Under the pieces are notes generated by a model that was given only the letters and a program-made list of their open reading frames with translations, did not search any database and was not told the origin of the DNA. Below are positions 1-64,000 of a stretch of 64,000 nt of DNA, one piece after another. Each line of letters opens with the position of its first letter. Positions within the stretch are counted from its first letter, which is position 1. The position numbers and the translations under genes were made by a program. Location of the stretch: assembly GCA_030539395.1 (NCBI GenBank), contig JAUNSC010000002.1:45015-109014 (forward strand). Direction: 5' to 3'. Origin of the DNA: Eubacteriales bacterium (GTDB lineage Bacteria > Bacillota > Clostridia > Lachnospirales > Lachnospiraceae).

Positions 1-70
1 ACTTTCTTTCAAATAGGCCATACTACTATCATACCAAAGATAAATTTTTAATACTTATCCTCCCCTTTAG

Positions 71-106
71 TATCACGGCAGCTTCCGCCAAGAATCTGCC
101 GTGATA
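71..106 (+). terminator. Terminator-like hairpin at window start
   Basis: An 11-bp perfect stem (71-81 with 96-106) with a 14-nt loop is followed on the plus strand by the T-rich run tttgtttgtt. It probably ends a transcript that enters from the left of the window. No gene is visible to the left of it here. Confidence 0.5.
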
Positions 107-172
107 TTTGTTTGTTCGGCAATGCCTTATTTTGTTATCTCCGAGAATCGTTTTCAAGACCTGTTGCGTATT

Positions 173-370
173 TCATTTTATTGTTCTGCCAGTATCCTGA
201 TATTGAATTATTCTTCCTTTCTTCAAACATAAAAAACCACGGGAGTATTGCCAATCATCCGGAGTCAGAGAACCAGAATCGGGAAATACTTCTAAACGTT
301 CAATAGAATCAAGCATGTGGTCATTTCCTAAATTCCAGCATTTTTCCAACAAAAAAGGCAATCTACGCAA
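173..370 (-). pseudogene. RelE/ParE-like toxin remnant
   Basis: A 65-codon open frame that would need a TTG start and overlaps the end of the preceding DUF4317 fragment. Its middle, LEVFPDSGSLTPDDW, resembles the segment of RelE/ParE-family toxins in which a FPE-S-G-x-L-x-P-D motif precedes a G-Y-R strand. After Y-S-R-G the expected R-x-L-x-x-x-x-Y-x-x-x-Y strands are absent and the frame ends early, so it looks frameshifted or decayed. The N-terminal half of a normal toxin (about 90-100 residues) is also missing and no antitoxin is adjacent. Assignment rests on a short motif only; it could be chance coding. Confidence 0.3.
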
Positions 371-986
371 AGCAGAGTGCCTTTAAAACATTCATATTCA
401 GCCTTCCTGTGTCAGCTTTGAACACATCCACACAGTGAATATCACTGCTTCTGTCCGAAAAAGCCGGGAACAAAAATCCACACTCCGGCATTCCCGGTTC
501 ATACTCTCCGATTAACGGGCAGACTGCACATATAATATATTCATATACTTCTTCAGACTCCCGCAGAGAATCCTTATCCTTTGCCTTGAGCGGAACATCA
601 TACCGCCCATGGAATACATATATGGCATACCCCGCTTCAGTCCTGAAATTCTTCCCGAACTGTTCATAAAAAATATCCATCAAAGCATCATTTTTTAATC
701 CACATTCTTTCATCGCCACCAAAAGCTGCCACATACTGCCGGGCTTTTCATCTTTTGGAGTAAATCTATATTCTTTTAACTCCTCGTTCGTCTTTGAAAA
801 TGGAATCGCTTTTGCTATAGCCAGATTTTTTTCTTTTTCTGCCAATGACAAGTTTAAAAAATTAGTATTAAAACTTCCATCTATTTCCCCCTCTTTATCC
901 ATATAACACCCTGCAATCCTGGTAATTGAATTTCTCTTCGGTGTCATTCTCCGTGTCAACTCCAGCATGTCCTCTCTGTGAATCAT
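363..986 (-). pseudogene. DUF4317 family protein, 3'-truncated
   Basis: 207 codons with a good start (GGGAG 8 nt before ATG). The N-terminus L-x-R-R-M-T-P-x-x-x-S-I-T-R-I-x-G-C-Y is the hallmark opening of DUF4317, a family of unknown function that I associate with Lachnospiraceae. Family members are, as I recall, close to 400 residues. Here similarity runs to about residue 190 (around D-V-F-K-A-D) and the frame then closes after an unrelated tail, so roughly the C-terminal half is lost. It is the last gene of an apparent XRE regulator - membrane protein - DUF4317 run on the minus strand, 53 nt after the membrane gene. It may be a non-functional fragment or an expressed N-terminal domain; I favour the fragment. 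Confidence 0.6.
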
Positions 987-1039
987 AATTTATTCTCCCG
1001 CCAATGAAAATTGCTTCATATAAGTTTTCCCATCTCATT

Positions 1040-1468
1040 TCACATCTTACTGCACAAATATTTATATATAATTGTGGCTAATACATACTGCACTGCAGCA
1101 GCCCCTGCAAGACTGCATACAATCAGTGCCCCCGCGCGAAATAATGCTGCTATAAATGCACCTGTAAAACAAAGTATCATCGTTGCAGCCCAGGTTATGT
1201 ATCCTGCACGGTTACGAAGCTGAACTTTTCTTTCGTCCTTCAGATTAATAGCCTGACGGCGCATTTTCTCATGATAGGATTTTATATTTTCCGGTTTTGT
1301 ATTGTGATAAAATCTTATAAACTGCATTATCCCGCTACAGGCAAGCGCCGCTCCCATCGCAAATATCAATGAAGAATAATAATCTATCTGAGTGGTTACT
1401 CCTATAATCAACAAAATTATGCCAATAATAATATATATTCCCAAAATGACTTTATCAATTTTCTTCAT
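1040..1468 (-). CDS. Four-helix membrane protein paired with XRE regulator
   Basis: 142-residue integral membrane protein with four predicted helices: about 5-25 (V-I-L-G-I-Y-I-I-I-G), 29-52 (S-L-I-F-A-M-G-A), 84-106 (I-T-W-A-A-T-M-I-L-C) and 109-136. A basic loop (K-x-E-N-I-K-S-Y-H-E-K-M-R-R-Q) sits between helices 2 and 3. The chosen ATG at 1468 has GGAGGCGG just upstream; a longer frame from 1501 lacks a comparable site. It overlaps the 3' end of the upstream XRE gene by 14 nt, so the two are translationally linked. Pairs of a small XRE repressor and a small multi-pass protein are common in Clostridia, but I cannot name a function. Confidence 0.75.
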   Translation of the reverse strand: MKKIDKVILGIYIIIGIILLIIGVTTQIDYYSSLIFAMGAALACSGIMQFIRFYHNTKPENIKSYHEKMRRQAINLKDERKVQLRNRAGYITWAATMILCFTGAFIAALFRAGALIVCSLAGAAAVQYVLATIIYKYLCSKM

Positions 1469-1667
1469 TTTCCGCCTCCTCGTAAATAAATATTTCTTCA
1501 ATACTCATGCCAAAATACTTTGCAATCTTAAAGGCCAGCAAAATAGATGGATTATATCTTCCATTTTCCAGTGAACCAATTGTCTGTCTTGATACTTCCA
1601 GTGCATCAGCCAATTCTTCCTGTTTAATCCCTCTCTTCTTTCTCAACTCTTCCAGCCTGTTTTTCAT
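1455..1667 (-). CDS. XRE-family transcriptional regulator
   Basis: 70-residue Cro/CI-type protein that is essentially one helix-turn-helix domain: L-R-K-K-R-G-I-K-Q-E-E-L-A-D-A-L-E-V-S-R-Q-T-I at about 6-28, then I-x-x-L-E-N-G-R-Y-N-P-S and the typical A-x-K-I-A-K-Y-F-x-x-S-I-E-E-I-F ending. ATG 1667 is preferred because M-K-N-R-L-E-E-L-R-K is the usual start of this family; an in-frame ATG at 1682 sits directly against the GAGGGG, and the ATG at 1712 is at the predicted transcription start. A strong promoter and a palindrome lie just upstream, so self-repression is likely. The acidic tail (E-E-A-E-N-E-E-N) overlaps the start of the membrane-protein gene. Confidence 0.9.
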   Translation of the reverse strand: MKNRLEELRKKRGIKQEELADALEVSRQTIGSLENGRYNPSILLAFKIAKYFGMSIEEIFIYEEAENEEN

Positions 1668-1692
1668 GTATTTTCTATCCATCCCCTCTCTT

Positions 1693-1760
1693 ATGGAAAG
1701 TTTACTTTCCATATTTTTATTATACACGACTTCAAACAAATGTCAAGTTTACTTTCCATA
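1693..1760 (-). promoter_or_regulatory. XRE promoter with palindromic operator
   Basis: Minus-strand promoter TTGACA (1741-1746), 16-bp spacer, TATAAT (1719-1724). A 20-bp palindrome ATGGAAAG-TTTA-CTTTCCAT lies at 1693-1712, at the expected transcription start. A second copy of AAGTTTACTTTCCATA occurs at 1745-1760, abutting the -35 box. Two equal sites flanking the core promoter are what a small self-repressing XRE protein would use. The binding itself is inference. Confidence 0.75.
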
Positions 1761-1766
1761 TTTTGA

Positions 1767-2115
1767 ATATATAATGATTTAGACTACAATTTTTATCATA
1801 TAAAAAGGGCAAGGCACCTGTGCCTTGCCGCAATCCTGAAACCAGATTAATCCAATTCTGCTCCTTTATTGGTTAAGATCCATTGCCTTATCCCGGCCAT
1901 CGCTCCCCCTTTGACGGAAAAACCGGAAACTTCCGATGCGGTTCGCTCTGATACCAATAAGCAATGCTGGTGTAATCATCCTGCCGTTCAAACAGTCCCC
2001 CTCACTTGTTTTATTATCTACCGTTATCCAGAAAGAGCAATCCAAAAGTACTGAATGGGCCTGCTGCAGAAAGTAATCAAAATCAGAGGTGGTCTGACAT
2101 TTTTTCATATTTTTA
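1767..2115. other. Intergenic stretch, no convincing gene
   Basis: Between the XRE promoter and the SGNH-hydrolase promoter there is no supported gene. An 80-codon minus-strand frame (1866-2108) lacks a ribosome binding site and resembles nothing I recognise. A terminator on the minus strand at 1808-1829 suggests that some minus transcript ends here, so a decayed gene is possible. Confidence 0.5.
1801..1829 (-). terminator. Rho-independent terminator
   Basis: A perfect 10-bp GC-rich stem (1808-1817 with 1820-1829, ggcaaggcac / gtgccttgcc) is followed on the minus strand by cTTTTTa. No good gene lies directly upstream of it on that strand. Confidence 0.7.
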
Positions 2116-2143
2116 TTGTTTTTTTCACAAATACCTATATAAT
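2116..2143 (+). promoter_or_regulatory. Promoter of the SGNH hydrolase gene
   Basis: TTGTTT (2116-2121), 16-bp spacer, TATAAT (2138-2143), placed 59 nt before the ATG, which has a strong AAGGAGG site. Confidence 0.6.
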
Positions 2144-2202
2144 AACTGCAGGAATTTTTTTGAAACAGAACTTTACATTATAAAAAAAGGAGGCCTCGAA
2201 AA

Positions 2203-2811
2203 ATGTCTGCTGCTTTTCTATTTGCCGGAGACAGCATCACCGCATCAGACCGGCTGTGGCTGCCGGAAACGGAGGGCCTTGGAAACGGTTATGTTTCCAT
2301 GCTGGCCCCACAGTTGAAACAGCGTTTTCCCGGTGCGGCCATATACAACAAAGGTTTTGACGGTTTTACAGTCCCCGCCCTGATTCGTCGTTTAAAGCAG
2401 GACGGCATCCCCAAAAATACTAAATGGGTCACTGTGCTGATCGGAATCAACGACATAGGGGTTGCCATGAACACGGGTGTTTCTCTCTCTCAACTGCAGT
2501 TTGCAAAACACTACCGTCAGCTTTTATCCGAAATAACCCAATATCCTTCCGCCCGCATCCTCTGCGTCGGACCTTTTCTTTTTCCGCACCCGCAGGAATT
2601 TATCAACTGGATTCCCCTCCTGCGCGAAACTGAAAAAATCATAACTGATATCACTGACGAAATGAATCTCTCCTTCCTGCCTCTTCATGATACTCTAAAT
2701 GAATTTGCCGCAGACAGGGGATATCACGCCATAACAACGGACGGTATACACCTCACAGCTCTCGGACATCAGTTTCTGGCATCCATGCTTCTTCCATATT
2801 ACACAGCCTGA
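2203..2811 (+). CDS. SGNH/GDSL-family esterase-type hydrolase
   Basis: 202-residue SGNH hydrolase, the usual size for single-domain members. Block I is G9-D10-S11-I-T with Ser11 as nucleophile; block II is Y-N-K-G-F-D-G; block III is G-I-N-D near residue 82; block V is D180-G-I-H183-L-T, supplying the catalytic Asp and His. No signal peptide is seen, so it should act in the cytoplasm, probably removing acyl groups from a carbohydrate or small ester; the substrate cannot be told from sequence. It has its own promoter and terminator and is a single-gene unit. The start is fixed by AAGGAGG 9 nt before ATG. Confidence 0.9.
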   Translation: MSAAFLFAGDSITASDRLWLPETEGLGNGYVSMLAPQLKQRFPGAAIYNKGFDGFTVPALIRRLKQDGIPKNTKWVTVLIGINDIGVAMNTGVSLSQLQFAKHYRQLLSEITQYPSARILCVGPFLFPHPQEFINWIPLLRETEKIITDITDEMNLSFLPLHDTLNEFAADRGYHAITTDGIHLTALGHQFLASMLLPYYTA

Positions 2812-2826
2812 CGCGCCCTCTACACA

Positions 2827-2856
2827 AAAAAGGCTGTCAACCCGGATAGCCTTTTT
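2827..2856 (+). terminator. Terminator after SGNH hydrolase
   Basis: Stem aaaaaggct (2827-2835) with agccttttt (2848-2856), A-rich and T-rich flanks on both strands. It could serve both this gene and the convergent YkgJ-family gene that ends at 2873. Confidence 0.75.
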
Positions 2857-2872
2857 CTTCATACGTTTTCTT

Positions 2873-3544
2873 TTATGATGTCTTTGCCAGTATCTTCATC
2901 AATCGTCTCATCTGCGACATTCTCCCGGCGAATTGTGCGTAAAAATCTTCATGACCCCAGGCCGTTATAAAAAAGGTCTGCAGAAGATGCATATTAAAAT
3001 CTTTTGTCAACTGATCATCATTTTGCTGTTTTAAGAGTTCCTGCGCTTCTTCCTGGAAATTGTGCCAGTCAAGCACATACGCCTCGTACTTTTTCAGTTC
3101 CGGCGTATCAATCCACTTACTGATTTTTACCTTCGTCCTGGGCTGCATCCTGCATTCCTGCTGCTGGAGGAAATAACGGAATGTTCCGTCTTTATAATAA
3201 CGTCCCAGCGGAAACAGCCTGCAGACTCCCGGTCTGAAAGCATGTATGGAGCATCTGCCTTCTTCATTTAAAAATGTACAGCATTCTTCGCTGCCTGTCA
3301 TTTTCAAATTCGGCAGAATCAATCCATCAACAGGATTTAATTCTACTCCATGTTTCATAAGCCCATTAAAATCTGTCTTCAGTCCCTGACACATACGATA
3401 TACATCCAACGGATCAAGTACTACAGACACTCCCATGCCACGGCAGCAGTCACTGCACCCGGCACATCCATTGCAGCCTGCTTTTACCATATCATTTGCG
3501 GTATACAGTTTTTCCAGATCACTTTGAAGCACTTCTCTTCTCAT
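2873..3544 (-). CDS. YkgJ family cysteine cluster protein
   Basis: 223-residue protein of the YkgJ / zinc- or iron-chelating cysteine cluster family. The N-terminal cluster is C-N-G-C-A-G-C-S-D-C-C-R-G-M-G at about 23-37, followed by L-D-P-L-D-V-Y-R-M (the family's conserved D-x-x-R helix) and later C-x-F-L-N-E-E-G-R-C-S-I-H-x-x-R-P-G-V-C-R-x-F-P-L-G-R, the second metal-binding motif. The biochemical role is unknown; members are thought to bind Zn or Fe-S. ATG 3544 has AGGAG 7 nt upstream; an in-frame GTG at 3619 would add 25 residues but has no clear site. It stands alone, convergent with the SGNH hydrolase and divergent from the lipoprotein gene. Confidence 0.85.
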   Translation of the reverse strand: MRREVLQSDLEKLYTANDMVKAGCNGCAGCSDCCRGMGVSVVLDPLDVYRMCQGLKTDFNGLMKHGVELNPVDGLILPNLKMTGSEECCTFLNEEGRCSIHAFRPGVCRLFPLGRYYKDGTFRYFLQQQECRMQPRTKVKISKWIDTPELKKYEAYVLDWHNFQEEAQELLKQQNDDQLTKDFNMHLLQTFFITAWGHEDFYAQFAGRMSQMRRLMKILAKTS

Positions 3545-3627
3545 ATCCTGCTCCTGTACTTTTTTATGTATTTTAATACAAATCTCTTTTTGCGTCAAAT
3601 ACTCCGCCTTTAAAAACACACGTTCTA

Positions 3628-3656
3628 TTGACCTTTGACCAACATAGTGTTAAAAT
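3628..3656 (+). promoter_or_regulatory. Promoter of the lipoprotein gene
   Basis: TTGACC (3628-3633), 17-bp spacer, TAAAAT (3651-3656). The gene starts at 3703 after AGGAGGG. Confidence 0.65.
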
Positions 3657-3702
3657 GCAATTCGAGGGAGAAGATTTTGATTAATTACCGAGGAGGGACT
3701 AT

Positions 3703-4389
3703 ATGATTAAGAGAAGCAGATTATTTCTGTTACTTGCTCTCTGTGGTGTACTGAGTCTGAGCGGCTGCCGTAAAAAAATAGCCGAAACAGAGACAGAAAC
3801 AGAAACTCAGTCTGAAACTGTATCTGAAACAGAAACTGAGAAAGTAACTGAAAAAGAAAGTGAAAAAGAAACGCAAAAGGCAACTGTTTCTACTAATAAA
3901 AACACAAAGACAACAGAAAAGACAACGGTAAAACCATCCACCATTAACTCCGGCAATACAAATAACACTACAAACAACACGACCACTCCAACTGATTCTT
4001 ACGGCACAGATCAGTGTCCATACTGCTACCAGCAGATTTCTCTTGCTCCTAACGGAGACGGTACAACTGTATACTCCGTTCACGTTGCGCAGGAAAAAGC
4101 CTGGGCTGATACCTACGGCTACGGCGATACCCCGCCTACAGAGGCACAGCAGCAGCCTGAACAGCCGACAACAGAACAGCCGGCACAAAATAATACAAAT
4201 GACATCGCACAGTGCGGTTACTGTTACCAGTGGTTCACAGTATCAGACGGCAGTTATTCGGCACATGTCGCTGCCGAAAATGCCACTCTGGGACTTCCTG
4301 AAGGTACAGAATATATCCAGTGCCCTAATTGCGGATATTCCTATCCGAAGGGAAGCCTGTATGACAATCATGTTTGTGTAACTGAATAA
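3703..4389 (+). CDS. Lipoprotein with three CxxC-His motifs
   Basis: 228 residues. Signal peptide with lipobox L19-S-G-C22, so it should be a membrane-anchored lipoprotein. Residues 27-60 are a Thr/Glu repeat (E-T-E-T-x-S-E), then a Thr/Asn-rich linker to about 98. The C-terminal part holds three related units: C105-P-Y-C108 with H127; C171-G-Y-C174 with H188; C207-P-N-C210 with H223 and C225. The first two share C-x-Y-C-Y-Q-x-x ... Y-S-x-H-V-A-x-E. They resemble zinc ribbons or zinc knuckles, rare on an exposed protein. Own promoter and terminator. I do not recognise a named family; function unknown. Confidence 0.8.
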   Translation: MIKRSRLFLLLALCGVLSLSGCRKKIAETETETETQSETVSETETEKVTEKESEKETQKATVSTNKNTKTTEKTTVKPSTINSGNTNNTTNNTTTPTDSYGTDQCPYCYQQISLAPNGDGTTVYSVHVAQEKAWADTYGYGDTPPTEAQQQPEQPTTEQPAQNNTNDIAQCGYCYQWFTVSDGSYSAHVAAENATLGLPEGTEYIQCPNCGYSYPKGSLYDNHVCVTE

Positions 4390-4400
4390 TTTGTGTAAAA

Positions 4401-4423
4401 GGGTGCTCCTTTTTGGAGCACCC
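4401..4423 (+). terminator. Terminator after lipoprotein gene
   Basis: Perfect 9-bp stem gggtgctcc / ggagcaccc with a T5 loop, followed by a T-rich run. Confidence 0.85.
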
Positions 4424-4440
4424 TCATTTCTTTTATTTCT

Positions 4441-5097
4441 TTAATTATTCGCCATCACTTTCACTTCTCCCAGTGCTTTTGACACTGCCGGAATTAAAAG
4501 GATGATCACAGTAACGGCCCCTTCGGCAAATATATAGCAGGCATTATAGGCAAGAGAATACGACAGTGCTCCCCAGCCTTCCCATGCATATTCGCCAAAG
4601 AAAATCCAGCCTGAAATTACAGCAAACACATACCGCCCGATAATTCCAAGGATATATCCCTTTACCATTCCGAATTTTGCGTTGGCGAAAAAACCTGCAA
4701 GCCCCAACGCGCCAAAGGCCAGCGGATAATCCACAAGAACCTGAATCGGGGTCAGAATATACGGCTCAATCAGAAACTGCAAAATACCGTAGGCAGCGCC
4801 GGTAAGAATTCCGGCTGCCGGGCCATATACATAGCCGGTCAGACAAATGAATATCATACTGAATAAAGTTACCGAGCCTCCAAAAGGGAAAGAAAAAATT
4901 TTCAGCATGGAGGTCACTGTTGCCAGAGCTATTGCCATGGCACAAAATACCAGTTGCTTTGTCCCCATGGTCTTCTTTTTTTCTCCCGCTTTTCCGGCAA
5001 ACACTGCCGCTGCAACCAATACTGCTGCCAAAACGACTGCCGTTACAACTTTCCCCGCTGTGGTAAGACCACCCGCTTCTGTTACAAAAAATGACAT
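4441..5097 (-). CDS. thiT: Thiamine ECF transporter S component ThiT
   Basis: 218-residue membrane protein. From about residue 45 it matches ThiT-type substrate-capture proteins of energy-coupling factor transporters (six helices; M-A-I-A-L-A-T-V-T-S-x-x-K near the start, P-I-Q-V-L-V-D-Y-P-L-A-F-G-x-L-G-L-A-G in the middle, and a Trp/Tyr-rich E-Y-A-W-E-G-W-G region near 168, as in the ThiT thiamine-binding site). It would bind thiamine and dock to a shared EcfA/A'/T module encoded elsewhere. A TPP riboswitch sits in the leader, which fixes thiamine as the likely ligand. Unusual: residues 1-43 add an extra hydrophobic segment (A-V-V-L-A-A-V-L-V-A-A-A-V-F) and K-K-K before the core. Confidence 0.9.
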   Translation of the reverse strand: MSFFVTEAGGLTTAGKVVTAVVLAAVLVAAAVFAGKAGEKKKTMGTKQLVFCAMAIALATVTSMLKIFSFPFGGSVTLFSMIFICLTGYVYGPAAGILTGAAYGILQFLIEPYILTPIQVLVDYPLAFGALGLAGFFANAKFGMVKGYILGIIGRYVFAVISGWIFFGEYAWEGWGALSYSLAYNACYIFAEGAVTVIILLIPAVSKALGEVKVMANN

Positions 5098-5147
5098 AAA
5101 AAAACCTCCTTAAAAATAAATTTAGACAGGAGGAGCTTGTTTGGTAT

Positions 5148-5226
5148 TGCTTCCTTACGCCGGTATTAACCGGTTCAAGTAGTGAGGGTCAGTGCAGAGG
5201 CACTTTCTCAGCCAAAGGCTCCCCTA
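5148..5226 (-). promoter_or_regulatory. TPP riboswitch (THI element)
   Basis: On the minus strand the leader contains, in order, GGGGAGCC, GGCTGAGA, TGACCC, then CTTGAACCGGTTAATACCGG and GCGTAAGGAAGC: the conserved TPP aptamer. It precedes thiT by about 50 nt. The CTCCTCCTG segment after the aptamer (5127-5135) can pair with the gene's AAGGAGG (5104-5110), suggesting control of ribosome access; no clear terminator is seen. Confidence 0.93.
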
Positions 5227-5262
5227 GCATAATGAATGCTGTTAAGTTGTCATTTCCATTTT

Positions 5263-5290
5263 ATTGTATCACTTTGTCTGCTTTTGTCAA
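5263..5290 (-). promoter_or_regulatory. Promoter of the TPP riboswitch - thiT unit
   Basis: TTGACA (5285-5290), 16-bp spacer, TACAAT (5263-5268), ending about 37 nt before the aptamer and abutting the stop codon of the HD-domain gene. Confidence 0.7.
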
Positions 5291-5292
5291 TC

Positions 5293-5841
5293 TCAGCATT
5301 CCAATTTATCAAGATACAGCTTCATCATATTCAGAAACTCTTCTTCCACATCTCGAAAGGACCGTTGACGGTAATCCGGAATACTGTGCAGTTTTCCCGG
5401 CCCCATACTCAGGCGCTCTCCTGCAAAATGATAAAATTCATCATACAGGCAGGTATCATCCACGTCACGGATTTTTTCCATTTCATCTTCTGTGGGAACA
5501 CTTCCGAGAAACTTTTCATATATGGTATCCTGAAGCACTTTTTCAATTTCCCTGTACACCGGCATATTTTTCTTCACCGGTCTGGTTATATCCGACAAAT
5601 ATGCCTCACTTCCGTCATGGAGCAGACACGCCAGTACAAGCCGGTCACAATACCCCCTTGCCTGTGCTTCTTTTGCACACTGAAGACTGTGCTGCCCCAC
5701 AGAATAAAACTCCGGAAAATGCCCATTGGCCCGCGTCATCATTGACAGCGGGTGGGCAATATCTTCCGGTATAATCTCTTCTTTTTTCGGTTCCAGAGGC
5801 GTGAAATGTATTTTAGAAAATGTAGTAATATAATCTGCCAT
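5293..5841 (-). CDS. HD-domain phosphohydrolase (YfbR-like)
   Basis: 182 residues. HD-superfamily metal site: H51 (V-G-Q-H-S), H75-D76 (A-C-L-L-H-D-G-S-E-A-Y) and a distal Asp in R-D-V-D-D-T near 125. The order and the H-D-G-S-E-A-Y-L-S-D-I-T-R-P-x-K stretch are typical of the YfbR-like group, which includes 5'-deoxynucleotidases. It would hydrolyse a nucleoside monophosphate in the cytoplasm; substrate not provable here. Its ATG lies one base after the lysA stop (GTGTAAGATG), so it is the second gene of a lysA operon. Confidence 0.85.
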   Translation of the reverse strand: MADYITTFSKIHFTPLEPKKEEIIPEDIAHPLSMMTRANGHFPEFYSVGQHSLQCAKEAQARGYCDRLVLACLLHDGSEAYLSDITRPVKKNMPVYREIEKVLQDTIYEKFLGSVPTEDEMEKIRDVDDTCLYDEFYHFAGERLSMGPGKLHSIPDYRQRSFRDVEEEFLNMMKLYLDKLEC

Positions 5842-5842
5842 C

Positions 5843-7111
5843 TTACACGTTCTCCAACCGTATTACATGGCGCATCAGATCTTCCAGTTCCTCTCTTTCT
5901 CTGGTCAGTACCACATCTCCATTCTCACGAATCATAATTTCAGCGGGGCGCAGACGGTTATTATAGTTGGATGCCATAGTAAAACCATATGCCCCGGCAT
6001 CTAAAATACCCAGAACATCATCCTTTTTGATTTCCGGCAGAACACGGTCTTTTGCAAGAATGTCACCGCTCTCACAGATATTTCCCACAATTATAACCGA
6101 CTCTTCCTTTTCTGATTTTTCATCCGAACCACGGTATACTTCCACCCCATGATAAGAATCATACATAATCGGACGCTGAAGAACATTAAATCCACAGTCG
6201 CATCCCACATATTTTTTGTCATAATTATATTTCACAGAATGTACTTTAGAAAGAATCACGCTGCATTCTGCAGAAATGTAACGTCCCGGTTCAATCCGGA
6301 ATATAATCTGCTCTCCATATTCCCCGGCGAACTGATAAAGTGCTTTATCAATTGCTTCCCCGAGATCTTTCAGATCAAGAGGCGCCTCCCCCTCTTCTTT
6401 CTTATACGGAATTCCAAAACCGCCTCCCATATCTATAAATTTCAGTCCCGGGAACTGTTTTGCAATGTCAAAAAGTGCCGCAATACTTGCTGTAAATGCC
6501 TCGCCGTTCATAAACAGAGAACCGATATGCTGATTGATTCCAATCAGTTTCAGATCGTATTTTTTCAGAAGCTCTTTTACTTCCGGAATATATTTCGGGT
6601 CAACACCAAACTTGGTTTTCTTTCCCGCCGTTACCACTTTTTCATGATGTCCGGCACCCACACCTGGATTGAAACGGACTGCAACCTCATGTCCCGGTGC
6701 AATCTGTCCAAATTGTTCCAACTGGCTTAAAGAATCCACACTTACATATACCCCTGCGTCAATGGCATACTGCATTTCTTCAGCTGAAACATTATTGCCG
6801 ATATAAAATATCTCTTCCGGTGCAAAACCAGCCTGTCTTTCCATATAGATTTCTCCCGGAGACATTGCATCTACTTCCAATCCCTCCGATTTCACCACCT
6901 GCAAAAATGCAAGACTGCAATTTGCTTTTGCAGAATAATCCACTACAAATTTAGGATATGTTACCATTTCTTTTAAATCGCGGCATCGCTGTCTCAGAAT
7001 TCTTTCATTATATACATACAACGGCGTACCATACTTTTCTGCCAGGTCAACCGGATCATTGCCCTCAAAAAAATTCATGCTGTCCGTTACTTTTGTATAA
7101 ATCTTATTCAT
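5843..7111 (-). CDS. lysA: Diaminopimelate decarboxylase
   Basis: 422-residue fold-III PLP enzyme that makes L-lysine from meso-diaminopimelate. PLP lysine is in D-Y-S-A-K-A-N near 57; H-I-G-S near 197; the phosphate-binding glycine loop G-G-G-F-G near 235; E-P-G-R-Y-I-S-A-E-C near 280; substrate Cys/Asp segment C-E-S-G-D near 350 and D-A-G-A-Y-G-F near 373. ATG 7111 has AAAGGAG 8 nt upstream; the frame extends to a TTG at 7141 without a site. It is divergent from a LysR-type gene with a palindrome between them, as in the classic lysR-lysA pair. Confidence 0.95.
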   Translation of the reverse strand: MNKIYTKVTDSMNFFEGNDPVDLAEKYGTPLYVYNERILRQRCRDLKEMVTYPKFVVDYSAKANCSLAFLQVVKSEGLEVDAMSPGEIYMERQAGFAPEEIFYIGNNVSAEEMQYAIDAGVYVSVDSLSQLEQFGQIAPGHEVAVRFNPGVGAGHHEKVVTAGKKTKFGVDPKYIPEVKELLKKYDLKLIGINQHIGSLFMNGEAFTASIAALFDIAKQFPGLKFIDMGGGFGIPYKKEEGEAPLDLKDLGEAIDKALYQFAGEYGEQIIFRIEPGRYISAECSVILSKVHSVKYNYDKKYVGCDCGFNVLQRPIMYDSYHGVEVYRGSDEKSEKEESVIIVGNICESGDILAKDRVLPEIKKDDVLGILDAGAYGFTMASNYNNRLRPAEIMIRENGDVVLTREREELEDLMRHVIRLENV

Positions 7112-7155
7112 TTGTATAGCTCCTTTCACTAAAAAACCCAAGTCTCTATTGACTT

Positions 7156-7195
7156 ATTATAGCGATGGATATAAAATTTGTATAATGAATTTTAT
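7156..7195 (-). promoter_or_regulatory. lysA promoter and LysR-type operator
   Basis: Minus-strand TATAAT (7156-7161) with a poor -35 (TATACA, 7179-7184) 17 bp upstream. An inverted repeat ATAAAATT-N9-AATTTTAT spans 7171-7195 and covers that -35. A weak -35 under an A/T palindrome between divergent genes is what an activator of the LysR type would need. Confidence 0.55.
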
Positions 7196-7231
7196 AAAAT
7201 TACTAATTAGGGATATCGATAAGAGGAAAAT

Positions 7232-8119
7232 ATGAATATTGAGAATTTAAAAACATTTATCACGTTATCAGAACTGAAAAACTTTACTCAGACGGCGGAC
7301 CGTTATTATATTGTACAGTCCACTGTAACAAACCGTATTATGGAGCTGGAAAAGGGTCTTGGCAAAAAACTGTTTATCCGTAACCGCAAAAACGTCGAGC
7401 TGACGGAAGAAGGCCATCATTTTCTCAGCTATGCCAAACGTATTGTGGCACTTGAAGCATCTGCTATTGAAGAGCTGAGCATGCTCCATACTTTTTCGGA
7501 AACACTTCGTATCGGAACTGTAAATACAGCATATGACTGTTATCTTTTCATGCCGATCAAGGAATACATACGCAATTACAAAGATATTTCCATGAAAGTA
7601 ATCATTGACCATTCCGGCCCGCTTCTGCGCATGCTCCAGGACGGCACCATCGATCTGGCTTTTTCTTACATTCCACTAAAAAAAGCCGGTTTTATCTGCA
7701 GGCCTTTTCATCTGGATGAACTGGTACTGGTGACTTCACCGGAACATCAGGAATACAAAGACGGGATCCGGCAGGCTCAGCTGCCTGATCTTGATTATCT
7801 TTACTGCGATTTTATGATCCAGGATGGCGGTACATTTATTCGGGATATGTTTCCGAAAAACTACTCCTTCTCTTTTGAGATTGATAAACTGACTCACCTG
7901 ATCCCTTATCTGACAGACGGAATCGGCTATACGTTCCTGCCCAGAAGTCTTGTTCAGAAATATCTGGATAACGGTTCCCTGACCGCAATTCCTCTGCTTG
8001 ACTTCTCCGCACCTACAATTCAGAACTATATTGTAATTCCGGAAAGCAAAGCTGATCATCTTGCTGTCTGCAAATTTATAGACAGTCTTTCTATTGAGGT
8101 GGATGGCAATGAATCATAA
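7232..8119 (+). CDS. LysR-family regulator, divergent from lysA
   Basis: 295 residues: winged helix-turn-helix at 1-60 (N-I-E-N-L-K-T-F-I-T-L-S-E-x-x-N-F-T-Q-T-A) and a two-lobe effector domain from about 90 (L-R-I-G-T-V-N-T-A-Y-D). LysR proteins usually control the divergent gene, here lysA, with lysine or diaminopimelate as a plausible effector (inference). Its 3' end overlaps a small membrane-protein gene by 11 nt. Confidence 0.85.
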   Translation: MNIENLKTFITLSELKNFTQTADRYYIVQSTVTNRIMELEKGLGKKLFIRNRKNVELTEEGHHFLSYAKRIVALEASAIEELSMLHTFSETLRIGTVNTAYDCYLFMPIKEYIRNYKDISMKVIIDHSGPLLRMLQDGTIDLAFSYIPLKKAGFICRPFHLDELVLVTSPEHQEYKDGIRQAQLPDLDYLYCDFMIQDGGTFIRDMFPKNYSFSFEIDKLTHLIPYLTDGIGYTFLPRSLVQKYLDNGSLTAIPLLDFSAPTIQNYIVIPESKADHLAVCKFIDSLSIEVDGNES

Positions 8120-8360
8120 AAAGAAACGTATCGCGGCGCTGACCGGCGCCCTGCTGCTCATCGGTCTGGCTATTGCAACACTGATTTTTGCATTCATTGA
8201 TACTCCCTGGGCATACGACATGTTCAAGATCTGCCTGGGCTGCGTTATCATTCTCCCGGTACTGATTTATGTTTATCTGCTGCTTGCAAGAGTCCTTGGC
8301 AGCAATGATCAGTTCCCGCAGGAAAAAAAATCTGATTCCGATAATGAGAACAGTAATTAA
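8109..8360 (+). CDS. Small two-helix membrane protein
   Basis: 83 residues with two hydrophobic helices (I-A-A-L-T-G-A-L-L-L-I-G-L-A at about 6-29 and I-C-L-G-C-V-I-I-L-P-V-L-I-Y-V-Y at about 41-62), a basic N-terminus (K-K-K-R) and a hydrophilic C-terminal tail. ATG 8109 has GAGGTGG 6 nt upstream and lies inside the lysR-type gene's end, so translation is coupled. I do not recognise a family. Confidence 0.7.
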   Translation: MNHKKKRIAALTGALLLIGLAIATLIFAFIDTPWAYDMFKICLGCVIILPVLIYVYLLLARVLGSNDQFPQEKKSDSDNENSN

Positions 8361-8398
8361 CTGAATAACAGGAAATCCGCAGGACTTTCCTGCTGCGC

Positions 8399-8436
8399 AA
8401 AAAAGCAGATTCCCACCAGCAGGAATCTGCTTTTTT
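8399..8436. terminator. Bidirectional terminator
   Basis: Fifteen-base arms aaaaaagcagattcc (8399-8413) and ggaatctgctttttt (8422-8436). The A-run and T-run let it end both the plus-strand regulator pair and minus-strand purA (stop at 8445). Confidence 0.9.
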
Positions 8437-8444
8437 ATATCCTG

Positions 8445-9722
8445 TTAATTTCTGTAAATGATATCATCTCTTCCCGGCCCATTTGAAACCATCGTGATTG
8501 GGAAGCCGATTTCTTTCTCAACAAACTCAATATAGTTTCTGCAGTTTTCCGGAAGATCCTCGTACTTCTTAATACCGCGGATATCACATTTCCATCCCGG
8601 AAGTGTCTTCAGAACCGGTTTTGCCTTTTCCAGTTTTGCTGTCGTAGGGAAGTCTGTTGTCACAACACCGTCAATCTCATATCCGACACATACCGGAATT
8701 TCATCCAGGTAACCCAGTACATCCAAAACAGTAAATGCCACATCTGTAGTTCCCTGCATGCGGCAGCCATATTTTGAAGCTACACAGTCAAACCATCCCA
8801 TACGTCTCGGACGTCCGGTTGTAGCACCGTACTCACCGCCGTCACCGCCGCGCCTGCGGAGCTCATCTGCTTCTTCTCCAAAGATCTCACTTACAAATGC
8901 ACCTGCTCCAACTGCACTGGAGTATGCTTTTACAACTGTTACGATTTTCCTGATCTCATAGGGCGGAATCCCGGCCCCGATAGCACCGTATGCTGCCAGT
9001 GTAGATGAAGATGTAACCATCGGATAAATTCCGTGATCCGGATCTTTTAAGGAACCAAGCTGGCCTTCCAAAAGGATATTTTTTCCTTCTTTGATCGCAT
9101 TCCACAGATATGCAGATGTATCGCATACAAAGGGTTCTACCATTTCTTTATAAGAATGCAGTTCTTCCAGCAGATCCTCCGGTTTGATAGCCGGTTTATG
9201 ATAAAGATGTTCCAGAATAACATTTTTCTGCTCACAGATACGTACCACTTTTTCTTTCAGCAGTTCTTCATCAAACAGCTCGCTTACCTGGAAACCGATC
9301 TTTGCATATTTGTCAGAATAAAACGGCGCAATACCTGACTTTGTGGAACCGAAAGATTTTCCTCCCAGACGTTCCTCTTCGTACTGGTCAAACAGAATAT
9401 GATAGGACATTACCATCTGCGCACGGTCGGATACCAGAATCTTCGGCATCGGCACCCCCCTGTCTACAATACTTTTTACCTCATTGAAAAGCACCGGAAT
9501 ATTTAATGCCACACCATTGCCGATGATACTTGTTGTGTGATCGTAAAACACACCTGACGGCAATGTATGCAATGCAAATTTTCCATAATTATTTACAATC
9601 GTATGCCCTGCATTGGCTCCGCCCTGAAAACGTACAATAATATCCGCTTTCTCTGCAAGCATATCTGTAATCTTACCCTTACCTTCATCTCCCCAGTTAG
9701 CCCCTACGACTGCCTGTACCAT
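8445..9722 (-). CDS. purA: Adenylosuccinate synthetase
   Basis: 425 residues, full length. GTP loop G-D-E-G-K-G-K at 11-17 with the catalytic Asp in N-W-G-D-E-G; G-G-x-N-A-G-H-T near 38-45 with the catalytic His; T-T-x-R-P-R-R-M-G-W-F-D near 300; G-P-G-R-D near the C-terminus. It joins IMP and aspartate, with GTP, in the first step to AMP. Here it is a single-gene unit, divergent from a LysR-type regulator and separate from purB, which makes the next step. Confidence 0.97.
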   Translation of the reverse strand: MVQAVVGANWGDEGKGKITDMLAEKADIIVRFQGGANAGHTIVNNYGKFALHTLPSGVFYDHTTSIIGNGVALNIPVLFNEVKSIVDRGVPMPKILVSDRAQMVMSYHILFDQYEEERLGGKSFGSTKSGIAPFYSDKYAKIGFQVSELFDEELLKEKVVRICEQKNVILEHLYHKPAIKPEDLLEELHSYKEMVEPFVCDTSAYLWNAIKEGKNILLEGQLGSLKDPDHGIYPMVTSSSTLAAYGAIGAGIPPYEIRKIVTVVKAYSSAVGAGAFVSEIFGEEADELRRRGGDGGEYGATTGRPRRMGWFDCVASKYGCRMQGTTDVAFTVLDVLGYLDEIPVCVGYEIDGVVTTDFPTTAKLEKAKPVLKTLPGWKCDIRGIKKYEDLPENCRNYIEFVEKEIGFPITMVSNGPGRDDIIYRN

Positions 9723-9843
9723 AAATTTGTTCCTCCATCTGCGGCTGGTTGCTGCCGCGCATTTTTCTTTAGTATACTATATTTTTCTCTATAAGTATAA
9801 TCAATATTGATTATGTTCTTCATAATTTTCAGTTATGTCTGTC

Positions 9844-9872
9844 TTTACATTTTATTTTTTCTCTTATATACT
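9844..9872 (+). promoter_or_regulatory. Promoter of the second LysR-type gene
   Basis: TTTACA (9844-9849), 17-bp spacer, TATACT (9867-9872), 45 nt before the ATG. The shared 195-bp region between purA and this gene is AT-rich and also holds the self-complementary AGTATACT on the purA side (9771-9778). Confidence 0.6.
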
Positions 9873-9917
9873 GTTTTTATACCATATAAAATTCTATTCG
9901 CGTAAAAGAGGACTCAC

Positions 9918-10799
9918 ATGAATATCAATCTTGATTATTACAAAATTTTTTACTATGCGGCAAAATACGGTCAGATAACCCAGGCTGCCAGAGAGCTTTC
10001 CATTTCACAGCCAGCGGTAAGCCAGGCCATCAGACAATTGGAAGACCAGCTGGATACCAGACTGTTCACCCGCACTCCAAAGGGAATTATTTTAACAAGT
10101 GAGGGCAGTCTGCTTTTTGAATACGTGAAAAAAGGATATGAAAGCATTCTGCAGGGCGAACAGCAGCTTTTCCGCATGAAAAAGCTGGACACAGGAGAAA
10201 TCCATATCGGAGCAAGTGATATGACCTTACGTTTCTATCTTTTGCCCTACCTGGAAACCTTTCATCAAATGTATCCCGGCATCAAAGTCAGTGTTACCAA
10301 TGCCCCTACACCCGAAACTCTGACATTTCTGGAAGAAGGACACATCGATTTCGGCGTTGTATCAACACCTCTTCCCGATGAGTGTCATGCAGATATCCGT
10401 CCTGCAAAGGAAATACGTGACATTTTTGTAGCCGGTACACATTTCCGTGAATTGAAAAACCGTACAGTCAGTCCTTCCATCCTTGCGGGGCTGCCCCTGA
10501 TCTGCCTTGAAAAAAACACCAGCACCAGACAAAGTCTGGATGAATGGCTCAGATCATGCCATTTACAGGCTAATCCTGAATTTGAACTGGCAACCAGCGA
10601 TATGATCGTCCAGTTTGCCATCCGCAATCTGGGTATCGGTTATGTTATGGAAGGTTTTGCAGAAGAATATATTCAAAGGAATATTTTGTTTTCTCTGAAA
10701 CTCTCCAGCCCTCTTCCTGTACGCCAGTTCTGCATCGTGACAAAAAAAAACCGCCGCATCTCAGATGCAGCGGCACGTTTACTTGAACTTCTGGATTAA
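9918..10799 (+). CDS. LysR-family regulator, divergent from purA
   Basis: 293 residues. HTH at 1-60 (L-D-Y-Y-K-I-F-Y-Y-A-A-K-Y-G-x-I-T-Q-A-A-R-x-L-x-I-S-Q-P-A-V-S-Q-A-I) and effector domain from about 90 (G-E-I-H-I-G-A-S-D-M-T-L), of the CysL/CysB-like subgroup. The target is unknown; the divergent purA is the obvious candidate but LysR control of purA would be unusual. Its stop codon overlaps that of convergent purB (shared 4 bases at 10796-10799). Confidence 0.85.
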   Translation: MNINLDYYKIFYYAAKYGQITQAARELSISQPAVSQAIRQLEDQLDTRLFTRTPKGIILTSEGSLLFEYVKKGYESILQGEQQLFRMKKLDTGEIHIGASDMTLRFYLLPYLETFHQMYPGIKVSVTNAPTPETLTFLEEGHIDFGVVSTPLPDECHADIRPAKEIRDIFVAGTHFRELKNRTVSPSILAGLPLICLEKNTSTRQSLDEWLRSCHLQANPEFELATSDMIVQFAIRNLGIGYVMEGFAEEYIQRNILFSLKLSSPLPVRQFCIVTKKNRRISDAAARLLELLD

Positions 10800-12226
10800 A
10801 CGTTAATTTCAGCCTTCATTCCCAGAATATCTTTATTTGCTTCTAATACCGGGCTCACATTATTTTTCAGGAATACTTCCACCTGCCTTGGCGCCCGTCC
10901 CACATATTTGGACGGGTCCATTGTCTTCTGCAATTCTTCCAGAGTAAGATTAAATGCAGGATCTGCTGCAATCAATTCCAGCAGATTATTTTCTTTACCC
11001 TCCACTTTTACATTCTTTCCTGCTTCCATGGAAAGTTCACGGATTCTCTCATGCAGTTCCTGACGGTCACCGCCGGCTTTTACTGCGTCCATCATAATAT
11101 TCTCTGTAGCCATAAACGGAAGTTCCGACATAAGGCGTTTTTCAATTACTTTCGGATAAACCACCAGTCCGTCCACAACATTTAAGCACAGATCAAGGAT
11201 ACCATCAATTGCCAGAAATCCTTCCGGAACAGACAATCTCTTGTTTGCGGAATCATCCAGTGTTCTTTCAAACCATTGCGTTGCGGATGTAATAGCCGGA
11301 TTTAATGCATCGCAGATCACATATCTGGAAAGAGATGCGATACGCTCGCTTCTCATGGGATTTCTCTTGTAAGCCATTGCAGAAGAACCGATCTGGGTCT
11401 TTTCAAAGGGTTCTTCTACTTCTTTCAGGTGCTGAAGGAGACGGATATCATTTGACATTTTATGTGCGCTGGCTGCAATTCCTGCCAGTATATTCAGCAC
11501 ACGCGTATCCACTTTTCTGGAATAAGTCTGTCCGGATACCGGATAACATGCCTCAAATCCCATTTTCTCTGCGATCATCGGATCAATCTTATCGATGGTC
11601 TCCTGGTCACCGTCAAAGAGTTCCAAAAAGCTTGCCTGTGTGCCTGTAGTACCTTTGCTGCCCAGCATTTTCAGACTGCCAAGTACATAGTTCAGGTCTT
11701 CCAGGTCCATCAGAAATTCCTGCAGCCAAAGTGTTGCGCGTTTTCCTACCGTCGTCGGCTGTGCAGGCTGGAAATGGGTAAATGCCAGTGTGGGCTGGTT
11801 CTTGTAAGTGTCTGCGAATTTTGCCAGTTCTGCAATTACATTCACCAGTTTCTTTCTTACCAGCTTTAAAGCTTCCGACATCACAATAATGTCTGTGTTG
11901 TCACCCACATAACAGGAGGTTGCACCTAAATGAATGATTCCTTTCGCTTTAGGACACTGTACGCCATAAGCATATACATGAGACATAACATCATGGCGTA
12001 CAACCTTTTCTCTTTCTCTGGCTACCTCATAATTAATGTCATCTGCATGGCTCCTGAGCTCTTCAATCTGCTCGTCCGTAATGTTAAGCCCCAGTTCCTT
12101 TTCTGTTTCTGCAAGAGCAATCCACAGTTTTCTCCATGTTCTGAATTTCATATCCGGAGAGAAAATGTACTGCATTTCACGGCTTGCATAGCGTTCTGAT
12201 AATGGACTCTGGTATCTGTCGTTCAT
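10796..12226 (-). CDS. purB: Adenylosuccinate lyase
   Basis: 476 residues of the fumarase/aspartase superfamily, in the longer purB subgroup. It releases fumarate from SAICAR and from adenylosuccinate. The signature loop S-S-A-M-A-Y-K-R-N-P is at about 284-293; H-L-G-A-T-S-C-Y-V-G-D-N near 98 and T-H-F-Q-P-A-Q-P-T-T near 156 carry active-site residues. It starts 16 nt after the purF stop and is transcribed with it. No terminator separates it from the convergent LysR gene. Confidence 0.96.
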   Translation of the reverse strand: MNDRYQSPLSERYASREMQYIFSPDMKFRTWRKLWIALAETEKELGLNITDEQIEELRSHADDINYEVAREREKVVRHDVMSHVYAYGVQCPKAKGIIHLGATSCYVGDNTDIIVMSEALKLVRKKLVNVIAELAKFADTYKNQPTLAFTHFQPAQPTTVGKRATLWLQEFLMDLEDLNYVLGSLKMLGSKGTTGTQASFLELFDGDQETIDKIDPMIAEKMGFEACYPVSGQTYSRKVDTRVLNILAGIAASAHKMSNDIRLLQHLKEVEEPFEKTQIGSSAMAYKRNPMRSERIASLSRYVICDALNPAITSATQWFERTLDDSANKRLSVPEGFLAIDGILDLCLNVVDGLVVYPKVIEKRLMSELPFMATENIMMDAVKAGGDRQELHERIRELSMEAGKNVKVEGKENNLLELIAADPAFNLTLEELQKTMDPSKYVGRAPRQVEVFLKNNVSPVLEANKDILGMKAEINV

Positions 12227-12242
12227 AATATCCTTTTCCTTT

Positions 12243-13691
12243 CTACTTTTCGTAATCGCCTCTTATATCTTCTTTCGGTGGTTCCATCGGATATTTTCCT
12301 GTAAAGCATCCTCTGCAGATATCCAATCCCTCCACCATTTCGCTCAGTCTTTCTATCTTCAGATATCCCAGGCTGTCTGCCCCGATAATCTGTCTGATTT
12401 CCTCCACCGAACGATTATAAGCAATCAACTGTTCCCTCGCCGGTACATCCGTACCGAAATAGCACGGCCACAAAAACGGCGGAGAGCTGACTCTCATATG
12501 TACTTCTGTCGCTCCGGCTTCCCTCAGCATCCGCACGATACGGTCACTGGTTGTTCCCCGGACTATAGAATCATCAATCATAATGACTCTCTTTCCTGCC
12601 ACAGCCTCTCTGAGCACATTCAGCTTTATCTTCACGCTGGACTCCCTGTTGCTCTGTTTTGGCTTGATAAAAGTTCTTCCAACATATCCGTTCTTTACAA
12701 ATGCCGTTCCATATGGAATTCCCGACTGAAGAGAATATCCAAGTGCCGCAGCATTGCCCGATTCCGGAACCCCTACAACCAGATCTGCCTCCACCGGCGA
12801 ATCCATGGCAAGAAATCTTCCCGCTCTGATTCTGGATCCATAGACGCTGATGCCGTCTATATGGCTGTCCGGTCTCGCGAAATAAATATATTCAAAAATG
12901 CATCTCGCCTGCTTCTCCTCAGGCAGGCACATACTCTTATCTGAGCTGATGCCATCTTTTGTGACAGTCACAACCTCTCCCGGCTCCACATCCCGCACAT
13001 ATTCAGCACCGATCGTCTCCAGCGCACATGTCTCGGAAGCCAGTATATAAGCACTGTCCCGTCTGCCGATGCAAAGCGGTTTAAATCCAAAAGGATCTCT
13101 GGCTCCGATCAGTTTTCTTGGCGACATTACAACCAGTGAATAAGCTCCCTTAATCTTCTTCATGGCTTTCAAAACAGCTTCCTCAGCATTTCTGGAATGA
13201 ATACGTTCACGGGCAATCAGGTATGCGATCACCTCCGTATCTATCGTTGTCTGAAAAATTGCTCCGGTATAAGCCAGTTCGTCCCGCAGTTCATTTGCAT
13301 TGATCAGATTACCATTATGTGCCAGTCCAAGTGTACCCTTCACATAGTTAAGCACCAGCGGCTGGGCGTTCTCTCTTGTGCTTGCCCCTGCAGTAGAATA
13401 GCGCACATGTCCTACTCCAATATCTCCTTTCAGACTGTCCAGCGTATCACCTACAAAAACCTCGTTTACCAGGCCCATACCTTTGCAGGACGACACCTTT
13501 CCTTTTGGTCCATTCGTATCACTGACTGCAATACCACAGCTCTCCTGTCCCCGATGCTGCAGCGCGAACAAACCATAATAGATTGGCGCTGCCACATCTT
13601 TTCCTTCCAGGTCATACATTCCGAAGACTCCGCACTCTTCCCGCAAAATGTCTTCTGTTTCTTCCTGTTCATAAATTTCTGATTTTTTCAT
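12243..13691 (-). CDS. purF: Amidophosphoribosyltransferase
   Basis: 482 residues. First step of purine synthesis: PRPP and glutamine to phosphoribosylamine. A 19-residue propeptide precedes C20-G-V-F-G, the N-terminal nucleophile exposed by self-cleavage. The Ntn glutaminase domain is followed by a type I phosphoribosyltransferase domain with the PRPP loop V-I-M-I-D-D-S-I-V-R-G-T-T near 356. Cys in A-R-C-I-F-E, W-P-C-Y-F and C-R-G-C-F-T match the four ligands of the [4Fe-4S] cluster of the Bacillus-type enzyme, so it should be oxygen-sensitive. First gene of purF-purB with a long leader. Confidence 0.96.
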   Translation of the reverse strand: MKKSEIYEQEETEDILREECGVFGMYDLEGKDVAAPIYYGLFALQHRGQESCGIAVSDTNGPKGKVSSCKGMGLVNEVFVGDTLDSLKGDIGVGHVRYSTAGASTRENAQPLVLNYVKGTLGLAHNGNLINANELRDELAYTGAIFQTTIDTEVIAYLIARERIHSRNAEEAVLKAMKKIKGAYSLVVMSPRKLIGARDPFGFKPLCIGRRDSAYILASETCALETIGAEYVRDVEPGEVVTVTKDGISSDKSMCLPEEKQARCIFEYIYFARPDSHIDGISVYGSRIRAGRFLAMDSPVEADLVVGVPESGNAAALGYSLQSGIPYGTAFVKNGYVGRTFIKPKQSNRESSVKIKLNVLREAVAGKRVIMIDDSIVRGTTSDRIVRMLREAGATEVHMRVSSPPFLWPCYFGTDVPAREQLIAYNRSVEEIRQIIGADSLGYLKIERLSEMVEGLDICRGCFTGKYPMEPPKEDIRGDYEK

Positions 13692-13887
13692 TTCTCCTCC
13701 TGTGGCGCATCTGGTACGCTCTAATCAGGCAGCCCTTACGGGCACTCTCCTTATAAGAATAACATTTCTCATCACATAAAACAAGGGGATATCGGCAGAT
13801 GTCTGTATGCTTTATCGAATACAGCCTGTCTGTCAAACTCCCCTTTGAGTCTCCATATTTTCCCCCGTTTCACCGTTTCAGTTCAAC
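13692..13887 (-). promoter_or_regulatory. Long structured leader of purF
   Basis: About 195 nt between the predicted start and the purF ATG. AAGGGGA (13839-13845, minus strand) pairs with TCCCCTT (13783-13789); inside it CTGTAT (13819-13824) pairs with ATACAG (13803-13808) around a 10-nt loop; a separate hairpin GCCCGTAAGGGC lies at 13736-13747. It does not match the purine, TPP, ZTP or other aptamers I know. No run-of-U terminator is visible. It may be an RNA control element or a protein-bound leader. Confidence 0.45.
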
Positions 13888-13893
13888 ATGAGG

Positions 13894-13922
13894 ATTATAC
13901 CGCATACATGCATTAAGCGCAA
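13894..13922 (-). promoter_or_regulatory. purF promoter
   Basis: TTGCGC (13917-13922), 17-bp spacer, TATAAT (13894-13899). It lies after the stop of the upstream ABC ATPase gene, so purF-purB is a separate unit. No PurR-type box was recognised. Confidence 0.6.
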
Positions 13923-13938
13923 GCACAACTTTTCATTT

Positions 13939-14724
13939 CTATCCCTGTGTATATCTGGTGAGAAACTGCTTTGTTCTCTCTTCCTGCGGATGGTCGATGA
14001 CCTGTGCTGCATCCCCCTGTTCCACAATAAACCCTTCATCCATAAAAATAACCTGATCTGCCACATCGCGGGCAAACGCCATTTCATGCGTAACAATGAT
14101 CATGGTCGTCTTTTTGTCAGCCAGTTTCCGAATGACTTTCAGGACTTCACCGGTAAGTTCCGGATCCAGCGCCGATGTAGGCTCATCAAAGCAGAGAATG
14201 TCCGGTTTTAATGCCAGCGCTCTGGCAATCGCCACACGCTGCTGCTGTCCGCCGGAAAGCTGGTGGGGATAGTGTCCTTCCCTGTCAGAAAGTCCCATTT
14301 GTGCCAGAAGAGCTTTTCCGTGTTCATTGATGGAATCCAGAATCTCCTTTTTCTTCTGTTTGAAATCCGGTCTTTCTTTTGCCAGCAGTTTTTCTGCCAA
14401 TGTCACATTTTCCAGTGCCGTATACTGTGGGAAAAGATTAAAAGACTGGAACACCATACCAAAATGCAGCCTTTTTGTACGAAGATTTTTTTCATTTTCC
14501 GCCGCTGAACGGGATGCGTCAAACAACATTTCTCCACGGACTGAAATCTTACCCTGATCCGGTGTCTCCAAAAAATTCAGGCACCGCAGGAGTGTGGTCT
14601 TACCGGAGCCTGAAGACCCGATAATAGCCAGAGCTTTCCCCTCTTCCAGCGAAAAACTGACATCTTTAAGCACTTTCGTATTCTCAAAATGTTTCTCTAT
14701 ATTACTTACCTCCAGAATCGCCAC
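13939..14724 (-). CDS. Amino acid ABC transporter ATP-binding protein
   Basis: 261 residues, GlnQ/HisP/ArtP type. Walker A G-S-S-G-S-G-K-T-T at 35-43, Q-loop F-Q-S-F-N-L-F-P near 92, signature L-S-G-G-Q-Q-Q-R-V near 157, Walker B I-L-C-F-D-E-P-T-S-A-L-D near 176, H-loop near 212. Compared with the usual 240-250 residues there is an insert of about 14 in R-S-A-A-E-N-E-K-N-L-R-T-K-R. Start is GTG with GGAGGTGGG upstream. Last gene of a three-gene polar amino acid uptake operon. Confidence 0.93.
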   Translation of the reverse strand: MAILEVSNIEKHFENTKVLKDVSFSLEEGKALAIIGSSGSGKTTLLRCLNFLETPDQGKISVRGEMLFDASRSAAENEKNLRTKRLHFGMVFQSFNLFPQYTALENVTLAEKLLAKERPDFKQKKKEILDSINEHGKALLAQMGLSDREGHYPHQLSGGQQQRVAIARALALKPDILCFDEPTSALDPELTGEVLKVIRKLADKKTTMIIVTHEMAFARDVADQVIFMDEGFIVEQGDAAQVIDHPQEERTKQFLTRYTQG

Positions 14725-14736
14725 TTATCCCACCTC

Positions 14737-15393
14737 CTATCTAAAATAATCCAGTCTGCGTTCAATATAGTTAAACAGCAGTGTCAGTATGCCGACAAAC
14801 ACCAGATAAAAGACGCCTGTATAGAACAACGGCCATGTAAGTCCATCTGACTTCATGAAAGAATATCCGGCAAATGTAAGCTCATATGCCGCAATAATTC
14901 TGGCCAGTGAAGTATCCTTTACCAGAGTAATAATCTCATTCGACATGGGCGGTACCACACGTTTCACCATCTGAAGCAGTGTAATTTTAAAGAAAATCTG
15001 GGGCTTCGTCATTCCAAGTACCTGTCCCGCTTCTCTTTGACCAGCAGGCACGCCTTCAATGCCGCCTCTGAAGATAACAGAAAAATAACAGGCATAATTA
15101 ATCGCAAATGCCACTACAGTGGCACTGACTCGTCCTGCCTCATTTCCGCTCCAGATATTATGTCCCAGCCACAGCCCCGGACCGTAAAAAATAATAATCA
15201 GCTGAAGCATCAGCGGTGTTCCGCGGATAACCCATACCACTACCTGCATCAGATACCGCAGAGGTTTCCATTTACTGATAGATGCAAATGCAAAAATCAG
15301 TCCCAACGGAAGCGCAAACACCAGTGTCAGAATGAAAATCTGAAATGTTGTTGCCATACCTCCCATGAGAGATTGTGTTACTTCCCAAAACAT
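14737..15393 (-). CDS. Amino acid ABC transporter permease
   Basis: 218 residues, HisM/GlnP family with about five helices. The coupling-helix motif near 130-150 (E-A-G-Q-V-L-G-M-T-K-P-Q-I-F-F-K-I-T-L-L-Q) faces the ATPase. ATG 15393 has AAAGGAG 8 nt upstream; the frame extends 18 codons further without a site. Only one permease gene is present, so it would work as a homodimer or with a partner encoded elsewhere. Confidence 0.92.
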   Translation of the reverse strand: MFWEVTQSLMGGMATTFQIFILTLVFALPLGLIFAFASISKWKPLRYLMQVVVWVIRGTPLMLQLIIIFYGPGLWLGHNIWSGNEAGRVSATVVAFAINYACYFSVIFRGGIEGVPAGQREAGQVLGMTKPQIFFKITLLQMVKRVVPPMSNEIITLVKDTSLARIIAAYELTFAGYSFMKSDGLTWPLFYTGVFYLVFVGILTLLFNYIERRLDYFR

Positions 15394-15416
15394 GCTATTT
15401 CTCCTTTTACCCAGCA

Positions 15417-15444
15417 AGGCAGAGAGCAATTCTGCTCTCTGCCT
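15417..15444. repeat. Hairpin between binding-protein and permease genes
   Basis: Perfect 12-bp stem aggcagagagca (15417-15428) with tgctctctgcct (15433-15444), loop of 4. On the minus strand it lacks a following U-run, so it is more likely an mRNA-stabilising or processing hairpin at the 3' end of the binding-protein message than a full terminator. This is the usual place for such an element in binding-protein operons. Confidence 0.65.
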
Positions 15445-15498
15445 CAATTTTTATCATCTGACAGTATCCCGTCCGCCGCACCTTCACAGTACAGCCTT

Positions 15499-16272
15499 TT
15501 ATTCAGCGGGAACTACTACTACCTGTGCATTGTTGCAATATGCATTTGTGCATTCCATAGATTCTTTTACTTCATCTGTCAGGGTCATGCCGTTCCATAC
15601 CACATCAATGTTTTTGGAATTAAGCTCCATAATTTTGTTATCCCAGTCGATCTCAACAAACTGTGCTTCTACACCGAGTTTTTCTGCAACAAGTTTTGCC
15701 ATATCAGCATCAAAACCGATCCACTCATCGCCCTCTTTGTAATCCATCGGAGCGAAATCAGTGATACCCACGATCAGGGAACCTTTTTCCTGGATATATG
15801 CCACATCACCGTCTTCCGCAATTTCTGCTTCCTCTCCCGGCTCAGCCTGCTCTACCAAAGCTTCCTGTACACCGTATTTTTCAGCAGTCTCCTGCATGGA
15901 ACCGTCTGCATATGTTTCCTGGAAAACAGCATTGATATAAGCAGCCAGGTCAGATTCTTTACGGCATCCAACACCATACTCCTCTGTTGTCAGTTCTTCT
16001 GTATGTACCAGATCCGGATAGCTTGTACCCTCACCGATCATGGCACCTGCCATTAAAAGGTCGATGATTGCTGCTCCTGAAGTGCCGGATGCAACTTCCA
16101 TCAGGGCATCTGCCTGAGAAGCTACAGAATTATATTCCCAGCCTTTTTCTTCTGCAGCCGCTTCACCTGCAGAACCTGCTTCCACTGCATACACCATATC
16201 CTCTGCATATGCCGGCATTGCCATACCCATAACCATACTCATTCCTAAAAGCACTGCTAATTTCTTTTTCAT
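15499..16272 (-). CDS. Amino acid ABC transporter substrate-binding protein, circularly permuted
   Basis: 257 residues with a Sec signal peptide cut after A-Y-A23; no lipobox Cys. The two halves of the SBP_bac_3 fold are in reversed order. Residues 26-142 match what is normally the second half: V-E-A-G-S-A-G-E, A-D-A-L-M-E-V-A-S-G, I-I-D71, E-E-Y-G-V-G-C-R-K-E-S-D-L, Y-A-D-G-S-M-Q-E-T-A-E-K-Y. After an acidic linker (143-158), residues 163-257 match what is normally the first half: L-I-V-G-I-T-D-F-A-P-M-D-Y, I-G-F-D-A-D-M-A-K-L-V-A-E-K-L-G, N-G-M-T-L-T. The Arg that usually follows T-x-E/K in this motif and binds the ligand carboxylate is Val235 here. ATG 16272 has GGAGG 7 nt upstream. First gene of the operon with permease and ATPase. 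Confidence 0.88.
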   Translation of the reverse strand: MKKKLAVLLGMSMVMGMAMPAYAEDMVYAVEAGSAGEAAAEEKGWEYNSVASQADALMEVASGTSGAAIIDLLMAGAMIGEGTSYPDLVHTEELTTEEYGVGCRKESDLAAYINAVFQETYADGSMQETAEKYGVQEALVEQAEPGEEAEIAEDGDVAYIQEKGSLIVGITDFAPMDYKEGDEWIGFDADMAKLVAEKLGVEAQFVEIDWDNKIMELNSKNIDVVWNGMTLTDEVKESMECTNAYCNNAQVVVVPAE

Positions 16273-16371
16273 AATCTTTCCTCCATTCTTTATCACTCTA
16301 CCATGATAAATCGCTAAAATCCTATACAGGATACCATAGAATGGAAGATGTGTCAAGACAGGAGATATTCT

Positions 16372-17178
16372 TTATCGCTCCATATTAGTCGTATTTTTTA
16401 CATACTCCCTTTTTAGTTGTTCAATTTTATCCAAAAGCTCTATATTTTCCCATTCCTGCGCAAAAGTACTGCTCTGTGCTTCCTGTATAACAGCCTGCGT
16501 GTCCGCCCGCATATCCGCAGCCAGATCTCTGTCTGCCTTTATCTCCTCCAGCCTGCTGTAATACTTATTCTCCGGAAGATACAACGGAAGAAGCCGAAGA
16601 TATTTTTCATAAACTTTACGTGACTTTAATGTCTGATAAGAGTTCCACAGGCAGTCTGCCGCCTCCTCAAAACGAAAAAGCCTGGCATAAGCTGTTGCCA
16701 TGTTCTCAAGAACTGTTGCGTAAAATTGAATTCCCAATCTTCCCGGACTCCGGCTCTCCAGAATTTTTTCATATTCTTCCAGTGCACCTGTATACATTCC
16801 ATAGTTCACCAGGTAATCAGCCTTCATTTTCCGGCGCATAGAATGAGGCTCAACCTGAACCTGACGCAGTTGTTCTCTGAAATAAGATAATTCTGCCGGT
16901 TTCACATATCCGCACTGTCTGAATATCGGTATCACAAATTCATCCAGTGACCCTTTTTTATCCAGTACACGCCTCAGAGCTGCCGCCAGCGCATCAAGTC
17001 CCAGTTCCTGCTCTATCCATTTACATAACGACACATTGATGAGCATCTCATCTATCAGGTATACATTTTTCCACATATAATAACACAGTTCTTCAATAGA
17101 CCATATATTCATGCGGATGCTTTCTATATAATAAGGGTGCTGTGCACGCGGCACTTCACAAAGATAATATCCTGCCAT
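16372..17178 (-). CDS. Helical-repeat (TPR-like) protein of the DUF5716/5717 cluster
   Basis: 268 residues, almost wholly helical by composition. I recognise no named family. Residues 140-205 show TPR-like pairs (Y-G-M-Y-T-G-A-L-E-E-Y-E-K-I-L, M-A-T-A-Y-A-R-L-F-R-F-E-E-A-A-D-C-L-W-N-S-Y). The Tyr/Trp-rich N-terminus (S-I-E-E-L-C-Y-Y-M-W-K-N) is distinctive. No signal peptide or membrane helix, so cytoplasmic. ATG 17178 follows the DUF5716 stop by one base and uses a GGAGG inside that gene's last codons, so the two are translationally coupled. Likely a partner subunit of the DUF5716 protein (inference). Confidence 0.7.
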   Translation of the reverse strand: MAGYYLCEVPRAQHPYYIESIRMNIWSIEELCYYMWKNVYLIDEMLINVSLCKWIEQELGLDALAAALRRVLDKKGSLDEFVIPIFRQCGYVKPAELSYFREQLRQVQVEPHSMRRKMKADYLVNYGMYTGALEEYEKILESRSPGRLGIQFYATVLENMATAYARLFRFEEAADCLWNSYQTLKSRKVYEKYLRLLPLYLPENKYYSRLEEIKADRDLAADMRADTQAVIQEAQSSTFAQEWENIELLDKIEQLKREYVKNTTNMER

Positions 17179-17179
17179 T

Positions 17180-18334
17180 TTATACCTCCAGAATACTTTC
17201 CCATACCAGTCCTGAGGCCGGATAAAATTCTCCGAATCCCATATCCCGTATGGTAACTTTACATTTCCCTGCCGCAATAAATTTTGCTTTCATCTGAAGC
17301 CTCGTAGTACGATCCGGCCGCTCCGGCATGTTCTTAAGCACAATACTAAAACTCTCAGTTTCCTCTCCCAGAATAGATTTTCCGTAGATCACAATCTCCT
17401 GCGTATCATCCGGGATAAATTCACAGATATGCTCGGCTTCAAACCAGTTTATTCCTGCGTTTATAATCTGATACTCCCTGTTCCTGCCCCGTATCTCCAT
17501 TTGCATACTTAAGTTTGTGTCCACCATATCTTCACTGTAATACAGATAGTTATCCAGCTTTTTTCCCACTCCAAGTCTGTCCATAGCGGCATAACATGCT
17601 CCCTTTGTATAAAGGTTTCTCCCCTGGAATACATGTCTGCGGAAGCACAGGTGATGCAGTGATTCCACCGCCCACGTCTTATCAAAGCTGTCTCCTATCA
17701 GATACACAGAAGAAAATGTCCCGCTTTCAAAAACATCCTGTATCATTTCCAGAAATTTTTCGTCCCGGAATTCATTCCATTGATTTGTGTCCATCTTTCC
17801 CTGTTTTCCAAGGTTCAGTACATGCCCTTTCTCCACTTTCACCAATGCCGGTTTTGTAGCATAATCAACATTCATAATATAAGACAGAATATCTGTGTCA
17901 TCATACTCAAACAGCGCTACCTTGTGATTCCATAAATCTCTCTTCTGATTCAGAGCATAATATGCCAGGCTTTCCCTGTGAGTCTGTAAAAAGATATTGT
18001 TACGGTGCATTCCCATCATCTCACATGCATCTTTTAATGCCTCTGGCCATGGCGTGTCCATCTCTTTCATGGTAATCATCATACAAATATATTCGGGCTG
18101 AACTGCAGGTCTAATTCCTGCAACACACGTTTTCAAAAAATTGGCCAGCGTCATAAGTCCCAGTTCAACGCTGCTTTCAATCAGCGAAAACAAATCTTCC
18201 GGAACCGGTATCAGGTAACGGTCCTGACTGTCGCTCTTACTGACCGTCTCCGGTTCCAGGTTTCTCTCATTATAATATGTGATCTGGGCATATTGTTTAT
18301 CAATATCCAATCCGATTATTGTCTGCTTTCTCAT
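17180..18334 (-). CDS. DUF5716 family protein, Hsp70/actin-like fold
   Basis: 384 residues. I identify it as DUF5716, a family without known function. Motifs point to the ASKHA (Hsp70/actin) fold: phosphate-1-like I-G-L-D-I-D-K at 7-13; H-R-E-S-L-A-Y-Y-A-L at 119-128, matching the Hsp70 E-P-x-A-A-A-L-x-Y helix; phosphate-2-like A-L-F-E-Y-D-D-T-D at 140-148; adenosine-like V-Y-L-I-G-D-S-F-D at 210-218; K-G-A-C-Y-A-A at 244-250. The catalytic residues are weakly kept, so ATPase activity is uncertain. From about 285 a beta-rich domain follows, in the place of the Hsp70 substrate-binding domain. Middle gene of a coupled three-gene unit. Confidence 0.75.
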   Translation of the reverse strand: MRKQTIIGLDIDKQYAQITYYNERNLEPETVSKSDSQDRYLIPVPEDLFSLIESSVELGLMTLANFLKTCVAGIRPAVQPEYICMMITMKEMDTPWPEALKDACEMMGMHRNNIFLQTHRESLAYYALNQKRDLWNHKVALFEYDDTDILSYIMNVDYATKPALVKVEKGHVLNLGKQGKMDTNQWNEFRDEKFLEMIQDVFESGTFSSVYLIGDSFDKTWAVESLHHLCFRRHVFQGRNLYTKGACYAAMDRLGVGKKLDNYLYYSEDMVDTNLSMQMEIRGRNREYQIINAGINWFEAEHICEFIPDDTQEIVIYGKSILGEETESFSIVLKNMPERPDRTTRLQMKAKFIAAGKCKVTIRDMGFGEFYPASGLVWESILEV

Positions 18335-18353
18335 TTTTCCTCGCTGCCTTTTC

Positions 18354-21300
18354 CTAGTTTATCCCAAAAAACTCATCCACAAAATACTGCTGGCCGATAT
18401 ACTGTTCTTTTACCTGCTGTATCTGCTTTTCATCCTGTTTCCACCCGGCCTCTGTCAGACGGTTCAGAAGTTCATACTGTCCGGTCACCCCTCTGGGAGA
18501 ACGCCGTTCGCATGTAAAAATACACTTTTCTGTTTCTTTTACTGTATTTTTCCCCTCTACTGTCAGATACCATTCTATCTTATCACGATAAAACAGAGTA
18601 AACTCTCTCACAAAGATTCCTTCATATATATGATCCATCGGAACACTGCACAGTTTTCCTCCATTTAAGGAATAATGCAATATGACATGATCTTCCGGCT
18701 TTGTACGGTATTCTATGAAATATTTATCATGAAGATGGAAGCGTCGCAGCATTTTAGCCGGAAATTTTTCAAAGAATTTAAAGCGCATTCCCTTCTGCGT
18801 ATACTTGTCCATATAATGGAGCATCCATTTCTGCTGGCCCGCGCTTAGATGTTTTGTATATGCGTATCTGCGCAAAAGAGCAAGCTGACAGATTTGCGGC
18901 ATATTTATTTCTCCGCAAAGGCTCTGCTCAATATAGTTAAATATAACCTGATCCACTGCCTGTTCTCTCACAAAATAACAATATGACATCCATATCACAT
19001 ATGCCCGGCACAGCCATGCCTTTCCCTGTTTTTTCCGGTAAGATTCAAATATTTTTTCTGTATCCTGTTCCCCGCTTTGCATGAACAGTACCAACGCCAG
19101 GATTTTTTCCTCAAACTCATAACGTTCCATAAAAAATCCGCGTCCTGCCAGCCAGATATGTTTCATCGTCCCAATCGGTCCTTCATAAAACTTCAGAAGA
19201 TAGTCCAGTCCTGCCTCATCATACAATCCCTTTTCGAAACATTCCCTGCACATGGACAAAAGAAATTTATCCTCTTCCTTCTGGATATCATTAATCTTCC
19301 AGCTGCACAAACGCACAAGAGTCTCTTTCTTTACATGTCCGTTTCCCTGCTCCTTAACAATCTCATACGCTTCCCTGCACTTTCCGTTACTTACCAGAAG
19401 TTCCATAATCTCTTCTTTATTATCCCGGCACAATTCCTCATAATCTGCATGATCCAAATACTCTTCCAGATATTCCTGCGCCGGATTTTGGGCATAATAA
19501 TCCAGGAGTTTTTTCTGGATATCCCTGCGGTAATCCGATCGGATCTGACGCATCGCCATAAGTTTTACAAACCATCCGCAATTTTCTGATGAGATCTCTT
19601 TCCCTGACGGGCCGCAGCAGTCATGAAGGATCATTCCCCGGGGTATTTCTTCTGCTTTACGACAATAATCCTCAAATTCCTGCCGGCTCAAAAGCCGTTT
19701 TATTTCATACATGGACGGATCAGCATAGCGCACTCCATCTCTGTCCTCAAGCATCAGGCTGCAGTCATCGCAGTACATCTGCACCATGGCTTTTCCGTCT
19801 GTCAGCATTACCTTCTGCTCCTGCCGCAGCTGACGATGTACTGCCACAATGTGACGGATACCCGGCACACTGCAGGTCACCTCAAATGTAAACAGAGCTT
19901 TTGAGAGTCCCTCTGTCATTTCCCGGTTCAGCACAAACGGAGTCAGAAGCACATCATCAATAAGCGCAAGATCCGAATTAATCCTGCCTGCCTGAAGCTG
20001 CTCTTCCATAAAAAGTTCCATGGCCGGACGATACGTTTCGTACGTTTCCGGATTTTTTAATCTGTTTCTGATTATATTGGCATAGATGGCCGCCTTTTTC
20101 TCATAGCCCAATGTATTATTATATGAAAAATACATGCGTACCGACTGAGGCAGATCCTTCTCATTCAGGTCAACAGCTGTAAGCGCATAATATTCATATA
20201 ACCCGGCGAGTCTCACATCCTGACGTACACCCAGCTCAAACCATTTCGCATATCCGGGGCTGTTTTTGTGCCCCTTCATCAGAAGAGAACATATGGCCGT
20301 CAGCATATTTTTCGTGGGATATTTTTCAAAGCACTGACACAGCACATCATACAGCACAGGCTGGAAAGACGGCACTCTTGCTGCCAGCTGTGCCGCCTGC
20401 CCGCATATCTCGCGGTCAAGCAGATTTTCTCTGCACAAAAACTTCAAAAGATGTGTTTCAAAAGCTCCCAGAACACGCATCGTCAATGGTTCTTTTTTGA
20501 GAATCTCCCATGCTTCCAGATACATCACCGGACTGGTGCAGCCGCAAACATACTGTCTGCGGATCGCATCCAGTTTTTCGGAATCACTTCGCAGCATATT
20601 CCCATTTATCCGAAACATCACCCACTGGAGGATCCAGTTTTCCCGGTTGGCCAGAAACAGGTCATTTATTTCAGATTTTACGTATTCTATATATTCCGGA
20701 TCTGAATTTCCCATTGTGGTAAGATATAGATAAAATCCCTTCCACTGGGGAACCACCAGTTCTTCTTTTCTCGCAGTAACTTCCTGAAGCAGCATTTCTG
20801 CTTCCACCTGTCCATTAGTTAAAAAGAGCATATAAACCTGGTATAAATCATAAAAAATATGATTTCCTCCGGCTCTCCTGTAATTATCCAGACAACGCCC
20901 TGTAATTGCCGCCCATTCTTTATCTCCGACTCTATTGCATCGCCAGCTTATATAACTTGTCATCATCTGCAGGATCTCCTGACGCTGTCTTTGCATCATT
21001 CCGGAAGAAGCAGCTCCCTCAGATCTTCGCACTTCTATATCACAGAAAAGTTCTCTGCACTCACACAATATTTTTATTCTGGCAAAGTTTCGTCCGGCAT
21101 GAAGTTTACTTTTTTGTATTACATAGCCGATACTGTAAATGCTGCCCACGAATTCTTCTGTGGTCACTTTCTGTCTCTCGATCATCACAAATTCGTCATC
21201 ACAGGATATCTGTACCGGAGCAAATCCCCATACATCCTTCACAAGCAGCAGTTCTTCCCTGGTATCCTCCTGGGGATCCCGAATCAGAACCTGCTCTGCT

Positions 21301-21887
21301 TCAAGATGCAGGGAAACCGGAGGTTTCAGTCCCATTCCCACCAGAAACTGTTCCAGACTGTGGTAATTTACCGACTGTCCCCTGATTCCCTCATAAAGCG
21401 CCCGGGCATTTTCTCCCCAGCCGTCCGTCAGATTCGCAAACTCTTCTGACGCAAAAAGCACATATGCCCTGCCAAAATCTTCTTTTGCCATTTCCACAAA
21501 ATCTTCCGGTGATATATCCGGCACACACCGGTCTTTTTTATCTTCCTTTTCTGCGCAAAAGCAAAATGGCAGTGTATACTCTCCGGCAGTTGTGCAGGCA
21601 GTGATTACTCCTTCCGCCACCTCTCCGTCGGCAAGCCCGGTCATATCAAATTCCCAGGTGACTGTTTCCTGCTTTCCGGTAAACATATCCGGCTGCAATC
21701 TCATCCTTGCCCCGGAAGCCGAAAGAAATCCCCTCAAAATCTGCCCTTTTTCAGAACGCAATGTGAATTTTCCCCGGACACACTTTCCCTTTCGCACCCT
21801 TCTCTCCAGCTTTTCCTCAGAAAAAATGATTCTGTCCTGTTCATATTTAAATTTTTCATTCAGAAGTTCACTAATTCTTTTCTTCAA
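18354..21887 (-). CDS. DUF5717 family large helical-repeat protein
   Basis: 1177 residues, no signal peptide or membrane helix. I identify it as DUF5717, unknown function. Residues 1-110 form a beta-rich domain (K-G-K-x-V-R-G-K-F-T-L-R-S and G-x-V-A-E-G-V-I-T-x-C-T-T-x-G-E-Y-x-L-P). A second beta-rich region runs to about 300. Residues 300-1010 are long helical repeats rich in Tyr, Leu and Cys. The last 110 residues are again beta-rich (H-D-K-Y-F-I-E-Y-R-T-K, D-H-V-I-L-H-Y-S-L-N-G-G). Start is TTG at 21887 with GGGAGAG upstream; M-K-K-R-I-S-E-L-L-N-E-K-F fits. First gene of the cluster, 19 nt before DUF5716. It may be a scaffold or client-delivery factor for the Hsp70-like protein (inference). 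Confidence 0.75.
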   Translation of the reverse strand: MKKRISELLNEKFKYEQDRIIFSEEKLERRVRKGKCVRGKFTLRSEKGQILRGFLSASGARMRLQPDMFTGKQETVTWEFDMTGLADGEVAEGVITACTTAGEYTLPFCFCAEKEDKKDRCVPDISPEDFVEMAKEDFGRAYVLFASEEFANLTDGWGENARALYEGIRGQSVNYHSLEQFLVGMGLKPPVSLHLEAEQVLIRDPQEDTREELLLVKDVWGFAPVQISCDDEFVMIERQKVTTEEFVGSIYSIGYVIQKSKLHAGRNFARIKILCECRELFCDIEVRRSEGAASSGMMQRQRQEILQMMTSYISWRCNRVGDKEWAAITGRCLDNYRRAGGNHIFYDLYQVYMLFLTNGQVEAEMLLQEVTARKEELVVPQWKGFYLYLTTMGNSDPEYIEYVKSEINDLFLANRENWILQWVMFRINGNMLRSDSEKLDAIRRQYVCGCTSPVMYLEAWEILKKEPLTMRVLGAFETHLLKFLCRENLLDREICGQAAQLAARVPSFQPVLYDVLCQCFEKYPTKNMLTAICSLLMKGHKNSPGYAKWFELGVRQDVRLAGLYEYYALTAVDLNEKDLPQSVRMYFSYNNTLGYEKKAAIYANIIRNRLKNPETYETYRPAMELFMEEQLQAGRINSDLALIDDVLLTPFVLNREMTEGLSKALFTFEVTCSVPGIRHIVAVHRQLRQEQKVMLTDGKAMVQMYCDDCSLMLEDRDGVRYADPSMYEIKRLLSRQEFEDYCRKAEEIPRGMILHDCCGPSGKEISSENCGWFVKLMAMRQIRSDYRRDIQKKLLDYYAQNPAQEYLEEYLDHADYEELCRDNKEEIMELLVSNGKCREAYEIVKEQGNGHVKKETLVRLCSWKINDIQKEEDKFLLSMCRECFEKGLYDEAGLDYLLKFYEGPIGTMKHIWLAGRGFFMERYEFEEKILALVLFMQSGEQDTEKIFESYRKKQGKAWLCRAYVIWMSYCYFVREQAVDQVIFNYIEQSLCGEINMPQICQLALLRRYAYTKHLSAGQQKWMLHYMDKYTQKGMRFKFFEKFPAKMLRRFHLHDKYFIEYRTKPEDHVILHYSLNGGKLCSVPMDHIYEGIFVREFTLFYRDKIEWYLTVEGKNTVKETEKCIFTCERRSPRGVTGQYELLNRLTEAGWKQDEKQIQQVKEQYIGQQYFVDEFFGIN

Positions 21888-21960
21888 CGGTCTCTCCCTG
21901 TCTATATAAGATTGAAGGGACTACTGCAAATTCCTTTCTTTGCGGCAGCCCCTGATCTTT

Positions 21961-22410
21961 CTAATTCAAAATTTTTTTCAGTTCATCCATAAATGTATTT
22001 ACGTCTTTAAATTCACGATACACAGAAGCAAATCGTACATATGCCACCGGATCCAGTTTTTTCAGCCGCTCCATCACGACTTCTCCGATTACCTTACTGT
22101 CGATTTCCCGCTCCTCACGGTTAAAAATCTCTGTCTCAATCTTATCAATCGTGTCATTAATCTGCTGTGCGGAAATCGGTCTTTTATAACACGCGCGAAG
22201 CACACCTGATTCAATTTTCCTGCGGTCATACTGTTCTCTGTTCCGGTCTTTTTTGATGACGATCAGCGGAATCGTTTCTACTTTTTCATATGTTGTAAAA
22301 CGTTTCCCACACTCATCACACAGGCGGCGCCGCCGGATGGAATTGTTGTCATCTGCCGGTCTTGAATCAACCACTCTTGTGTTATCCTGATTACAAAATG
22401 GACACTTCAT
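21961..22410 (-). CDS. nrdR: Transcriptional repressor NrdR
   Basis: 149 residues, full length. Zinc ribbon C3-P-F-C6 with C-D-E-C near 31-34, the conserved R-R-R-R-L-C-D-E-C-G-K-R-F-T-T-Y-E, then the ATP-cone domain (V-I-K-K-D-R-N-R-E-Q-Y-D-R-R-K-I). It represses ribonucleotide reductase genes in response to dATP/ATP. It lies 73 nt upstream of the DUF5717 gene and divergent from the ylmC-like gene; it may be co-transcribed with the DUF5717 cluster. Confidence 0.97.
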   Translation of the reverse strand: MKCPFCNQDNTRVVDSRPADDNNSIRRRRLCDECGKRFTTYEKVETIPLIVIKKDRNREQYDRRKIESGVLRACYKRPISAQQINDTIDKIETEIFNREEREIDSKVIGEVVMERLKKLDPVAYVRFASVYREFKDVNTFMDELKKILN

Positions 22411-22524
22411 TGGTTACCCTCCCCATCAATTACGCATTATACTCCTGAAAATTAGTATATCTCAATAGAAGTCTTAATGTCAATTGCATATAATATAGAG
22501 AAATAAAATTTTTTGAGGTGTTCC

Positions 22525-22764
22525 ATGAGGCTGTGTGAACTGCGCCAGAAAGAAGTGATAAATGTATGCACCTGTTCATCTCTCGGATGTGTTATTGATG
22601 TAGAAATTGACACAAAAAGCGGCTGTGTCACGGCACTTGTCGTCCCGGGCGGCAGTCGCTTTTCCTGTTTTATCGGACGTGAAACCGAGCTTGTCATCCC
22701 CTGGAAATGTATTACCTGTATTGGTCAGGATATTATTCTTGTGGAACTTCCCAGGGAAAAGTAA
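22525..22764 (+). CDS. YlmC/YmxH family sporulation-associated protein
   Basis: 79 residues with a PRC-barrel-like fold. The opening M-R-L-C-E-L-R-Q-K-E-V-I-N-V and C-x-x-L-G-x-V-x-D-V-E-I-D are typical of the YlmC/YmxH family, which is widely found in endospore formers. ATG 22525 has GAGGTG 4 nt upstream. It is convergent with sigG with only one base between stops; this neighbourhood with sigG supports the call. Confidence 0.85.
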   Translation: MRLCELRQKEVINVCTCSSLGCVIDVEIDTKSGCVTALVVPGGSRFSCFIGRETELVIPWKCITCIGQDIILVELPREK

Positions 22765-22765
22765 A

Positions 22766-23542
22766 TCACCTCAGATAATTACGCATGCTTTTTAAAGCAC
22801 TTTTTTCCAGACGACTGACCTGGGCCTGCGAAATCTGTATTTCCTCAGCCACCTCCATCTGAGTTTTTCCCTCGAAGAAACGCATATCTATGATTTTGCG
22901 TTCCCGCTCTCCCAGTCTGTCCATAGCTTCTCTCAAAGCGATAGATTCCACCCAGTTCTCTTCTTTATTCTTTTTATCACTGATCTGGTCCATTACATAC
23001 AGCGTATCTCCGCCTTCTGAATAGACCGGATCAAACAGGCTTACCGGACTCTGGATCGCATCCATGGCATACACAATATCCTCTTTTGAAATACCGATTT
23101 CTTCCGCAATTTCATTTATCGTCGGTTCTTTCAGATGCTTTTTTACATAGGCCTCTTTTGTGTAGAGAGCCTTATATGCCGTGTCACGCAGGGATCTGCT
23201 GACACGGATAGAATTATTGTCCCGAAGATATCTGCGGATTTCTCCGATGATCATCGGCACCGCATAAGTAGAAAACTTCACGTCCATCTCCGTATTAAAG
23301 TTATCGATTGCTTTCATTAACCCAATGCATCCAATCTGAAACAGATCATCCACATTTTCGTTGCTCCCTGAGAATCTTTTTATGACGCTTAAAACCAGCC
23401 GCAGATTGCCTTTGATGTACTGCTCCCTTGCTTCCTTGTCCCCCTGCTTAATCCGACGAAAGAGTTCGTCTTTTTCTTCATTGGTCAAAACCGGAAGCTT
23501 TGATGTATTTACTCCGCATATTTCCACTTTGCTTTGTGCCAT
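22766..23542 (-). CDS. sigG: Sporulation sigma factor SigG
   Basis: 258 residues. Sigma-70 regions: 2 (I-K-G-N-L-R-L-V-L-S-V-I-K-R-F ... D-D-L-F-Q-I-G-C-I-G-L-M-K-A-I-D-N-F), 3 (E-P-T-I-N-E-I-A-E-E-I-G-I) and 4 (M-E-V-A-E-E-I-Q-I-S-Q-A-Q-V-S-R-L-E-K). The N-terminus V-E-I-C-G-V-N-T-S-K-L-P-V-L is the SigG hallmark, bearing the region recognised by anti-sigma factors. It directs forespore genes late in sporulation. Strong AAGGAGGG start. Unlike the compact spoIIGA-sigE-sigG arrangement, it is about 3.3 kb from sigE, with a terminator upstream of it, so it must have its own promoter in 23543-23606. Confidence 0.96.
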   Translation of the reverse strand: MAQSKVEICGVNTSKLPVLTNEEKDELFRRIKQGDKEAREQYIKGNLRLVLSVIKRFSGSNENVDDLFQIGCIGLMKAIDNFNTEMDVKFSTYAVPMIIGEIRRYLRDNNSIRVSRSLRDTAYKALYTKEAYVKKHLKEPTINEIAEEIGISKEDIVYAMDAIQSPVSLFDPVYSEGGDTLYVMDQISDKKNKEENWVESIALREAMDRLGERERKIIDMRFFEGKTQMEVAEEIQISQAQVSRLEKSALKSMRNYLR

Positions 23543-23606
23543 CGCAAGAACCCTCCTTAGAATATATGCACATTAGCCATTTCTCACCGAACATGCATAA
23601 AAAATT

Positions 23607-23635
23607 TACCGGGGCAGTTAAAAACTGTCCCGGTA
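23607..23635 (-). terminator. Terminator of the MoxR-VWA unit
   Basis: 12-bp stem (23607-23618 with 23624-23635, one G-U pair) followed on the minus strand by AAATTTTTTA. It separates the MoxR-VWA pair from sigG. Confidence 0.85.
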
Positions 23636-23711
23636 AAAGAATTCTCACAATGAAACACGTTTATTCGATTTTGGAAAAAATATAAAAAATATTAGACCTT
23701 GACATTTTATT

Positions 23712-25211
23712 TTACAAATCCATATTTTCCACTTCCTGCAGGATTTCCCTGCGTCTGCGCTCCAGAAGGAGTGCATCACTGTGGACAAAAAAACGCTCGC
23801 AGCCGTACCGGCTGATAAATTCTGCAGCAGATGGATTCTGCAGCAAATCTGAGGTCAGAAGAGACACCTCAATCCCATCTCCAAAACTTTCTTCTGCAAA
23901 TGCAAAACCATGGTCCAATGCCTGCTGCACTTTATCTGCACAAATCCTCGATTGCTCTGTTTCTGCTTCCAGAAATCTGCGAAACAGGTCAGCCGCTTCT
24001 TCCGGATCAGAGCATCGCTTTTCTTTTATTTTCTGGTAATACTCCCTGAGTGTATGCTGTATCGTTTCCTCCCGCCGTTTCTCATCATCAGAAATAAGAC
24101 CTGACTCTCTTTTAATCTCCATTGTTTTCTCTTTGCTTCTCATCCAGTCCTCAAGATTTTCCTGCGCCTTTTTCCACTCTTCCAGGGATTTATTCAGCCC
24201 CTGTATTTTCTCATTCATTTCTCTATATTGTGAAAAAAGCATATTCCAGCCGTCCAAAATCATTCCTGCAACTGCCAGACGTTCATCTGCTGCTGCCCTG
24301 CCCGCCAATTCTGCAAGTTTCTTCCGTCTGTCTGTCTCCATGCTTCCATCAAGGATTTTCAGAATATCATAATCCTGCCGGTACTTTTTATATAATCGAT
24401 AATATCCCCCAAAATCACGGGCTGTCTCCGGTTCCTGAATATATTCACTGACCACTCCATCCAGATTCTCAATTCCCATTTCCTCATAATTGCATAAAAG
24501 TACAGATAAATCCTCCCATCCCCGGGCAGTAACAAAAAGTTTTTCTTCCGCCGTGCTTTCCACGTGATAAAATCTGTCCGGATGCATATTCAGCCAGGAA
24601 AGAATTGCCGGATGTATGCCGTGCATATATGCATATTCTTTCCACACTTCGTAATCCTCTTTTACATCCATTCTCCGTACACGGTCCAATGTGACGATAT
24701 CAAATTCTCTTGCCGATTTATTGTATTCACGGGGATTTCCTGCCGCCACAATGATCCAGCCCGCCGGAACCTTATGCATTCCAAAAGTTTTGTTCTGCAG
24801 AAACTGGAGCATGGTCGGCCCCAAAGTTTCAGATACACAATTTATCTCATCAATAAAAAGGATTCCTTCCCGGCATCCCGAACTTTCCATACATTCATAA
24901 ATAGAGGAAATAATTTCACTCATAGTATATTCTGTCACAGTATATTCCTGTCCCTGATACTGTCTTTTAACTACCACAGGAAGTCCCACTGCACTCTGAC
25001 GGGTATGGTGGGTCATGGTATATGCCACCAGTCCGATCTCCAGTTCCTGGGATATCTGTTTTACAATCGCAGTTTTCCCAATTCCGGGCGGCCCTGTCAG
25101 CAGCACCGGGCGCTGATGAATTGCCGATATCCGGTAATTTCCCTGCTCATCTTTTCTCAGATAGGCTTTTACCGTATTTTTAATTTCTTCTTTTGCTTGT
25201 CTGATGTTCAT
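23712..25211 (-). CDS. MoxR-type AAA+ ATPase
   Basis: 499 residues. AAA+ core: Walker A G-P-P-G-I-G-K-T at 40-47, Walker B I-L-F-I-D-E-I-N at 117-124, sensor-1 V-A-A-G-N-P-R-E-Y-N near 157, arginine-finger region V-T-L-D-R-V-R-R near 172, and a lid domain to about 290. The C-terminal 200 residues are helical with a coiled coil (M-N-E-K-I-Q-G-L-N-K-S-L-E-E-W-K-K) that ordinary MoxR proteins lack. MoxR ATPases act with von Willebrand A proteins as chaperone-like remodelling machines. Its ATG overlaps the stop of the VWA gene (ATGA), so the pair is coupled. It lies between sigE and sigG. Confidence 0.88.
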   Translation of the reverse strand: MNIRQAKEEIKNTVKAYLRKDEQGNYRISAIHQRPVLLTGPPGIGKTAIVKQISQELEIGLVAYTMTHHTRQSAVGLPVVVKRQYQGQEYTVTEYTMSEIISSIYECMESSGCREGILFIDEINCVSETLGPTMLQFLQNKTFGMHKVPAGWIIVAAGNPREYNKSAREFDIVTLDRVRRMDVKEDYEVWKEYAYMHGIHPAILSWLNMHPDRFYHVESTAEEKLFVTARGWEDLSVLLCNYEEMGIENLDGVVSEYIQEPETARDFGGYYRLYKKYRQDYDILKILDGSMETDRRKKLAELAGRAAADERLAVAGMILDGWNMLFSQYREMNEKIQGLNKSLEEWKKAQENLEDWMRSKEKTMEIKRESGLISDDEKRREETIQHTLREYYQKIKEKRCSDPEEAADLFRRFLEAETEQSRICADKVQQALDHGFAFAEESFGDGIEVSLLTSDLLQNPSAAEFISRYGCERFFVHSDALLLERRRREILQEVENMDL

Positions 25212-26818
25212 AAATCCTCCAGTTCAAACTGCCAGGCCCAGGAAGGCACCTTTTGCTGCTGTACTTTCTTATCATAAAAAATGAATGCTGTTTTGTAGCT
25301 TGTTTTATCCCGGGGATAAATGCCGTCCCCGTCCGTAAAATACAAAAGACCTTTCAGATTTTTAAGTTTTTTCTCTTTTCGGAGAGTCTCTACATACTGA
25401 AAAACCGGCTGAAAATCTGTGTCGCCTCTGCCATATATGGTCAAATGTTCCAGATATTCCTTCCACTCCTCCTCGCAGGTAATATGAGCAGCATTCTGCA
25501 CCATAAAATCACACTGCAGAATGTATACATTCATTTTGCGGAAAAAGTTTTCTCTGTCGCTGAGTATCCCATAGACTTCTTCCATAAAACGCCGGACTGT
25601 ATCCGTCCTGCAGGATCCCGAAGTATCAATGGCAATCACCAGTTCCTGCAGTTTTCTCACTTCACAATATTCCAGATGCTCTACAAGAGGCATATTTCCG
25701 TAATGCACAAGACCATAGAGATACGGGATATAATCTATACTTTCCATGTCTGTCTGCATCTCTTCACCTGTCAAAGCAAACTGACGCAGGAACTGCCGAA
25801 AACGTATCTGCTCTCTCTTTTGGATATGGATTTTCTCGCTGTCCGCCCCTTCTTTGCTGCCATGTCCCCCTGAATTTCCGCCGGGGCCATATCCCTTTTC
25901 TTTCGGTATCTGCTCCCACTGCTTTTGAACACATTCCAAAATATGTTTTTTACCGGTCTTATCCCAAAAACAATGATCGTCCGCCTGATATTGTTTTTCA
26001 AGCTTCCTTTCTTCCTCTTCTGATAAATTACCGGACATCAGTACCTGATAAATCTCTTCCGGACAGATTGTCTCCTTCTCAGATAAGCTATCCCTTTCTA
26101 TTCTCCTGATAATACGTTCTGCCGCCATATCACAGGCCACATTCCAGAGCCTGTTATTTTCACGCGGTGTCATGGTAATATGGAGAAACATACAGTGCAT
26201 CATCATATGGAGTAAAATGCGCTCTGTTTTTCCTTCCCTTAAGCAAAATTGTTCTATAAGAAAATCTTCCCTGTAACACACAGTCAATGAATTACGGACA
26301 TCCGCTAAAAAAACATTTTTCTCCCCGCCATCCTCACAGGACACAAACCTGAGCCCACATAGAAAGGTTCGAAAAAAGGGATATTTCTGATTCAGGGATA
26401 AAACAGATAAATTCCAGATTTTATTACAAATGTCTTTTTTGGTCTTCTTACTTCTCTTTCTATAAAAACCACATATTTCATCCTGAGACAAACAGATATT
26501 TTTTAAATCATACTCCTGTCCCCGCTTATACCGCAAAAGCAGACTCAAGATTTCCGTCTGCGGGACAGCGGCAGCTTTCCTGACAGCCTCATCCATGACT
26601 CCATCTGTAATCCATCCGGACTGTAACAGTTGTTCAATCTTACCTGCATCATTTTCTGCAATCAAAACGTCAACAGCAGGCCTGATACGCTGCTTTAAAT
26701 AAACCCCGCAGCGTTCTTTCCATTCCCCTGCCTCTTCTGTAAAATAATGTTCCAGAGCGATTTTCAATTTCAGCGGTGCCTGTTTTGTTTCAAGAAAAAT
26801 TTTTTTCCAATCCGACAT
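25208..26818 (-). CDS. VWA-domain metallopeptidase-like protein (DUF2201-like)
   Basis: 536 residues. The N-terminal two thirds resemble the DUF2201 putative metallopeptidase module (H-M-M-M-H-C-M-F-L-H ... R-E-N-N-R-L-W-N-V-A-C-D-M-A-A-E-R), where H-x-x-x-H plus the later D suggest a metal site, degenerate here. The C-terminal VWA domain carries the MIDAS motif D-T-S-G-S near 398-402, the Thr in G-R-G-D-T-D-F near 466 and D in T-D-G-D-G near 496. No signal peptide. ATG 26818 is preferred over a TTG at 26845 though its ribosome site is weak. It pairs with the downstream MoxR ATPase. A promoter follows the sigE stop. Confidence 0.82.
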   Translation of the reverse strand: MSDWKKIFLETKQAPLKLKIALEHYFTEEAGEWKERCGVYLKQRIRPAVDVLIAENDAGKIEQLLQSGWITDGVMDEAVRKAAAVPQTEILSLLLRYKRGQEYDLKNICLSQDEICGFYRKRSKKTKKDICNKIWNLSVLSLNQKYPFFRTFLCGLRFVSCEDGGEKNVFLADVRNSLTVCYREDFLIEQFCLREGKTERILLHMMMHCMFLHITMTPRENNRLWNVACDMAAERIIRRIERDSLSEKETICPEEIYQVLMSGNLSEEEERKLEKQYQADDHCFWDKTGKKHILECVQKQWEQIPKEKGYGPGGNSGGHGSKEGADSEKIHIQKREQIRFRQFLRQFALTGEEMQTDMESIDYIPYLYGLVHYGNMPLVEHLEYCEVRKLQELVIAIDTSGSCRTDTVRRFMEEVYGILSDRENFFRKMNVYILQCDFMVQNAAHITCEEEWKEYLEHLTIYGRGDTDFQPVFQYVETLRKEKKLKNLKGLLYFTDGDGIYPRDKTSYKTAFIFYDKKVQQQKVPSWAWQFELEDL

Positions 26819-26856
26819 CTCATTTACCCAACATAATATCTGCAAATTACTTTTTC

Positions 26857-26885
26857 ATTTTAGCACTTCATATAATAGATTACAA
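26857..26885 (-). promoter_or_regulatory. Promoter of the VWA-MoxR pair
   Basis: TTGTAA (26880-26885), 17-bp spacer, TAAAAT (26857-26862), immediately after the sigE stop codon. No terminator separates it from sigE, so sporulation read-through is also possible. Confidence 0.5.
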
Positions 26886-26886
26886 T

Positions 26887-27627
26887 TCAATATCCTTTAA
26901 CAACTTCCTTTTTTAGTCTGCCGATGATCTTCTTTTCCAGTCTTGAAATATACGACTGAGATATACCCAGCAGATCCGCCACCTCTTTCTGAGTCATTTC
27001 CTTTCCGTTATTACAGCCGAGTCCAAAGCGAAGAGAAATAATTGTTTTTTCCCGCTCCGATAATTTTTCAATGGCAGCTTTAAGCAGAGTATACTCTACT
27101 TCTGTCTCCATTTTCCTGTATATAACATCTTCGTCTGTTCCCAGAATATCAGACAAAAGCAATTCATTTCCATCCCAGTCCACATTCAGCGGCTCATCAA
27201 ATGATACTTCCATCTTTGTTTTGCTCGTTCTTCTTAAATACATCAGAATTTCATTTTCAATACAGCGGGATGCATATGTGGCAAGCTTTATGTTCTTATT
27301 TGGATTAAATGTATTAATGGCCTTAATCAAACCTATGGTCCCGATAGAAATAAGATCCTCCACCCCAACTCCTGTATTATCAAATTTTTTTGCTATGTAA
27401 ACCACCAGTCGCAAATTATGTTCAATCAAAAGTGTACGAGCCGCACCTGCTCCCTCGCTCTCCAATTTTTCAATTGCTTCTGCTTCCTTTTGGGGCTCCA
27501 GTGGTACGGGCAGTACATCGCTCCCACCAATGTAATGTATATCATTTTGTCTCTTCCTGATAAAATCCGACATACTTGGAACCATCCGAAGTTGAAATTT
27601 TCCGGGTATAGCCACCTTAATCATCAT
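26887..27627 (-). CDS. sigE: Sporulation sigma factor SigE (pro-form)
   Basis: 246 residues. Region 2 ([14 protein letters not shown] ... [17 protein letters not shown]), region 4 ([30 protein letters not shown]). The first 30 or so residues before D-I-H-Y-I-G-G-S-x-x-L-P-x-P-L are the pro-sequence removed by SpoIIGA. It directs mother-cell genes early in sporulation. It follows spoIIGA by 18 nt in one operon. Confidence 0.97.
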
Positions 27628-27645
27628 GCTTATACTTTCCTCCTG

Positions 27646-28476
27646 CTACTTTAAGATTTGCGGATGCAATATCATTTGATATGCTTCCTTTTTGCTGCTC
27701 AGGGTCTCTGTGACCGCTGCCAGCACACCCTTTGTACTCCAGACATTCTCCCCATGTTTTATACAGATGCTGTCTATTTCCATAACAGGCAGCACCCCGC
27801 TGTTATTGCCAATAGTATGATACGGTATCACAAAAAACTTTCCTCCTGGAACATCCGGACATTCCAGTCTCATAATCCTTTGAAGTTCTTTTTGCTCGTC
27901 TTCTGAGAGAATTTCTGCTGCCGCTTCATACTCTATAATATGTACAGGTTTTCCGGTAACCGGTAACCTCAAATGATTTCCGCTGTCAAGAAATCCTTTT
28001 AAAAACACTGCTCTTCCTTTTCTTTCCAAACGTACATCATATAAAAATTGTGTATTGCGTCTTCTTGATCTCCAGTATTTCCAAACTGACCACACAAAAA
28101 AATATCCTGCAGGTACCGCTCCTGAAAATGGAACTCTGCAGATTGTCGTCAGAAAATACCATGTGCTTCCCATCACAATAGAAATCATAACTACAGTTGT
28201 TATATTCTGTTTGTAATCTTCTGTGTCTCTGACTTTAAATGCCAGTGCTGTAACCGGCAGATAAAGCAGCAAATTAAATATCATCTGCAATGCAAAAATC
28301 TGTCTCTGCGGTATAATGATCAAAATACAGGCCCCAAGAGCCCCCGCCCCGGCCGCTGCTGCTTTTCGCTTTACAGATTTCTGACGCTGCAGCATTTTTC
28401 CCGCCAGCTCCAGCACCAGATAATTCATAATCAGATTTTGAATAAAATAGAGATCAAGATAGAATTCATAATACAC
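27646..28476 (-). CDS. spoIIGA: Sigma-E processing peptidase SpoIIGA
   Basis: 276 residues. N-terminal membrane domain with about five helices (Y-Y-E-F-Y-L-D-L-Y-F-I-Q-N-L-I-M-N at the start is typical) and a C-terminal aspartic-peptidase-like domain with F-L-D-S-G-N near 163-168 holding the catalytic Asp. It cleaves pro-SigE at the septum. Start is GTG at 28476 with GGGAGGC 6 nt upstream; that site lies in the 3' arm of a hairpin and just after a Spo0A-type promoter. Confidence 0.94.
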   Translation of the reverse strand: MYYEFYLDLYFIQNLIMNYLVLELAGKMLQRQKSVKRKAAAAGAGALGACILIIIPQRQIFALQMIFNLLLYLPVTALAFKVRDTEDYKQNITTVVMISIVMGSTWYFLTTICRVPFSGAVPAGYFFVWSVWKYWRSRRRNTQFLYDVRLERKGRAVFLKGFLDSGNHLRLPVTGKPVHIIEYEAAAEILSEDEQKELQRIMRLECPDVPGGKFFVIPYHTIGNNSGVLPVMEIDSICIKHGENVWSTKGVLAAVTETLSSKKEAYQMILHPQILK

Positions 28477-28480
28477 AAAA

Positions 28481-28520
28481 CGCCTCCCTCCACGTACCTA
28501 AGTATACGTGAAAGGAGGCG
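28481..28520 (-). repeat. Hairpin hiding the spoIIGA ribosome site
   Basis: Forty-base inverted repeat: 7-bp outer stem (28481-28487 with 28514-28520), a 3x3 internal loop, 6-bp inner stem (28491-28496 with 28505-28510), 8-nt loop. On the minus strand the 3' outer arm GGAGGCG is the spoIIGA Shine-Dalgarno and is followed by TTTTGTG. It may act as a weak terminator for aroD or block translation of read-through RNA. Confidence 0.75.
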
Positions 28521-28576
28521 TGAGAAATGTCAAAAGAGGTGATAGAAAAAAGAAAATATTCTGACATATTCCGACA
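28501..28576 (-). promoter_or_regulatory. spoIIGA (spoIIG-type) promoter with Spo0A-like boxes
   Basis: TTGACA (28528-28533) and TATACT (28501-28506) are separated by 21 bp. The Bacillus subtilis spoIIG promoter is known for near-consensus boxes with an over-long spacer that needs Spo0A. Upstream, TGTCGGA (28570-28576) and TGTCAGA (28560-28566) repeat at 10-bp spacing and differ by one and two bases from the Spo0A box TGTCGAA. The predicted start lies near 28494, inside the hairpin loop or 3' arm. Confidence 0.65.
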
Positions 28577-28584
28577 AGACTTTT

Positions 28585-29346
28585 TCAACTATACTGATGA
28601 ATCGTATCCAGAAGTGTCCGAAGTTGTCCGATCGGAATCTGTCCCGGCGCAGATGCTCTTCCCACCATTCCAAACGTGAGACAGGAACCAAAGTTTTCTC
28701 CCAGGATACGGCTTACCATACCTTTACCGCCCATAGACATGGTAATGACCGGCGTCCTGCCTTCCGCTGCTATCACTTCAGTGGCTGACAACAATGTCAG
28801 CACATCCGACTGACTTTGGGGCATTACCGCAATCTTGGCCACATCTGCTCCTGAGCTTTGCATAAAACGCAGTCTTCTCTCCAGCTCTTCCCCGGGAGGC
28901 GTCCCCAAAAAGTCATGATTAGAAGCAACTACTTTCACTCCATAACTATGAGCCTTTTCTGATAATGTCTCCAGAATTTTTTCGCCAAAGAAAGCCTCTA
29001 CATCAATTGCGTCGGCAAACTGTGTTCCCATTATTTTTTCATACAGCTCAATATATTCTTCCATAGAAGCAGATTGTTCACCGCCCTCTCCTTTTGTACG
29101 GAAAGTTACAAGAAGAGGTATTTCTTTCAAAATGTCTTTCAGTTTCTTTAACGCTCCGATTGTTTTTTCTGTATTAAAAACATCTGTCAGAAAATCTATT
29201 CTCCATTCTACCATATCCGGTTTATGATCCATAATATTTGCTGCCAGGTCCAAAACTTCCTCTTCTGTCCTCCCAACTATCGGAACACAGATTTTCGGGA
29301 TTCCTTCTCCCAGCACCAGATTTCCTATTTTTACGCTCTGACTCAT
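28585..29346 (-). CDS. aroD: 3-dehydroquinate dehydratase, type I
   Basis: 253 residues. Type I (Schiff-base) enzyme of the shikimate pathway: 3-dehydroquinate to 3-dehydroshikimate. E-W-R-I-D-F near 48 binds substrate; catalytic His in A-S-N-H-D-F near 145; Schiff-base Lys in A-K-I-A-V-M-P near 171; final G-Q-x-P-I-G-Q-L. ATG 29346 has GAGGG 5-7 nt upstream; in-frame codons further upstream have no site. Divergent from aroE, the next step, and upstream of spoIIGA on the same strand. Confidence 0.96.
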   Translation of the reverse strand: MSQSVKIGNLVLGEGIPKICVPIVGRTEEEVLDLAANIMDHKPDMVEWRIDFLTDVFNTEKTIGALKKLKDILKEIPLLVTFRTKGEGGEQSASMEEYIELYEKIMGTQFADAIDVEAFFGEKILETLSEKAHSYGVKVVASNHDFLGTPPGEELERRLRFMQSSGADVAKIAVMPQSQSDVLTLLSATEVIAAEGRTPVITMSMGGKGMVSRILGENFGSCLTFGMVGRASAPGQIPIGQLRTLLDTIHQYS

Positions 29347-29443
29347 ATTTTCCCTCGTTTCTATATTTTTGATCACATCCGACAACATAAATTTATTTTC
29401 AATTACGGATTCATCATACCACACCAGTTAACCAAATTCTATA

Positions 29444-29472
29444 TTGTTTTCACATCCGCCTTACGGTATAAT
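29444..29472 (+). promoter_or_regulatory. aroE promoter
   Basis: TTGTTT (29444-29449), 17-bp spacer, TATAAT (29467-29472), 62 nt before the aroE ATG. Confidence 0.65.
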
Positions 29473-29534
29473 TTTTAAAAAGGGCAGATTATAAGCAAAT
29501 CAGCCCATAGAATTACGTAAAGGAGAACCTCTAT

Positions 29535-30392
29535 ATGATTACAGGAAAATCGCAGCTTATCTGCCTTCTTGGCAGCCCGGTAGCCCACAGTATCTCTCCA
29601 CTGATGCACAATGAAGCCTTCCGCCTTCTGAATCTGGACTACGCATATCTGTGTTTTGAAGCAAAAGAAAAGGACATGGAAGAGGCTGTAAAATCTCTGA
29701 AATTTTTAAATGCCAGAGGTTTTAACTGCACCATGCCCGTAAAAATCAAGGCTTACGAACTGGCAGACGAGTTATCCCCGGCGGCCTCTCTGATGGAAGC
29801 TGTAAACACGGTTGTCATTGAAAATGGACGGCTCATAGGACATAACACAGACGGTATCGGCTATGTGTCATCTGTGAAAGAGGCCGGTTTTGACCTGACT
29901 GGAAAAAAAATGACCCTCCTGGGCGGAGGCGGTGCCGCCACGGCTGCAGCTGTTCAGTCTGCTCTGGACGGTGCCTCTGAAATTGCCATTTTCAACCGAA
30001 AAGGACGTTCCTGGGAGCGTGCCCAAAAACTTACAGACAAACTGAATGCCCGGACAGACTGCCGGGTTTCTCTGTACGATCTGGCCGACACGACACAGCT
30101 TAAAGCCCAGCTTGCCGACAGTTATATTTTAACCAACGGAACTTCCGCCGGCATGGCTCCGAATATCGATGAAAGCCCTGTTCCGGACATTTCGCTGCTG
30201 CATGAAGATCTGATCGTTTCAGACGTAATTTATAATCCGCGCAGGACAAAACTTATGGCAGATGCCGAGAGCCGCGGATGCCGTACATTTAACGGTCTTT
30301 ATATGCTTTTGTATCAAGGTGCCGCCGCCTTTAAACTTTGGACTGGTCAGGAAATGCCGGTAAGCGCCATTAAGGAAAAATTTTTCAGGTAA
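29535..30392 (+). CDS. aroE: Shikimate dehydrogenase
   Basis: 285 residues. Substrate-binding motif S-P-V-A-H-S-I-S-P-L-M-H-N at 14-26 and catalytic Lys in M-P-V-K near 70; N-T-D-G-I-G-Y near 107; NADP-binding G-G-G-G-A-A-T-A near 131 and N-R-K-G-R near 155. It reduces 3-dehydroshikimate to shikimate. AGGAG precedes the ATG. Divergent from aroD, so the two consecutive enzymes share one intergenic control region. Convergent with the methyltransferase gene; no terminator recognised between them. Confidence 0.95.
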   Translation: MITGKSQLICLLGSPVAHSISPLMHNEAFRLLNLDYAYLCFEAKEKDMEEAVKSLKFLNARGFNCTMPVKIKAYELADELSPAASLMEAVNTVVIENGRLIGHNTDGIGYVSSVKEAGFDLTGKKMTLLGGGGAATAAAVQSALDGASEIAIFNRKGRSWERAQKLTDKLNARTDCRVSLYDLADTTQLKAQLADSYILTNGTSAGMAPNIDESPVPDISLLHEDLIVSDVIYNPRRTKLMADAESRGCRTFNGLYMLLYQGAAAFKLWTGQEMPVSAIKEKFFR

Positions 30393-30456
30393 CATCGATG
30401 CTCCCGCCATCACTGTCTGAAGATGATATGCCTCAACCGTCTCGTCTTCATGCCAA

Positions 30457-31656
30457 TTATTTTTCATCACACACCTGAAAAATATAGAATTTGAGATAAT
30501 AGGAATCTTCCGCAGCCCACAGTATCGGGTGATCCGGTGCCTGGGTGCGGTATTCCACCTGGCGCAGGCGCTTATGGACATTTCGCGCTGCCTGCCCGAC
30601 CGTCTGAGTAAATAATTCATAATCCATAAAGTGTGAACAGGAGCAGGTGGCCAGATAACCACCATCCTTCACTAATTTCATGGCCCGCAGATTAATTTCT
30701 CTATATCCCTTTACTGCATTTTTAATAGAATTTCTGGATTTCGTAAAAGCCGGTGGGTCAAGAATTACCACATCATATTTTTCACCCTGCTTTTCCAGTT
30801 CCGGAAGCAGTTCAAATACATCTCTGCAAAAAAATTTCACCCTGTCTTCCAGATGATTTAAGCAGGCATTTTCCTCTGCCTGCGCCACCGCAAGTTCCGA
30901 TGCATCCACACCGGTAACTTCTGCCGCACCTGCCATACCGGCATTCAGCGCAAAAGAACCTGTGTGAGTAAAACAGTCTAATACTCTCGCACCTTTGCAC
31001 AGTTTCCAGATGGATTTTCGGTTATATTTCTGGTCAAGGAAAAATCCCGTCTTCTGCCCATCCTTTACATCCACATAATAGTGTACATCATTTTCCACGA
31101 TTTCCACTTTTGTATCAAAGGGTTCACTTAAGAATCCTTTTACACATTCCATGCCCTCCTGCCGGCGCACTTTCGCATCACTTCTCTCATATACTCCACG
31201 GACACTAATTCCATCCTGCGCCATACATTCAATAAGGCAATTAATAATCTGCTGCTTAAAACGGTCAATCCCCAGTGCCAGAGACTGAACCACCAGTATA
31301 TCCGCAAACTTGTCTATTACAATTCCCGGGAGGAAATCTGCTTCACCAAAAATCACACGGCAGCTGGAGATATCCACAACTTTTTTGCGGTATTCCCAGG
31401 CATTCTTCACCCTCATACGGATAAATTCCTTATCTATTTCCGTATCAATATTTCTGGTCATCATCCGTACAGTAATTTTGGAATTTCTGTTAATAAATCC
31501 CCGCCCCATGGGATACCCGTCAAAGTCTCTCACGAAAACAATATCCCCGTCCTCAAAACTGCCCAGTACATTGGCAATTTCATTATCATATATCCAGGGA
31601 CCTCCCGCCTTCAGGCTGCGGCCCTCACCTTTTTTCAGTGTTACAACTGCATTCAT
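30457..31656 (-). CDS. RlmI-like class I rRNA methyltransferase
   Basis: 399 residues: N-terminal PUA domain (L-K-K-G-E-G-R-S-L-K-A-G-G-P-W-I-Y-D-N-E at 7-26), linking EEHEE-like domain, and C-terminal Rossmann methyltransferase (V-L-D-C-F-T-H-T-G-S-F-A-L-N-A near 222, I-L-D-P-P-A-F near 300, S-C-S-H near 345). This architecture is that of the 23S rRNA m5C1962 methyltransferase RlmI and its homologues. ATG 31656 has GGAG about 10 nt upstream; the frame extends 20 codons further without support. Confidence 0.85.
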   Translation of the reverse strand: MNAVVTLKKGEGRSLKAGGPWIYDNEIANVLGSFEDGDIVFVRDFDGYPMGRGFINRNSKITVRMMTRNIDTEIDKEFIRMRVKNAWEYRKKVVDISSCRVIFGEADFLPGIVIDKFADILVVQSLALGIDRFKQQIINCLIECMAQDGISVRGVYERSDAKVRRQEGMECVKGFLSEPFDTKVEIVENDVHYYVDVKDGQKTGFFLDQKYNRKSIWKLCKGARVLDCFTHTGSFALNAGMAGAAEVTGVDASELAVAQAEENACLNHLEDRVKFFCRDVFELLPELEKQGEKYDVVILDPPAFTKSRNSIKNAVKGYREINLRAMKLVKDGGYLATCSCSHFMDYELFTQTVGQAARNVHKRLRQVEYRTQAPDHPILWAAEDSYYLKFYIFQVCDEK

Positions 31657-31751
31657 TCTGTTTCTTCTCCTCTGCCAAATGCATATAAAAATATTCCTGC
31701 TCCTGAATATACACAATGGTTTTCATTTTCATGGAAAACTCTTAATCTCTT

Positions 31752-32867
31752 TCACTTTACCGTAGATATTTTTTTCCAGTCAAAGGACATCGGCGTGAAC
31801 TTTCTTAATTTATTGTATGTATTTGCCGATATATATTCTTTTGTACCGTCGCCTTTTTCCTTCCAGTACTCCATATTCCCTGCATTAACCATTCTGCAGA
31901 CAAGATACAGTTCTCTCGTATAGGAGGCGCTGTTGGGTTTTACCTTATCTTTAAAAAACATCCAGAAGCCTGCCCCATCTGATGTATAGTCTATGCAGAT
32001 ACGCTTATCCGTGGAAATATGTGCGCTTGTTCTCCAGAGCCATCTTGCTTCTCCTTCAATCAATTTTATTTGCCCATTTTTATATCCATAAACGGCCAGA
32101 AGCCTGTCATCAGCGCCGGTTCCAATTAAAAGTTCCGGAACACCGTCATTTGCCAGATCACAAAATGCATAATAAAAATCCGTCCGCATTGTATGAGAAA
32201 GAAAATGCTCATAAATAAACTGGTCTATATACAAAGCGCCTTTTCCTTCTGTCGTCCAACTCTTATAATTTTCCTTTGCCCCCTGATTGTACTTTTGCAA
32301 TATAGGCCTGTACAGCTTTAATGCCTGCGAATTTGTCATGGGTGCTTTTTTTACTGTAATCTTAGCTTTCAACACAGACACGCCGATTTTACAGGTAATT
32401 GTTGCCGTACCTGCCTTTTTTGCCGTCACTTTTCCGTTTGAACTGACTGTTGCAACAGCTTTGTTATTGCTGCTCCATGATGCCTTCGCAGTGGTTCCTT
32501 TGACTTTCAGTTGATAAGATTTCTTTGCTGTAATGGTTTTTCTTGCAGCGTTCAATTTAGCATTTACTACCTTCACCTTGCAGGAAAGTTTTTTTTCGCC
32601 GTATTTTGCATAAATTCTTGTGGTTCCCGCCTTTTTTGCTGTCACTTTCCCGTTTTTTGCAACTGCCGCCACTTTTTTATTTGCACTGCTCCAGGTTATC
32701 TTCTTTGATACGCCGCTTACCTTCAGTTTATAACTCTGTCCCTTAATTATAGTAATGCTTTTCTTATTCAATTTTGGCGCAGCCTGAACACCCGCCGCAC
32801 TCATTGTCAGTACAATAAACATAACCATTACCATAAACAGGTTCTTTCTGTTTTTCTGTTTTTTCAT
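31752..32867 (-). CDS. Exported protein with two bacterial Ig-like (Big_2) domains
   Basis: 371 residues. Signal peptide cut near V-Q-A-A (about 29-30). Two Big_2 domains follow at about 32-102 and 103-172, each ending in V-A-x-V-x-x-N-G-K-V-T-A-K-K-A-G-T-x-x-I. The C-terminal part (180-371) has F-C-D-L-A-N-D-G-V-P-E-L-L-I-G, as seen in cell-surface proteins of gut Clostridia, and Trp/Tyr-rich strands. High Lys content. No LPxTG or membrane anchor, so it is secreted or held by an unknown contact. ATG 32867 is used rather than a GTG at 32876 because GGGAG is 8 nt away. Confidence 0.8.
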   Translation of the reverse strand: MKKQKNRKNLFMVMVMFIVLTMSAAGVQAAPKLNKKSITIIKGQSYKLKVSGVSKKITWSSANKKVAAVAKNGKVTAKKAGTTRIYAKYGEKKLSCKVKVVNAKLNAARKTITAKKSYQLKVKGTTAKASWSSNNKAVATVSSNGKVTAKKAGTATITCKIGVSVLKAKITVKKAPMTNSQALKLYRPILQKYNQGAKENYKSWTTEGKGALYIDQFIYEHFLSHTMRTDFYYAFCDLANDGVPELLIGTGADDRLLAVYGYKNGQIKLIEGEARWLWRTSAHISTDKRICIDYTSDGAGFWMFFKDKVKPNSASYTRELYLVCRMVNAGNMEYWKEKGDGTKEYISANTYNKLRKFTPMSFDWKKISTVK

Positions 32868-33029
32868 ACCTGCCACTCCCTTTTAAAAGTTTTATTTTAT
32901 TATGATACTTTTCGCCTTTCCTGTCAATTATCCTTTCCTTAATGATTTTTCTTTTTCAATGCATAATTTCAAGAATCCTGCACATTCTATCCGTGAAAGG
33001 ATGATGCAAAATGAAGGAGAAAAGCACTG

Positions 33030-33227
33030 ATGTCTAATATACATTCCACCGTTACAGAACTTCCCCTTTCCTGCAAGTCTGCCGCTGAAAACATTGCAAG
33101 AGAGTTAGAAAAAGAAGATACCTATGCGCAGCTTACCGATTCCTGCCACAGGAAAATTACTGACCTGGAACAGGCTATTGAGAAAGAAACAGGCGAAAAG
33201 GTCGCGCTTGTAGCCTACCGGGTGTAA
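33030..33227 (+). CDS. Small hypothetical protein
   Basis: 65 residues, soluble, mostly helical, with two Cys (S-C-K-S-A and D-S-C-H-R) and a C-terminal E-K-V-A-L-V-A-Y-R-V strand. Start has AAGGAG 10 nt upstream. Codon use looks real. I do not recognise a family. It is the first of three small plus-strand genes in an otherwise minus-strand region. Confidence 0.6.
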   Translation: MSNIHSTVTELPLSCKSAAENIARELEKEDTYAQLTDSCHRKITDLEQAIEKETGEKVALVAYRV

Positions 33228-33237
33228 ATTTTATCAT

Positions 33238-33269
33238 TGCCATTCTTACAATATTTTGTTAGAATGGCA
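33238..33269. repeat. Inverted repeat between two small genes
   Basis: tgccattct (33238-33246) pairs with agaatggca (33261-33269) around an AT-rich loop that can pair further. It has a T-run only inside the loop. It may be a weak terminator or an operator in front of the next gene. Confidence 0.5.
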
Positions 33270-33274
33270 GTGAG

Positions 33275-33682
33275 GTGAGGAAGGTGAGTATCAGAAAACA
33301 TCATAAATTCATATGCTTTCTGACAGCTCTTATGCTGTTGTTCTATGGAACGTGCTTTAATTTGAGTCAGGCAGGTTCTATTTTTGCATGTGAATTTTCA
33401 CCATTATCTGCCAACCGTTTTCTGACCTTACAAAACACCAGATTATCCCGGGAGATCGCTGCCCCGGATGTACCAAATCAACGGGTTACTTCTAACACAG
33501 AGCATGTAGAGCGAAATGGCCGGCGTGCATTCACCCGACTTGTTATGTCTGTGATATTCAGCGGAAGTATCGCCCCAAATTTCCCCTTACTATTTCGTGC
33601 GATATCTAAGGGACTTCACCATGAGGCCCGAAGCAACATAATCATCGTACGATATATACATACCAAAGACGGACGGAAATAA
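33275..33682 (+). CDS. Hypothetical exported or membrane-anchored protein
   Basis: 135 residues. Basic N-terminus and one strong hydrophobic stretch (F-L-T-A-L-M-L-L-F-Y-G-T-C-F at about 14-27) suggest a signal peptide or anchor; a second, weaker hydrophobic segment occurs near 90-105. Start is GTG, either 33275 or 33284; neither has an ideal site. I recognise no family, and the middle is low in helix- or strand-forming patterns, so the call as a gene is moderate. Confidence 0.45.
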   Translation: MRKVSIRKHHKFICFLTALMLLFYGTCFNLSQAGSIFACEFSPLSANRFLTLQNTRLSREIAAPDVPNQRVTSNTEHVERNGRRAFTRLVMSVIFSGSIAPNFPLLFRAISKGLHHEARSNIIIVRYIHTKDGRK

Positions 33683-33711
33683 TCCTTCTGCAATAATCGA
33701 GTCAGAAACAG

Positions 33712-33736
33712 CCTATGGCATACCGTAGGTCTTTTT
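33712..33736 (+). terminator. Terminator after the 135-codon gene
   Basis: 7-bp stem cctatgg / ccgtagg (one G-U pair) with a 4-nt loop, then tcttttt. Confidence 0.6.
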
Positions 33737-33773
33737 GTAGTACAAAAATTTGATTAGAAAAGAGGATTATAAT

Positions 33774-33857
33774 ATGGCTGATATGATTATGCGGGGAGTT
33801 ATCTTTATAATGATAGCAGGTATCGTGTTCACTATTTGGAAAATGGGAGATATGTAA
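33774..33857 (+). CDS. 27-residue single-helix membrane peptide
   Basis: ATG at 33774 with AGAGGA 7 nt upstream; the product is a single hydrophobic helix (R-G-V-I-F-I-M-I-A-G-I-V-F-T-I-W) with short polar ends, ending K-M-G-D-M. Such small membrane peptides are often subunits or toxins; nothing here decides which. It is between two hairpins, so it could be its own unit. Confidence 0.4.
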   Translation: MADMIMRGVIFIMIAGIVFTIWKMGDM

Positions 33858-33886
33858 TCAGGAATAATCATTCCTGTGGCAGTAAC

Positions 33887-33921
33887 GAGCCGGAAGATGT
33901 CATATTGACACCTTCCGGCTC
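33887..33921. repeat. Stable hairpin, terminator-like
   Basis: 10-bp stem gagccggaag / cttccggctc plus an inner 5-bp stem tgtca / tgaca separated by one mismatch. No clear U-run on either strand. It lies between the 27-residue peptide gene and the convergent Mur ligase gene. Confidence 0.6.
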
Positions 33922-33933
33922 CTGCTAATTCTC

Positions 33934-35436
33934 TCAGTAGTTTGCCATCATTTCCCGTACAATATTGGAATCTGAAGGATATGCGTACAGCCTGCGTCCA
34001 ATTTTCTGAAACTTTTCACTTCCCCTTCCCAATACCAGAACCAGCGTTTTTTCCTTATCGGTACGTGCTTCTTCCATTGCACAGCGGATAGCCGTTCTGC
34101 GGTCTGTTACACTGTTCCAGGTTCCCCCTGCCATTTCCACATAATTACCAATCTCACTGGCTATTTTCAACCCGCTTTCAATTCCCGGATCATCTGAAGT
34201 TAAATAAACATGATCGGAAAACATACCTGCAAGAGCTCCAAGCTCTTTTCTTCTATTGAAGGCTTTTCCCCCGGGACATCCAAAAACGGTAATGATCTTC
34301 TGGAAACTCCGGTATTCCTGAAAGACAGTCTGAAACAATTTCTGAAAACTCAACTGATTGTGAGCATAATCAACGATGACACAAATTTTTTGATCCGGGC
34401 TTACAAAAACTTCCATTCTTCCCGGTACACTTGTCTCCTCCAATGCCTTTTTCATACACCGCACCGGCACTCCATAAACATATGCAGCAGTAATTGCGGC
34501 CACAGCATTCTCTATATTAAAACTTCCCCTCATTTTTAATGAAAACTGCTCTGTAAACTGCGGACACGTTACCATGAATGTTAATTTCCCGTCTTTTTCA
34601 TGTAAAATATTATATCTTACCTGAGCTTCCGGATGCTGACCAAAAGTGACTACTCTTTTTGATTTTTCTGCTTCTTTTAAAATCCTGCGGGCGTGATCGC
34701 TGTCCAGATTTACACATGCTGTCCCGCATTGCCTGAAAATCGATAATTTGGCATTAAAATAATCTTCAAAATCTCTGTGTTCATGCGGACTGATATGGTC
34801 CTCCGATATGTTCAGAAAAATTCCCACCTCGAAATGCAGCCCGGCAACCCTGTGATATTTCAGTGCCTGACTGGAAGTCTCAATCGTCATATACTCACTT
34901 CCGGACTCTTTAACTTTTGCAATTATCTCATGAAGCACCGGTGCCTCCGGTGTTGTCATTACCGCATCCATTTTCTTATTCCCGTCAAAATTTTCCACAC
35001 TGGATATAAGTCCGGTTTCTCTTCCGCCCTTCTCCTTTTGCCATTCATCCAGCATAGCCTTCAGGTACCATGCGGTAGATGTTTTCCCTTTCGTTCCTGT
35101 GACGCCTGTAAGCTTCGGTTTTCCGGGTTCATATTCAAAATACGCTGCTGATATCACTGCCATTGCCATTCGTATATCCTTTACAATAAAACCCCTTACC
35201 TGTTTCGGCGTGCCCCTTCGCTCTTCACTCATGTATCCAATACACCCGCATGCCACCGCCTCCAGCAGATATTCCGGCAGAAACTCCGCACCCTTGCAAA
35301 TAAACAATGTACCGGGAATTACCTCTCTGGAATCACAGGTAACCCACTGTATCAACTCCGCCTTTTCATTTTTGTCAGCTCTGCGAAGTAACCCATGCTC
35401 TTTTAAAATGCGTTCAACATCATGTGTTGTAATCAT
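33934..35436 (-). CDS. MurE-like Mur ligase with atypical substrate motif
   Basis: 500 residues with the three Mur ligase domains. S-R-E near 36 (UDP-MurNAc side), P-loop G-V-T-G-T-K-G-K-T-S-T near 110-120, T-T-P-E-A near 163, S-E-D-H-I-S-P-H near 212, V-D-Y-A-H-N near 335, L-G-R-G near 470. It should add an amino acid to a UDP-MurNAc peptide. MurE enzymes that add diaminopimelate have D-N-P-R in the third domain; here the place is D415-D-P-G418, which fits neither D-N-P-R nor the usual Lys-type motif well. No other cell-wall gene is nearby, so it may be a second MurE-like enzyme with another substrate. Confidence 0.8.
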   Translation of the reverse strand: MITTHDVERILKEHGLLRRADKNEKAELIQWVTCDSREVIPGTLFICKGAEFLPEYLLEAVACGCIGYMSEERRGTPKQVRGFIVKDIRMAMAVISAAYFEYEPGKPKLTGVTGTKGKTSTAWYLKAMLDEWQKEKGGRETGLISSVENFDGNKKMDAVMTTPEAPVLHEIIAKVKESGSEYMTIETSSQALKYHRVAGLHFEVGIFLNISEDHISPHEHRDFEDYFNAKLSIFRQCGTACVNLDSDHARRILKEAEKSKRVVTFGQHPEAQVRYNILHEKDGKLTFMVTCPQFTEQFSLKMRGSFNIENAVAAITAAYVYGVPVRCMKKALEETSVPGRMEVFVSPDQKICVIVDYAHNQLSFQKLFQTVFQEYRSFQKIITVFGCPGGKAFNRRKELGALAGMFSDHVYLTSDDPGIESGLKIASEIGNYVEMAGGTWNSVTDRRTAIRCAMEEARTDKEKTLVLVLGRGSEKFQKIGRRLYAYPSDSNIVREMMANY

Positions 35437-35555
35437 TTATTATCCTCCCATGCCTGCTTCTACAGAGAGGATAAAACTCACATGCATCAAAATTTCTTCA
35501 AAATTGTATCAAAGTTGTATCATCAAAAATATTATTTTAAAACGGCGCTGCCCGC

Positions 35556-36551
35556 TTACGTATTATATCCTGCAATGATATCATTAAGAAATATTGATGT
35601 ATCTGCCAGAAATTCATGCATTTCCCAACTACCATTATAGAACACTCCCGTATTATACAGGCTGTCAGCAAACAGGGCAGGATATCCGGTCGGGCCGAAC
35701 ATAACGGCAAGCCCATAATTTGTATAAGTATCTTCATCTTCCAGAAAACTCCTAAAATACTCACTTTGCACCACACACCTGTACGCTGCTGTCTGAAAGG
35801 AATCATACTGTAATTCTGCCTCAAGTTCCAATGTTCCCGGATTAGCCGTTACATAATCCCTTTCTGCGCCGCAGACGGACGCAAAATCCATTCTGGAAGT
35901 ATCCGGTCTGGAGAAAAGCACCTGTTCCCCAGACTGCAGTCTCACCTTCATGTCCTGAAAAGAATCATACCCCAATTGTTCTGCCATATATTCCTGCACA
36001 TCATTCCCGAAAGCCGACATATAATACGCTCTTTTTGTCTCCATATCCATAATTACCGTAATATAGCCGTCTTCTATATCATTATCCAGATAAAAAGAAA
36101 AAATTGCCACCGGTATGATTTTTTCACCGGCATAAAGAATCCGGCTCTCTGCAAAACACAATCTGTCTGCAGAAAACTTTATTTTGTCTTCAGAAAAAGG
36201 CAGTAAACCGTTTTTATGCCATCTTATCGCTTCATCACTGCAGGCCTGTATAAACTCATCCAAATTTGTTTGTATTGTGAATTCCCACGCCTCGCTGTTG
36301 CTCCAGGAAAACACTGTTGACATTACCATACAGTCAGCAAGCATTTTCCATCTTCCAATCTGCCCCAGTGAATTACTATCCAGGAATTCAATCATTTCCC
36401 GGTCAGACAGCTGTACCTGGCCAATTTGCCTCTGATCCTGCCATCTGCCATACGCTTCCGGAAAAAACCATGCTGCCACTGTACATACAGCCAGAATCAA
36501 AATACCTGCCGCATATGCTATTATTGTTTTTCTCTGTTTTTTATCCGACAT
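35556..36551 (-). CDS. Membrane-anchored extracytoplasmic protein of two-component operon
   Basis: 331 residues: one N-terminal helix (I-I-A-Y-A-A-G-I-L-I-L-A-V-C-T-V-A-A-W at 9-27) then a long extracytoplasmic region. I recognise no domain. Its start overlaps the histidine kinase gene by 11 nt, with GGGG 5 nt upstream, so it is made together with the kinase. By position it may feed a signal to the kinase, as YycH/YycI-type proteins do, but it shows no clear similarity to them. Confidence 0.7.
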   Translation of the reverse strand: MSDKKQRKTIIAYAAGILILAVCTVAAWFFPEAYGRWQDQRQIGQVQLSDREMIEFLDSNSLGQIGRWKMLADCMVMSTVFSWSNSEAWEFTIQTNLDEFIQACSDEAIRWHKNGLLPFSEDKIKFSADRLCFAESRILYAGEKIIPVAIFSFYLDNDIEDGYITVIMDMETKRAYYMSAFGNDVQEYMAEQLGYDSFQDMKVRLQSGEQVLFSRPDTSRMDFASVCGAERDYVTANPGTLELEAELQYDSFQTAAYRCVVQSEYFRSFLEDEDTYTNYGLAVMFGPTGYPALFADSLYNTGVFYNGSWEMHEFLADTSIFLNDIIAGYNT

Positions 36552-37983
36552 CTTTTCCCCTGCGCTTTCTTCTTTGCCGCCTTACTGTTTGATCAGTCCG
36601 AAAACAGACTGTTATTTTTGTTCCTCTGCCCGGTTCGCTCTCTATTTTCCAGAGTGCTTTATGCATTTCAAGAATTTTCCGGCAAAGCGCCAGTCCAAGT
36701 CCGGCTCCTCCCTCTTTTCTCGCACGTGACTTATCTACCATGTAAAACGCCTCGGTAATCCTGCTCAGCGATTCAGCCGGTATTCCCCGTCCTTCATCCT
36801 CCACGGTGATAATGTAACCAGATCCGTTTGAACAGCCCGTCATACGGATATGCCGGCCACTCTCCGATGCTTTCCGTGCATTGTCCAGAAAGTTGATAAA
36901 TACCGTAGAAAGCAGATCAGGATCACCATATATAACACCCTTTTCTGCTTTAATCTCCAGAAAAATATCATTTTCCTTCAGCAGTGGTTCAACGGTTTTG
37001 CCTGCTTCCTGCAAAAACTCCGGTACCGATATCTCTCTTTGCGCGATTTCCTGCCTGCCAACCATCATCATTTCCAAAAGCTTGTAGGAAAGAGACTGAA
37101 GACGTTTGCCCTGATAAAAAATATAATTTGCGCACATATCAGTTTCTTCTTTCGAAAGATCCATCTGCCGCAGCGTATCAGCATACCCGATAATAGATGT
37201 CAGCGGTGTTTTCAGTTCGTGTGCAAAAGCCGAAGTAAATTCCTCCTGTCTTTCCACTTCATTTTGCAGCTTTTCCATCTGAATGCTCATAGAATCTGCC
37301 ATCCAGTTAAAATCCACTGCCAACATTCCAATTTCATCATGGCTGTTTACCGATGCACGCACATCGTACTGGCCGCCGGCAAATCTTCTTACAGCTCCTG
37401 AAAGAATCCGCACGTTTTTCATAACGGTAAAAATAACGATCAAAATCAGACATCCCGCCGCCAGACAGACAAACAGCATTCCGATCTGATATCTTGCATA
37501 CATTTCCGACCTGTCTGTAAACAATCCGGTAATATCTGCCGTTGTTTCCACATACTGTTGAAAGCTGGTAATCCCCATAACTACCAGATACGTTTTTTCG
37601 TTCCAATGCACAAGCTCATATCCGGTATTCTTCTCTTCTGTCAGCAATTCCCGAATTCCGTGCGGAATCTGAACTCCTGTATCCTGATACAGAATTTCCC
37701 CGCTGTCATTATAAATTCGCATTCCCAGATCACTCTGACCGTCATGACGGTGAAAACTTTCAATCAGCCATTCCACAGATATCTGCTCAAGCTGTTCCTG
37801 CGACAGACTGTGCCGGGTGAGTTCATAGGAATTCTGAAACAGCTGGTTTTCTGCCATACACCGCCTGATTTCCTGCTGCAGACTTCTTTGAAAGCTGTCC
37901 TGAATCACCCAGGAACCAAACAAGGTTAAAAACAATATAAAAATTGGCGTTGTTAAAAAGAACAATTTCCAGGATAATTTCAT
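36541..37983 (-). CDS. Sensor histidine kinase
   Basis: 480 residues. Helix at about 5-25, extracytoplasmic sensor to about 160, second helix at about 170-190, HAMP, then HisKA with phospho-acceptor in F-A-H-E-L-K-T-P-L-T-S near 252, N-box F-L-D-N-A-R-K-A, G1 D-E-G-R-G-I-P and G2 G-G-A-G-L-G-L-A-L. ATG 37983 has GGGAGG 5 nt upstream. It follows the response regulator by 27 nt. The stimulus is not evident. Confidence 0.92.
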   Translation of the reverse strand: MKLSWKLFFLTTPIFILFLTLFGSWVIQDSFQRSLQQEIRRCMAENQLFQNSYELTRHSLSQEQLEQISVEWLIESFHRHDGQSDLGMRIYNDSGEILYQDTGVQIPHGIRELLTEEKNTGYELVHWNEKTYLVVMGITSFQQYVETTADITGLFTDRSEMYARYQIGMLFVCLAAGCLILIVIFTVMKNVRILSGAVRRFAGGQYDVRASVNSHDEIGMLAVDFNWMADSMSIQMEKLQNEVERQEEFTSAFAHELKTPLTSIIGYADTLRQMDLSKEETDMCANYIFYQGKRLQSLSYKLLEMMMVGRQEIAQREISVPEFLQEAGKTVEPLLKENDIFLEIKAEKGVIYGDPDLLSTVFINFLDNARKASESGRHIRMTGCSNGSGYIITVEDEGRGIPAESLSRITEAFYMVDKSRARKEGGAGLGLALCRKILEMHKALWKIESEPGRGTKITVCFRTDQTVRRQRRKRRGKDVG

Positions 37984-38010
37984 GTTTCCTCCCACATGTC
38001 CGTTAATGTC

Positions 38011-38664
38011 CTAAACCTCCAGCCGGTATCCGACTTTATAGATAGCGGTAATATGTTCTTCCAGACCCAGCTTCTTTTTTAATCTCTGCACATGGAGATC
38101 AACAGTTCTGCCCGCTCCGCTGTATTCTCCGCCCCATACGCTTTCGTAAATCGTCTCCCGATACAAGGCACGGTTCTTATTGCGCAAAAACAACAGTAGT
38201 AATTCGTATTCCTTTGTCGTCAGGCCTGCTTCTTCTCCATTTCTGGTCACTCTTCTGGACTGCGTATCAATCTCAATGTCAAACAATTTAATTCTCTGCT
38301 CCGTCTTTTTATAACGGCGCAGCACAGTTTCCACACGTGCCAGCAGTTCTGCAATCTCAAACGGTTTTGAAATATAATCTTCAGCTCCCAATTTCAGACC
38401 CTTTACTTTCTGCTGTGTCTCTCCCATAGCTGTCAGAAAAATAACCGGAATATCCACTGTTTTGGCGTATTCCAGCACTTCATAGCCATTTAACTTCGGC
38501 AGCATGATATCTAATAAGATCAGATCATAGCCTTTCTCTGCTATCTTATCTGCCGCTTCTTCTCCGTCATATGCCAGTTCACACTGATATCCGGCCTTCA
38601 CGAGATTCATCCGGATCAAATTTGCAATGGCTTCCTCATCTTCCACAATCAGAATTTTAATCAT
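38011..38664 (-). CDS. OmpR/PhoB-family response regulator
   Basis: 217 residues. Receiver domain with phospho-acceptor Asp in L-I-L-L-D-I-M-L-P near 52, E-D-E-E near 9-12 and Lys in Y-I-S-K-P near 101; C-terminal winged helix (T-T-K-E-Y-E-L-L-L-L-F-L-R-N, G-R-T-V-D-L-H-V-Q-R-L-K-K-K). First gene of an RR-HK-membrane protein operon; likely also controls that operon. Confidence 0.93.
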   Translation of the reverse strand: MIKILIVEDEEAIANLIRMNLVKAGYQCELAYDGEEAADKIAEKGYDLILLDIMLPKLNGYEVLEYAKTVDIPVIFLTAMGETQQKVKGLKLGAEDYISKPFEIAELLARVETVLRRYKKTEQRIKLFDIEIDTQSRRVTRNGEEAGLTTKEYELLLLFLRNKNRALYRETIYESVWGGEYSGAGRTVDLHVQRLKKKLGLEEHITAIYKVGYRLEV

Positions 38665-38760
38665 AGCTCGTTCCTCTTCATATTTTTGTATTCCCTCTGA
38701 ACTCTTATTCTACATTTTCACTTTCTGTGATACCTCCTGACAAAATACAGTACGAAATGA

Positions 38761-38788
38761 AAAAAGCACTGTAAATACAGTGCTTTTT
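38761..38788. terminator. Terminator of tRNA-Trp (bidirectional)
   Basis: Perfect 13-bp stem aaaaagcactgta / tacagtgcttttt with a 2-nt loop. On the minus strand it starts 4 nt after the tRNA and ends in TTTTT. Confidence 0.9.
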
Positions 38789-38791
38789 GAG

Positions 38792-38862
38792 CAGGGGATG
38801 AGAGAATCGAACTCCCGCTAAAAGTTTTGGAGACTTCTGTCATACCATTTGACCAATCCCCT
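38792..38862 (-). tRNA. tRNA-Trp (anticodon CCA)
   Basis: 71-nt cloverleaf on the minus strand: acceptor AGGGGAT / ATCCCCT with discriminator G, anticodon stem GAAGT / ACTTT around loop CTCCAAA (anticodon CCA), T-arm GGGAG-TTCGATT-CTCTC with one imperfect pair at most. CCA is not encoded. Its own promoter and terminator flank it. Confidence 0.92.
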
Positions 38863-38881
38863 GTGTGTTGCTCACCATATA

Positions 38882-38910
38882 CTTATACCATAAAGCAACT
38901 CCCTTGTCAA
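38882..38910 (-). promoter_or_regulatory. tRNA-Trp promoter
   Basis: TTGACA (38905-38910), 17-bp spacer, TATAAG (38882-38887), about 20 nt before the mature 5' end. Confidence 0.75.
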
Positions 38911-38962
38911 CCCTTTTTAATCATGCATCTTCAACTTTAACGGTAGCTGCATTCATACAAAG

Positions 38963-40441
38963 TCAATTTTCTTCCCCTGTAAAAATAGAGAGAGAACGTA
39001 TTTTCACTTCTCCGCCATCTGCAAAAATTCTCCATCTTCTGTTTTGGATTAAATCATATACTCTCACACTCAATGCTGCTTCATTATTAGCATAGCAGAC
39101 CATCATACTGTTTTTTACCAATAAATACACATGTACAACCTTTTTATTTCTCAGGTGGACAGGACGTTCCAGCTCCACCTGAAATGGAATATCTCCTCCC
39201 AGATAATGTTGCTGCTGACAGTCATCCGAAAGCGGTGAACGAGGCCAGCGGTCAAACACCAGACGTTGATAAAATGGTTCGAATCGAAAAAAATATCCTT
39301 CGTCATCTCTCATATTCATCTCCAGACCAAAGGCCTGTACGTCACTACTATACTCTATTTCTGCCTCTATCAGGCATTCCTCCGGAAATTCTTCAAATAT
39401 TACGCCTGCCATTTTCTCTTCAGCATGAAGAACATACCCTTCCTTTTGTTTTTCTGTACGTCCCGTAATTTCCGCACAAACAGGTAATTCGCGTTTCTTA
39501 AAGGCACGCCGGATACTTTCCGGTAAGGCCGAACATAATGTCCCATCCTCACGCTGGATCAGTTCATGTACGCAAAGGTTTCCGCCCCACTGATATTTAC
39601 CGGAATCTTTTTCTCCCTCCCGTGTCGGGATCCAGCCAAACGCAAATCTTTTTTCTCCGTTGCCTGCAGTTTTAATTGCGTAGCAATTGCGTGCATCCCA
39701 GGTATCGGCAGTTCTTCCCATCCACGGCCCCTCCGGCGATCTGCTCAAACGATAATGTGTAGCAAACCGTTCCGTAAAAGTAGAATATGCCAAATACCAC
39801 CAGCCATTCATCTCAAAAAAATCCGGGCACTCATGTGCATAATATCTGTCAGGTTCATAAAACGGTTTCCCCATTTCCCAATGGACAAGATCTTTCGACC
39901 TGCACCTCAGTATACAGCCACCTTTCCTGAAACTGCCCGTTTTCTTTCGCGCTGTCACAAGCATATTGTAACATCCCTCTTTATTATTAAAGAAAACAAA
40001 GGGATCACGCCAGTCACATAAATCATATGTCTCGCCGTCACCTGCAAACCGTTCCGGACATTTCGTCCAGTGAATCAAATCCGGACTTGTTGCATGCATA
40101 ATTGTCTGCACTGGATGTCCGTTTATTTTATATGCATCATGATAACTGTTTTGTGCCGTATAAAAAATGTGATAATCCGCTTCCCCATTCTTATACACAC
40201 TTCCGGTATAACAGCTATTGTCCGCCTCATCCAAAGCGCCATTTGGAAGAACCGTTCCATAATACTCATAATTCACAAAATCTTTTGTTGTTGCCAGCGA
40301 CCAGTCTGTCCGGTCAGCCACCAGATTGGAGGGACGTTTGTCATTTAAAAAGTACAAATAAAATACGCCCTTTTCATAAAAAGGGATCACATCCCCCACA
40401 TAACTGTCTTCCGGCCTGAAAAATAAATCTTTCATCATCAT
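38963..40441 (-). CDS. Glycoside hydrolase family 32-type beta-fructosidase
   Basis: 492 residues, no signal peptide, so it acts inside the cell on imported sugar. Five-bladed propeller motifs: nucleophile-type G16-D17-V-I-P-F, transition-state W-R145-D146-P, acid/base E204-C205 in H-E-C-P-D-F. The usual W-M-N-D-P-N-G opening is replaced by G-D-V-I-P-F, as in the GH32/GH43-like group of gut Firmicutes. A C-terminal beta-sandwich follows from about 340. It should release fructose from sucrose-type or short fructan substrates. Last gene of the sugar locus; its ATG run overlaps the binding-protein stop. Confidence 0.8.
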   Translation of the reverse strand: MMMKDLFFRPEDSYVGDVIPFYEKGVFYLYFLNDKRPSNLVADRTDWSLATTKDFVNYEYYGTVLPNGALDEADNSCYTGSVYKNGEADYHIFYTAQNSYHDAYKINGHPVQTIMHATSPDLIHWTKCPERFAGDGETYDLCDWRDPFVFFNNKEGCYNMLVTARKKTGSFRKGGCILRCRSKDLVHWEMGKPFYEPDRYYAHECPDFFEMNGWWYLAYSTFTERFATHYRLSRSPEGPWMGRTADTWDARNCYAIKTAGNGEKRFAFGWIPTREGEKDSGKYQWGGNLCVHELIQREDGTLCSALPESIRRAFKKRELPVCAEITGRTEKQKEGYVLHAEEKMAGVIFEEFPEECLIEAEIEYSSDVQAFGLEMNMRDDEGYFFRFEPFYQRLVFDRWPRSPLSDDCQQQHYLGGDIPFQVELERPVHLRNKKVVHVYLLVKNSMMVCYANNEAALSVRVYDLIQNRRWRIFADGGEVKIRSLSIFTGEEN

Positions 40442-41739
40442 CCAAAATAATCGGCAGAATTCTCATCAATAGATGCATCCACCTGTGCAGTAAAATCTTC
40501 TACCGTGATATCACCCAATGCTAATGAAATTGCCATATTTCCAATCAATTCATTGGTCGTTGGATCAAGCTCCACATCATACAAATTGATTGCTCCGACA
40601 GATGTTTCCATATCACCGGCTATACTGTTTGCAAGTTCACAGTCAAAGGGCGTTGTTCCGCCAACAGCGCAGGAAAAAGCACTTGTAGTAAAGCGGCTTA
40701 CGTTATTTGCATAATAAATGATAAATCTTTCCATTTCCTCATCAAAATTTGCAGCTCCAAATCCAATGGGCATTGTTGAGTTCGCAGCAAATGTAACTTT
40801 TCCGACTTCCGTATCGCCATCATTAACTGTCGGCAGCAGGAAATAACCCACATTATCCTGCATTTCTTCTGAAAGATTTTCATTCATAAAATAATTAAGA
40901 TCCCAGGTTCCCATATAATAAATTGCTGCATTTCCTCCAGTGAAATATTCCAGCGCACCAGTATAATCTGTGCTGGCAAAGCCTTCCTGAAAATACTTTC
41001 CAAGATCAGCTAGGAACTGAGCACCTTTCGTTCCAATTTCTCCGCTGAAATCCACCTTGTTTCTTGCCAGGTCAAACAGATATTGATTATCACCATATTT
41101 ATATGTTACCATATCGATATAGCGCAGCAGCGGCCACTGTTCTTTTCCTGCAATGGCTATCGGTGTATAACCGGCAGTCTGAAGTGCTTCACATACGGCA
41201 AGGAATTCATCAAACGTTTTGGGAATCTGTACTCCCGCATCCTCAAACATCTTTTTATTATACCAGAAAACCTCAATAGAATAATCAATCGGAACAGCAA
41301 TCTGCACTCCATCGCTGGTTCTGCCCCATGCAAGTGGTGCAGCCAGGAATACTTCATCCAATCCGTTATCTTCTATCACAGAAGAAATGTCCTGAATCAG
41401 CCCGTTCTCCAACAAAATATTTGTATATGCATCCGCATCTACATTAAACATGTCCGGCAGAGATCCTGAAGCAGCAAGCGTTTTTATCTTCTGGAGATAA
41501 GACGGCTTATCCGCAATGTACTGCATCTCCATAGAAAACCCCGGATTTACCTCCTCCTGATATGCTGCAACAATCGCTTCCATCGTCTTGTACGAAGACT
41601 GATCCGGTGTAATCGTTGTCAAATAAACAACATTCTTTTCTACCGGTTCATCTGCCGTTTCAGCCTGAACAGAAACAACACCGCCTGCAAGCATAAGCAT
41701 ACTCATTGAAACTGACAACACTTTTTTCCATGCATTCAT
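40438..41739 (-). CDS. Carbohydrate ABC transporter substrate-binding protein
   Basis: 433 residues of the extracellular solute-binding family 1 (MalE-like). Signal peptide with cleavage near S-V-Q-A-E (about 27). The place of a lipobox reads L-A-G-G-V, without Cys, so it would not be lipid-anchored. Sugar-binding features include many aromatic residues (Y-Y-M-G-T-W-D near 283). ATG 41739 has GGGAGGG 7 nt upstream. It follows the response regulator by 84 nt and couples to the GH32 gene by overlapping ATGA. Confidence 0.9.
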   Translation of the reverse strand: MNAWKKVLSVSMSMLMLAGGVVSVQAETADEPVEKNVVYLTTITPDQSSYKTMEAIVAAYQEEVNPGFSMEMQYIADKPSYLQKIKTLAASGSLPDMFNVDADAYTNILLENGLIQDISSVIEDNGLDEVFLAAPLAWGRTSDGVQIAVPIDYSIEVFWYNKKMFEDAGVQIPKTFDEFLAVCEALQTAGYTPIAIAGKEQWPLLRYIDMVTYKYGDNQYLFDLARNKVDFSGEIGTKGAQFLADLGKYFQEGFASTDYTGALEYFTGGNAAIYYMGTWDLNYFMNENLSEEMQDNVGYFLLPTVNDGDTEVGKVTFAANSTMPIGFGAANFDEEMERFIIYYANNVSRFTTSAFSCAVGGTTPFDCELANSIAGDMETSVGAINLYDVELDPTTNELIGNMAISLALGDITVEDFTAQVDASIDENSADYFG

Positions 41740-41823
41740 AATAAAACCCTCCCTGTATTTTCTTGATATAACCATTATACTTTTCTGAGTTTTTCAGGTA
41801 AATTCTAATAAATTTGTATAAAT

Positions 41824-43362
41824 TCAAACATTTTTATCTCTTATTTGCAATATATTTTGTTTATCCCTGAAATTTTGTGCAGTCATTCCAGTATTTTTTT
41901 TGAACACATGACAAAAATAGCGCTGATCTTCATATCCGACCATTCTTGCCACATCTCTAATCAGCAGTCTGTCATCCTGCAAAAGTTTCTTCGCACATTC
42001 CATTTTCCGTAGTGTAATATAATCAAATAAATTCGTGCCGGTTTCTTTTTTGAACAAATGACTGATATACGAAGGATTCATATTAAAATATTCTGCAAGA
42101 TCCGTAAGGGTAATCTGCGTGCTGATATTGTTTTCAATGTAAACATAAATGTGCTTAATGGTATCGGAAGAAGACTGACTGGTACTCTTTTGCAGCGCCT
42201 GCCGCATTTCATGAAAAGCTCCCATAAGCCACTCTTTCAATTCATTAATCGTCCTGCCATTCATCACATACGAAATATTCAGGATCTTTGAAAAACGATT
42301 TTCAAAAACCCTGACATAATCATGCTCTGCCACATAACGGCAGCTATAAACCAGATTACACACCACTGACCGTACCGTCTCAACATTCAGATGCTCATAT
42401 AACATTCTTTCAAACAATTGGTTAACGCTTTCCTCCAGCAGCAGTTCTTCATCTCCCCCAAACAGACGGCTGACAATGGTTTCTATTATTTCCCCATAAT
42501 CACCGGAACACTGAAACGTAAACTTTGTTGTATTGCTCATCTGTTCCTGAGTGAAAGAAGAATATTCCAACATAGCGTTCGCCTGTTCAAAACTGTCAGA
42601 GAGCTTTTCCTGCTCAAAACAGATTTCACCTGTGCCCCAATAAAACGCAGTTCTGTGAAGTGCCTGCTGCATCTGCAAGGCACTCGCTGTTCTGTGAAGC
42701 AAATCGTATATTCCATCCCTTTTCACCGAGCAGCATACAATGTTCAGACTTTTCAAATGACGTATGATCATTAATTTTTTACCTGGCGTCTCTTCCCTTA
42801 TCAGCACATCTGCAAGGGCAGACAGATCAAACTCTCTCTTCCCTGTCGTACATGCCTGTATACATATAACTGCAAACGAGGAAAACACAGAAAGTTTATC
42901 CAATTCCTGTACTCCACCGTCCAGCATACGGTAAATAGAACTGTTGGTACTGAGATTATGATAATCCTGCTGTACTGCTTTATATTTCAGCTTATTTACC
43001 CTGATCTTTGCAGTCTCAACAGTACTTTCAATTTTTGCAATATTAACCGGTTTGACCAGATAATCCACAGTTTCTAATGTAAGAGCCTGTCTTGCAAATT
43101 CAAATTCCGCATAAGCGCTGTAAATAATAAAAGCTGCATTTAAAATCCCTTTCAAATTGCGAATCAGTTCCAGTCCTGTCTGCCCCGGCATTTTTACATC
43201 TGTAATAATAATATCCGGTTTTAATTCGCACGCTACACGAAACGCCTCTGCCCCGTCATCTACGGCAGCAACCACTTCACAGTCGAGCTTCTTCCAGTCT
43301 ATTCTTTGCTTCAGCCCTCGTAAAACGATCTGCTCATCGTCTGCAATCATCACCCGATACAT
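41824..43362 (-). CDS. YesN-type AraC-family response regulator
   Basis: 512 residues: receiver domain (A-D-D-E at 7-10, phospho-Asp in D-I-I-I-T-D-V-K-M-P-G near 54), a middle helical region, and a C-terminal AraC/XylS domain with two HTH motifs (L-T-D-L-A-E-Y-F-N-M-N-P-S-Y-I-S-H-L-F-K-K-E and I-R-D-V-A-R-M-V-G-Y-E-D-Q-R-Y-F-C-H-V-F-K). Works with the YesM-type kinase two bases upstream to activate the sugar locus. Confidence 0.94.
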   Translation of the reverse strand: MYRVMIADDEQIVLRGLKQRIDWKKLDCEVVAAVDDGAEAFRVACELKPDIIITDVKMPGQTGLELIRNLKGILNAAFIIYSAYAEFEFARQALTLETVDYLVKPVNIAKIESTVETAKIRVNKLKYKAVQQDYHNLSTNSSIYRMLDGGVQELDKLSVFSSFAVICIQACTTGKREFDLSALADVLIREETPGKKLMIIRHLKSLNIVCCSVKRDGIYDLLHRTASALQMQQALHRTAFYWGTGEICFEQEKLSDSFEQANAMLEYSSFTQEQMSNTTKFTFQCSGDYGEIIETIVSRLFGGDEELLLEESVNQLFERMLYEHLNVETVRSVVCNLVYSCRYVAEHDYVRVFENRFSKILNISYVMNGRTINELKEWLMGAFHEMRQALQKSTSQSSSDTIKHIYVYIENNISTQITLTDLAEYFNMNPSYISHLFKKETGTNLFDYITLRKMECAKKLLQDDRLLIRDVARMVGYEDQRYFCHVFKKNTGMTAQNFRDKQNILQIRDKNV

Positions 43363-43364
43363 CT

Positions 43365-45122
43365 TTATTCCCCCTTTTCATCATACAGATTCCGATAAGT
43401 AATTTTCCGTCGAAGAGCAATATAAACAGTTGTCCCAACGCCCGGCTCTGATTCTATTCTTACACCATATTCTTCCCCATAATACAGCTTAATCCGTTCA
43501 TTCACATTATGTAAAGCGTATCCGTTTCCCAGAGGCTTTGCCTTATCTACCTGAAAACCAACACCATCATCCTGAATAATCAACGTGATATCACCTTCTT
43601 TTTCCATAGAACGAATACAGATTTTCCCCTTGCCTGCACGTCCCTCCAGACCATGCTGTACCGCGTTCTCTACAACCGGCTGTAAAATGAGCTTTATTAC
43701 CTGCATCTCAATAAGTTCGGGAGATAAATCTATCTGAAGCTGAAATCTTCCATTAAACCTCATGTTCTGAACTACCATATAGTTTTGCACCAGCTCAAGC
43801 TCTTCTTTTAAGGTACAGATGCTTTTCCCCTGATTCAGGCTCATTCGAAAAACATTCGACAAAGCAACTGACATATTTGCAACATTCTCTGCTCCATACT
43901 CTTCAGCAGCCCAGAAAATAGAGTCCAGCGTATTATAAAGAAAATGAGGATTAATCTCCGACTGCAGCGCGATCAGTTCCGCCTCTTTTTCCCGATACCT
44001 CGATTTATACAAACTGACAATCAACCGTTCATTTTCCTGTACAATACGGACGAATTCATCTCCTATCGCCCCTACTTCATCATGAGGGTTAAATACAAAA
44101 GTCTCGCTGCTGCCTTTCTCCCGAAAAGAGTCCACAAATTGCCTCAGCTGGCGCAATGTGCTCATAATACTGCTGCGTGTTATATGATATCCGACAAAAG
44201 TTGCCACCAGCAGAAGCAACACTTCCAGCCCCACAACAAAAAACATGATCCGGCTCTTTTCCTTTTCAAAATCTCCATAGGGAACAATACAGCTGATATG
44301 CCAGTTTGATTGTGCATTTTCTGTGTTATGCACATAACACCTGACTCCGCCAAGTTCAATAAATCCATTTCCTCTTCCCACATCATCATACTGCATATTT
44401 TCTGATTTCAGCAGCCCATTTCCTCCAAACGAATAAATCAGTTCTTTCCCTTCCCATATAAAGATATTCATATTGTTCGATGCTTCTACTTCTCTGAAAA
44501 TATCATCCAGAAGTGCCGTATCCAGCGCGATCAACATGATACCAAGACGCTGCAGCGTATTCAGGTTCTTGATTTCTCTTCCATATACCAGCAGATTTCC
44601 ATCAAAGTCTACCATCGTTCGCCCATGAAACCAGATGCCTTTTCCGCGATTATTAAAAATAGTGCTCAGCCACCAAGGTGGATTATTATAATCCACAGCA
44701 GATATCTTCAGACTGAACTTTTCCCCGTCTCTTGAGATAATATTCATGTTTTCCGAACCAATATATACTGCTGATATACAGGTCTTGTTATTCACCATGT
44801 TATTCATAAGATCGACAGTATCCATCCGGCTTTCATTATATTCGATCAGATATTTTTCATTTCCTGCATAAATCAGCGACTTCTGAATGGCACTTGACGT
44901 CAGCAGTAAATCAGACGTATCCTGTACATCAGATATGATGTAATCCAGATTTTTGTCGATTAATTTCGACAGGTTTTCTGACAGTACTGCAACTTTTTCA
45001 TCCACCATTTTCGAGAAACTTGAATAGGTGATAATTCCCAGAATCGACATAGATACAAACACCAGAACTGCCAGAAGCATTGTAAATTTTGTTGTAATTA
45101 ACTTGTTTTTTAAATATTTCAT
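43365..45122 (-). CDS. YesM-type sensor histidine kinase
   Basis: 585 residues. Helix at about 10-32, extracytoplasmic sensor to about 285, second helix at about 290-310, HAMP, then a His_kinase domain with phospho-acceptor in E-I-N-P-H-F-L-Y-N-T-L near 390 and an HATPase domain (V-E-N-A-V-Q-H-G-L, D-D-G-V-G-F). This class senses sugars, often through the neighbouring binding protein. ATG 45122 has GGAG 6 nt upstream. Confidence 0.94.
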   Translation of the reverse strand: MKYLKNKLITTKFTMLLAVLVFVSMSILGIITYSSFSKMVDEKVAVLSENLSKLIDKNLDYIISDVQDTSDLLLTSSAIQKSLIYAGNEKYLIEYNESRMDTVDLMNNMVNNKTCISAVYIGSENMNIISRDGEKFSLKISAVDYNNPPWWLSTIFNNRGKGIWFHGRTMVDFDGNLLVYGREIKNLNTLQRLGIMLIALDTALLDDIFREVEASNNMNIFIWEGKELIYSFGGNGLLKSENMQYDDVGRGNGFIELGGVRCYVHNTENAQSNWHISCIVPYGDFEKEKSRIMFFVVGLEVLLLLVATFVGYHITRSSIMSTLRQLRQFVDSFREKGSSETFVFNPHDEVGAIGDEFVRIVQENERLIVSLYKSRYREKEAELIALQSEINPHFLYNTLDSIFWAAEEYGAENVANMSVALSNVFRMSLNQGKSICTLKEELELVQNYMVVQNMRFNGRFQLQIDLSPELIEMQVIKLILQPVVENAVQHGLEGRAGKGKICIRSMEKEGDITLIIQDDGVGFQVDKAKPLGNGYALHNVNERIKLYYGEEYGVRIESEPGVGTTVYIALRRKITYRNLYDEKGE

Positions 45123-45179
45123 TTCAATCTCCAAACACAAAAAGGAACCTGCAAAACATACAGCTTCCTCTTTATGTAA

Positions 45180-46031
45180 TCATTCTTTCGTTGCGCCTGC
45201 GGCAAGTCCCGCCAAAAAACCTTTATTTAGTATAAAATACACAATCAAAAGCGGCAGCATAAACAGACTGATAGCCGCAAAAGTTGCTCCCCAGTTCACC
45301 TGTCCCCTTGATCCGACATAATCATATAACCCCACCGGTATTGTTTTTAACTTATTTTCATTGATAAAAGTATTGGTAAAGGTAAACTCATTCCATGTAA
45401 AAATTAAATTCATAGTAATTACAGTTAAAATCGTATTCTTTGACATCGGCAGAATGATCTTCGCAAAGCAGTGAAGGATACCGGAGCCGTCTATCACCGC
45501 TGCCTCAATCAGGGAATCCGGCACAAACCGGTAAAATGCCGTGAACAAATATATGGACATCGATAAATTAAAACCTGTCATCGGAAGAATCAGAGCAATA
45601 TGCGTATTTAAAATTCCGGCCGTTTTATAAATCTGGAACAACGGTATCAAAGTTGAATGAATCGGCACGGTAATTCCGGCAAGAAAATACGTCATTACCG
45701 CATTATTCAGGCGGAAACGCATCTTTTCTATTGCAAAGCCCGCACAGGCACTGAGTATTACAAGTCCCGCCAAGCTAAATCCAACAACAATTATACTATT
45801 AATATAATATGTCGGCAAGCTCGAGGTTGTCCATGCTTCAATATAATTGCCAAAACTGATTGAGCCGGGCAAACTGAATGGAGATGTATTTGCAATATCT
45901 ATCTGGCTTTTAAAACTTGTACAAAATATCCAGAAAACAGGATACACCTGAATCACAAAAATGATAGCGGCTATAAAATACACGCATATTCTTCCTGCCA
46001 GCCGTGTTGCAGACATCTGATTTTTTCTCAT
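45180..46031 (-). CDS. Carbohydrate ABC transporter permease (MalG/UgpE type)
   Basis: 283 residues, six helices, with the E-A-A-x-x-D-G coupling motif (E-A-A-V-I-D-G-S-G near 182). Its start overlaps the stop of the MalF-type gene by 4 nt. With it and the binding protein it forms the importer; the ATPase is not encoded here, and a shared MsmX-type ATPase is likely (inference from the usual case in Firmicutes). Confidence 0.94.
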   Translation of the reverse strand: MRKNQMSATRLAGRICVYFIAAIIFVIQVYPVFWIFCTSFKSQIDIANTSPFSLPGSISFGNYIEAWTTSSLPTYYINSIIVVGFSLAGLVILSACAGFAIEKMRFRLNNAVMTYFLAGITVPIHSTLIPLFQIYKTAGILNTHIALILPMTGFNLSMSIYLFTAFYRFVPDSLIEAAVIDGSGILHCFAKIILPMSKNTILTVITMNLIFTWNEFTFTNTFINENKLKTIPVGLYDYVGSRGQVNWGATFAAISLFMLPLLIVYFILNKGFLAGLAAGATKE

Positions 46032-46912
46032 ACGGCACTTTTCCTCCCAGACATAAATTTGCGCAGAATGGAAACAAGAAGTACACTCTCCACTACCAGA
46101 AATACAGCGATGGTACTGGCATATCCGTACTTCGTGCTTGCAAATGCGACCTTATACATATAGGTTGCCACCAACTCTGTAGATCGTCCGGGCCCCCCAT
46201 AAGTTGTAATAAACGGCACATCAAATGCTTTCAGAAGCCCGTTCACAGCCATTACCAATGTAACCGTAAGAACACTGTACAAATACGGAAGTTTAATATT
46301 GACAAACAGTTTCCATCCGTACGCTCCGTCTACTCTTGCCGCCTCTATGACATCATCCGGTATCGACAACAGGCCTGAATATAAAATGACCATATACAAA
46401 GGCATACTCTTATAGCATTCAATTATAATAACCGCCCCCATTGCTGTAGCTGAATCTCCTAACCAGGCCTTTTGCATATGCCCCAGACCAACCATTTCCA
46501 GCAGTGCATTTAATACACCAACCGGTTCCAGCCCAAAAAATTTCTGAAAAAACTGGGCAAGCGCTACAGCAGAAAGAATTGTCGGAATAAAGTACACAGT
46601 TTTAAAAAGGTTCCTGCCTTTGTCTATGCATGTTAATAATATGGCAACAATCAGTGCAATTCCCACCTGCCCAACAACATTTACAATCATGAAAAAAAGG
46701 TTATTTCTAAACGATATAATGAAATTCTGGTCCGACAACAGCTTTATATAATTATCCAGACCGGAAAATTTCATTTTAGAAACGCCGTTCCAGTTAAACA
46801 GACTGTAGTAAAAAGACCAGCCCAACGGTACTGCAACTGTACATGTAAACAGTAGAACTGCAGGCACCAGCAGGATACAAATTACTTTCTTATCTCGCAA
46901 TATCTTATCCAT
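46028..46912 (-). CDS. Carbohydrate ABC transporter permease (MalF/UgpA type)
   Basis: 294 residues, six helices, coupling motif E-A-A-R-V-D-G-A near 192. ATG 46912 has GGGGG 6 nt upstream; the frame extends 16 codons further, but a TATAAT lies in that part, so the shorter start is preferred. First gene of the sugar locus, order: permease, permease, kinase, regulator, binding protein, hydrolase. Confidence 0.93.
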   Translation of the reverse strand: MDKILRDKKVICILLVPAVLLFTCTVAVPLGWSFYYSLFNWNGVSKMKFSGLDNYIKLLSDQNFIISFRNNLFFMIVNVVGQVGIALIVAILLTCIDKGRNLFKTVYFIPTILSAVALAQFFQKFFGLEPVGVLNALLEMVGLGHMQKAWLGDSATAMGAVIIIECYKSMPLYMVILYSGLLSIPDDVIEAARVDGAYGWKLFVNIKLPYLYSVLTVTLVMAVNGLLKAFDVPFITTYGGPGRSTELVATYMYKVAFASTKYGYASTIAVFLVVESVLLVSILRKFMSGRKSAV

Positions 46913-47115
46913 TTTCTTTCCCCCTTCTCTTTTACAATTATAACAAGTGGGATTTTTCATTCCTATTGCAAAATATTTGAAATTTGTCGATTATTTCTAC
47001 AACCAGCCTGCTTATGCAAATAAAAAGATGCCAAGTCACAGATCCTGATCTGCAGCTTAACATCCATTTTTCATTTATCCCCAAAAACAGATTTCATAAA
47101 GAAATTCATCTCTTA

Positions 47116-48498
47116 TTAACTTTGATGCTGCATAATACAAGTAACAGCTTCTCTGACCGTTTTTAATCCTATAATACGGATCCCCTCTATCTTTTCCACC
47201 GATTTTCTGGACACTTCCGGCATGAGAACTGTCGTAAATCCAAGTTTCTTTGCTTCCTGCACTCTCTGCTGCGCCATATTGACTGCACGGATTTCTCCGC
47301 TCAGTCCCACTTCGCCAAATGCAATGGCCTTTTCATCCACCGCGATATCCTTATAGCTGGAAACAAGTGCAAGAATCAATCCCAAATCAATGGCAGGCTC
47401 TGTCATCTTAATTCCTCCGGCAATATTTACATAGACATCACAGGATGACAGATGCAGTCCCGCACGCTTCTCTAATACAGCAAGGAGCAGATTTACACGA
47501 TTAAAATCTGTTCCGGCAGTCGTCCGCCTGGGCATCGGAAGATTGGTCTGGCACACCAATGCCTGTATCTCAATCAGCACCGGCCTGGTTCCTTCCATAG
47601 AACATGCAACTACGGAGCCCGATGCATTTTCCGGTTTCCCGCTTAACATATACTCTGACGGATTCTCCACCTCCACCAGTCCGGTATCCCGCATTTCAAA
47701 GACACCAATTTCATTTGTAGAACCAAAACGATTTTTCACACCTCTTAAAATACGATATGCCGCATGACGGTCGCCTTCAAAATAAAGAACCGTATCCACC
47801 ATATGTTCCAGCACACGCGGGCCTGCCACAACGCCCTCTTTTGTCACATGTCCCACCAGAAATACAGAGATTCCCATTCCTTTTGCAATCTGCATAAACA
47901 CACCGGTAGACTCCCTCACCTGAGAGACGCTTCCCGGAGCGGAAGAAACATTTTCACTGTACATCGTCTGGATAGAATCAATCACCACAATATCCGGCTT
48001 TGACTTTTCCAGTACCGCCCGGATGATTTCCAGATTTGTCTCACACAGTACCATCAAGTCATCTTTAAAATCACCCACACGCTGCGCCCGGAGCTTGATC
48101 TGCTGTGCAGATTCTTCTCCCGAAATATATAAAACATTATTTCCGTTCCTTACCAGATTGTGACATACCTGCAAAAGGAGGGTTGATTTTCCGATACCCG
48201 GATCACCTCCTACAAGCACAAGTGAACCAGGCACAATTCCCCCGCCCAGCACACGATCCAATTCGGTTATACCAGAAGAAACCCTCTGGCGTTCATCTAC
48301 ACTCACCTGAGATAACCGTGTTGGTTCTATTGAAGATATACGGACTGCGGTCTTAACGGAGGAGCCGGCCTTCTTCGCCGGTGCCGGTTCCTCCGCAAAT
48401 GTATTCCACTCCCTGCAGCCGGGGCATTGTCCCATCCACTTGGAAGACTCATATCCACAGTTCTGGCAGAAAAAAACAGTAGATTTTCCCTTCGCCAT
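47116..48498 (-). CDS. radA: DNA repair protein RadA
   Basis: 460 residues. N-terminal zinc finger C-Q-N-C ... C-P-G-C at 11-29; RecA-like core with Walker A G-G-D-P-G-I-G-K-S-T near 94; the RadA-specific K-N-R-F-G near 255; C-terminal Lon-like domain with G-I-K-M-T-E-P and G-E-V-G-L-S-G-E-I-R. A branch-migration helicase in recombination. Preceded closely by the small gene at 48502 and clpC, an arrangement common in Clostridia. Confidence 0.97.
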   Translation of the reverse strand: MAKGKSTVFFCQNCGYESSKWMGQCPGCREWNTFAEEPAPAKKAGSSVKTAVRISSIEPTRLSQVSVDERQRVSSGITELDRVLGGGIVPGSLVLVGGDPGIGKSTLLLQVCHNLVRNGNNVLYISGEESAQQIKLRAQRVGDFKDDLMVLCETNLEIIRAVLEKSKPDIVVIDSIQTMYSENVSSAPGSVSQVRESTGVFMQIAKGMGISVFLVGHVTKEGVVAGPRVLEHMVDTVLYFEGDRHAAYRILRGVKNRFGSTNEIGVFEMRDTGLVEVENPSEYMLSGKPENASGSVVACSMEGTRPVLIEIQALVCQTNLPMPRRTTAGTDFNRVNLLLAVLEKRAGLHLSSCDVYVNIAGGIKMTEPAIDLGLILALVSSYKDIAVDEKAIAFGEVGLSGEIRAVNMAQQRVQEAKKLGFTTVLMPEVSRKSVEKIEGIRIIGLKTVREAVTCIMQHQS

Positions 48499-48501
48499 AA
48501 C

Positions 48502-48912
48502 TTATTTTGTAACCTTCACAGAAACAATTTTGCCTTCCTCAAGTTCTACACTTACAGAAAGCTTGCCACTCAGATTCGTTTTCATCTCGCTTGTTTTCTC
48601 GCCGTCGATTTCTATGCTGTACACTGTCTCAGCTTCCATCTCAACAGTAATCTGCGCATCCTGCAGGCCCTCTACCTGAAATTCTACCCCTTCTGCTGTC
48701 TGTTTCAGGTGGCTTACCGCTGTTCCCGGCACAGATTCATACACAAACATTTCGTTCTTTTCCAGTTTTGTAATCTCTTTAAATGATTTTACCTTATAGA
48801 TATCTCCGGCATTTTCAAAATCAGATACCTTTGTCTTCTTCGGTAATGTATAATCTCCAAAACTGATGGTTCCGTCTGCCTCACTGCGGATTAATCCTTC
48901 TACTGCTGACAT
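48502..48912 (-). CDS. Small conserved protein between clpC and radA
   Basis: 136 residues, beta-rich, soluble, no Cys, acidic. S-F-G-D-Y-T-L-P-K-K-T-K-V-S-D-F-E and repeated V-E-x-E strands near the C-terminus. I cannot place it with certainty in a family. Start has GGGAGG 7 nt upstream; it is 25 nt after clpC and 3 nt before radA, so it is part of that operon. Function unknown. Confidence 0.75.
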   Translation of the reverse strand: MSAVEGLIRSEADGTISFGDYTLPKKTKVSDFENAGDIYKVKSFKEITKLEKNEMFVYESVPGTAVSHLKQTAEGVEFQVEGLQDAQITVEMEAETVYSIEIDGEKTSEMKTNLSGKLSVSVELEEGKIVSVKVTK

Positions 48913-48937
48913 ATTAATATCCTCCCTTATTTATCCT

Positions 48938-51379
48938 CTATTGTACTTTTTCAAATTTTATTTTTCCGGCTGATATAGAGACAACTACATTGTCTCCTCT
49001 GGAAATACGTCCAGATAAAATCTCCTCGGCCAGACCATCCTCAATCTGGTTCTGTATTGCCCGTTTCAGTGGTCTTGCTCCAAACTTGGGATCAAATCCC
49101 GTCTCGGCAATGTGTTTCTTTACAGAGCTTCTCACTGTCAGATGTATATCCATCTGAGTCTCGCACCGTTTTGCAAACCCGTTCAGAAGCAAAGTCACGA
49201 TACGTTCAATCTCTTCTTTATTAAGCGCATGAAATACAATAATTTCATCAATTCGGTTAAGAAATTCCGGTTTAAACAGACGTTTTACCTCTTCCATAAC
49301 GCTGCCCTTCATCCGCTGATAGTTCTGCTTTTCATCGTCCCCGGCGGCAAATCCCAGCTTTTTCGGCTCGATAATGGACTGAGCACCGGCATTTGATGTC
49401 ATAATAAGAATCGTATTCTTAAAATCTACCTTTCTTCCCTGTGAATCTGTGATATGTCCATCATCCAGCACCTGAAGTAGAATATTAAATACATCTGGAT
49501 GAGCTTTCTCAATTTCATCCAGCAGAATAACAGAATACGGATTGCGGCGTACTTTTTCGCTAAGCTGACCGCCCTCTTCATATCCCACATATCCGGGCGG
49601 AGAACCTACCAGTCTTGATACGCTGTGTTTTTCCATATATTCTGACATATCGACACGTATCATAGACTGCTCGCTGCCAAATACCACCTCAGCCAACACC
49701 TTGGAGAGCTCTGTTTTTCCAACTCCGGTAGGACCAAGAAACAGGAATGAACCAATGGGTCTTGCCGGATCTTTTAGACCGACACGGCCTCTCTTTATTG
49801 CTTTTGCCACGGCTGTTACCGCCTCATCCTGTCCTATAATCCGCTTGTGGAGCGTATTTTCCAGCTTCATAAGGCGTTTTGTTTCTTTTACCTCCAGCCG
49901 CTGCACCGGTATCCGTGTCCACATGGAAACAATCTCAGCGATATCCGCCTCTTTTATTTCAGGGCGGTTCACGTTTCCTTTTCTGCCTGATCGTTTTTTA
50001 AGTGTTTCCAACTTTCCAATCAGTGCTTCCTGCTCCTGATTCAATTCTCCGGCCATTTCCCATTCTCCCTGAATAATGGCCTCCTCTTTCTTTTCAGAAA
50101 GCCGGTCAATCTCATTATGCAGTGTTTCCAGATTTTCCGGCAATGCAGGTCCTTTAATCTGCTTGCCTGAAGCTGCTTCATCAATCAGATCAATGGCTTT
50201 ATCCGGAAGGAAGCGGTCATTAATATAACGTACCGAATACTGTACGGCAGCTTCTATTGCCTCATCTGTAATCGCCACACCATGATGTTCTTCATAGTTT
50301 TCTCTCAGCCCTTTAAGGATTTCTACTGCGTCTTCTTCTTTTGGTTCTTCCACCATGACCGACTGAAATCTGCGTTCCAATGCCGGATCTTTTTCAATAT
50401 GTTTACGGTATTCTGTAATGGTGGTGGCACCGATCATCTGCAGTTCTCCTCTTGAAAGGGCCGGTTTCAATATGTTTGATGCATCCATTGCCCCTTCCGC
50501 TCCACCGGCGCCTATAATTGTATGCAGTTCATCAATGAACAAAAGCACATCATTTCGCTCACTGACTTCCTGTATCACCTTTTTAATCCTTTCTTCAAAT
50601 TCACCGCGGTATTTTGATCCTGCCACCATAGCTGCCATGTCCAGTGTATAAATCTGTTTTCCACGTATAATCTGAGGCACATTCCCCGCCACAATCCTCT
50701 GTGCCAGTCCTTCTACAATTGCAGTCTTGCCGACACCTGGCTCTCCTATCAGACATGGATTGTTTTTTGTCCTCCTCCCCAGAATCTGAATAATCCTCTG
50801 GATTTCGTGTTCTCTTCCGATTACCGGATCCAGTTTTTGGGCAGCAGCCTGCCGTGTAAGGTTCCGGCTGTATTTTTCCAACATTCCAGAAGCTTCGTTC
50901 TGGACATTTCCCCTCATCTGCTGGGAATATTCCTTATATCGATTTTCCTCCAACCCCAGGCTTTCCAGCACATCCATAAACACTTTTTGAACCTGTACTC
51001 CCATGGTATGAAGAAGCCTCATAGCCACACAATCTGTATCTTTTAAAAGCGCCAACAGGATATGTTCCGTGCCCGCCTCTTTCTGCCCGAAAAAGTGTGC
51101 TTCTTCCTCAGTCTGTGCAAGAATTTCTTCCGCTCTCGGTGAATATCTCATTCCTCCGCGCTGTTTTAATACCCCTTCTGGTACAATCAACTCCTGTACC
51201 ATCTGTTCCACTTTTTGAACACTCACCTTATGGTCATGAAGAATTGCCGCTGCCATGCCATTTTCTTCTCTCAGCAGTCCCAGCAACAAATGTTCTGATC
51301 CCACATAATTCTGACCGCATTTTCTGGCAGCCTGCTCTGCGGACTTAAGTGCCCGCTTTGCCTGTTCTGTATACTGCAT
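48938..51379 (-). CDS. clpC: ATP-dependent Clp protease ATPase subunit ClpC
   Basis: 813 residues. Two Clp_N repeats (2-70 and 80-145), AAA-1 with Walker A G-E-P-G-V-G-K-T near 209, a short middle coiled region near 410-470, AAA-2 with Walker A G-P-T-G-V-G-K-T near 545, and a C-terminal D2-small domain. It unfolds substrates for ClpP. In Bacillus and relatives clpC sits behind ctsR-mcsA-mcsB; here it is preceded 4 nt upstream by a GntR-family gene instead. Confidence 0.95.
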
Positions 51380-51383
51380 ATTT

Positions 51384-51764
51384 CTACATCCTTCCGTTTT
51401 TCATGTCATCCAAAATCTCGTCAATCATTTCATGCACTTCATTGCCGGTAATATTTTTACAATACGCCTCTGCCAGTAATACACGGAGAGTATTCTTCAT
51501 CTCCTCCATAGCCTGCATCTTGTCTGCATCCAGTGCAATCACTGCTCCTCTCCTGCGGTCAAGGCGCAGAAATCCCTCCTGTTTAAGCACTGTATACGCT
51601 TTATTCACCGTATGCATATTGATGCCTATATCATCTGCCATCTGACGTACAGACGGAAGAGCGTCCCCCTCTCTGATAGCTGATGTGGCAATGCCCAGAA
51701 TAATCTGGTTTCTCAGCTGTATATAAATCGCTTCATCACTTTGAAAATCTATTTCGATAATCAA
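51384..51764 (-). CDS. GntR-family (YtrA-type) regulator
   Basis: 126 residues: GntR winged helix at about 10-75 (I-Y-I-Q-L-R-N-Q-I, D-A-L-P-S-V-R-Q-M-A-D-D-I-G-I-N-M-H-T-V-N-K-A-Y) with a short C-terminal tail of about 45 residues, as in the YtrA subgroup. It starts the clpC-radA operon and is likely its local repressor. Confidence 0.9.
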   Translation of the reverse strand: MIIEIDFQSDEAIYIQLRNQIILGIATSAIREGDALPSVRQMADDIGINMHTVNKAYTVLKQEGFLRLDRRRGAVIALDADKMQAMEEMKNTLRVLLAEAYCKNITGNEVHEMIDEILDDMKNGRM

Positions 51765-51802
51765 TGTACTTCACTTCCGTTCTTTGGAAATTTGTTATAT
51801 AC

Positions 51803-51830
51803 ATTATAGCACAGATATTCCGATATACAA
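51803..51830 (-). promoter_or_regulatory. Promoter of the GntR-clpC-radA operon
   Basis: TTGTAT (51825-51830), 16-bp spacer, TATAAT (51803-51808), 38 nt before the ATG. No CtsR heptad repeat was recognised. The A/T-rich GTATATAAC just after the -10 may be part of a GntR site. Confidence 0.6.
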
Positions 51831-51840
51831 GAGGAAATTT

Positions 51841-51869
51841 AAACCGCATAGGAAGGTCCTATGCGGTTT
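51841..51869 (-). terminator. Terminator of the cadherin-like protein gene
   Basis: Perfect 13-bp stem aaaccgcatagga / tcctatgcggttt with a 3-nt loop. The following minus-strand run AAATTTCC is a poor U-tract, so termination may be partial. Confidence 0.7.
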
Positions 51870-51924
51870 ATCATTCAGAACTTTATATCTGTTTTATCTC
51901 AAAAACAATTGCTTCATTTGCATT

Positions 51925-53022
51925 TTACAGATCGATCATGTCAACATTCACATCCGGTTCCTCTTCCCTGCCCTGGACCAGTGTGGGCTCCATTGATACC
52001 GGTGCCTGTACATTCTGTACCGGCACATTAGCCTGCATCATCGGCTGCATATCCTGCATTACCGGCTGACTCTGCGCTTTAGCTGCTTTTTTTGCTGCTT
52101 TTTCCAACTTCTTCTGCTCTTTTCTGGACAATTCCTTTTCCGGCTGTACATTCATCTGCATATTCTGCATCGGCGCATTTACCTGCCCCGGCATCGGCTG
52201 TGCCTGCAATACCTGTGAAGCATTTCCAAATGCTGCCTGGACATTTGCTGAAGCATCCATCATCGGCTGACCCATGCTCTGCTGCATATTATGTACCGGA
52301 GTGTAATAATAATCGCTTCTCATATTCTCGCTTCTGCGGGCAAAATCAGTATTCAAATCAGCCTGTGCTCTTGCTTCTTTGAGATCATCTTTCAGATCTT
52401 TATTGCGCAGACTCTGATTGATAATAAAGAACAGCAGGAGAACCGCAAATCCAATAAGACCATATAAAACTTTCATCAGCAGATTCAGTTTTTCTTTCAG
52501 ACTGTCATTTTCTGCTGAAATTTTCTCTGCCTGTTCTGCCTTAGCCTGCAGCTCTGCTTCCTGTCTTGCTGCTTCTTCGCTTTCAGCCTGCTTTCTCAGT
52601 TCTTCTTCATATTTCTGCTCATCTGACATCTCTGTCTCTGCAGTCGTTTCTGCCACTGCCGCTCCATCTGAAGATACATTCAGCACATAAGAAACCTGGG
52701 CACCATTGGCTGCTTCTACCGTAATATACACAGTTCCGCTCCCATTTTCATCCAGTTTTGTTCCGCTGATATCAATAATACTTGCATCGGAAGCTGATGT
52801 GATCGGATCAAGCAGCAATTCCTCTGTACCTGCCGGCACAGTTACATTATATTCCAGTGTGGAATAATAAAATTCCGGAGAACACTCTCCATTTTCCAGG
52901 CCAAGACTGTACAAAGAATTATCTCCTGATGCATCGTCAGCTGATACTGTCATGCACATGGCAAATAATACGGCCAGCATTGCCAGCACCATACCCTTCC
53001 AGACTTTCTTCATTGTTTTCAT
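51925..53022 (-). CDS. Membrane protein with cadherin-like domain and Gln/Met-rich tail
   Basis: 365 residues. Signal peptide cut near V-S-A-D (about 28); a cadherin-like beta-sandwich at about 35-118 (L-Y-S-L-G-L-x-N-G-E-C-S-P-E-F, N-V-T-V-P-A-G-T); an acidic Ala/Glu coiled coil at about 125-180; one membrane helix (V-L-Y-G-L-I-G-F-A-V-L-L-L-F-F-I-I) near 186-203; then a cytoplasmic tail of about 160 residues rich in Met, Gln and Pro with a Lys/Ala helix (R-K-E-Q-K-K-L-E-K-A-A-K-K-A-A-K) and an acidic end. ATG 53022 has AGAGG 8 nt upstream. Sits 23 nt after purD, yet no functional link to purines is obvious. Role unknown. Confidence 0.75.
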   Translation of the reverse strand: MKTMKKVWKGMVLAMLAVLFAMCMTVSADDASGDNSLYSLGLENGECSPEFYYSTLEYNVTVPAGTEELLLDPITSASDASIIDISGTKLDENGSGTVYITVEAANGAQVSYVLNVSSDGAAVAETTAETEMSDEQKYEEELRKQAESEEAARQEAELQAKAEQAEKISAENDSLKEKLNLLMKVLYGLIGFAVLLLFFIINQSLRNKDLKDDLKEARAQADLNTDFARRSENMRSDYYYTPVHNMQQSMGQPMMDASANVQAAFGNASQVLQAQPMPGQVNAPMQNMQMNVQPEKELSRKEQKKLEKAAKKAAKAQSQPVMQDMQPMMQANVPVQNVQAPVSMEPTLVQGREEEPDVNVDMIDL

Positions 53023-53045
53023 TATACTACCTCTCTTCTGCATTT

Positions 53046-54320
53046 TTAGTTCGCCTCATCAATTGCTTTTCCAATATCGTGACGATAATATTTATTATCA
53101 AAATCAACCCAATTGATTGCCTCGTATGCATTAGCTCTGGCTGATTTTAAATCTTTTCCAGTGGCTGTTACTCCCAGGACACGTCCCCCGTTCGTCACAA
53201 TGCCTTTTTCATCTTTCTTTGTTCCTGCATGGAAAACGTAATATCCGTGTTTTCCCGAAAAGTTTTCCAGTCCCCGGACAGGAAGGCCCTTGTCATATTT
53301 CACCGGATAACCATCTGATGCAAGCACTACACAAACCGCCGCATTATCTTCAAATTCTAATTCTGTTTTATCCAATGTACCGTCAATACATGCTTCAAAC
53401 ACATCTACGATATCTGTCTTCATTCTCGGCAGAACCACCTGTGTCTCCGGATCTCCGAATCTCGCATTGTATTCCAGCACCTTCGGGCCATCGGCCGTCA
53501 GCATCAGGCCAAAGAAAATAATACCTTTAAATTCTCTTCCTTCTGCTGCCATAGCATCTACTGTAGGCTGAAAAATATGCTTTTGACAGTATTCATCAAT
53601 CTCTTTTGTATAGAAAGGACTGGGAGAAAAAGTCCCCATTCCGCCTGTATTCAAACCGGTATCTCCATCGCCTGCTCTCTTATGGTCCTGCGCGGATGTC
53701 ATTGTCCTGATCGTCTTTCCATCTACGAATGACAATACAGAAACTTCCCGTCCGGTCATAAATTCCTCGATGACCATACAATTGCCAGACTCGCCAAACT
53801 GCTTGTCCAGCATAATCGTTTTTACTCCGTCTTGTGCCTCTTCCAGAGTACTGCAGATTAATACACCTTTTCCCAGCGCCAGCCCATCTGCTTTCAGCAC
53901 AATGGGATATTTTGCGTTTTCCAGATAAGCAAGAGCATCTTCCGGATTGTCAAAATTCTGATAGTCTGCAGTAGGAATATTATATTTTTTCATCAAATCT
54001 TTGGAAAATGCCTTGGACCCTTCCAGAATAGCTGCATTCTTTCTCGGCCCAAACACTCTCAGACCTTCTTTTTCAAATACATCTACGATACCGCCCACCA
54101 GCGGATCATCCATTCCAATAACAGTAAGATCAATTTCTTTTTCTTTTGCAAATGCCGCCAGTTTATCAAACTCCATAGCTTTGATATCCACACACTCGGC
54201 ATATTCTTCAATTCCCGCATTTCCCGGTGCACAATAAATTTTATCCACCTTACTGCTTGCCGCTATCTTCCATGCAATGGCATGTTCTCTTCCGCCGCTT
54301 CCCACTATCAGTACTCTCAT
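53046..54320 (-). CDS. purD: Phosphoribosylamine-glycine ligase
   Basis: 424 residues, ATP-grasp enzyme joining phosphoribosylamine and glycine. N-terminal V-G-S-G-G-R-E-H-A; ATP-grasp P-I-V-L-K-A-D-G-L-A-L-G-K-G-V near 138; R-F-G-D-P-E-T-Q near 289; C-terminal G-R-V-L-G-V-T-A-T-G. Its start overlaps the purN stop by 4 nt. Last purine gene of the operon. Confidence 0.97.
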   Translation of the reverse strand: MRVLIVGSGGREHAIAWKIAASSKVDKIYCAPGNAGIEEYAECVDIKAMEFDKLAAFAKEKEIDLTVIGMDDPLVGGIVDVFEKEGLRVFGPRKNAAILEGSKAFSKDLMKKYNIPTADYQNFDNPEDALAYLENAKYPIVLKADGLALGKGVLICSTLEEAQDGVKTIMLDKQFGESGNCMVIEEFMTGREVSVLSFVDGKTIRTMTSAQDHKRAGDGDTGLNTGGMGTFSPSPFYTKEIDEYCQKHIFQPTVDAMAAEGREFKGIIFFGLMLTADGPKVLEYNARFGDPETQVVLPRMKTDIVDVFEACIDGTLDKTELEFEDNAAVCVVLASDGYPVKYDKGLPVRGLENFSGKHGYYVFHAGTKKDEKGIVTNGGRVLGVTATGKDLKSARANAYEAINWVDFDNKYYRHDIGKAIDEAN

Positions 54321-54952
54321 TGGTTTCCTCCATCTATAAGCACTTTGCCTTGTTCTACTTTTACCAGGCCGTTAGCGATCAGATTGATCGCCTGCGGCAT
54401 AATTTTCCATTCCGCTTCCTCCATTACACGGCGCTGAAGGATCTCCGGGGTGTCCCCAGGTTTCACCTCTACTGCTTTTTGAAGGATAATCGGTCCTGTA
54501 TCCGTGCCCTCATCCACAAAATGGACAGTTGCACCGGTTACTTTTACCCCTCTCTCCAACACCTTTTCATGAACATGAAGCCCATAATAACCTGTTCCGC
54601 AAAATGATGGAATCAGAGCCGGATGGATATTGATTATCTTATTTGGAAAGGCTTTTACCATCATTTCCGGTATCACCACCATACACCCGGCAAGAACCAC
54701 CAGATCCGGTTCATAAGACTGTATTGCCGCCAAAAGTGCCCTATTAAATTCTTCCCGCGTTCCATATGTCTTTGGTGAAATACAGATACCTTCTATTCCG
54801 GCATTTTCAGCACGCTTCAGTGCATAGGCCCTGGGATTATTGCTGATCACGGCTTTTATTTCCGCATTGGAAATGGTACCCCCGGCAATGCTGTCAATGA
54901 TCGCCTGCAGATTTGTTCCGCCGCCGGATACAAGCACAACCAGTTTTAACAT
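54317..54952 (-). CDS. purN: Phosphoribosylglycinamide formyltransferase
   Basis: 211 residues. N-terminal [11 protein letters not shown]; catalytic Asn and His in [10 protein letters not shown] near 105-114; catalytic Asp in V-D-E-G-T-D-T-G-P near 140. Uses 10-formyltetrahydrofolate to formylate GAR. Its ATG overlaps the purM end by 7 nt and purD by 4 nt. Confidence 0.97.
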
Positions 54953-55971
54953 AATTCCACACCTTTCTCACCATCTGCAATTTCACCGATGATATAAGCG
55001 GTTTCACCTGCTTCTCTCAGAGCCTGCATCGCCTTATCCGCATCTGCCGGGTCAACTGCAAGCACCATGCCGATACCCATGTTAAACGTATTATACATCA
55101 TCTGCTGTTCAATTTCGCCCTCTTTTGCAAGCATTTTAAAGATTTCCGGAACTTCATAGCTGTCTTTCTTTACAACTGCACGCACGCCGTCCGGAAGCAT
55201 TCTCGGTATATTCTCATAGAATCCGCCGCCCGTAATATGACTGCATCCTTTAATAGTTACTCCTGCCTCTTTCACGCTGCGAAGGGCTTTTACATAAATC
55301 CTGGTAGGTGCAAGAAGCGCCTCTCCCAAAGTTTTTCCCAGAGCTTCATGATATGTTTCCAGAGTTTCTTTATCCATCTTGAATACTTTTCTCACAAGAG
55401 AAAATCCATTGCTATGTACACCGGTAGACGCGATTCCTATCAGCACATCTCCCGCTTTGATATTCTCACCGGTAATCAGGTCTTTTTTGTCAACAACGCC
55501 TACCGCAAACCCTGCAATATCATAATCATCTTCCGGCATCAGTCCCGGATGTTCAGCTGTCTCACCGCCAATAAGCGCACAGTCTGACTGAACACAGCCT
55601 TCTGCCACACCGCTTACGATAGCCGCAATTTTTTCCGGATAATTCTTTCCGCATGCGATATAATCAAGGAAAAACAACGGTTCACCTCCGGCGCAGGCAA
55701 TATCGTTCACGCACATAGCCACTGCATCGATTCCGATGGTATCATGCCTGTCCATGATAAACGCCAGCTTTACCTTGGTTCCACAGCCGTCTGTGCCTGA
55801 TAACAGTACCGGTTCTTCCATGTTTTTTATTTTTGCCAGAGAAAATGCACCTGAAAATCCTCCAAGTCCTCCAAGGACTTCCTCACGCATTGTTCTTTTC
55901 ACATGCTCTTTCATCAGCTCCACTGACTTGTAACCTGCTTCGATATCTACGCCCGCTTTCTTGTAATCCAT
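54946..55971 (-). CDS. purM: Phosphoribosylformylglycinamidine cyclo-ligase
   Basis: 341 residues. G-T-D-G-C-G-T-K near 60, M-C-V-N-D-I-x-C near 86, G-G-E-T-A-E near 136, S-N-G-F-S-L near 190, H-I-T-G-G-G-F near 244: the AIR synthetase pattern. It closes FGAM to AIR with ATP. GGGAGG lies 7 nt before the ATG; second gene of purE-purM-purN-purD. Confidence 0.97.
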
Positions 55972-55994
55972 GTTGATCCTCCCGAATATTTTAT

Positions 55995-56504
55995 CTATTT
56001 ATTCATATATTCCTTATATCCAACCTGATCCAGTCTGGCAGCTTTCGCTTCCACCTGTTCTTTTAATTCTTTTGAATAATCTTTGAGTCTCTGAAGAAGT
56101 TCCGGATCAGATGTTGCAAGGATTTTTGCTGCTAAAAGTCCGGCATTTGCTCCTCCGTTGATCGCTACTGTTGCAACCGGAATTCCGCTCGGCATCTGCA
56201 CAATAGAGTACAACGAGTCTCTTCCTCCCAAAGATGTTGTATGCATAGGGATACCGATGACCGGCATCGGGAAAATAGCCGCACACATGCCCGGCAGATG
56301 AGCTGCCATTCCGGCACCTGCAATAATCACTTTCCAGCCCTTTGATTCTGCTGATTTTGCATATTCAAAGAACACATCTGGTTCACGGTGTGCAGAAATG
56401 ATTGTCATTTCATACTCCACACCCAGTTTTTCAAGAATATCCGCAGCTTTTGCCATAACCGGCATATCTGAATCGCTGCCCATTACAATTCCGACTTTTG
56501 TCAT
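55995..56504 (-). CDS. purE: N5-carboxyaminoimidazole ribonucleotide mutase
   Basis: 169 residues. Class I PurE: G-S-D-S-D-M near 9-14, S-A-H-R near 40-43 (catalytic His), A-G-M-A-A-H-L-P-G near 65, and G[11 protein letters not shown] near 93. It moves the carboxyl of N5-CAIR to give CAIR; a purK gene should exist elsewhere. First gene of the operon. Confidence 0.97.
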
Positions 56505-56540
56505 AATAGCGTATCCTCCGCTTTCTAAAATCTGTTTTTT

Positions 56541-56569
56541 ATTTTACTAATTCTTACGTCTCTTGTCAA
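56541..56569 (-). promoter_or_regulatory. Promoter of the purEMND operon
   Basis: TTGACA (56564-56569), 17-bp spacer, TAAAAT (56541-56546), 37 nt before the purE ATG. The leader is short, unlike that of purF, and no aptamer or PurR box was recognised. Confidence 0.75.
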
Positions 56570-56595
56570 CTAATTACCCCATACCGGCGGCCCGT

Positions 56596-58650
56596 TTATT
56601 CCAGGCCATCAAGCGCGCTGTTCAGTTCCTGCGTACCCGGAAGCACAAATCTTCCATTTTCGATCACCGTAATCCTGTGCCCATCTCCGGTAATTGCTTC
56701 TATCAATCCCAATTCCCGATAGGGGATCGTAATATCCGTATGGCATCCGAAATATGCCTTTGATACATCTGTCTTTCTCTGCAGAGAAATCTCATTGTCT
56801 CTGGCGATGATCTCTTTTCCGTCCGGATTATAAACTGCCGTATCTTCCGCCCAGCTGTAACACGTGTCTCCCACTGCAAAATGGGGGCCCATCTTCTCAG
56901 CGATCAAAATCGGGAGTTTATTGCTGATTCCATATTTTTCCGCTGCCGCATAAGCCGTGGTATTTGTCCCGATAGCAAACTCACCCATAGGAAGCGTATC
57001 GTGATGATACAAAACATTTTCTCTGATATACGCACGGTTTTCTTCCCCGGTATCAAAGTTTCCGCAGGTATAGTCTTTCACCATGCCATCCTCAAATTCT
57101 ATTACAAGATCTTTGTAACATAATTCATTTAAATATACTTCGCTGACACAAAGCTTTCCCGTCGTGCCTGAAAGTTCAGGCGATGTAAACACTTCGCCTG
57201 CCGGGATATTCACATCCGCCACACAATTTTCAAACAGTGTCTCTTTCCTGGGATCTTTCAGTTCTTTAAGCCGCACAGTCAAATCTGTCGCATTCTTTCC
57301 TTTTCCAAGAATGTGCACTGCCACAGCCGTATCCAGCGTATCGATGATGGTCTGCTGTATTCTTTGATAAAGCTGATAATCCAGTGTGTTGATCTTTACC
57401 GTTTCTCTGAAGATTTCTTCAAAATCACTGCCAATTTCCGGGACAGGAAAAGCAATGATCGTAAAGCTTCGTTCTTCCCCTCTGATATAGCGGTTTGTAA
57501 TCTGCATATTCTCATTTGCCAGTTCTACCGCCAGTTTCTGCTGTTTTTCCGACAAGCGGTATGCCGCATCCCTGTTTTTCGGGACAAACGGTTCTTCTCC
57601 AAATGTTTCCATGCAGGCAGGTCCTGCATGAACATAGGCCAATTCTTTATATTTTTCATAGGCAGTGCGAATGACACCCAGTTTGCGCTCAACAAATGCC
57701 TTATCCAGATATACTGCACTGTCTCCTTTATGATCATAGTCATATTGTTTATTGGCTGCAGCCCCCTGATAACCAATCCTTTCATGTTGACGCCGGTTTA
57801 CACTATGGACCGCTGCCCGGTAAATTACCGGCTGAAGCCCCATTTCGCGGAAATTCTCCACTGCCCGGCGGATAATCCGTTCAAATCCTAAAGTATATCG
57901 GATATTAACCGTCTTCTTTTTGGACAGATCTTTTTTTCCAAGAACAAAACCAATGCGGTATCCTTCCGTAAAAACAGACGCAATTTTATCTATTTCTTCC
58001 TGGGGCAGGGAATTCAGATATCTTGCCATTTCCAATTCGTTTTCTGAAATATATTCTCCAAACTTATACAAATAACGCAGATCAGACAAATCTTCCTCCA
58101 TGATCAGACGAACAGCAAAATCCAAAGACGGATCTACCGCTTCCCTGATCCGGTCTGTCACCATACGGTCACTGTAATCACTCACATACCAATATAATAT
58201 CTGCTGAATCTGACGGTAAGTCGGGAGTTCTTCCTCTTCAAAACAATTATATACTTCAATAAAAAGTTCACACAGTTCCGTAATGTCTTCCAGATTCCCC
58301 TCAAACGCATCAACGATCATTGCGCGTATTTCAGCATACAGAAAACACAGGATTCTTCCATGCACTTCTCCCAGCTCTTTTACCGCAAAAGCCGGATTTC
58401 CATAACTTGTATCATAATTCTCCGGCAAAATGTCACTGTACAGTTCATAATTCATTTTCTGCCACTTTTCCAGGGAATAGCAGTCCCCTTCACCTTTGGC
58501 AAGAGAATGTACCAGTTCCGTCATTTTCAAAATAAATGCTGCTGTTTTTCTAAAATAGTCCAGATAAATCTGAGGAACCGTGTCTTCCTGTTCAATTCTT
58601 CTTATCCTGTCTGTTGCCAGCTGCAATCTTTCTGTCATTAACTCATCCAT
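56596..58650 (-). CDS. M29-family aminopeptidase with long N-terminal extension
   Basis: 684 residues, much longer than the roughly 370-410 of classical M29 (aminopeptidase T / AmpS) enzymes. The M29 core fills about 270-684: metal ligands lie in I-P-A-G-E-V-F-T-S-P near 488, the E-x-x-x-x-H-H-D-T-L-P-M-G-E-F-A-I-G-T-N-T segment near 565-585 and A-V-G-D-T-C-Y near 610 plus D-I-T-I near 645. Residues 1-270 are helical (R-R-I-E-Q-E-D-T-V-P, many Glu/Tyr) and hold no family I recognise. No signal peptide. It would release N-terminal amino acids from cytoplasmic peptides. Confidence 0.85.
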   Translation of the reverse strand: MDELMTERLQLATDRIRRIEQEDTVPQIYLDYFRKTAAFILKMTELVHSLAKGEGDCYSLEKWQKMNYELYSDILPENYDTSYGNPAFAVKELGEVHGRILCFLYAEIRAMIVDAFEGNLEDITELCELFIEVYNCFEEEELPTYRQIQQILYWYVSDYSDRMVTDRIREAVDPSLDFAVRLIMEEDLSDLRYLYKFGEYISENELEMARYLNSLPQEEIDKIASVFTEGYRIGFVLGKKDLSKKKTVNIRYTLGFERIIRRAVENFREMGLQPVIYRAAVHSVNRRQHERIGYQGAAANKQYDYDHKGDSAVYLDKAFVERKLGVIRTAYEKYKELAYVHAGPACMETFGEEPFVPKNRDAAYRLSEKQQKLAVELANENMQITNRYIRGEERSFTIIAFPVPEIGSDFEEIFRETVKINTLDYQLYQRIQQTIIDTLDTAVAVHILGKGKNATDLTVRLKELKDPRKETLFENCVADVNIPAGEVFTSPELSGTTGKLCVSEVYLNELCYKDLVIEFEDGMVKDYTCGNFDTGEENRAYIRENVLYHHDTLPMGEFAIGTNTTAYAAAEKYGISNKLPILIAEKMGPHFAVGDTCYSWAEDTAVYNPDGKEIIARDNEISLQRKTDVSKAYFGCHTDITIPYRELGLIEAITGDGHRITVIENGRFVLPGTQELNSALDGLE

Positions 58651-58674
58651 GATCTATTCTCCTTGCATTCCTGA

Positions 58675-58989
58675 CTAAAATCCGATTAAAAACAGGGCCA
58701 GCCAGATTACAAAAACAACTCCGCACATTAAAGATCCGATTTTCGGATATTTATATTTAATATTCTTTTCTGAAAAACTCATGATTCCAACAATAAATCC
58801 CGCGAAAGAAAATATCATTCCGCAAATCCCGAAAGCCCCGGCATATAATCCCGCTTCTCCTCTCATATAATAGGAAGAATAGATCATTGCCAGCAGAAAA
58901 ACTAATGCTATTGTCCCCATTATCGTAGACACAATACCATTTCCAGAATTCTTTTTCTCCTCGAAGGAGTACATCATTTTTTTAGCCAT
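58675..58989 (-). CDS. Small three-helix membrane protein
   Basis: 104 residues. Cytoplasmic start (M-Y-S-F-E-E-K-K-N-S-G-N-G) then three helices at about 19-40, 46-70 and 80-103, with an F-S-E-K-N-I-K-Y-K-Y-P-K loop. It resembles the DUF6142-type small membrane proteins of Lachnospiraceae, though I hold that name lightly. Its start overlaps the VanZ-family gene by 8 nt; same operon. Confidence 0.7.
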   Translation of the reverse strand: MAKKMMYSFEEKKNSGNGIVSTIMGTIALVFLLAMIYSSYYMRGEAGLYAGAFGICGMIFSFAGFIVGIMSFSEKNIKYKYPKIGSLMCGVVFVIWLALFLIGF

Positions 58990-59443
58990 AATGTCTTCTC
59001 CTCACTTTATTACATACGGTAAACATCAAAAATCCCAATATACCGCCCAATGTATTTAATATCAGATCATCCACGTCAAAACTGCCTACTTTTAAAATCA
59101 GCTGAACACATTCCACCATCAGGCTAAATTCAAAACTGAGCAGCGTGATCAGGAAAAAGTTCCGTGCCCGGCTGCTCAATACTGGGAGAATCGCCCCAAA
59201 GGGAACAAAGCACAATACGTTCCCCGCAAGATTAAGAAAAACAGCCCAGAACCCCAGCTCTTCCCGATATGTCCAGAATCTGCCGATTTCTCTGAATGCT
59301 TCCAGATTATAGGCATACTCTCTCTCTGAATAACTTCTGCCCAAACTCTCTGCAAAAAACAGAAAATAAATCATCAATATCAGATACAGTACAAACAAAA
59401 CTACACTGATTCCCTGTATTGCCCTTTTTGTCTCTTTTTTCAT
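58982..59443 (-). CDS. VanZ family protein
   Basis: 153 residues, four helices, with the VanZ pattern N-L-A-G-N-V-L-C-F-V-P-F-G near 73-85 and E-C-V-Q-L-x-L-K-V-G-S-F-D-V-D-D-L-I-L-N-T-L-G near 112-134. VanZ-like proteins are linked to glycopeptide tolerance in some settings, but most are of unknown role; nothing here indicates resistance. Its ATG overlaps the stop of the 52-residue gene upstream. Confidence 0.9.
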   Translation of the reverse strand: MKKETKRAIQGISVVLFVLYLILMIYFLFFAESLGRSYSEREYAYNLEAFREIGRFWTYREELGFWAVFLNLAGNVLCFVPFGAILPVLSSRARNFFLITLLSFEFSLMVECVQLILKVGSFDVDDLILNTLGGILGFLMFTVCNKVRRRHYG

Positions 59444-59598
59444 AACAAGATTTTTTTACGGGATACCAGCAATCTCGCACCATTGATAACAGCAATTACT
59501 CCTGCCGCAATTCCGACAGTCATCACAAGAATCCCTATCACGATATCTCCCACCCCCGTCACACTCATTGTACGGTAAATTTTTTCATTTTCGTTCAT
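59440..59598 (-). CDS. 52-residue single-helix membrane protein
   Basis: Short gene ahead of vanZ-like: M-N-E-N-E-K-I-Y-R-T-M-S-V-T-G-V-G then a long hydrophobic helix (I-V-I-G-I-L-V-M-T-V-G-I-A-A-G-V-I-A-V) and a basic end (R-L-L-V-S-R-K-K). ATG 59598 has AAGGAG 7 nt upstream; an in-frame ATG at 59604 is too close to that site. Its TGA stop overlaps the vanZ-like ATG, so the pair is translationally coupled. Function unknown; the coupling is strong evidence it is translated. Confidence 0.7.
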   Translation of the reverse strand: MNENEKIYRTMSVTGVGDIVIGILVMTVGIAAGVIAVINGARLLVSRKKILL

Positions 59599-59630
59599 AG
59601 CCATTCTCCTTTTCATCATTTTCCCTGTGA

Positions 59631-60314
59631 TTACGCCTTTACTCCATACTGTTCATAATATGCATCAATTGCATTCTTTATGGTATCATTAATCACAACT
59701 CTTCCGCCGCACTCTCTGTTGTGCAGATACTCGACCACTTCCGCCATTGTCACGATGGCTGCTGTGTCAAATCCATACAAATCCTTTACTTCATCCAGCG
59801 CACATTTTTTTCCGCCTTTGCCAACTTCCATACGATCCAGTGAAACCATCAGGCCTTTGATTTCCACATTGGCTGCTCCTTTTACTTTCGGTACAGTCTC
59901 CTCCATTGACTTTCCTGAAGTTGTCACGTCCTCTATCATAATGACTCTGTCACCGTCTTTCAAACTGCTTCCCAGGAAACTGCCTTTATCTGCACCATGG
60001 TCCTTTTCTTCCTTCCGGTCAGAACAATAGCGGATTTCTTTTCCATACAGCTCACTGTACGCAACCGCTGTCACAACGCTTAACGGAATGCCTTTATAAG
60101 CCGGTCCAAAAAGCACATCAAAGTCATCCCCATATTTATCGTGGATGGCCTTTGCATAGTATTCTCCCAGTTTTTTCAGCTGTGATCCTGTCACATAACC
60201 GCCTGCATTCATAAAAAACGGAGATTTTCTCCCACTCTTTAAAGTAAATTCTCCGAATTTAAGAACATCACTTTCCACCATAAATTCAATAAACTCCTGC
60301 TTGTATGCTTCCAT
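59631..60314 (-). CDS. pyrE: Orotate phosphoribosyltransferase
   Basis: 227 residues. PRPP loop V-M-I-E-D-V-T-T-S-G-K-S near 118-129; K-S-G-R-K-S-P-F-F near 27 and F-G-P-A-Y-K-G near 69. Makes OMP from orotate and PRPP. AGGAGG upstream of ATG. It is the next-to-last step; pyrF, the last, is 1.2 kb upstream, separated by one gene and a terminator. Three small membrane-protein genes follow. Confidence 0.96.
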   Translation of the reverse strand: MEAYKQEFIEFMVESDVLKFGEFTLKSGRKSPFFMNAGGYVTGSQLKKLGEYYAKAIHDKYGDDFDVLFGPAYKGIPLSVVTAVAYSELYGKEIRYCSDRKEEKDHGADKGSFLGSSLKDGDRVIMIEDVTTSGKSMEETVPKVKGAANVEIKGLMVSLDRMEVGKGGKKCALDEVKDLYGFDTAAIVTMAEVVEYLHNRECGGRVVINDTIKNAIDAYYEQYGVKA

Positions 60315-60420
60315 AATATCTTAAATCCTCCTGTTTTCAAGGTAATTATCCCCTGCATTATTGCAAAGCATTCTTATATACGCTATCATTCTACCATAAG
60401 ATTTGTAAAATAACAATTCA

Positions 60421-60462
60421 AAACAACGCCCAAACAGGATTTATCCTGTTTGAACGTTGTTT
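60421..60462 (-). terminator. Terminator after the GGADGPT-motif gene
   Basis: Two-part stem: aaacaacg / cgttgttt outside and aaacagga / tcctgttt inside, with a 3x3 internal loop and a 4-nt apical loop. T-rich flanks on both strands. It isolates pyrE from the pyrF unit. Confidence 0.8.
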
Positions 60463-60488
60463 TTTTAATCTGCTGAATCTATATTTCA

Positions 60489-61490
60489 TTATAATACATC
60501 TTTATCATGACTGTACTCTATATACACATCATCCTGCATTTCTTCCTTATTATACACCTCCAGCTTAACCCATTCCCCGTCTGCAGACGGCAGTTTTCCA
60601 TACTTCAGGTCACTTGTAAAAACAATTTCTCCAACTTCACCCTGGTTCCCCTCAAAGGAAGAAAAGGAATAAGAAACACTGTTTCCCAGACTGTCCGTCC
60701 CTTTCAGACAATAATCGTAATATCCCAAACTGTCTGCACCATATATCTTTCCCTCTATTCTGCTGTCGACCGGAGTGATCACCAGATTTTTCAGTTCCAT
60801 TTTCGCTCCATCATCCAGCTCAATACTCTCATTAAGCCCAGTCCGCACAGTCTTCCTTTCCAGTTCTTCTCTGGATGCTTCAAAAGAAAAATCAAACAAA
60901 GCAGCGTTTTCTCTTTTCTCCACATTTTCCGTCTTCTTATATAACAGGAAATGCATTTCCATATCTGTAACCTGCTCCAGTTTCCCACTATCCCGCAGCG
61001 TCAAAACATAAAGCCTGTGCTGCAGAGAAGTCTCGCTTTCGTATCCGTCTGCCTGTTCACTGATACTTTTCAGGTTACATTCTCGTCCATTGACCGTAAT
61101 AAAATCCGTACTTTCAAGTACTTCCTGAGGGTCGTCTATATTTGCTGTCACGGCTGCATAAATCTGATTATCTGAAATCAGTACTTCATCCAATGTAACT
61201 ATATATCCATCTTTTTCCTGTGTCTGGCCGATTATTTCCGTATAATCCGAAAGATTTTCCTGCACACCCCACAATTCTGCAATCCTGCTTTTCTGTCCGA
61301 TTTTTCCTGCAAGAAATATACTCGTCGGCCCGTCAGCCCCTCCGATAATTGAAAAAGATGTAGATGTATTCGAGTCTTCCGACAGGGCAGCCTCTGTTTC
61401 CTCACTGGTTTCCTCTGCCAATGCAGTCATACCTGCCGTCCAGACTGCTGCGCCAAACATCATTCCGATTATAATCTTTTTTCTTTTCAT
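60489..61490 (-). CDS. Exported protein with IIGGADGPTSIF motif
   Basis: 333 residues. Signal peptide cut near A-L-A-E (about 25), then an acidic Ser/Glu linker, then I48-I-G-G-A-D-G-P-T-S-I-F-L-A-G-K. That motif is well known from the beta subunit of sodium-pumping decarboxylases (OadB/GcdB), where it lies in the ion path, but no other part of that multi-pass protein is present. The remainder (70-333) is beta-rich, with two repeated strands patterns (V-T-L-D-E-V-L-I-S-D-N-Q-I-Y-A and M-E-L-K-N-L-V-I-T-P) like DUF4179/DUF5643-type anti-sigma extracellular domains. Start is 9 nt after the pyrF stop with a weak site. Function unknown. Confidence 0.75.
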   Translation of the reverse strand: MKRKKIIIGMMFGAAVWTAGMTALAEETSEETEAALSEDSNTSTSFSIIGGADGPTSIFLAGKIGQKSRIAELWGVQENLSDYTEIIGQTQEKDGYIVTLDEVLISDNQIYAAVTANIDDPQEVLESTDFITVNGRECNLKSISEQADGYESETSLQHRLYVLTLRDSGKLEQVTDMEMHFLLYKKTENVEKRENAALFDFSFEASREELERKTVRTGLNESIELDDGAKMELKNLVITPVDSRIEGKIYGADSLGYYDYCLKGTDSLGNSVSYSFSSFEGNQGEVGEIVFTSDLKYGKLPSADGEWVKLEVYNKEEMQDDVYIEYSHDKDVL

Positions 61491-61499
61491 AATACATAC

Positions 61500-62426
61500 C
61501 TATCTATTTTGCAGCGCACCATCAATATCTTTTACCATATCCTCCACTGCCGCACGGCTGGCTTCGCCAAAATGCTCTGCACCAAACTTTGCGTATTTTT
61601 CCTGCTTATATGCCGCAATAATTCCACGGGATGAATTTACAATGGCGCCAAGCCCATCTTCATTGAAGAAATGTACCAAATCAGCGCCTTTTCCTCCCTG
61701 TGCACCGTATCCGGGTACAAGAATATAGGATTTTGGCATTACTTTTCTGAGCACTTTTCCCATTTCCGGATAAGTTGCTCCCACTACAGCTCCAATATAG
61801 CTGTATTCTTCTCCCATACATTCCCCGCCCCACTGAGCCACCTTTTCACCAACCAGCTCATACAACGGCTTCCCGTCTATCAGCTGATCCTGAAATTCTC
61901 CGCTGGATGGATTTGACGTTTTAACCAGAATAAAAAGCCCCTTTTTCTCTTCCCTGCATATGTCGATAAACGGTTTGATTCCATCAGAGCCAAGATATGG
62001 ATTTACTGTTGCAAAATCCTCATCAAATGCTGCATATTTTTTACTTCCCACCTGGACTTTTCCCAAATGTCCCACAGCATAAGCGGCAGATGTGGAGCCA
62101 ATATCACCACGCTTCACATCGCCAATTACCACAAGACCTTTTTCTTTGCAATAATCAACAGTCTTTTTAAATGCCTTCAATCCTTCTATGCCAAACTGCT
62201 CATACATGGCAATCTGCGGTTTTACAGCCGGAATCAGATCATACGTGCAGTCCACAATTTCTTTATTGTACTGCCAGATTGCTTCCGCAGCGCCCTCAAG
62301 AGTTTCACCGAATTCGGTAAATGCTCTCTGCTTTACCTGCTCCGGAATATAATTCATCATGGGATCAAGTCCCACAACAATTGGTGCATGTGTCTTTTTA
62401 ATATTGCTGATAAGTTTCTGAATCAT
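61500..62426 (-). CDS. pyrF: Orotidine 5'-phosphate decarboxylase (type 2)
   Basis: 308 residues, the longer PyrF subgroup. Catalytic Lys in G-D-V-K-R-G-D-I-G-S-T near 98-108; V-G-L-D-P near 17; V-P-G-Y-G-A-Q-G-G near 231 binds phosphate. Converts OMP to UMP. GGGAGG 8 nt before ATG. Followed closely by the GGADGPT-motif gene. Confidence 0.96.
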   Translation of the reverse strand: MIQKLISNIKKTHAPIVVGLDPMMNYIPEQVKQRAFTEFGETLEGAAEAIWQYNKEIVDCTYDLIPAVKPQIAMYEQFGIEGLKAFKKTVDYCKEKGLVVIGDVKRGDIGSTSAAYAVGHLGKVQVGSKKYAAFDEDFATVNPYLGSDGIKPFIDICREEKKGLFILVKTSNPSSGEFQDQLIDGKPLYELVGEKVAQWGGECMGEEYSYIGAVVGATYPEMGKVLRKVMPKSYILVPGYGAQGGKGADLVHFFNEDGLGAIVNSSRGIIAAYKQEKYAKFGAEHFGEASRAAVEDMVKDIDGALQNR

Positions 62427-62589
62427 CTTTTTCCTCCCTCGTTTTGTTATTTATCTCTTTTATACCATCTGTTTAAACCGGTTTCCGGCAATTTAAACAG
62501 CAGGCCATTGCACTTTTCTATTTCAAAGAATTTGCCAATTTACGCATAGAAACAGTATACCCTAATTCTTGAAATTTGTATAGAAAAAA

Positions 62590-62624
62590 GTATAGAAAAG
62601 CGATATGGGAAATCCCCATATCGC
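62590..62624 (-). terminator. Terminator of the trigger-factor-like gene
   Basis: 10-bp stem gcgatatggg (62600-62609) / cccatatcgc (62615-62624), followed on the minus strand by TTTTCTATACTTTTTTC. Confidence 0.85.
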
Positions 62625-62647
62625 CTGGTCTGTCTCATCACTTTATC

Positions 62648-64000
62648 TTATGACTCAGATGATGCCGTCTCACTTGCTGTTTCTGATTCGCTCTGTGCTG
62701 ATGCACTTTCCGACTCGCTTTCTGCTTCACTTGCTGTCTCGCTCTCTGATTCTGCCTCAGATGATGCTTCACTTACTGTTTCGCTCTCTGACTCAGCTTC
62801 ACTTACTGTCTCACTCTCTGATTCCGCTTCAGATGCCTTTTCAGATTCTTCTTCGGTTACCGTTTCAGATACTGCTTCTGTTTCCTCTTCCTCAACATAT
62901 TTTGCGTTGTCTACCAGGAAATCCATGGCTTTATCAAGTCTCATCTGGTCACGCAGCCACTCTTCGCCATATGTTTCCTCGATAGTTGCTTCATCTGCAC
63001 CGAGGGACTCACTGTACTCAACCATTTTTTCTTTGTATTCGTCTTCTGTAATTTCCAGATTCTCCGTTTCAGCAACTGCCTGAAGGACCATTTCCTGTGT
63101 CAACACTTCTTTATAAGTTTCTTCCAGCTGTGCCATCAAATCTTCTTCTGTCATTCCGTAAGCTGTAAGCATATCCTCGAGCGTCATACCATAATACTGT
63201 GCCTGAAGTTCATACTGGGATTTTGCATATTTCATATTAAATTCCAGTTTATCTGCAGGATATCCGCTGATCTCAGAGTTTTCATATACCTTTGTCAACA
63301 GCTCATATTTTGTCTCAGCCAGCTGTTCTTCTGCCTTCTCCTCAACAAGGGTTTCCCTTACACTCTCTTTATATTCTTCCGCAGTCATTCCATCAGCCGC
63401 TTTTGCTGCTACTTCATCTGTCAGTTCCGGCACACGCTGAACAGAGTTAACTGTCACATGGAACACAACTTCTTTTCCAGCCACTTCTTCGCTATGATAA
63501 TTTTCCGGGAATGTAAGATACAGATCTGTCTCAGAACCCACTTCAATTCCAACCAGTCCGTCTTCAAATCCTTCAATGAAAGAATCTGAACCGATTTCCA
63601 GATCATATCCTTCTGCTGTTCCGCCATCAAATGCTACATCATCAATCTTTCCTTCGTAATCGATGTTTGCAATATCGCCTTCTTCTACGGTTCCTTCTGT
63701 AAGCGTCTCAACAGTTTCAACATCAATAACTTCCTGAATCTCTTCATCTGTAATCTCGATCGGCTTCTCAACAACCGTCAGTCCTTTGTACTCACCAAGT
63801 GTTACATAATCAAGTGCAGTATATCTCGGTGTATCCTTCAGGCTGACCGTCTCAATTTCAGACTCTGCTTCGCTTGCTTCCTCAGTTGTTTCTTCCTCGG
63901 ATGCCGCTTCGCTTACTGTCTCACTCTCTGACTCTGTTTCACTTACTTCCTCAGTTGTTTCTTCCTCGGATGCCGCTTCGCTTACTGTCTCACTCTCTGA
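62648..64000 (-). CDS. Exported trigger-factor-like peptidyl-prolyl isomerase (5' end outside window)
   Basis: 450 residues visible; the frame is open to the window edge, so the start is outside. A Ser/Glu-rich repeat tract (with a 23-residue repeat) leads into D-Y-V-T-L-G-E-Y-K-G-L, then a trigger-factor linker (V-E-K-P-I-E-I-T-D-E-E-I-Q-E-V-I), an FKBP-type domain (G-D-I-A-N-I-D-Y-E-G-K-I-D-D-V-A-F-D-G-G-T-A, F-I-E-G-F-E-D-G-L-V-G), and the helical TF C-terminal domain. A second Ser/Glu-rich tract of about 70 residues ends the protein. Cytosolic trigger factor has no such tracts; together with the missing ribosome-binding domain in view, this suggests a surface-anchored foldase. The GTG at 63541 within the FKBP domain is not a start. 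Confidence 0.85.
   Translation of the reverse strand, partial: SESETVSEAASEEETTEEVSETESESETVSEAASEEETTEEASEAESEIETVSLKDTPRYTALDYVTLGEYKGLTVVEKPIEITDEEIQEVIDVETVETLTEGTVEEGDIANIDYEGKIDDVAFDGGTAEGYDLEIGSDSFIEGFEDGLVGIEVGSETDLYLTFPENYHSEEVAGKEVVFHVTVNSVQRVPELTDEVAAKAADGMTAEEYKESVRETLVEEKAEEQLAETKYELLTKVYENSEISGYPADKLEFNMKYAKSQYELQAQYYGMTLEDMLTAYGMTEEDLMAQLEETYKEVLTQEMVLQAVAETENLEITEDEYKEKMVEYSESLGADEATIEETYGEEWLRDQMRLDKAMDFLVDNAKYVEEEETEAVSETVTEEESEKASEAESESETVSEAESESETVSEASSEAESESETASEAESESESASAQSESETASETASSES
63895..64000. repeat. 69-bp tandem repeat in the Ser/Glu tract
   Basis: A 69-bp unit (23 codons; S-E-S-E-T-V-S-E-A-A-S-E-E-E-T-T-E-E...) starts near 63895 and again near 63964 and runs off the window edge. 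The 37 bases of the second unit in view match the first exactly. Such identity suggests recent duplication and variable copy number. Confidence 0.85.

Follow-up and report, generated by a model that had tools for sequence, protein, structure and literature searches.

The gene at 15499..16272 of the window (the whole 64-kb stretch of DNA analysed here) codes for a protein that, as judged from its alignments, is a member of the SBP_bac_3 family by descent and a permuted variant by topology. It is very probably the substrate receptor of a polar-amino-acid-type ABC importer and a natural circular permutant. Its features are given below, 6svf being a solved chain of the family and L306 a canonical receptor from a congeneric species:

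15499..16272 (-): circularly permuted SBP_bac_3 binding protein of the type called P1 below, 257 aa, in the order lobe 2, lobe-1 tail, linker, lobe-1 N-part
16204..16272 (-): signal peptide without lipobox (AYA-ED), residues 1-23, read from the sequence
15847..16197 (-): canonical second part (lobe 2, hinge 2 and C-terminal tail of lobe 1), residues 26-142, from the 6svf and L306 alignments
15802..15846 (-): acidic linker from canonical C-terminus to canonical mature N-terminus, residues 143-157; its AEDGDVAY aligns with AEDSDKAY of L306
15502..15801 (-): canonical first part, moved to the C-terminus (lobe 1 as far as hinge 1), residues 158-257, from Pfam and the 6svf and L306 alignments
15568..15570 (-): Val235, at the position of the usual carboxylate-binding Arg, from a residue tally and the 6svf alignment

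Order of the Parts in the Window Protein

The Pfam profile PF00497 (SBP_bac_3) matches the window protein in two stretches (E 1.4e-26), the best of which places residues 167-256 on profile positions 2-92, and the score of 93.3 bits passes the curated cut-off of 26.4. In NCBIfam, TIGR01096 and the cystine model each align with two stretches as well, the best ones being 162-255 and 150-246, respectively, and all 11 families listed, which include the named receptor models (GlnH, cystine, HisJ, ArgT, ArtJ and ArtI), remain below their cut-offs (74.9 against 256 for TIGR01096). Residues 6-102 of 6svf align with residues 160-254 of the window protein and residues 121-226 with 28-133, so that the order is exchanged; the canonical order (lobe-1 N-part, lobe 2, lobe-1 tail) is found in neither the 6svf nor the L306 alignment. 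The original prediction that the canonical second half comes first and the first half last is therefore borne out by Pfam, 6svf and L306, and the signal peptide, the motif order, the acidic linker and Val235 are all present as it described. Its breakpoint at the hinge also stands, in view of the sequence, the 91 loci of the same order and the canonical relatives, but its reading of the first half as lobe 2 alone does not, because that block contains the C-terminal tail of lobe 1 as well. This composition puts the cut at hinge 1 and means that the linker closes lobe 1 on itself. The lobe and hinge boundaries are presumed ones, placed by our reading of the known structures of the SBP_bac_3 family. 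No other copy or remnant of any of the three pieces was found by a six-frame model scan of the 64-kb window (best other match E 0.85), in agreement with the earlier claim that no first-lobe remnant lies upstream of the gene.

Relatives With the Same Order and Types of Permutation

Three types of permutation were distinguished, with hinge and lobe names that are our own reading: in P1, the type of the window, the cut lies at hinge 1; a P2 chain begins shortly before hinge 2 and stops in lobe 2 past the conserved Asp helix; and in P3 the cut falls in lobe 2 past the GSAGE turn. The contig search gave 104 relatives of the window protein, of which the best 80 were kept. When ORFs containing both parts were counted in the first 113 loci, 88 had the second part first and 42 were canonical, 20 of these 42 being distant paralogues (24-34% identity) and the other 22 close; the close canonical relatives are 58-82% identical per part to the window protein. 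A three-piece scan (N, C1 and C2) of 262 loci, with 285 ORFs, found 146 canonical, 100 C1-C2-N and 32 C2-N-C1 frames, besides the rarer orders C1-C2-N-C1 (3), N-C1 (2), N-C1-C2-N (1) and C2-N (1). The window's group accounts for 91 of the 100 C1-C2-N loci, which represent 83 distinct proteins (some species were reached via two collections), and the rest are eight other P1 loci (with L202 and L194 as repeat fetches of the same gene) and L184, which is P3 by its ends. The 33 P2 frames represent 21 distinct proteins. A model-free check by BLAST against two canonical proteins gave the exchanged order in 13/13 examples tested, each time with one or both of the canonical proteins.

The search for homologues of the same order, proposed together with the original prediction, was thus productive, and the sequencing rearrangement joining two halves, which had been named as a possible source of error, is excluded by these 91 loci. 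The probability that an assembly or sequencing rearrangement created the swapped order is practically negligible: only the oddity of the order speaks for it, while the 83 distinct proteins come from many assemblies, several isolates among them, and share one linker pattern. Going by their record titles, the P1 carriers, with isolates among them, comprise such strains as Roseburia faecis M72 (L068), Roseburia porci (L064), Oscillibacter sp. PC13 (L100) and bacterium 1xD42-87 (L058).

Of 397 genomes sampled from the window's family, 78 match at 1e-30; nine of these 78, its own included, do so by a single co-linear match and are permuted, and 21 of the other 69 were examined as loci (L013-L033), all 21 being canonical. 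In the sample of the class Clostridia (391 genomes), 25 carry a permuted form, with the order verified on the loci, and a search with a P2 protein added four further genomes of this sample (G859, G893, G921 and G965). In the phylum sample, 81 of 249 genomes (a few of class Clostridia) match the P2 protein P0002 at 1e-35; no permuted form was seen outside the class Clostridia, as none of the matches listed enters the first 87 residues of P0002, which is a weak test with one query. No solved permuted relative appears among the matches listed for the P1 profile A1, an alignment of 62 rows (best 60 of 63), or for P0002 (best 60 of 86).

Some loci contain more than one receptor. A distant canonical receptor (24-34% identical) lies less than 5 kb from the P1 receptor in 18 P1 loci (e.g., L042-L044, L072 and L108). 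A second, very divergent P2 receptor is located behind the P1 receptor in L070 (7328-8188), where it comes after the permease and the ATPase, and in L111 (~7588-8472), so that two differently cut permutants occur per cluster.

A Canonical Receptor in a Congeneric Species

G121 (locus L026/L306), a species placed in the window's genus, encodes a receptor of canonical order, the nearest canonical protein among the comparisons made with the window protein. Its residues 25-131 align with residues 152-257 of the window protein (73% identity, 2.7e-56) and its residues 144-261 with residues 25-142 (61% identity, 5e-43). Both receptors share the Val site, the operon type, the absence of a lipobox and the downstream side of the locus, whereas the order of the parts is canonical in L306 and exchanged in the window. 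Downstream, the two loci agree in gene order (identities of 80% for the ATPase, 90% for a purB-like gene, and then 92, 81 and 84%), apart from a purF-like gene (12243-13691) that lies directly downstream of the transporter in the window and is absent between the ATPase and the purB-like gene in L306, both names being given from reading the sequences. The permeases are only 62% identical and no match was found upstream of the receptor at 1e-20, so it looks as if receptor and permease were swapped by recombination at this locus and not permuted in place. Both orders are also present in two other genera (g18 and g23), in which no shared flanks of P1 and canonical members were found in the stretches compared, the operon alone being matched.

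Number of Origins

A FastTree phylogeny of 214 re-ordered proteins (two short ones dropped and near copies removed) scatters the permuted groups among canonical proteins, in up to 13 groups, with weak deep supports in the Arg-type part. The receptor tree, inferred under a mixture model by a quick method, contains 95 of the 214 proteins, leaving out 36 of the 52 window-group P1 rows, 75 of the 130 canonical rows, and L070, L111, L187, L190, L193, L244, L245 and L098. In this tree, the window's P1 group has a support of 100 and is nested within canonical proteins (97, 89 and 99). Nine changes between canonical and permuted order are required, eight of them forced by branches with support of at least 95; by type, P1 alone has 4, P2 alone 5 and P3 one. 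The permease tree is built from unpermuted proteins that were not re-ordered (80 of the 95 receptors had a permease) and also has nine changes, of which starred branches force only 4. The starred branches of the quick method are less trustworthy with long rows, which were flagged in both the receptor and the permease tree; the direction of the changes rests on canonical outgroups, and tree changes cannot separate gain from reversal.

AU tests on the receptors rejected a single clade of all permuted forms (p 2.9e-43), of all P1 (2.5e-42), of all P2 (2e-104) and of window P1 together with L138, L139 and L141 (5.8e-5), and the corresponding values for the permeases were 2.8e-43, 9.5e-7, 2.3e-85 and 7.4e-5, all these p values being optimistic because a first tree had already been used to define the groups. 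The permease tree disagrees in places, with the canonical L149 grouping with P1 and L139 standing apart from L138 and L141, suggesting that transfer and recombination also play a part.

A single origin for all permuted forms is rejected by the receptor and permease trees. From the trees, the window's P1 type would have arisen once, from a canonical protein, and P2, P3 and further P1 forms would have arisen separately in related receptors of the class Clostridia. Somewhat short of an even chance is the broader proposal that the amino-acid ABC receptors of this class may be a permutation hotspot, with about nine switches (eight forced in the receptor tree, four in the permease tree), three cut sites, chain ends that always fall at hinge 1 or within lobe 2, a near-fixed linker closing lobe 1, and selection for hinge dynamics or for anchoring as the driving force.

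The Join, the Signal Peptide and How the Permutation Could Have Arisen

The linker of the window protein starts as a canonical C-terminus (..GVQEALVEQ) and its end can be aligned with the start of the mature canonical protein (window AEDGDVAYIQEKG, L306 AEDSDKAYVQEKG), while canonical residues 132-143 of L306, about 12 residues between the two parts, have no counterpart in the window protein. Such a linker is the trace expected of a duplicated and trimmed gene, although it does not prove this path. The tandem duplication followed by trimming that had been proposed as the origin is thus consistent with the join, but the 262 loci yielded no tandem N-C-N-C protein. The same absence bears on a related and unlikely explanation, namely that canonical and permuted forms all go back to a single ancient receptor, fused in tandem, which different lineages trimmed in different ways. 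Intermediates of this kind are predicted by the model of permutation via duplication (PMC3320104), and L098 reads N'-C-N; against it, the two frames of more than 400 residues are a long spacer (L113) and an apparent receptor-permease fusion (L252), and the canonical proteins among which the window's P1 group falls have 58-82% identity per part.

The contig of L098 (1-846) begins inside its N'-C-N frame, which could be a duplication intermediate or an assembly chimera. Its later part is near-identical to L065 and its start is divergent, making a chimera as likely as an intermediate.

It is possible, if on the doubtful side, that repeated permutation was adaptive, closing lobe 1 into one contiguous domain and shifting the anchored N-terminus away from lobe 1, either to lobe 2 or to the hinge. 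The new termini are found at hinge 1 or inside lobe 2 and never in the lobe-1 N-part, with no split N piece in the 285 ORFs apart from L098 (at a contig end), and the joins between modelled pieces are tight in length: 21-27 residues in P1 (58 rows), 17-25 in P2 (21 rows) and 24 in P3 (4 rows). The spacer from lipobox to domain is also shorter in permuted receptors, with medians of 14 (49 P1) and 12 (13 P2) against 26 in 115 canonical ones, and tethering was raised as a reason by the authors of TpMglB-2, a permuted sugar receptor (PMC4990184). However, the window protein and its P1 relatives L051 and L071 have no lipobox, and cuts within lobe 1 may be incompatible with the structure or may have escaped the search used.

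The lipobox pattern was detected in 46 of 52 P1 relatives. Among the six misses, L105 and L106 do show LCAC, L097 is truncated where its contig ends, and the motif is absent from L001 (the window gene), L051 and L071. These three receptors and the canonical congener L026/L306 thus have signal peptides that lack a lipobox, which is unusual in Gram-positive bacteria.

Operon, Selection and Ligand Site

The genes that follow in the same operon are:

14737..15447 (-): permease (BPD_transp_1), from Pfam and NCBIfam; an inner ATG at ~15393 is the likelier start, by reading
13939..14724 (-): ATPase, with TcyN as the best NCBIfam model, below its cut-off

The adjacent cognate permease and ATPase genes by which an ABC importer receptor is recognized are thus present, and the window protein is most likely an ordinary receptor of this kind. 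Among P1 loci with room for these genes (of the 52 left after near-copy removal), the permease is downstream in 50/51 and the ATPase in 50/51. The chain would fold as lobe 2 followed by a now-contiguous lobe 1, with one covalent hinge strand instead of two, and the permuted receptor would close on its ligand and dock on the permease like canonical receptors.

The dN/dS ratio is 0.006-0.07 in the 14 P1 pairs that have diverged least and 0.41 in the 15th (L065/L105), and over 1245 pairs its median is 0.09 and its maximum 0.54, in a set of 100 P1-ordered genes that includes a few near copies, other P1 loci and L184. Asp71, Trp210, Asn227, Gly228 and Thr230 are kept in 52/52 P1 relatives. That the gene is permuted but decayed or repurposed, with no transport, is very unlikely: Val235 in place of Arg and Ala35 in place of what we take to be a Thr of the carboxylate site would speak for it, but these replacements are common to canonical relatives, dN/dS is low and the operon is intact.

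The carboxylate-binding Arg, replaced by Val235 in the window protein, is also missing in 48/48 near canonical proteins. Site 235 is Val in 47 and Thr in 5 of the 52 P1 relatives; it is Val in 44/48 near canonical proteins (none Arg), Arg in 12 and Val in 7 of 19 middle ones, and Arg in 60/63 far ones. Among other permuted groups, it is Val in four P2a proteins and Arg in 3/3 P1b, P1c, P1d, P1e, 5/5 P2b, 9/12 other P2 and 3/4 P3. The Val site common to near canonical relatives indicates that the loss of Arg predates the P1 event of the window's group. The suggestion that a modified or different ligand goes with the permutation was therefore not upheld, as Val is found on both sides of the event and most other permuted groups retain Arg, and a ligand change caused by permutation was rejected because the Val site was already present in canonical relatives.

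By the residue roles that we assume for the LAO-binding protein, the amine site is retained and the carboxylate site altered in the window protein. By analogy, the ligand could be an amine or an unusual amino acid, which is a guess. Ten P1 loci searched for a riboswitch as a clue to the ligand gave no match at the gathering threshold. The window itself contains a TPP riboswitch (5135-5235 (-), 69.1 bits), far from the receptor gene, and a tRNA.

Known Permuted Proteins and Significance

The window protein shares with SBP_bac_3 receptors (GlnH, HisJ, ArgT and the arginine-type 4prs and 6svf) homology over both parts, like operon partners, and Asp71, Gly228 and Thr230; it differs from them in the exchanged order, the Val at the Arg place and the single covalent hinge strand expected from its sequence. 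To our knowledge, natural permutants with close canonical relatives are rare, and no permuted SBP_bac_3 protein was found in the open-licence literature, judged by titles and abstract openings.

As described by its authors (PMC4990184), TpMglB-2 is a permuted type I glucose-binding receptor with relatives in gut Gram-positives, for which the authors propose a permuted subclass, type Ic, and discuss tethering. It is likewise a naturally permuted ABC receptor, and one that retains ligand binding, but it has a type I sugar fold and another cut site, and the part that was moved shares just 13% identity with E. coli MglB (PMC4990184). The window protein, unlike TpMglB-2, is a predicted type II amino-acid receptor, permutation has several origins among receptors of its kind, and its canonical relatives are close; of the four Pfam families that match it, only SBP_bac_3 is above its cut-off, the type I sugar-binding family not being among the accepted matches. 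Two models of permutation have been described, and DNA methyltransferases, enzymes that also include natural permutants, are a family with documented intermediates (PMC3320104), whereas no sure intermediate was found here.

In two congeneric species, a permuted and a canonical receptor that are 61-73% identical per part occupy matching loci, and several further events have different cuts. Such pairs allow a direct comparison of the number of hinge strands with opening and closing, and of the anchored lobe with docking, and bear on why some folds permute repeatedly. Annotation that expects one order of parts may misread permuted receptors, and natural permutants could become scaffolds for ligand sensors.

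Other unusual receptors were met in the loci. L184 has a P3 permuted receptor (2402-3334) and a distant canonical receptor (4974-5723) close together on one strand. In the canonical receptor of L113 (1774-3057), the lipobox is followed by a repetitive Ala/Glu/Ser spacer of great length, and the 523-aa frame of L252 (1710-3278), whose C-terminus is permease-like, reads as a receptor-permease fusion.
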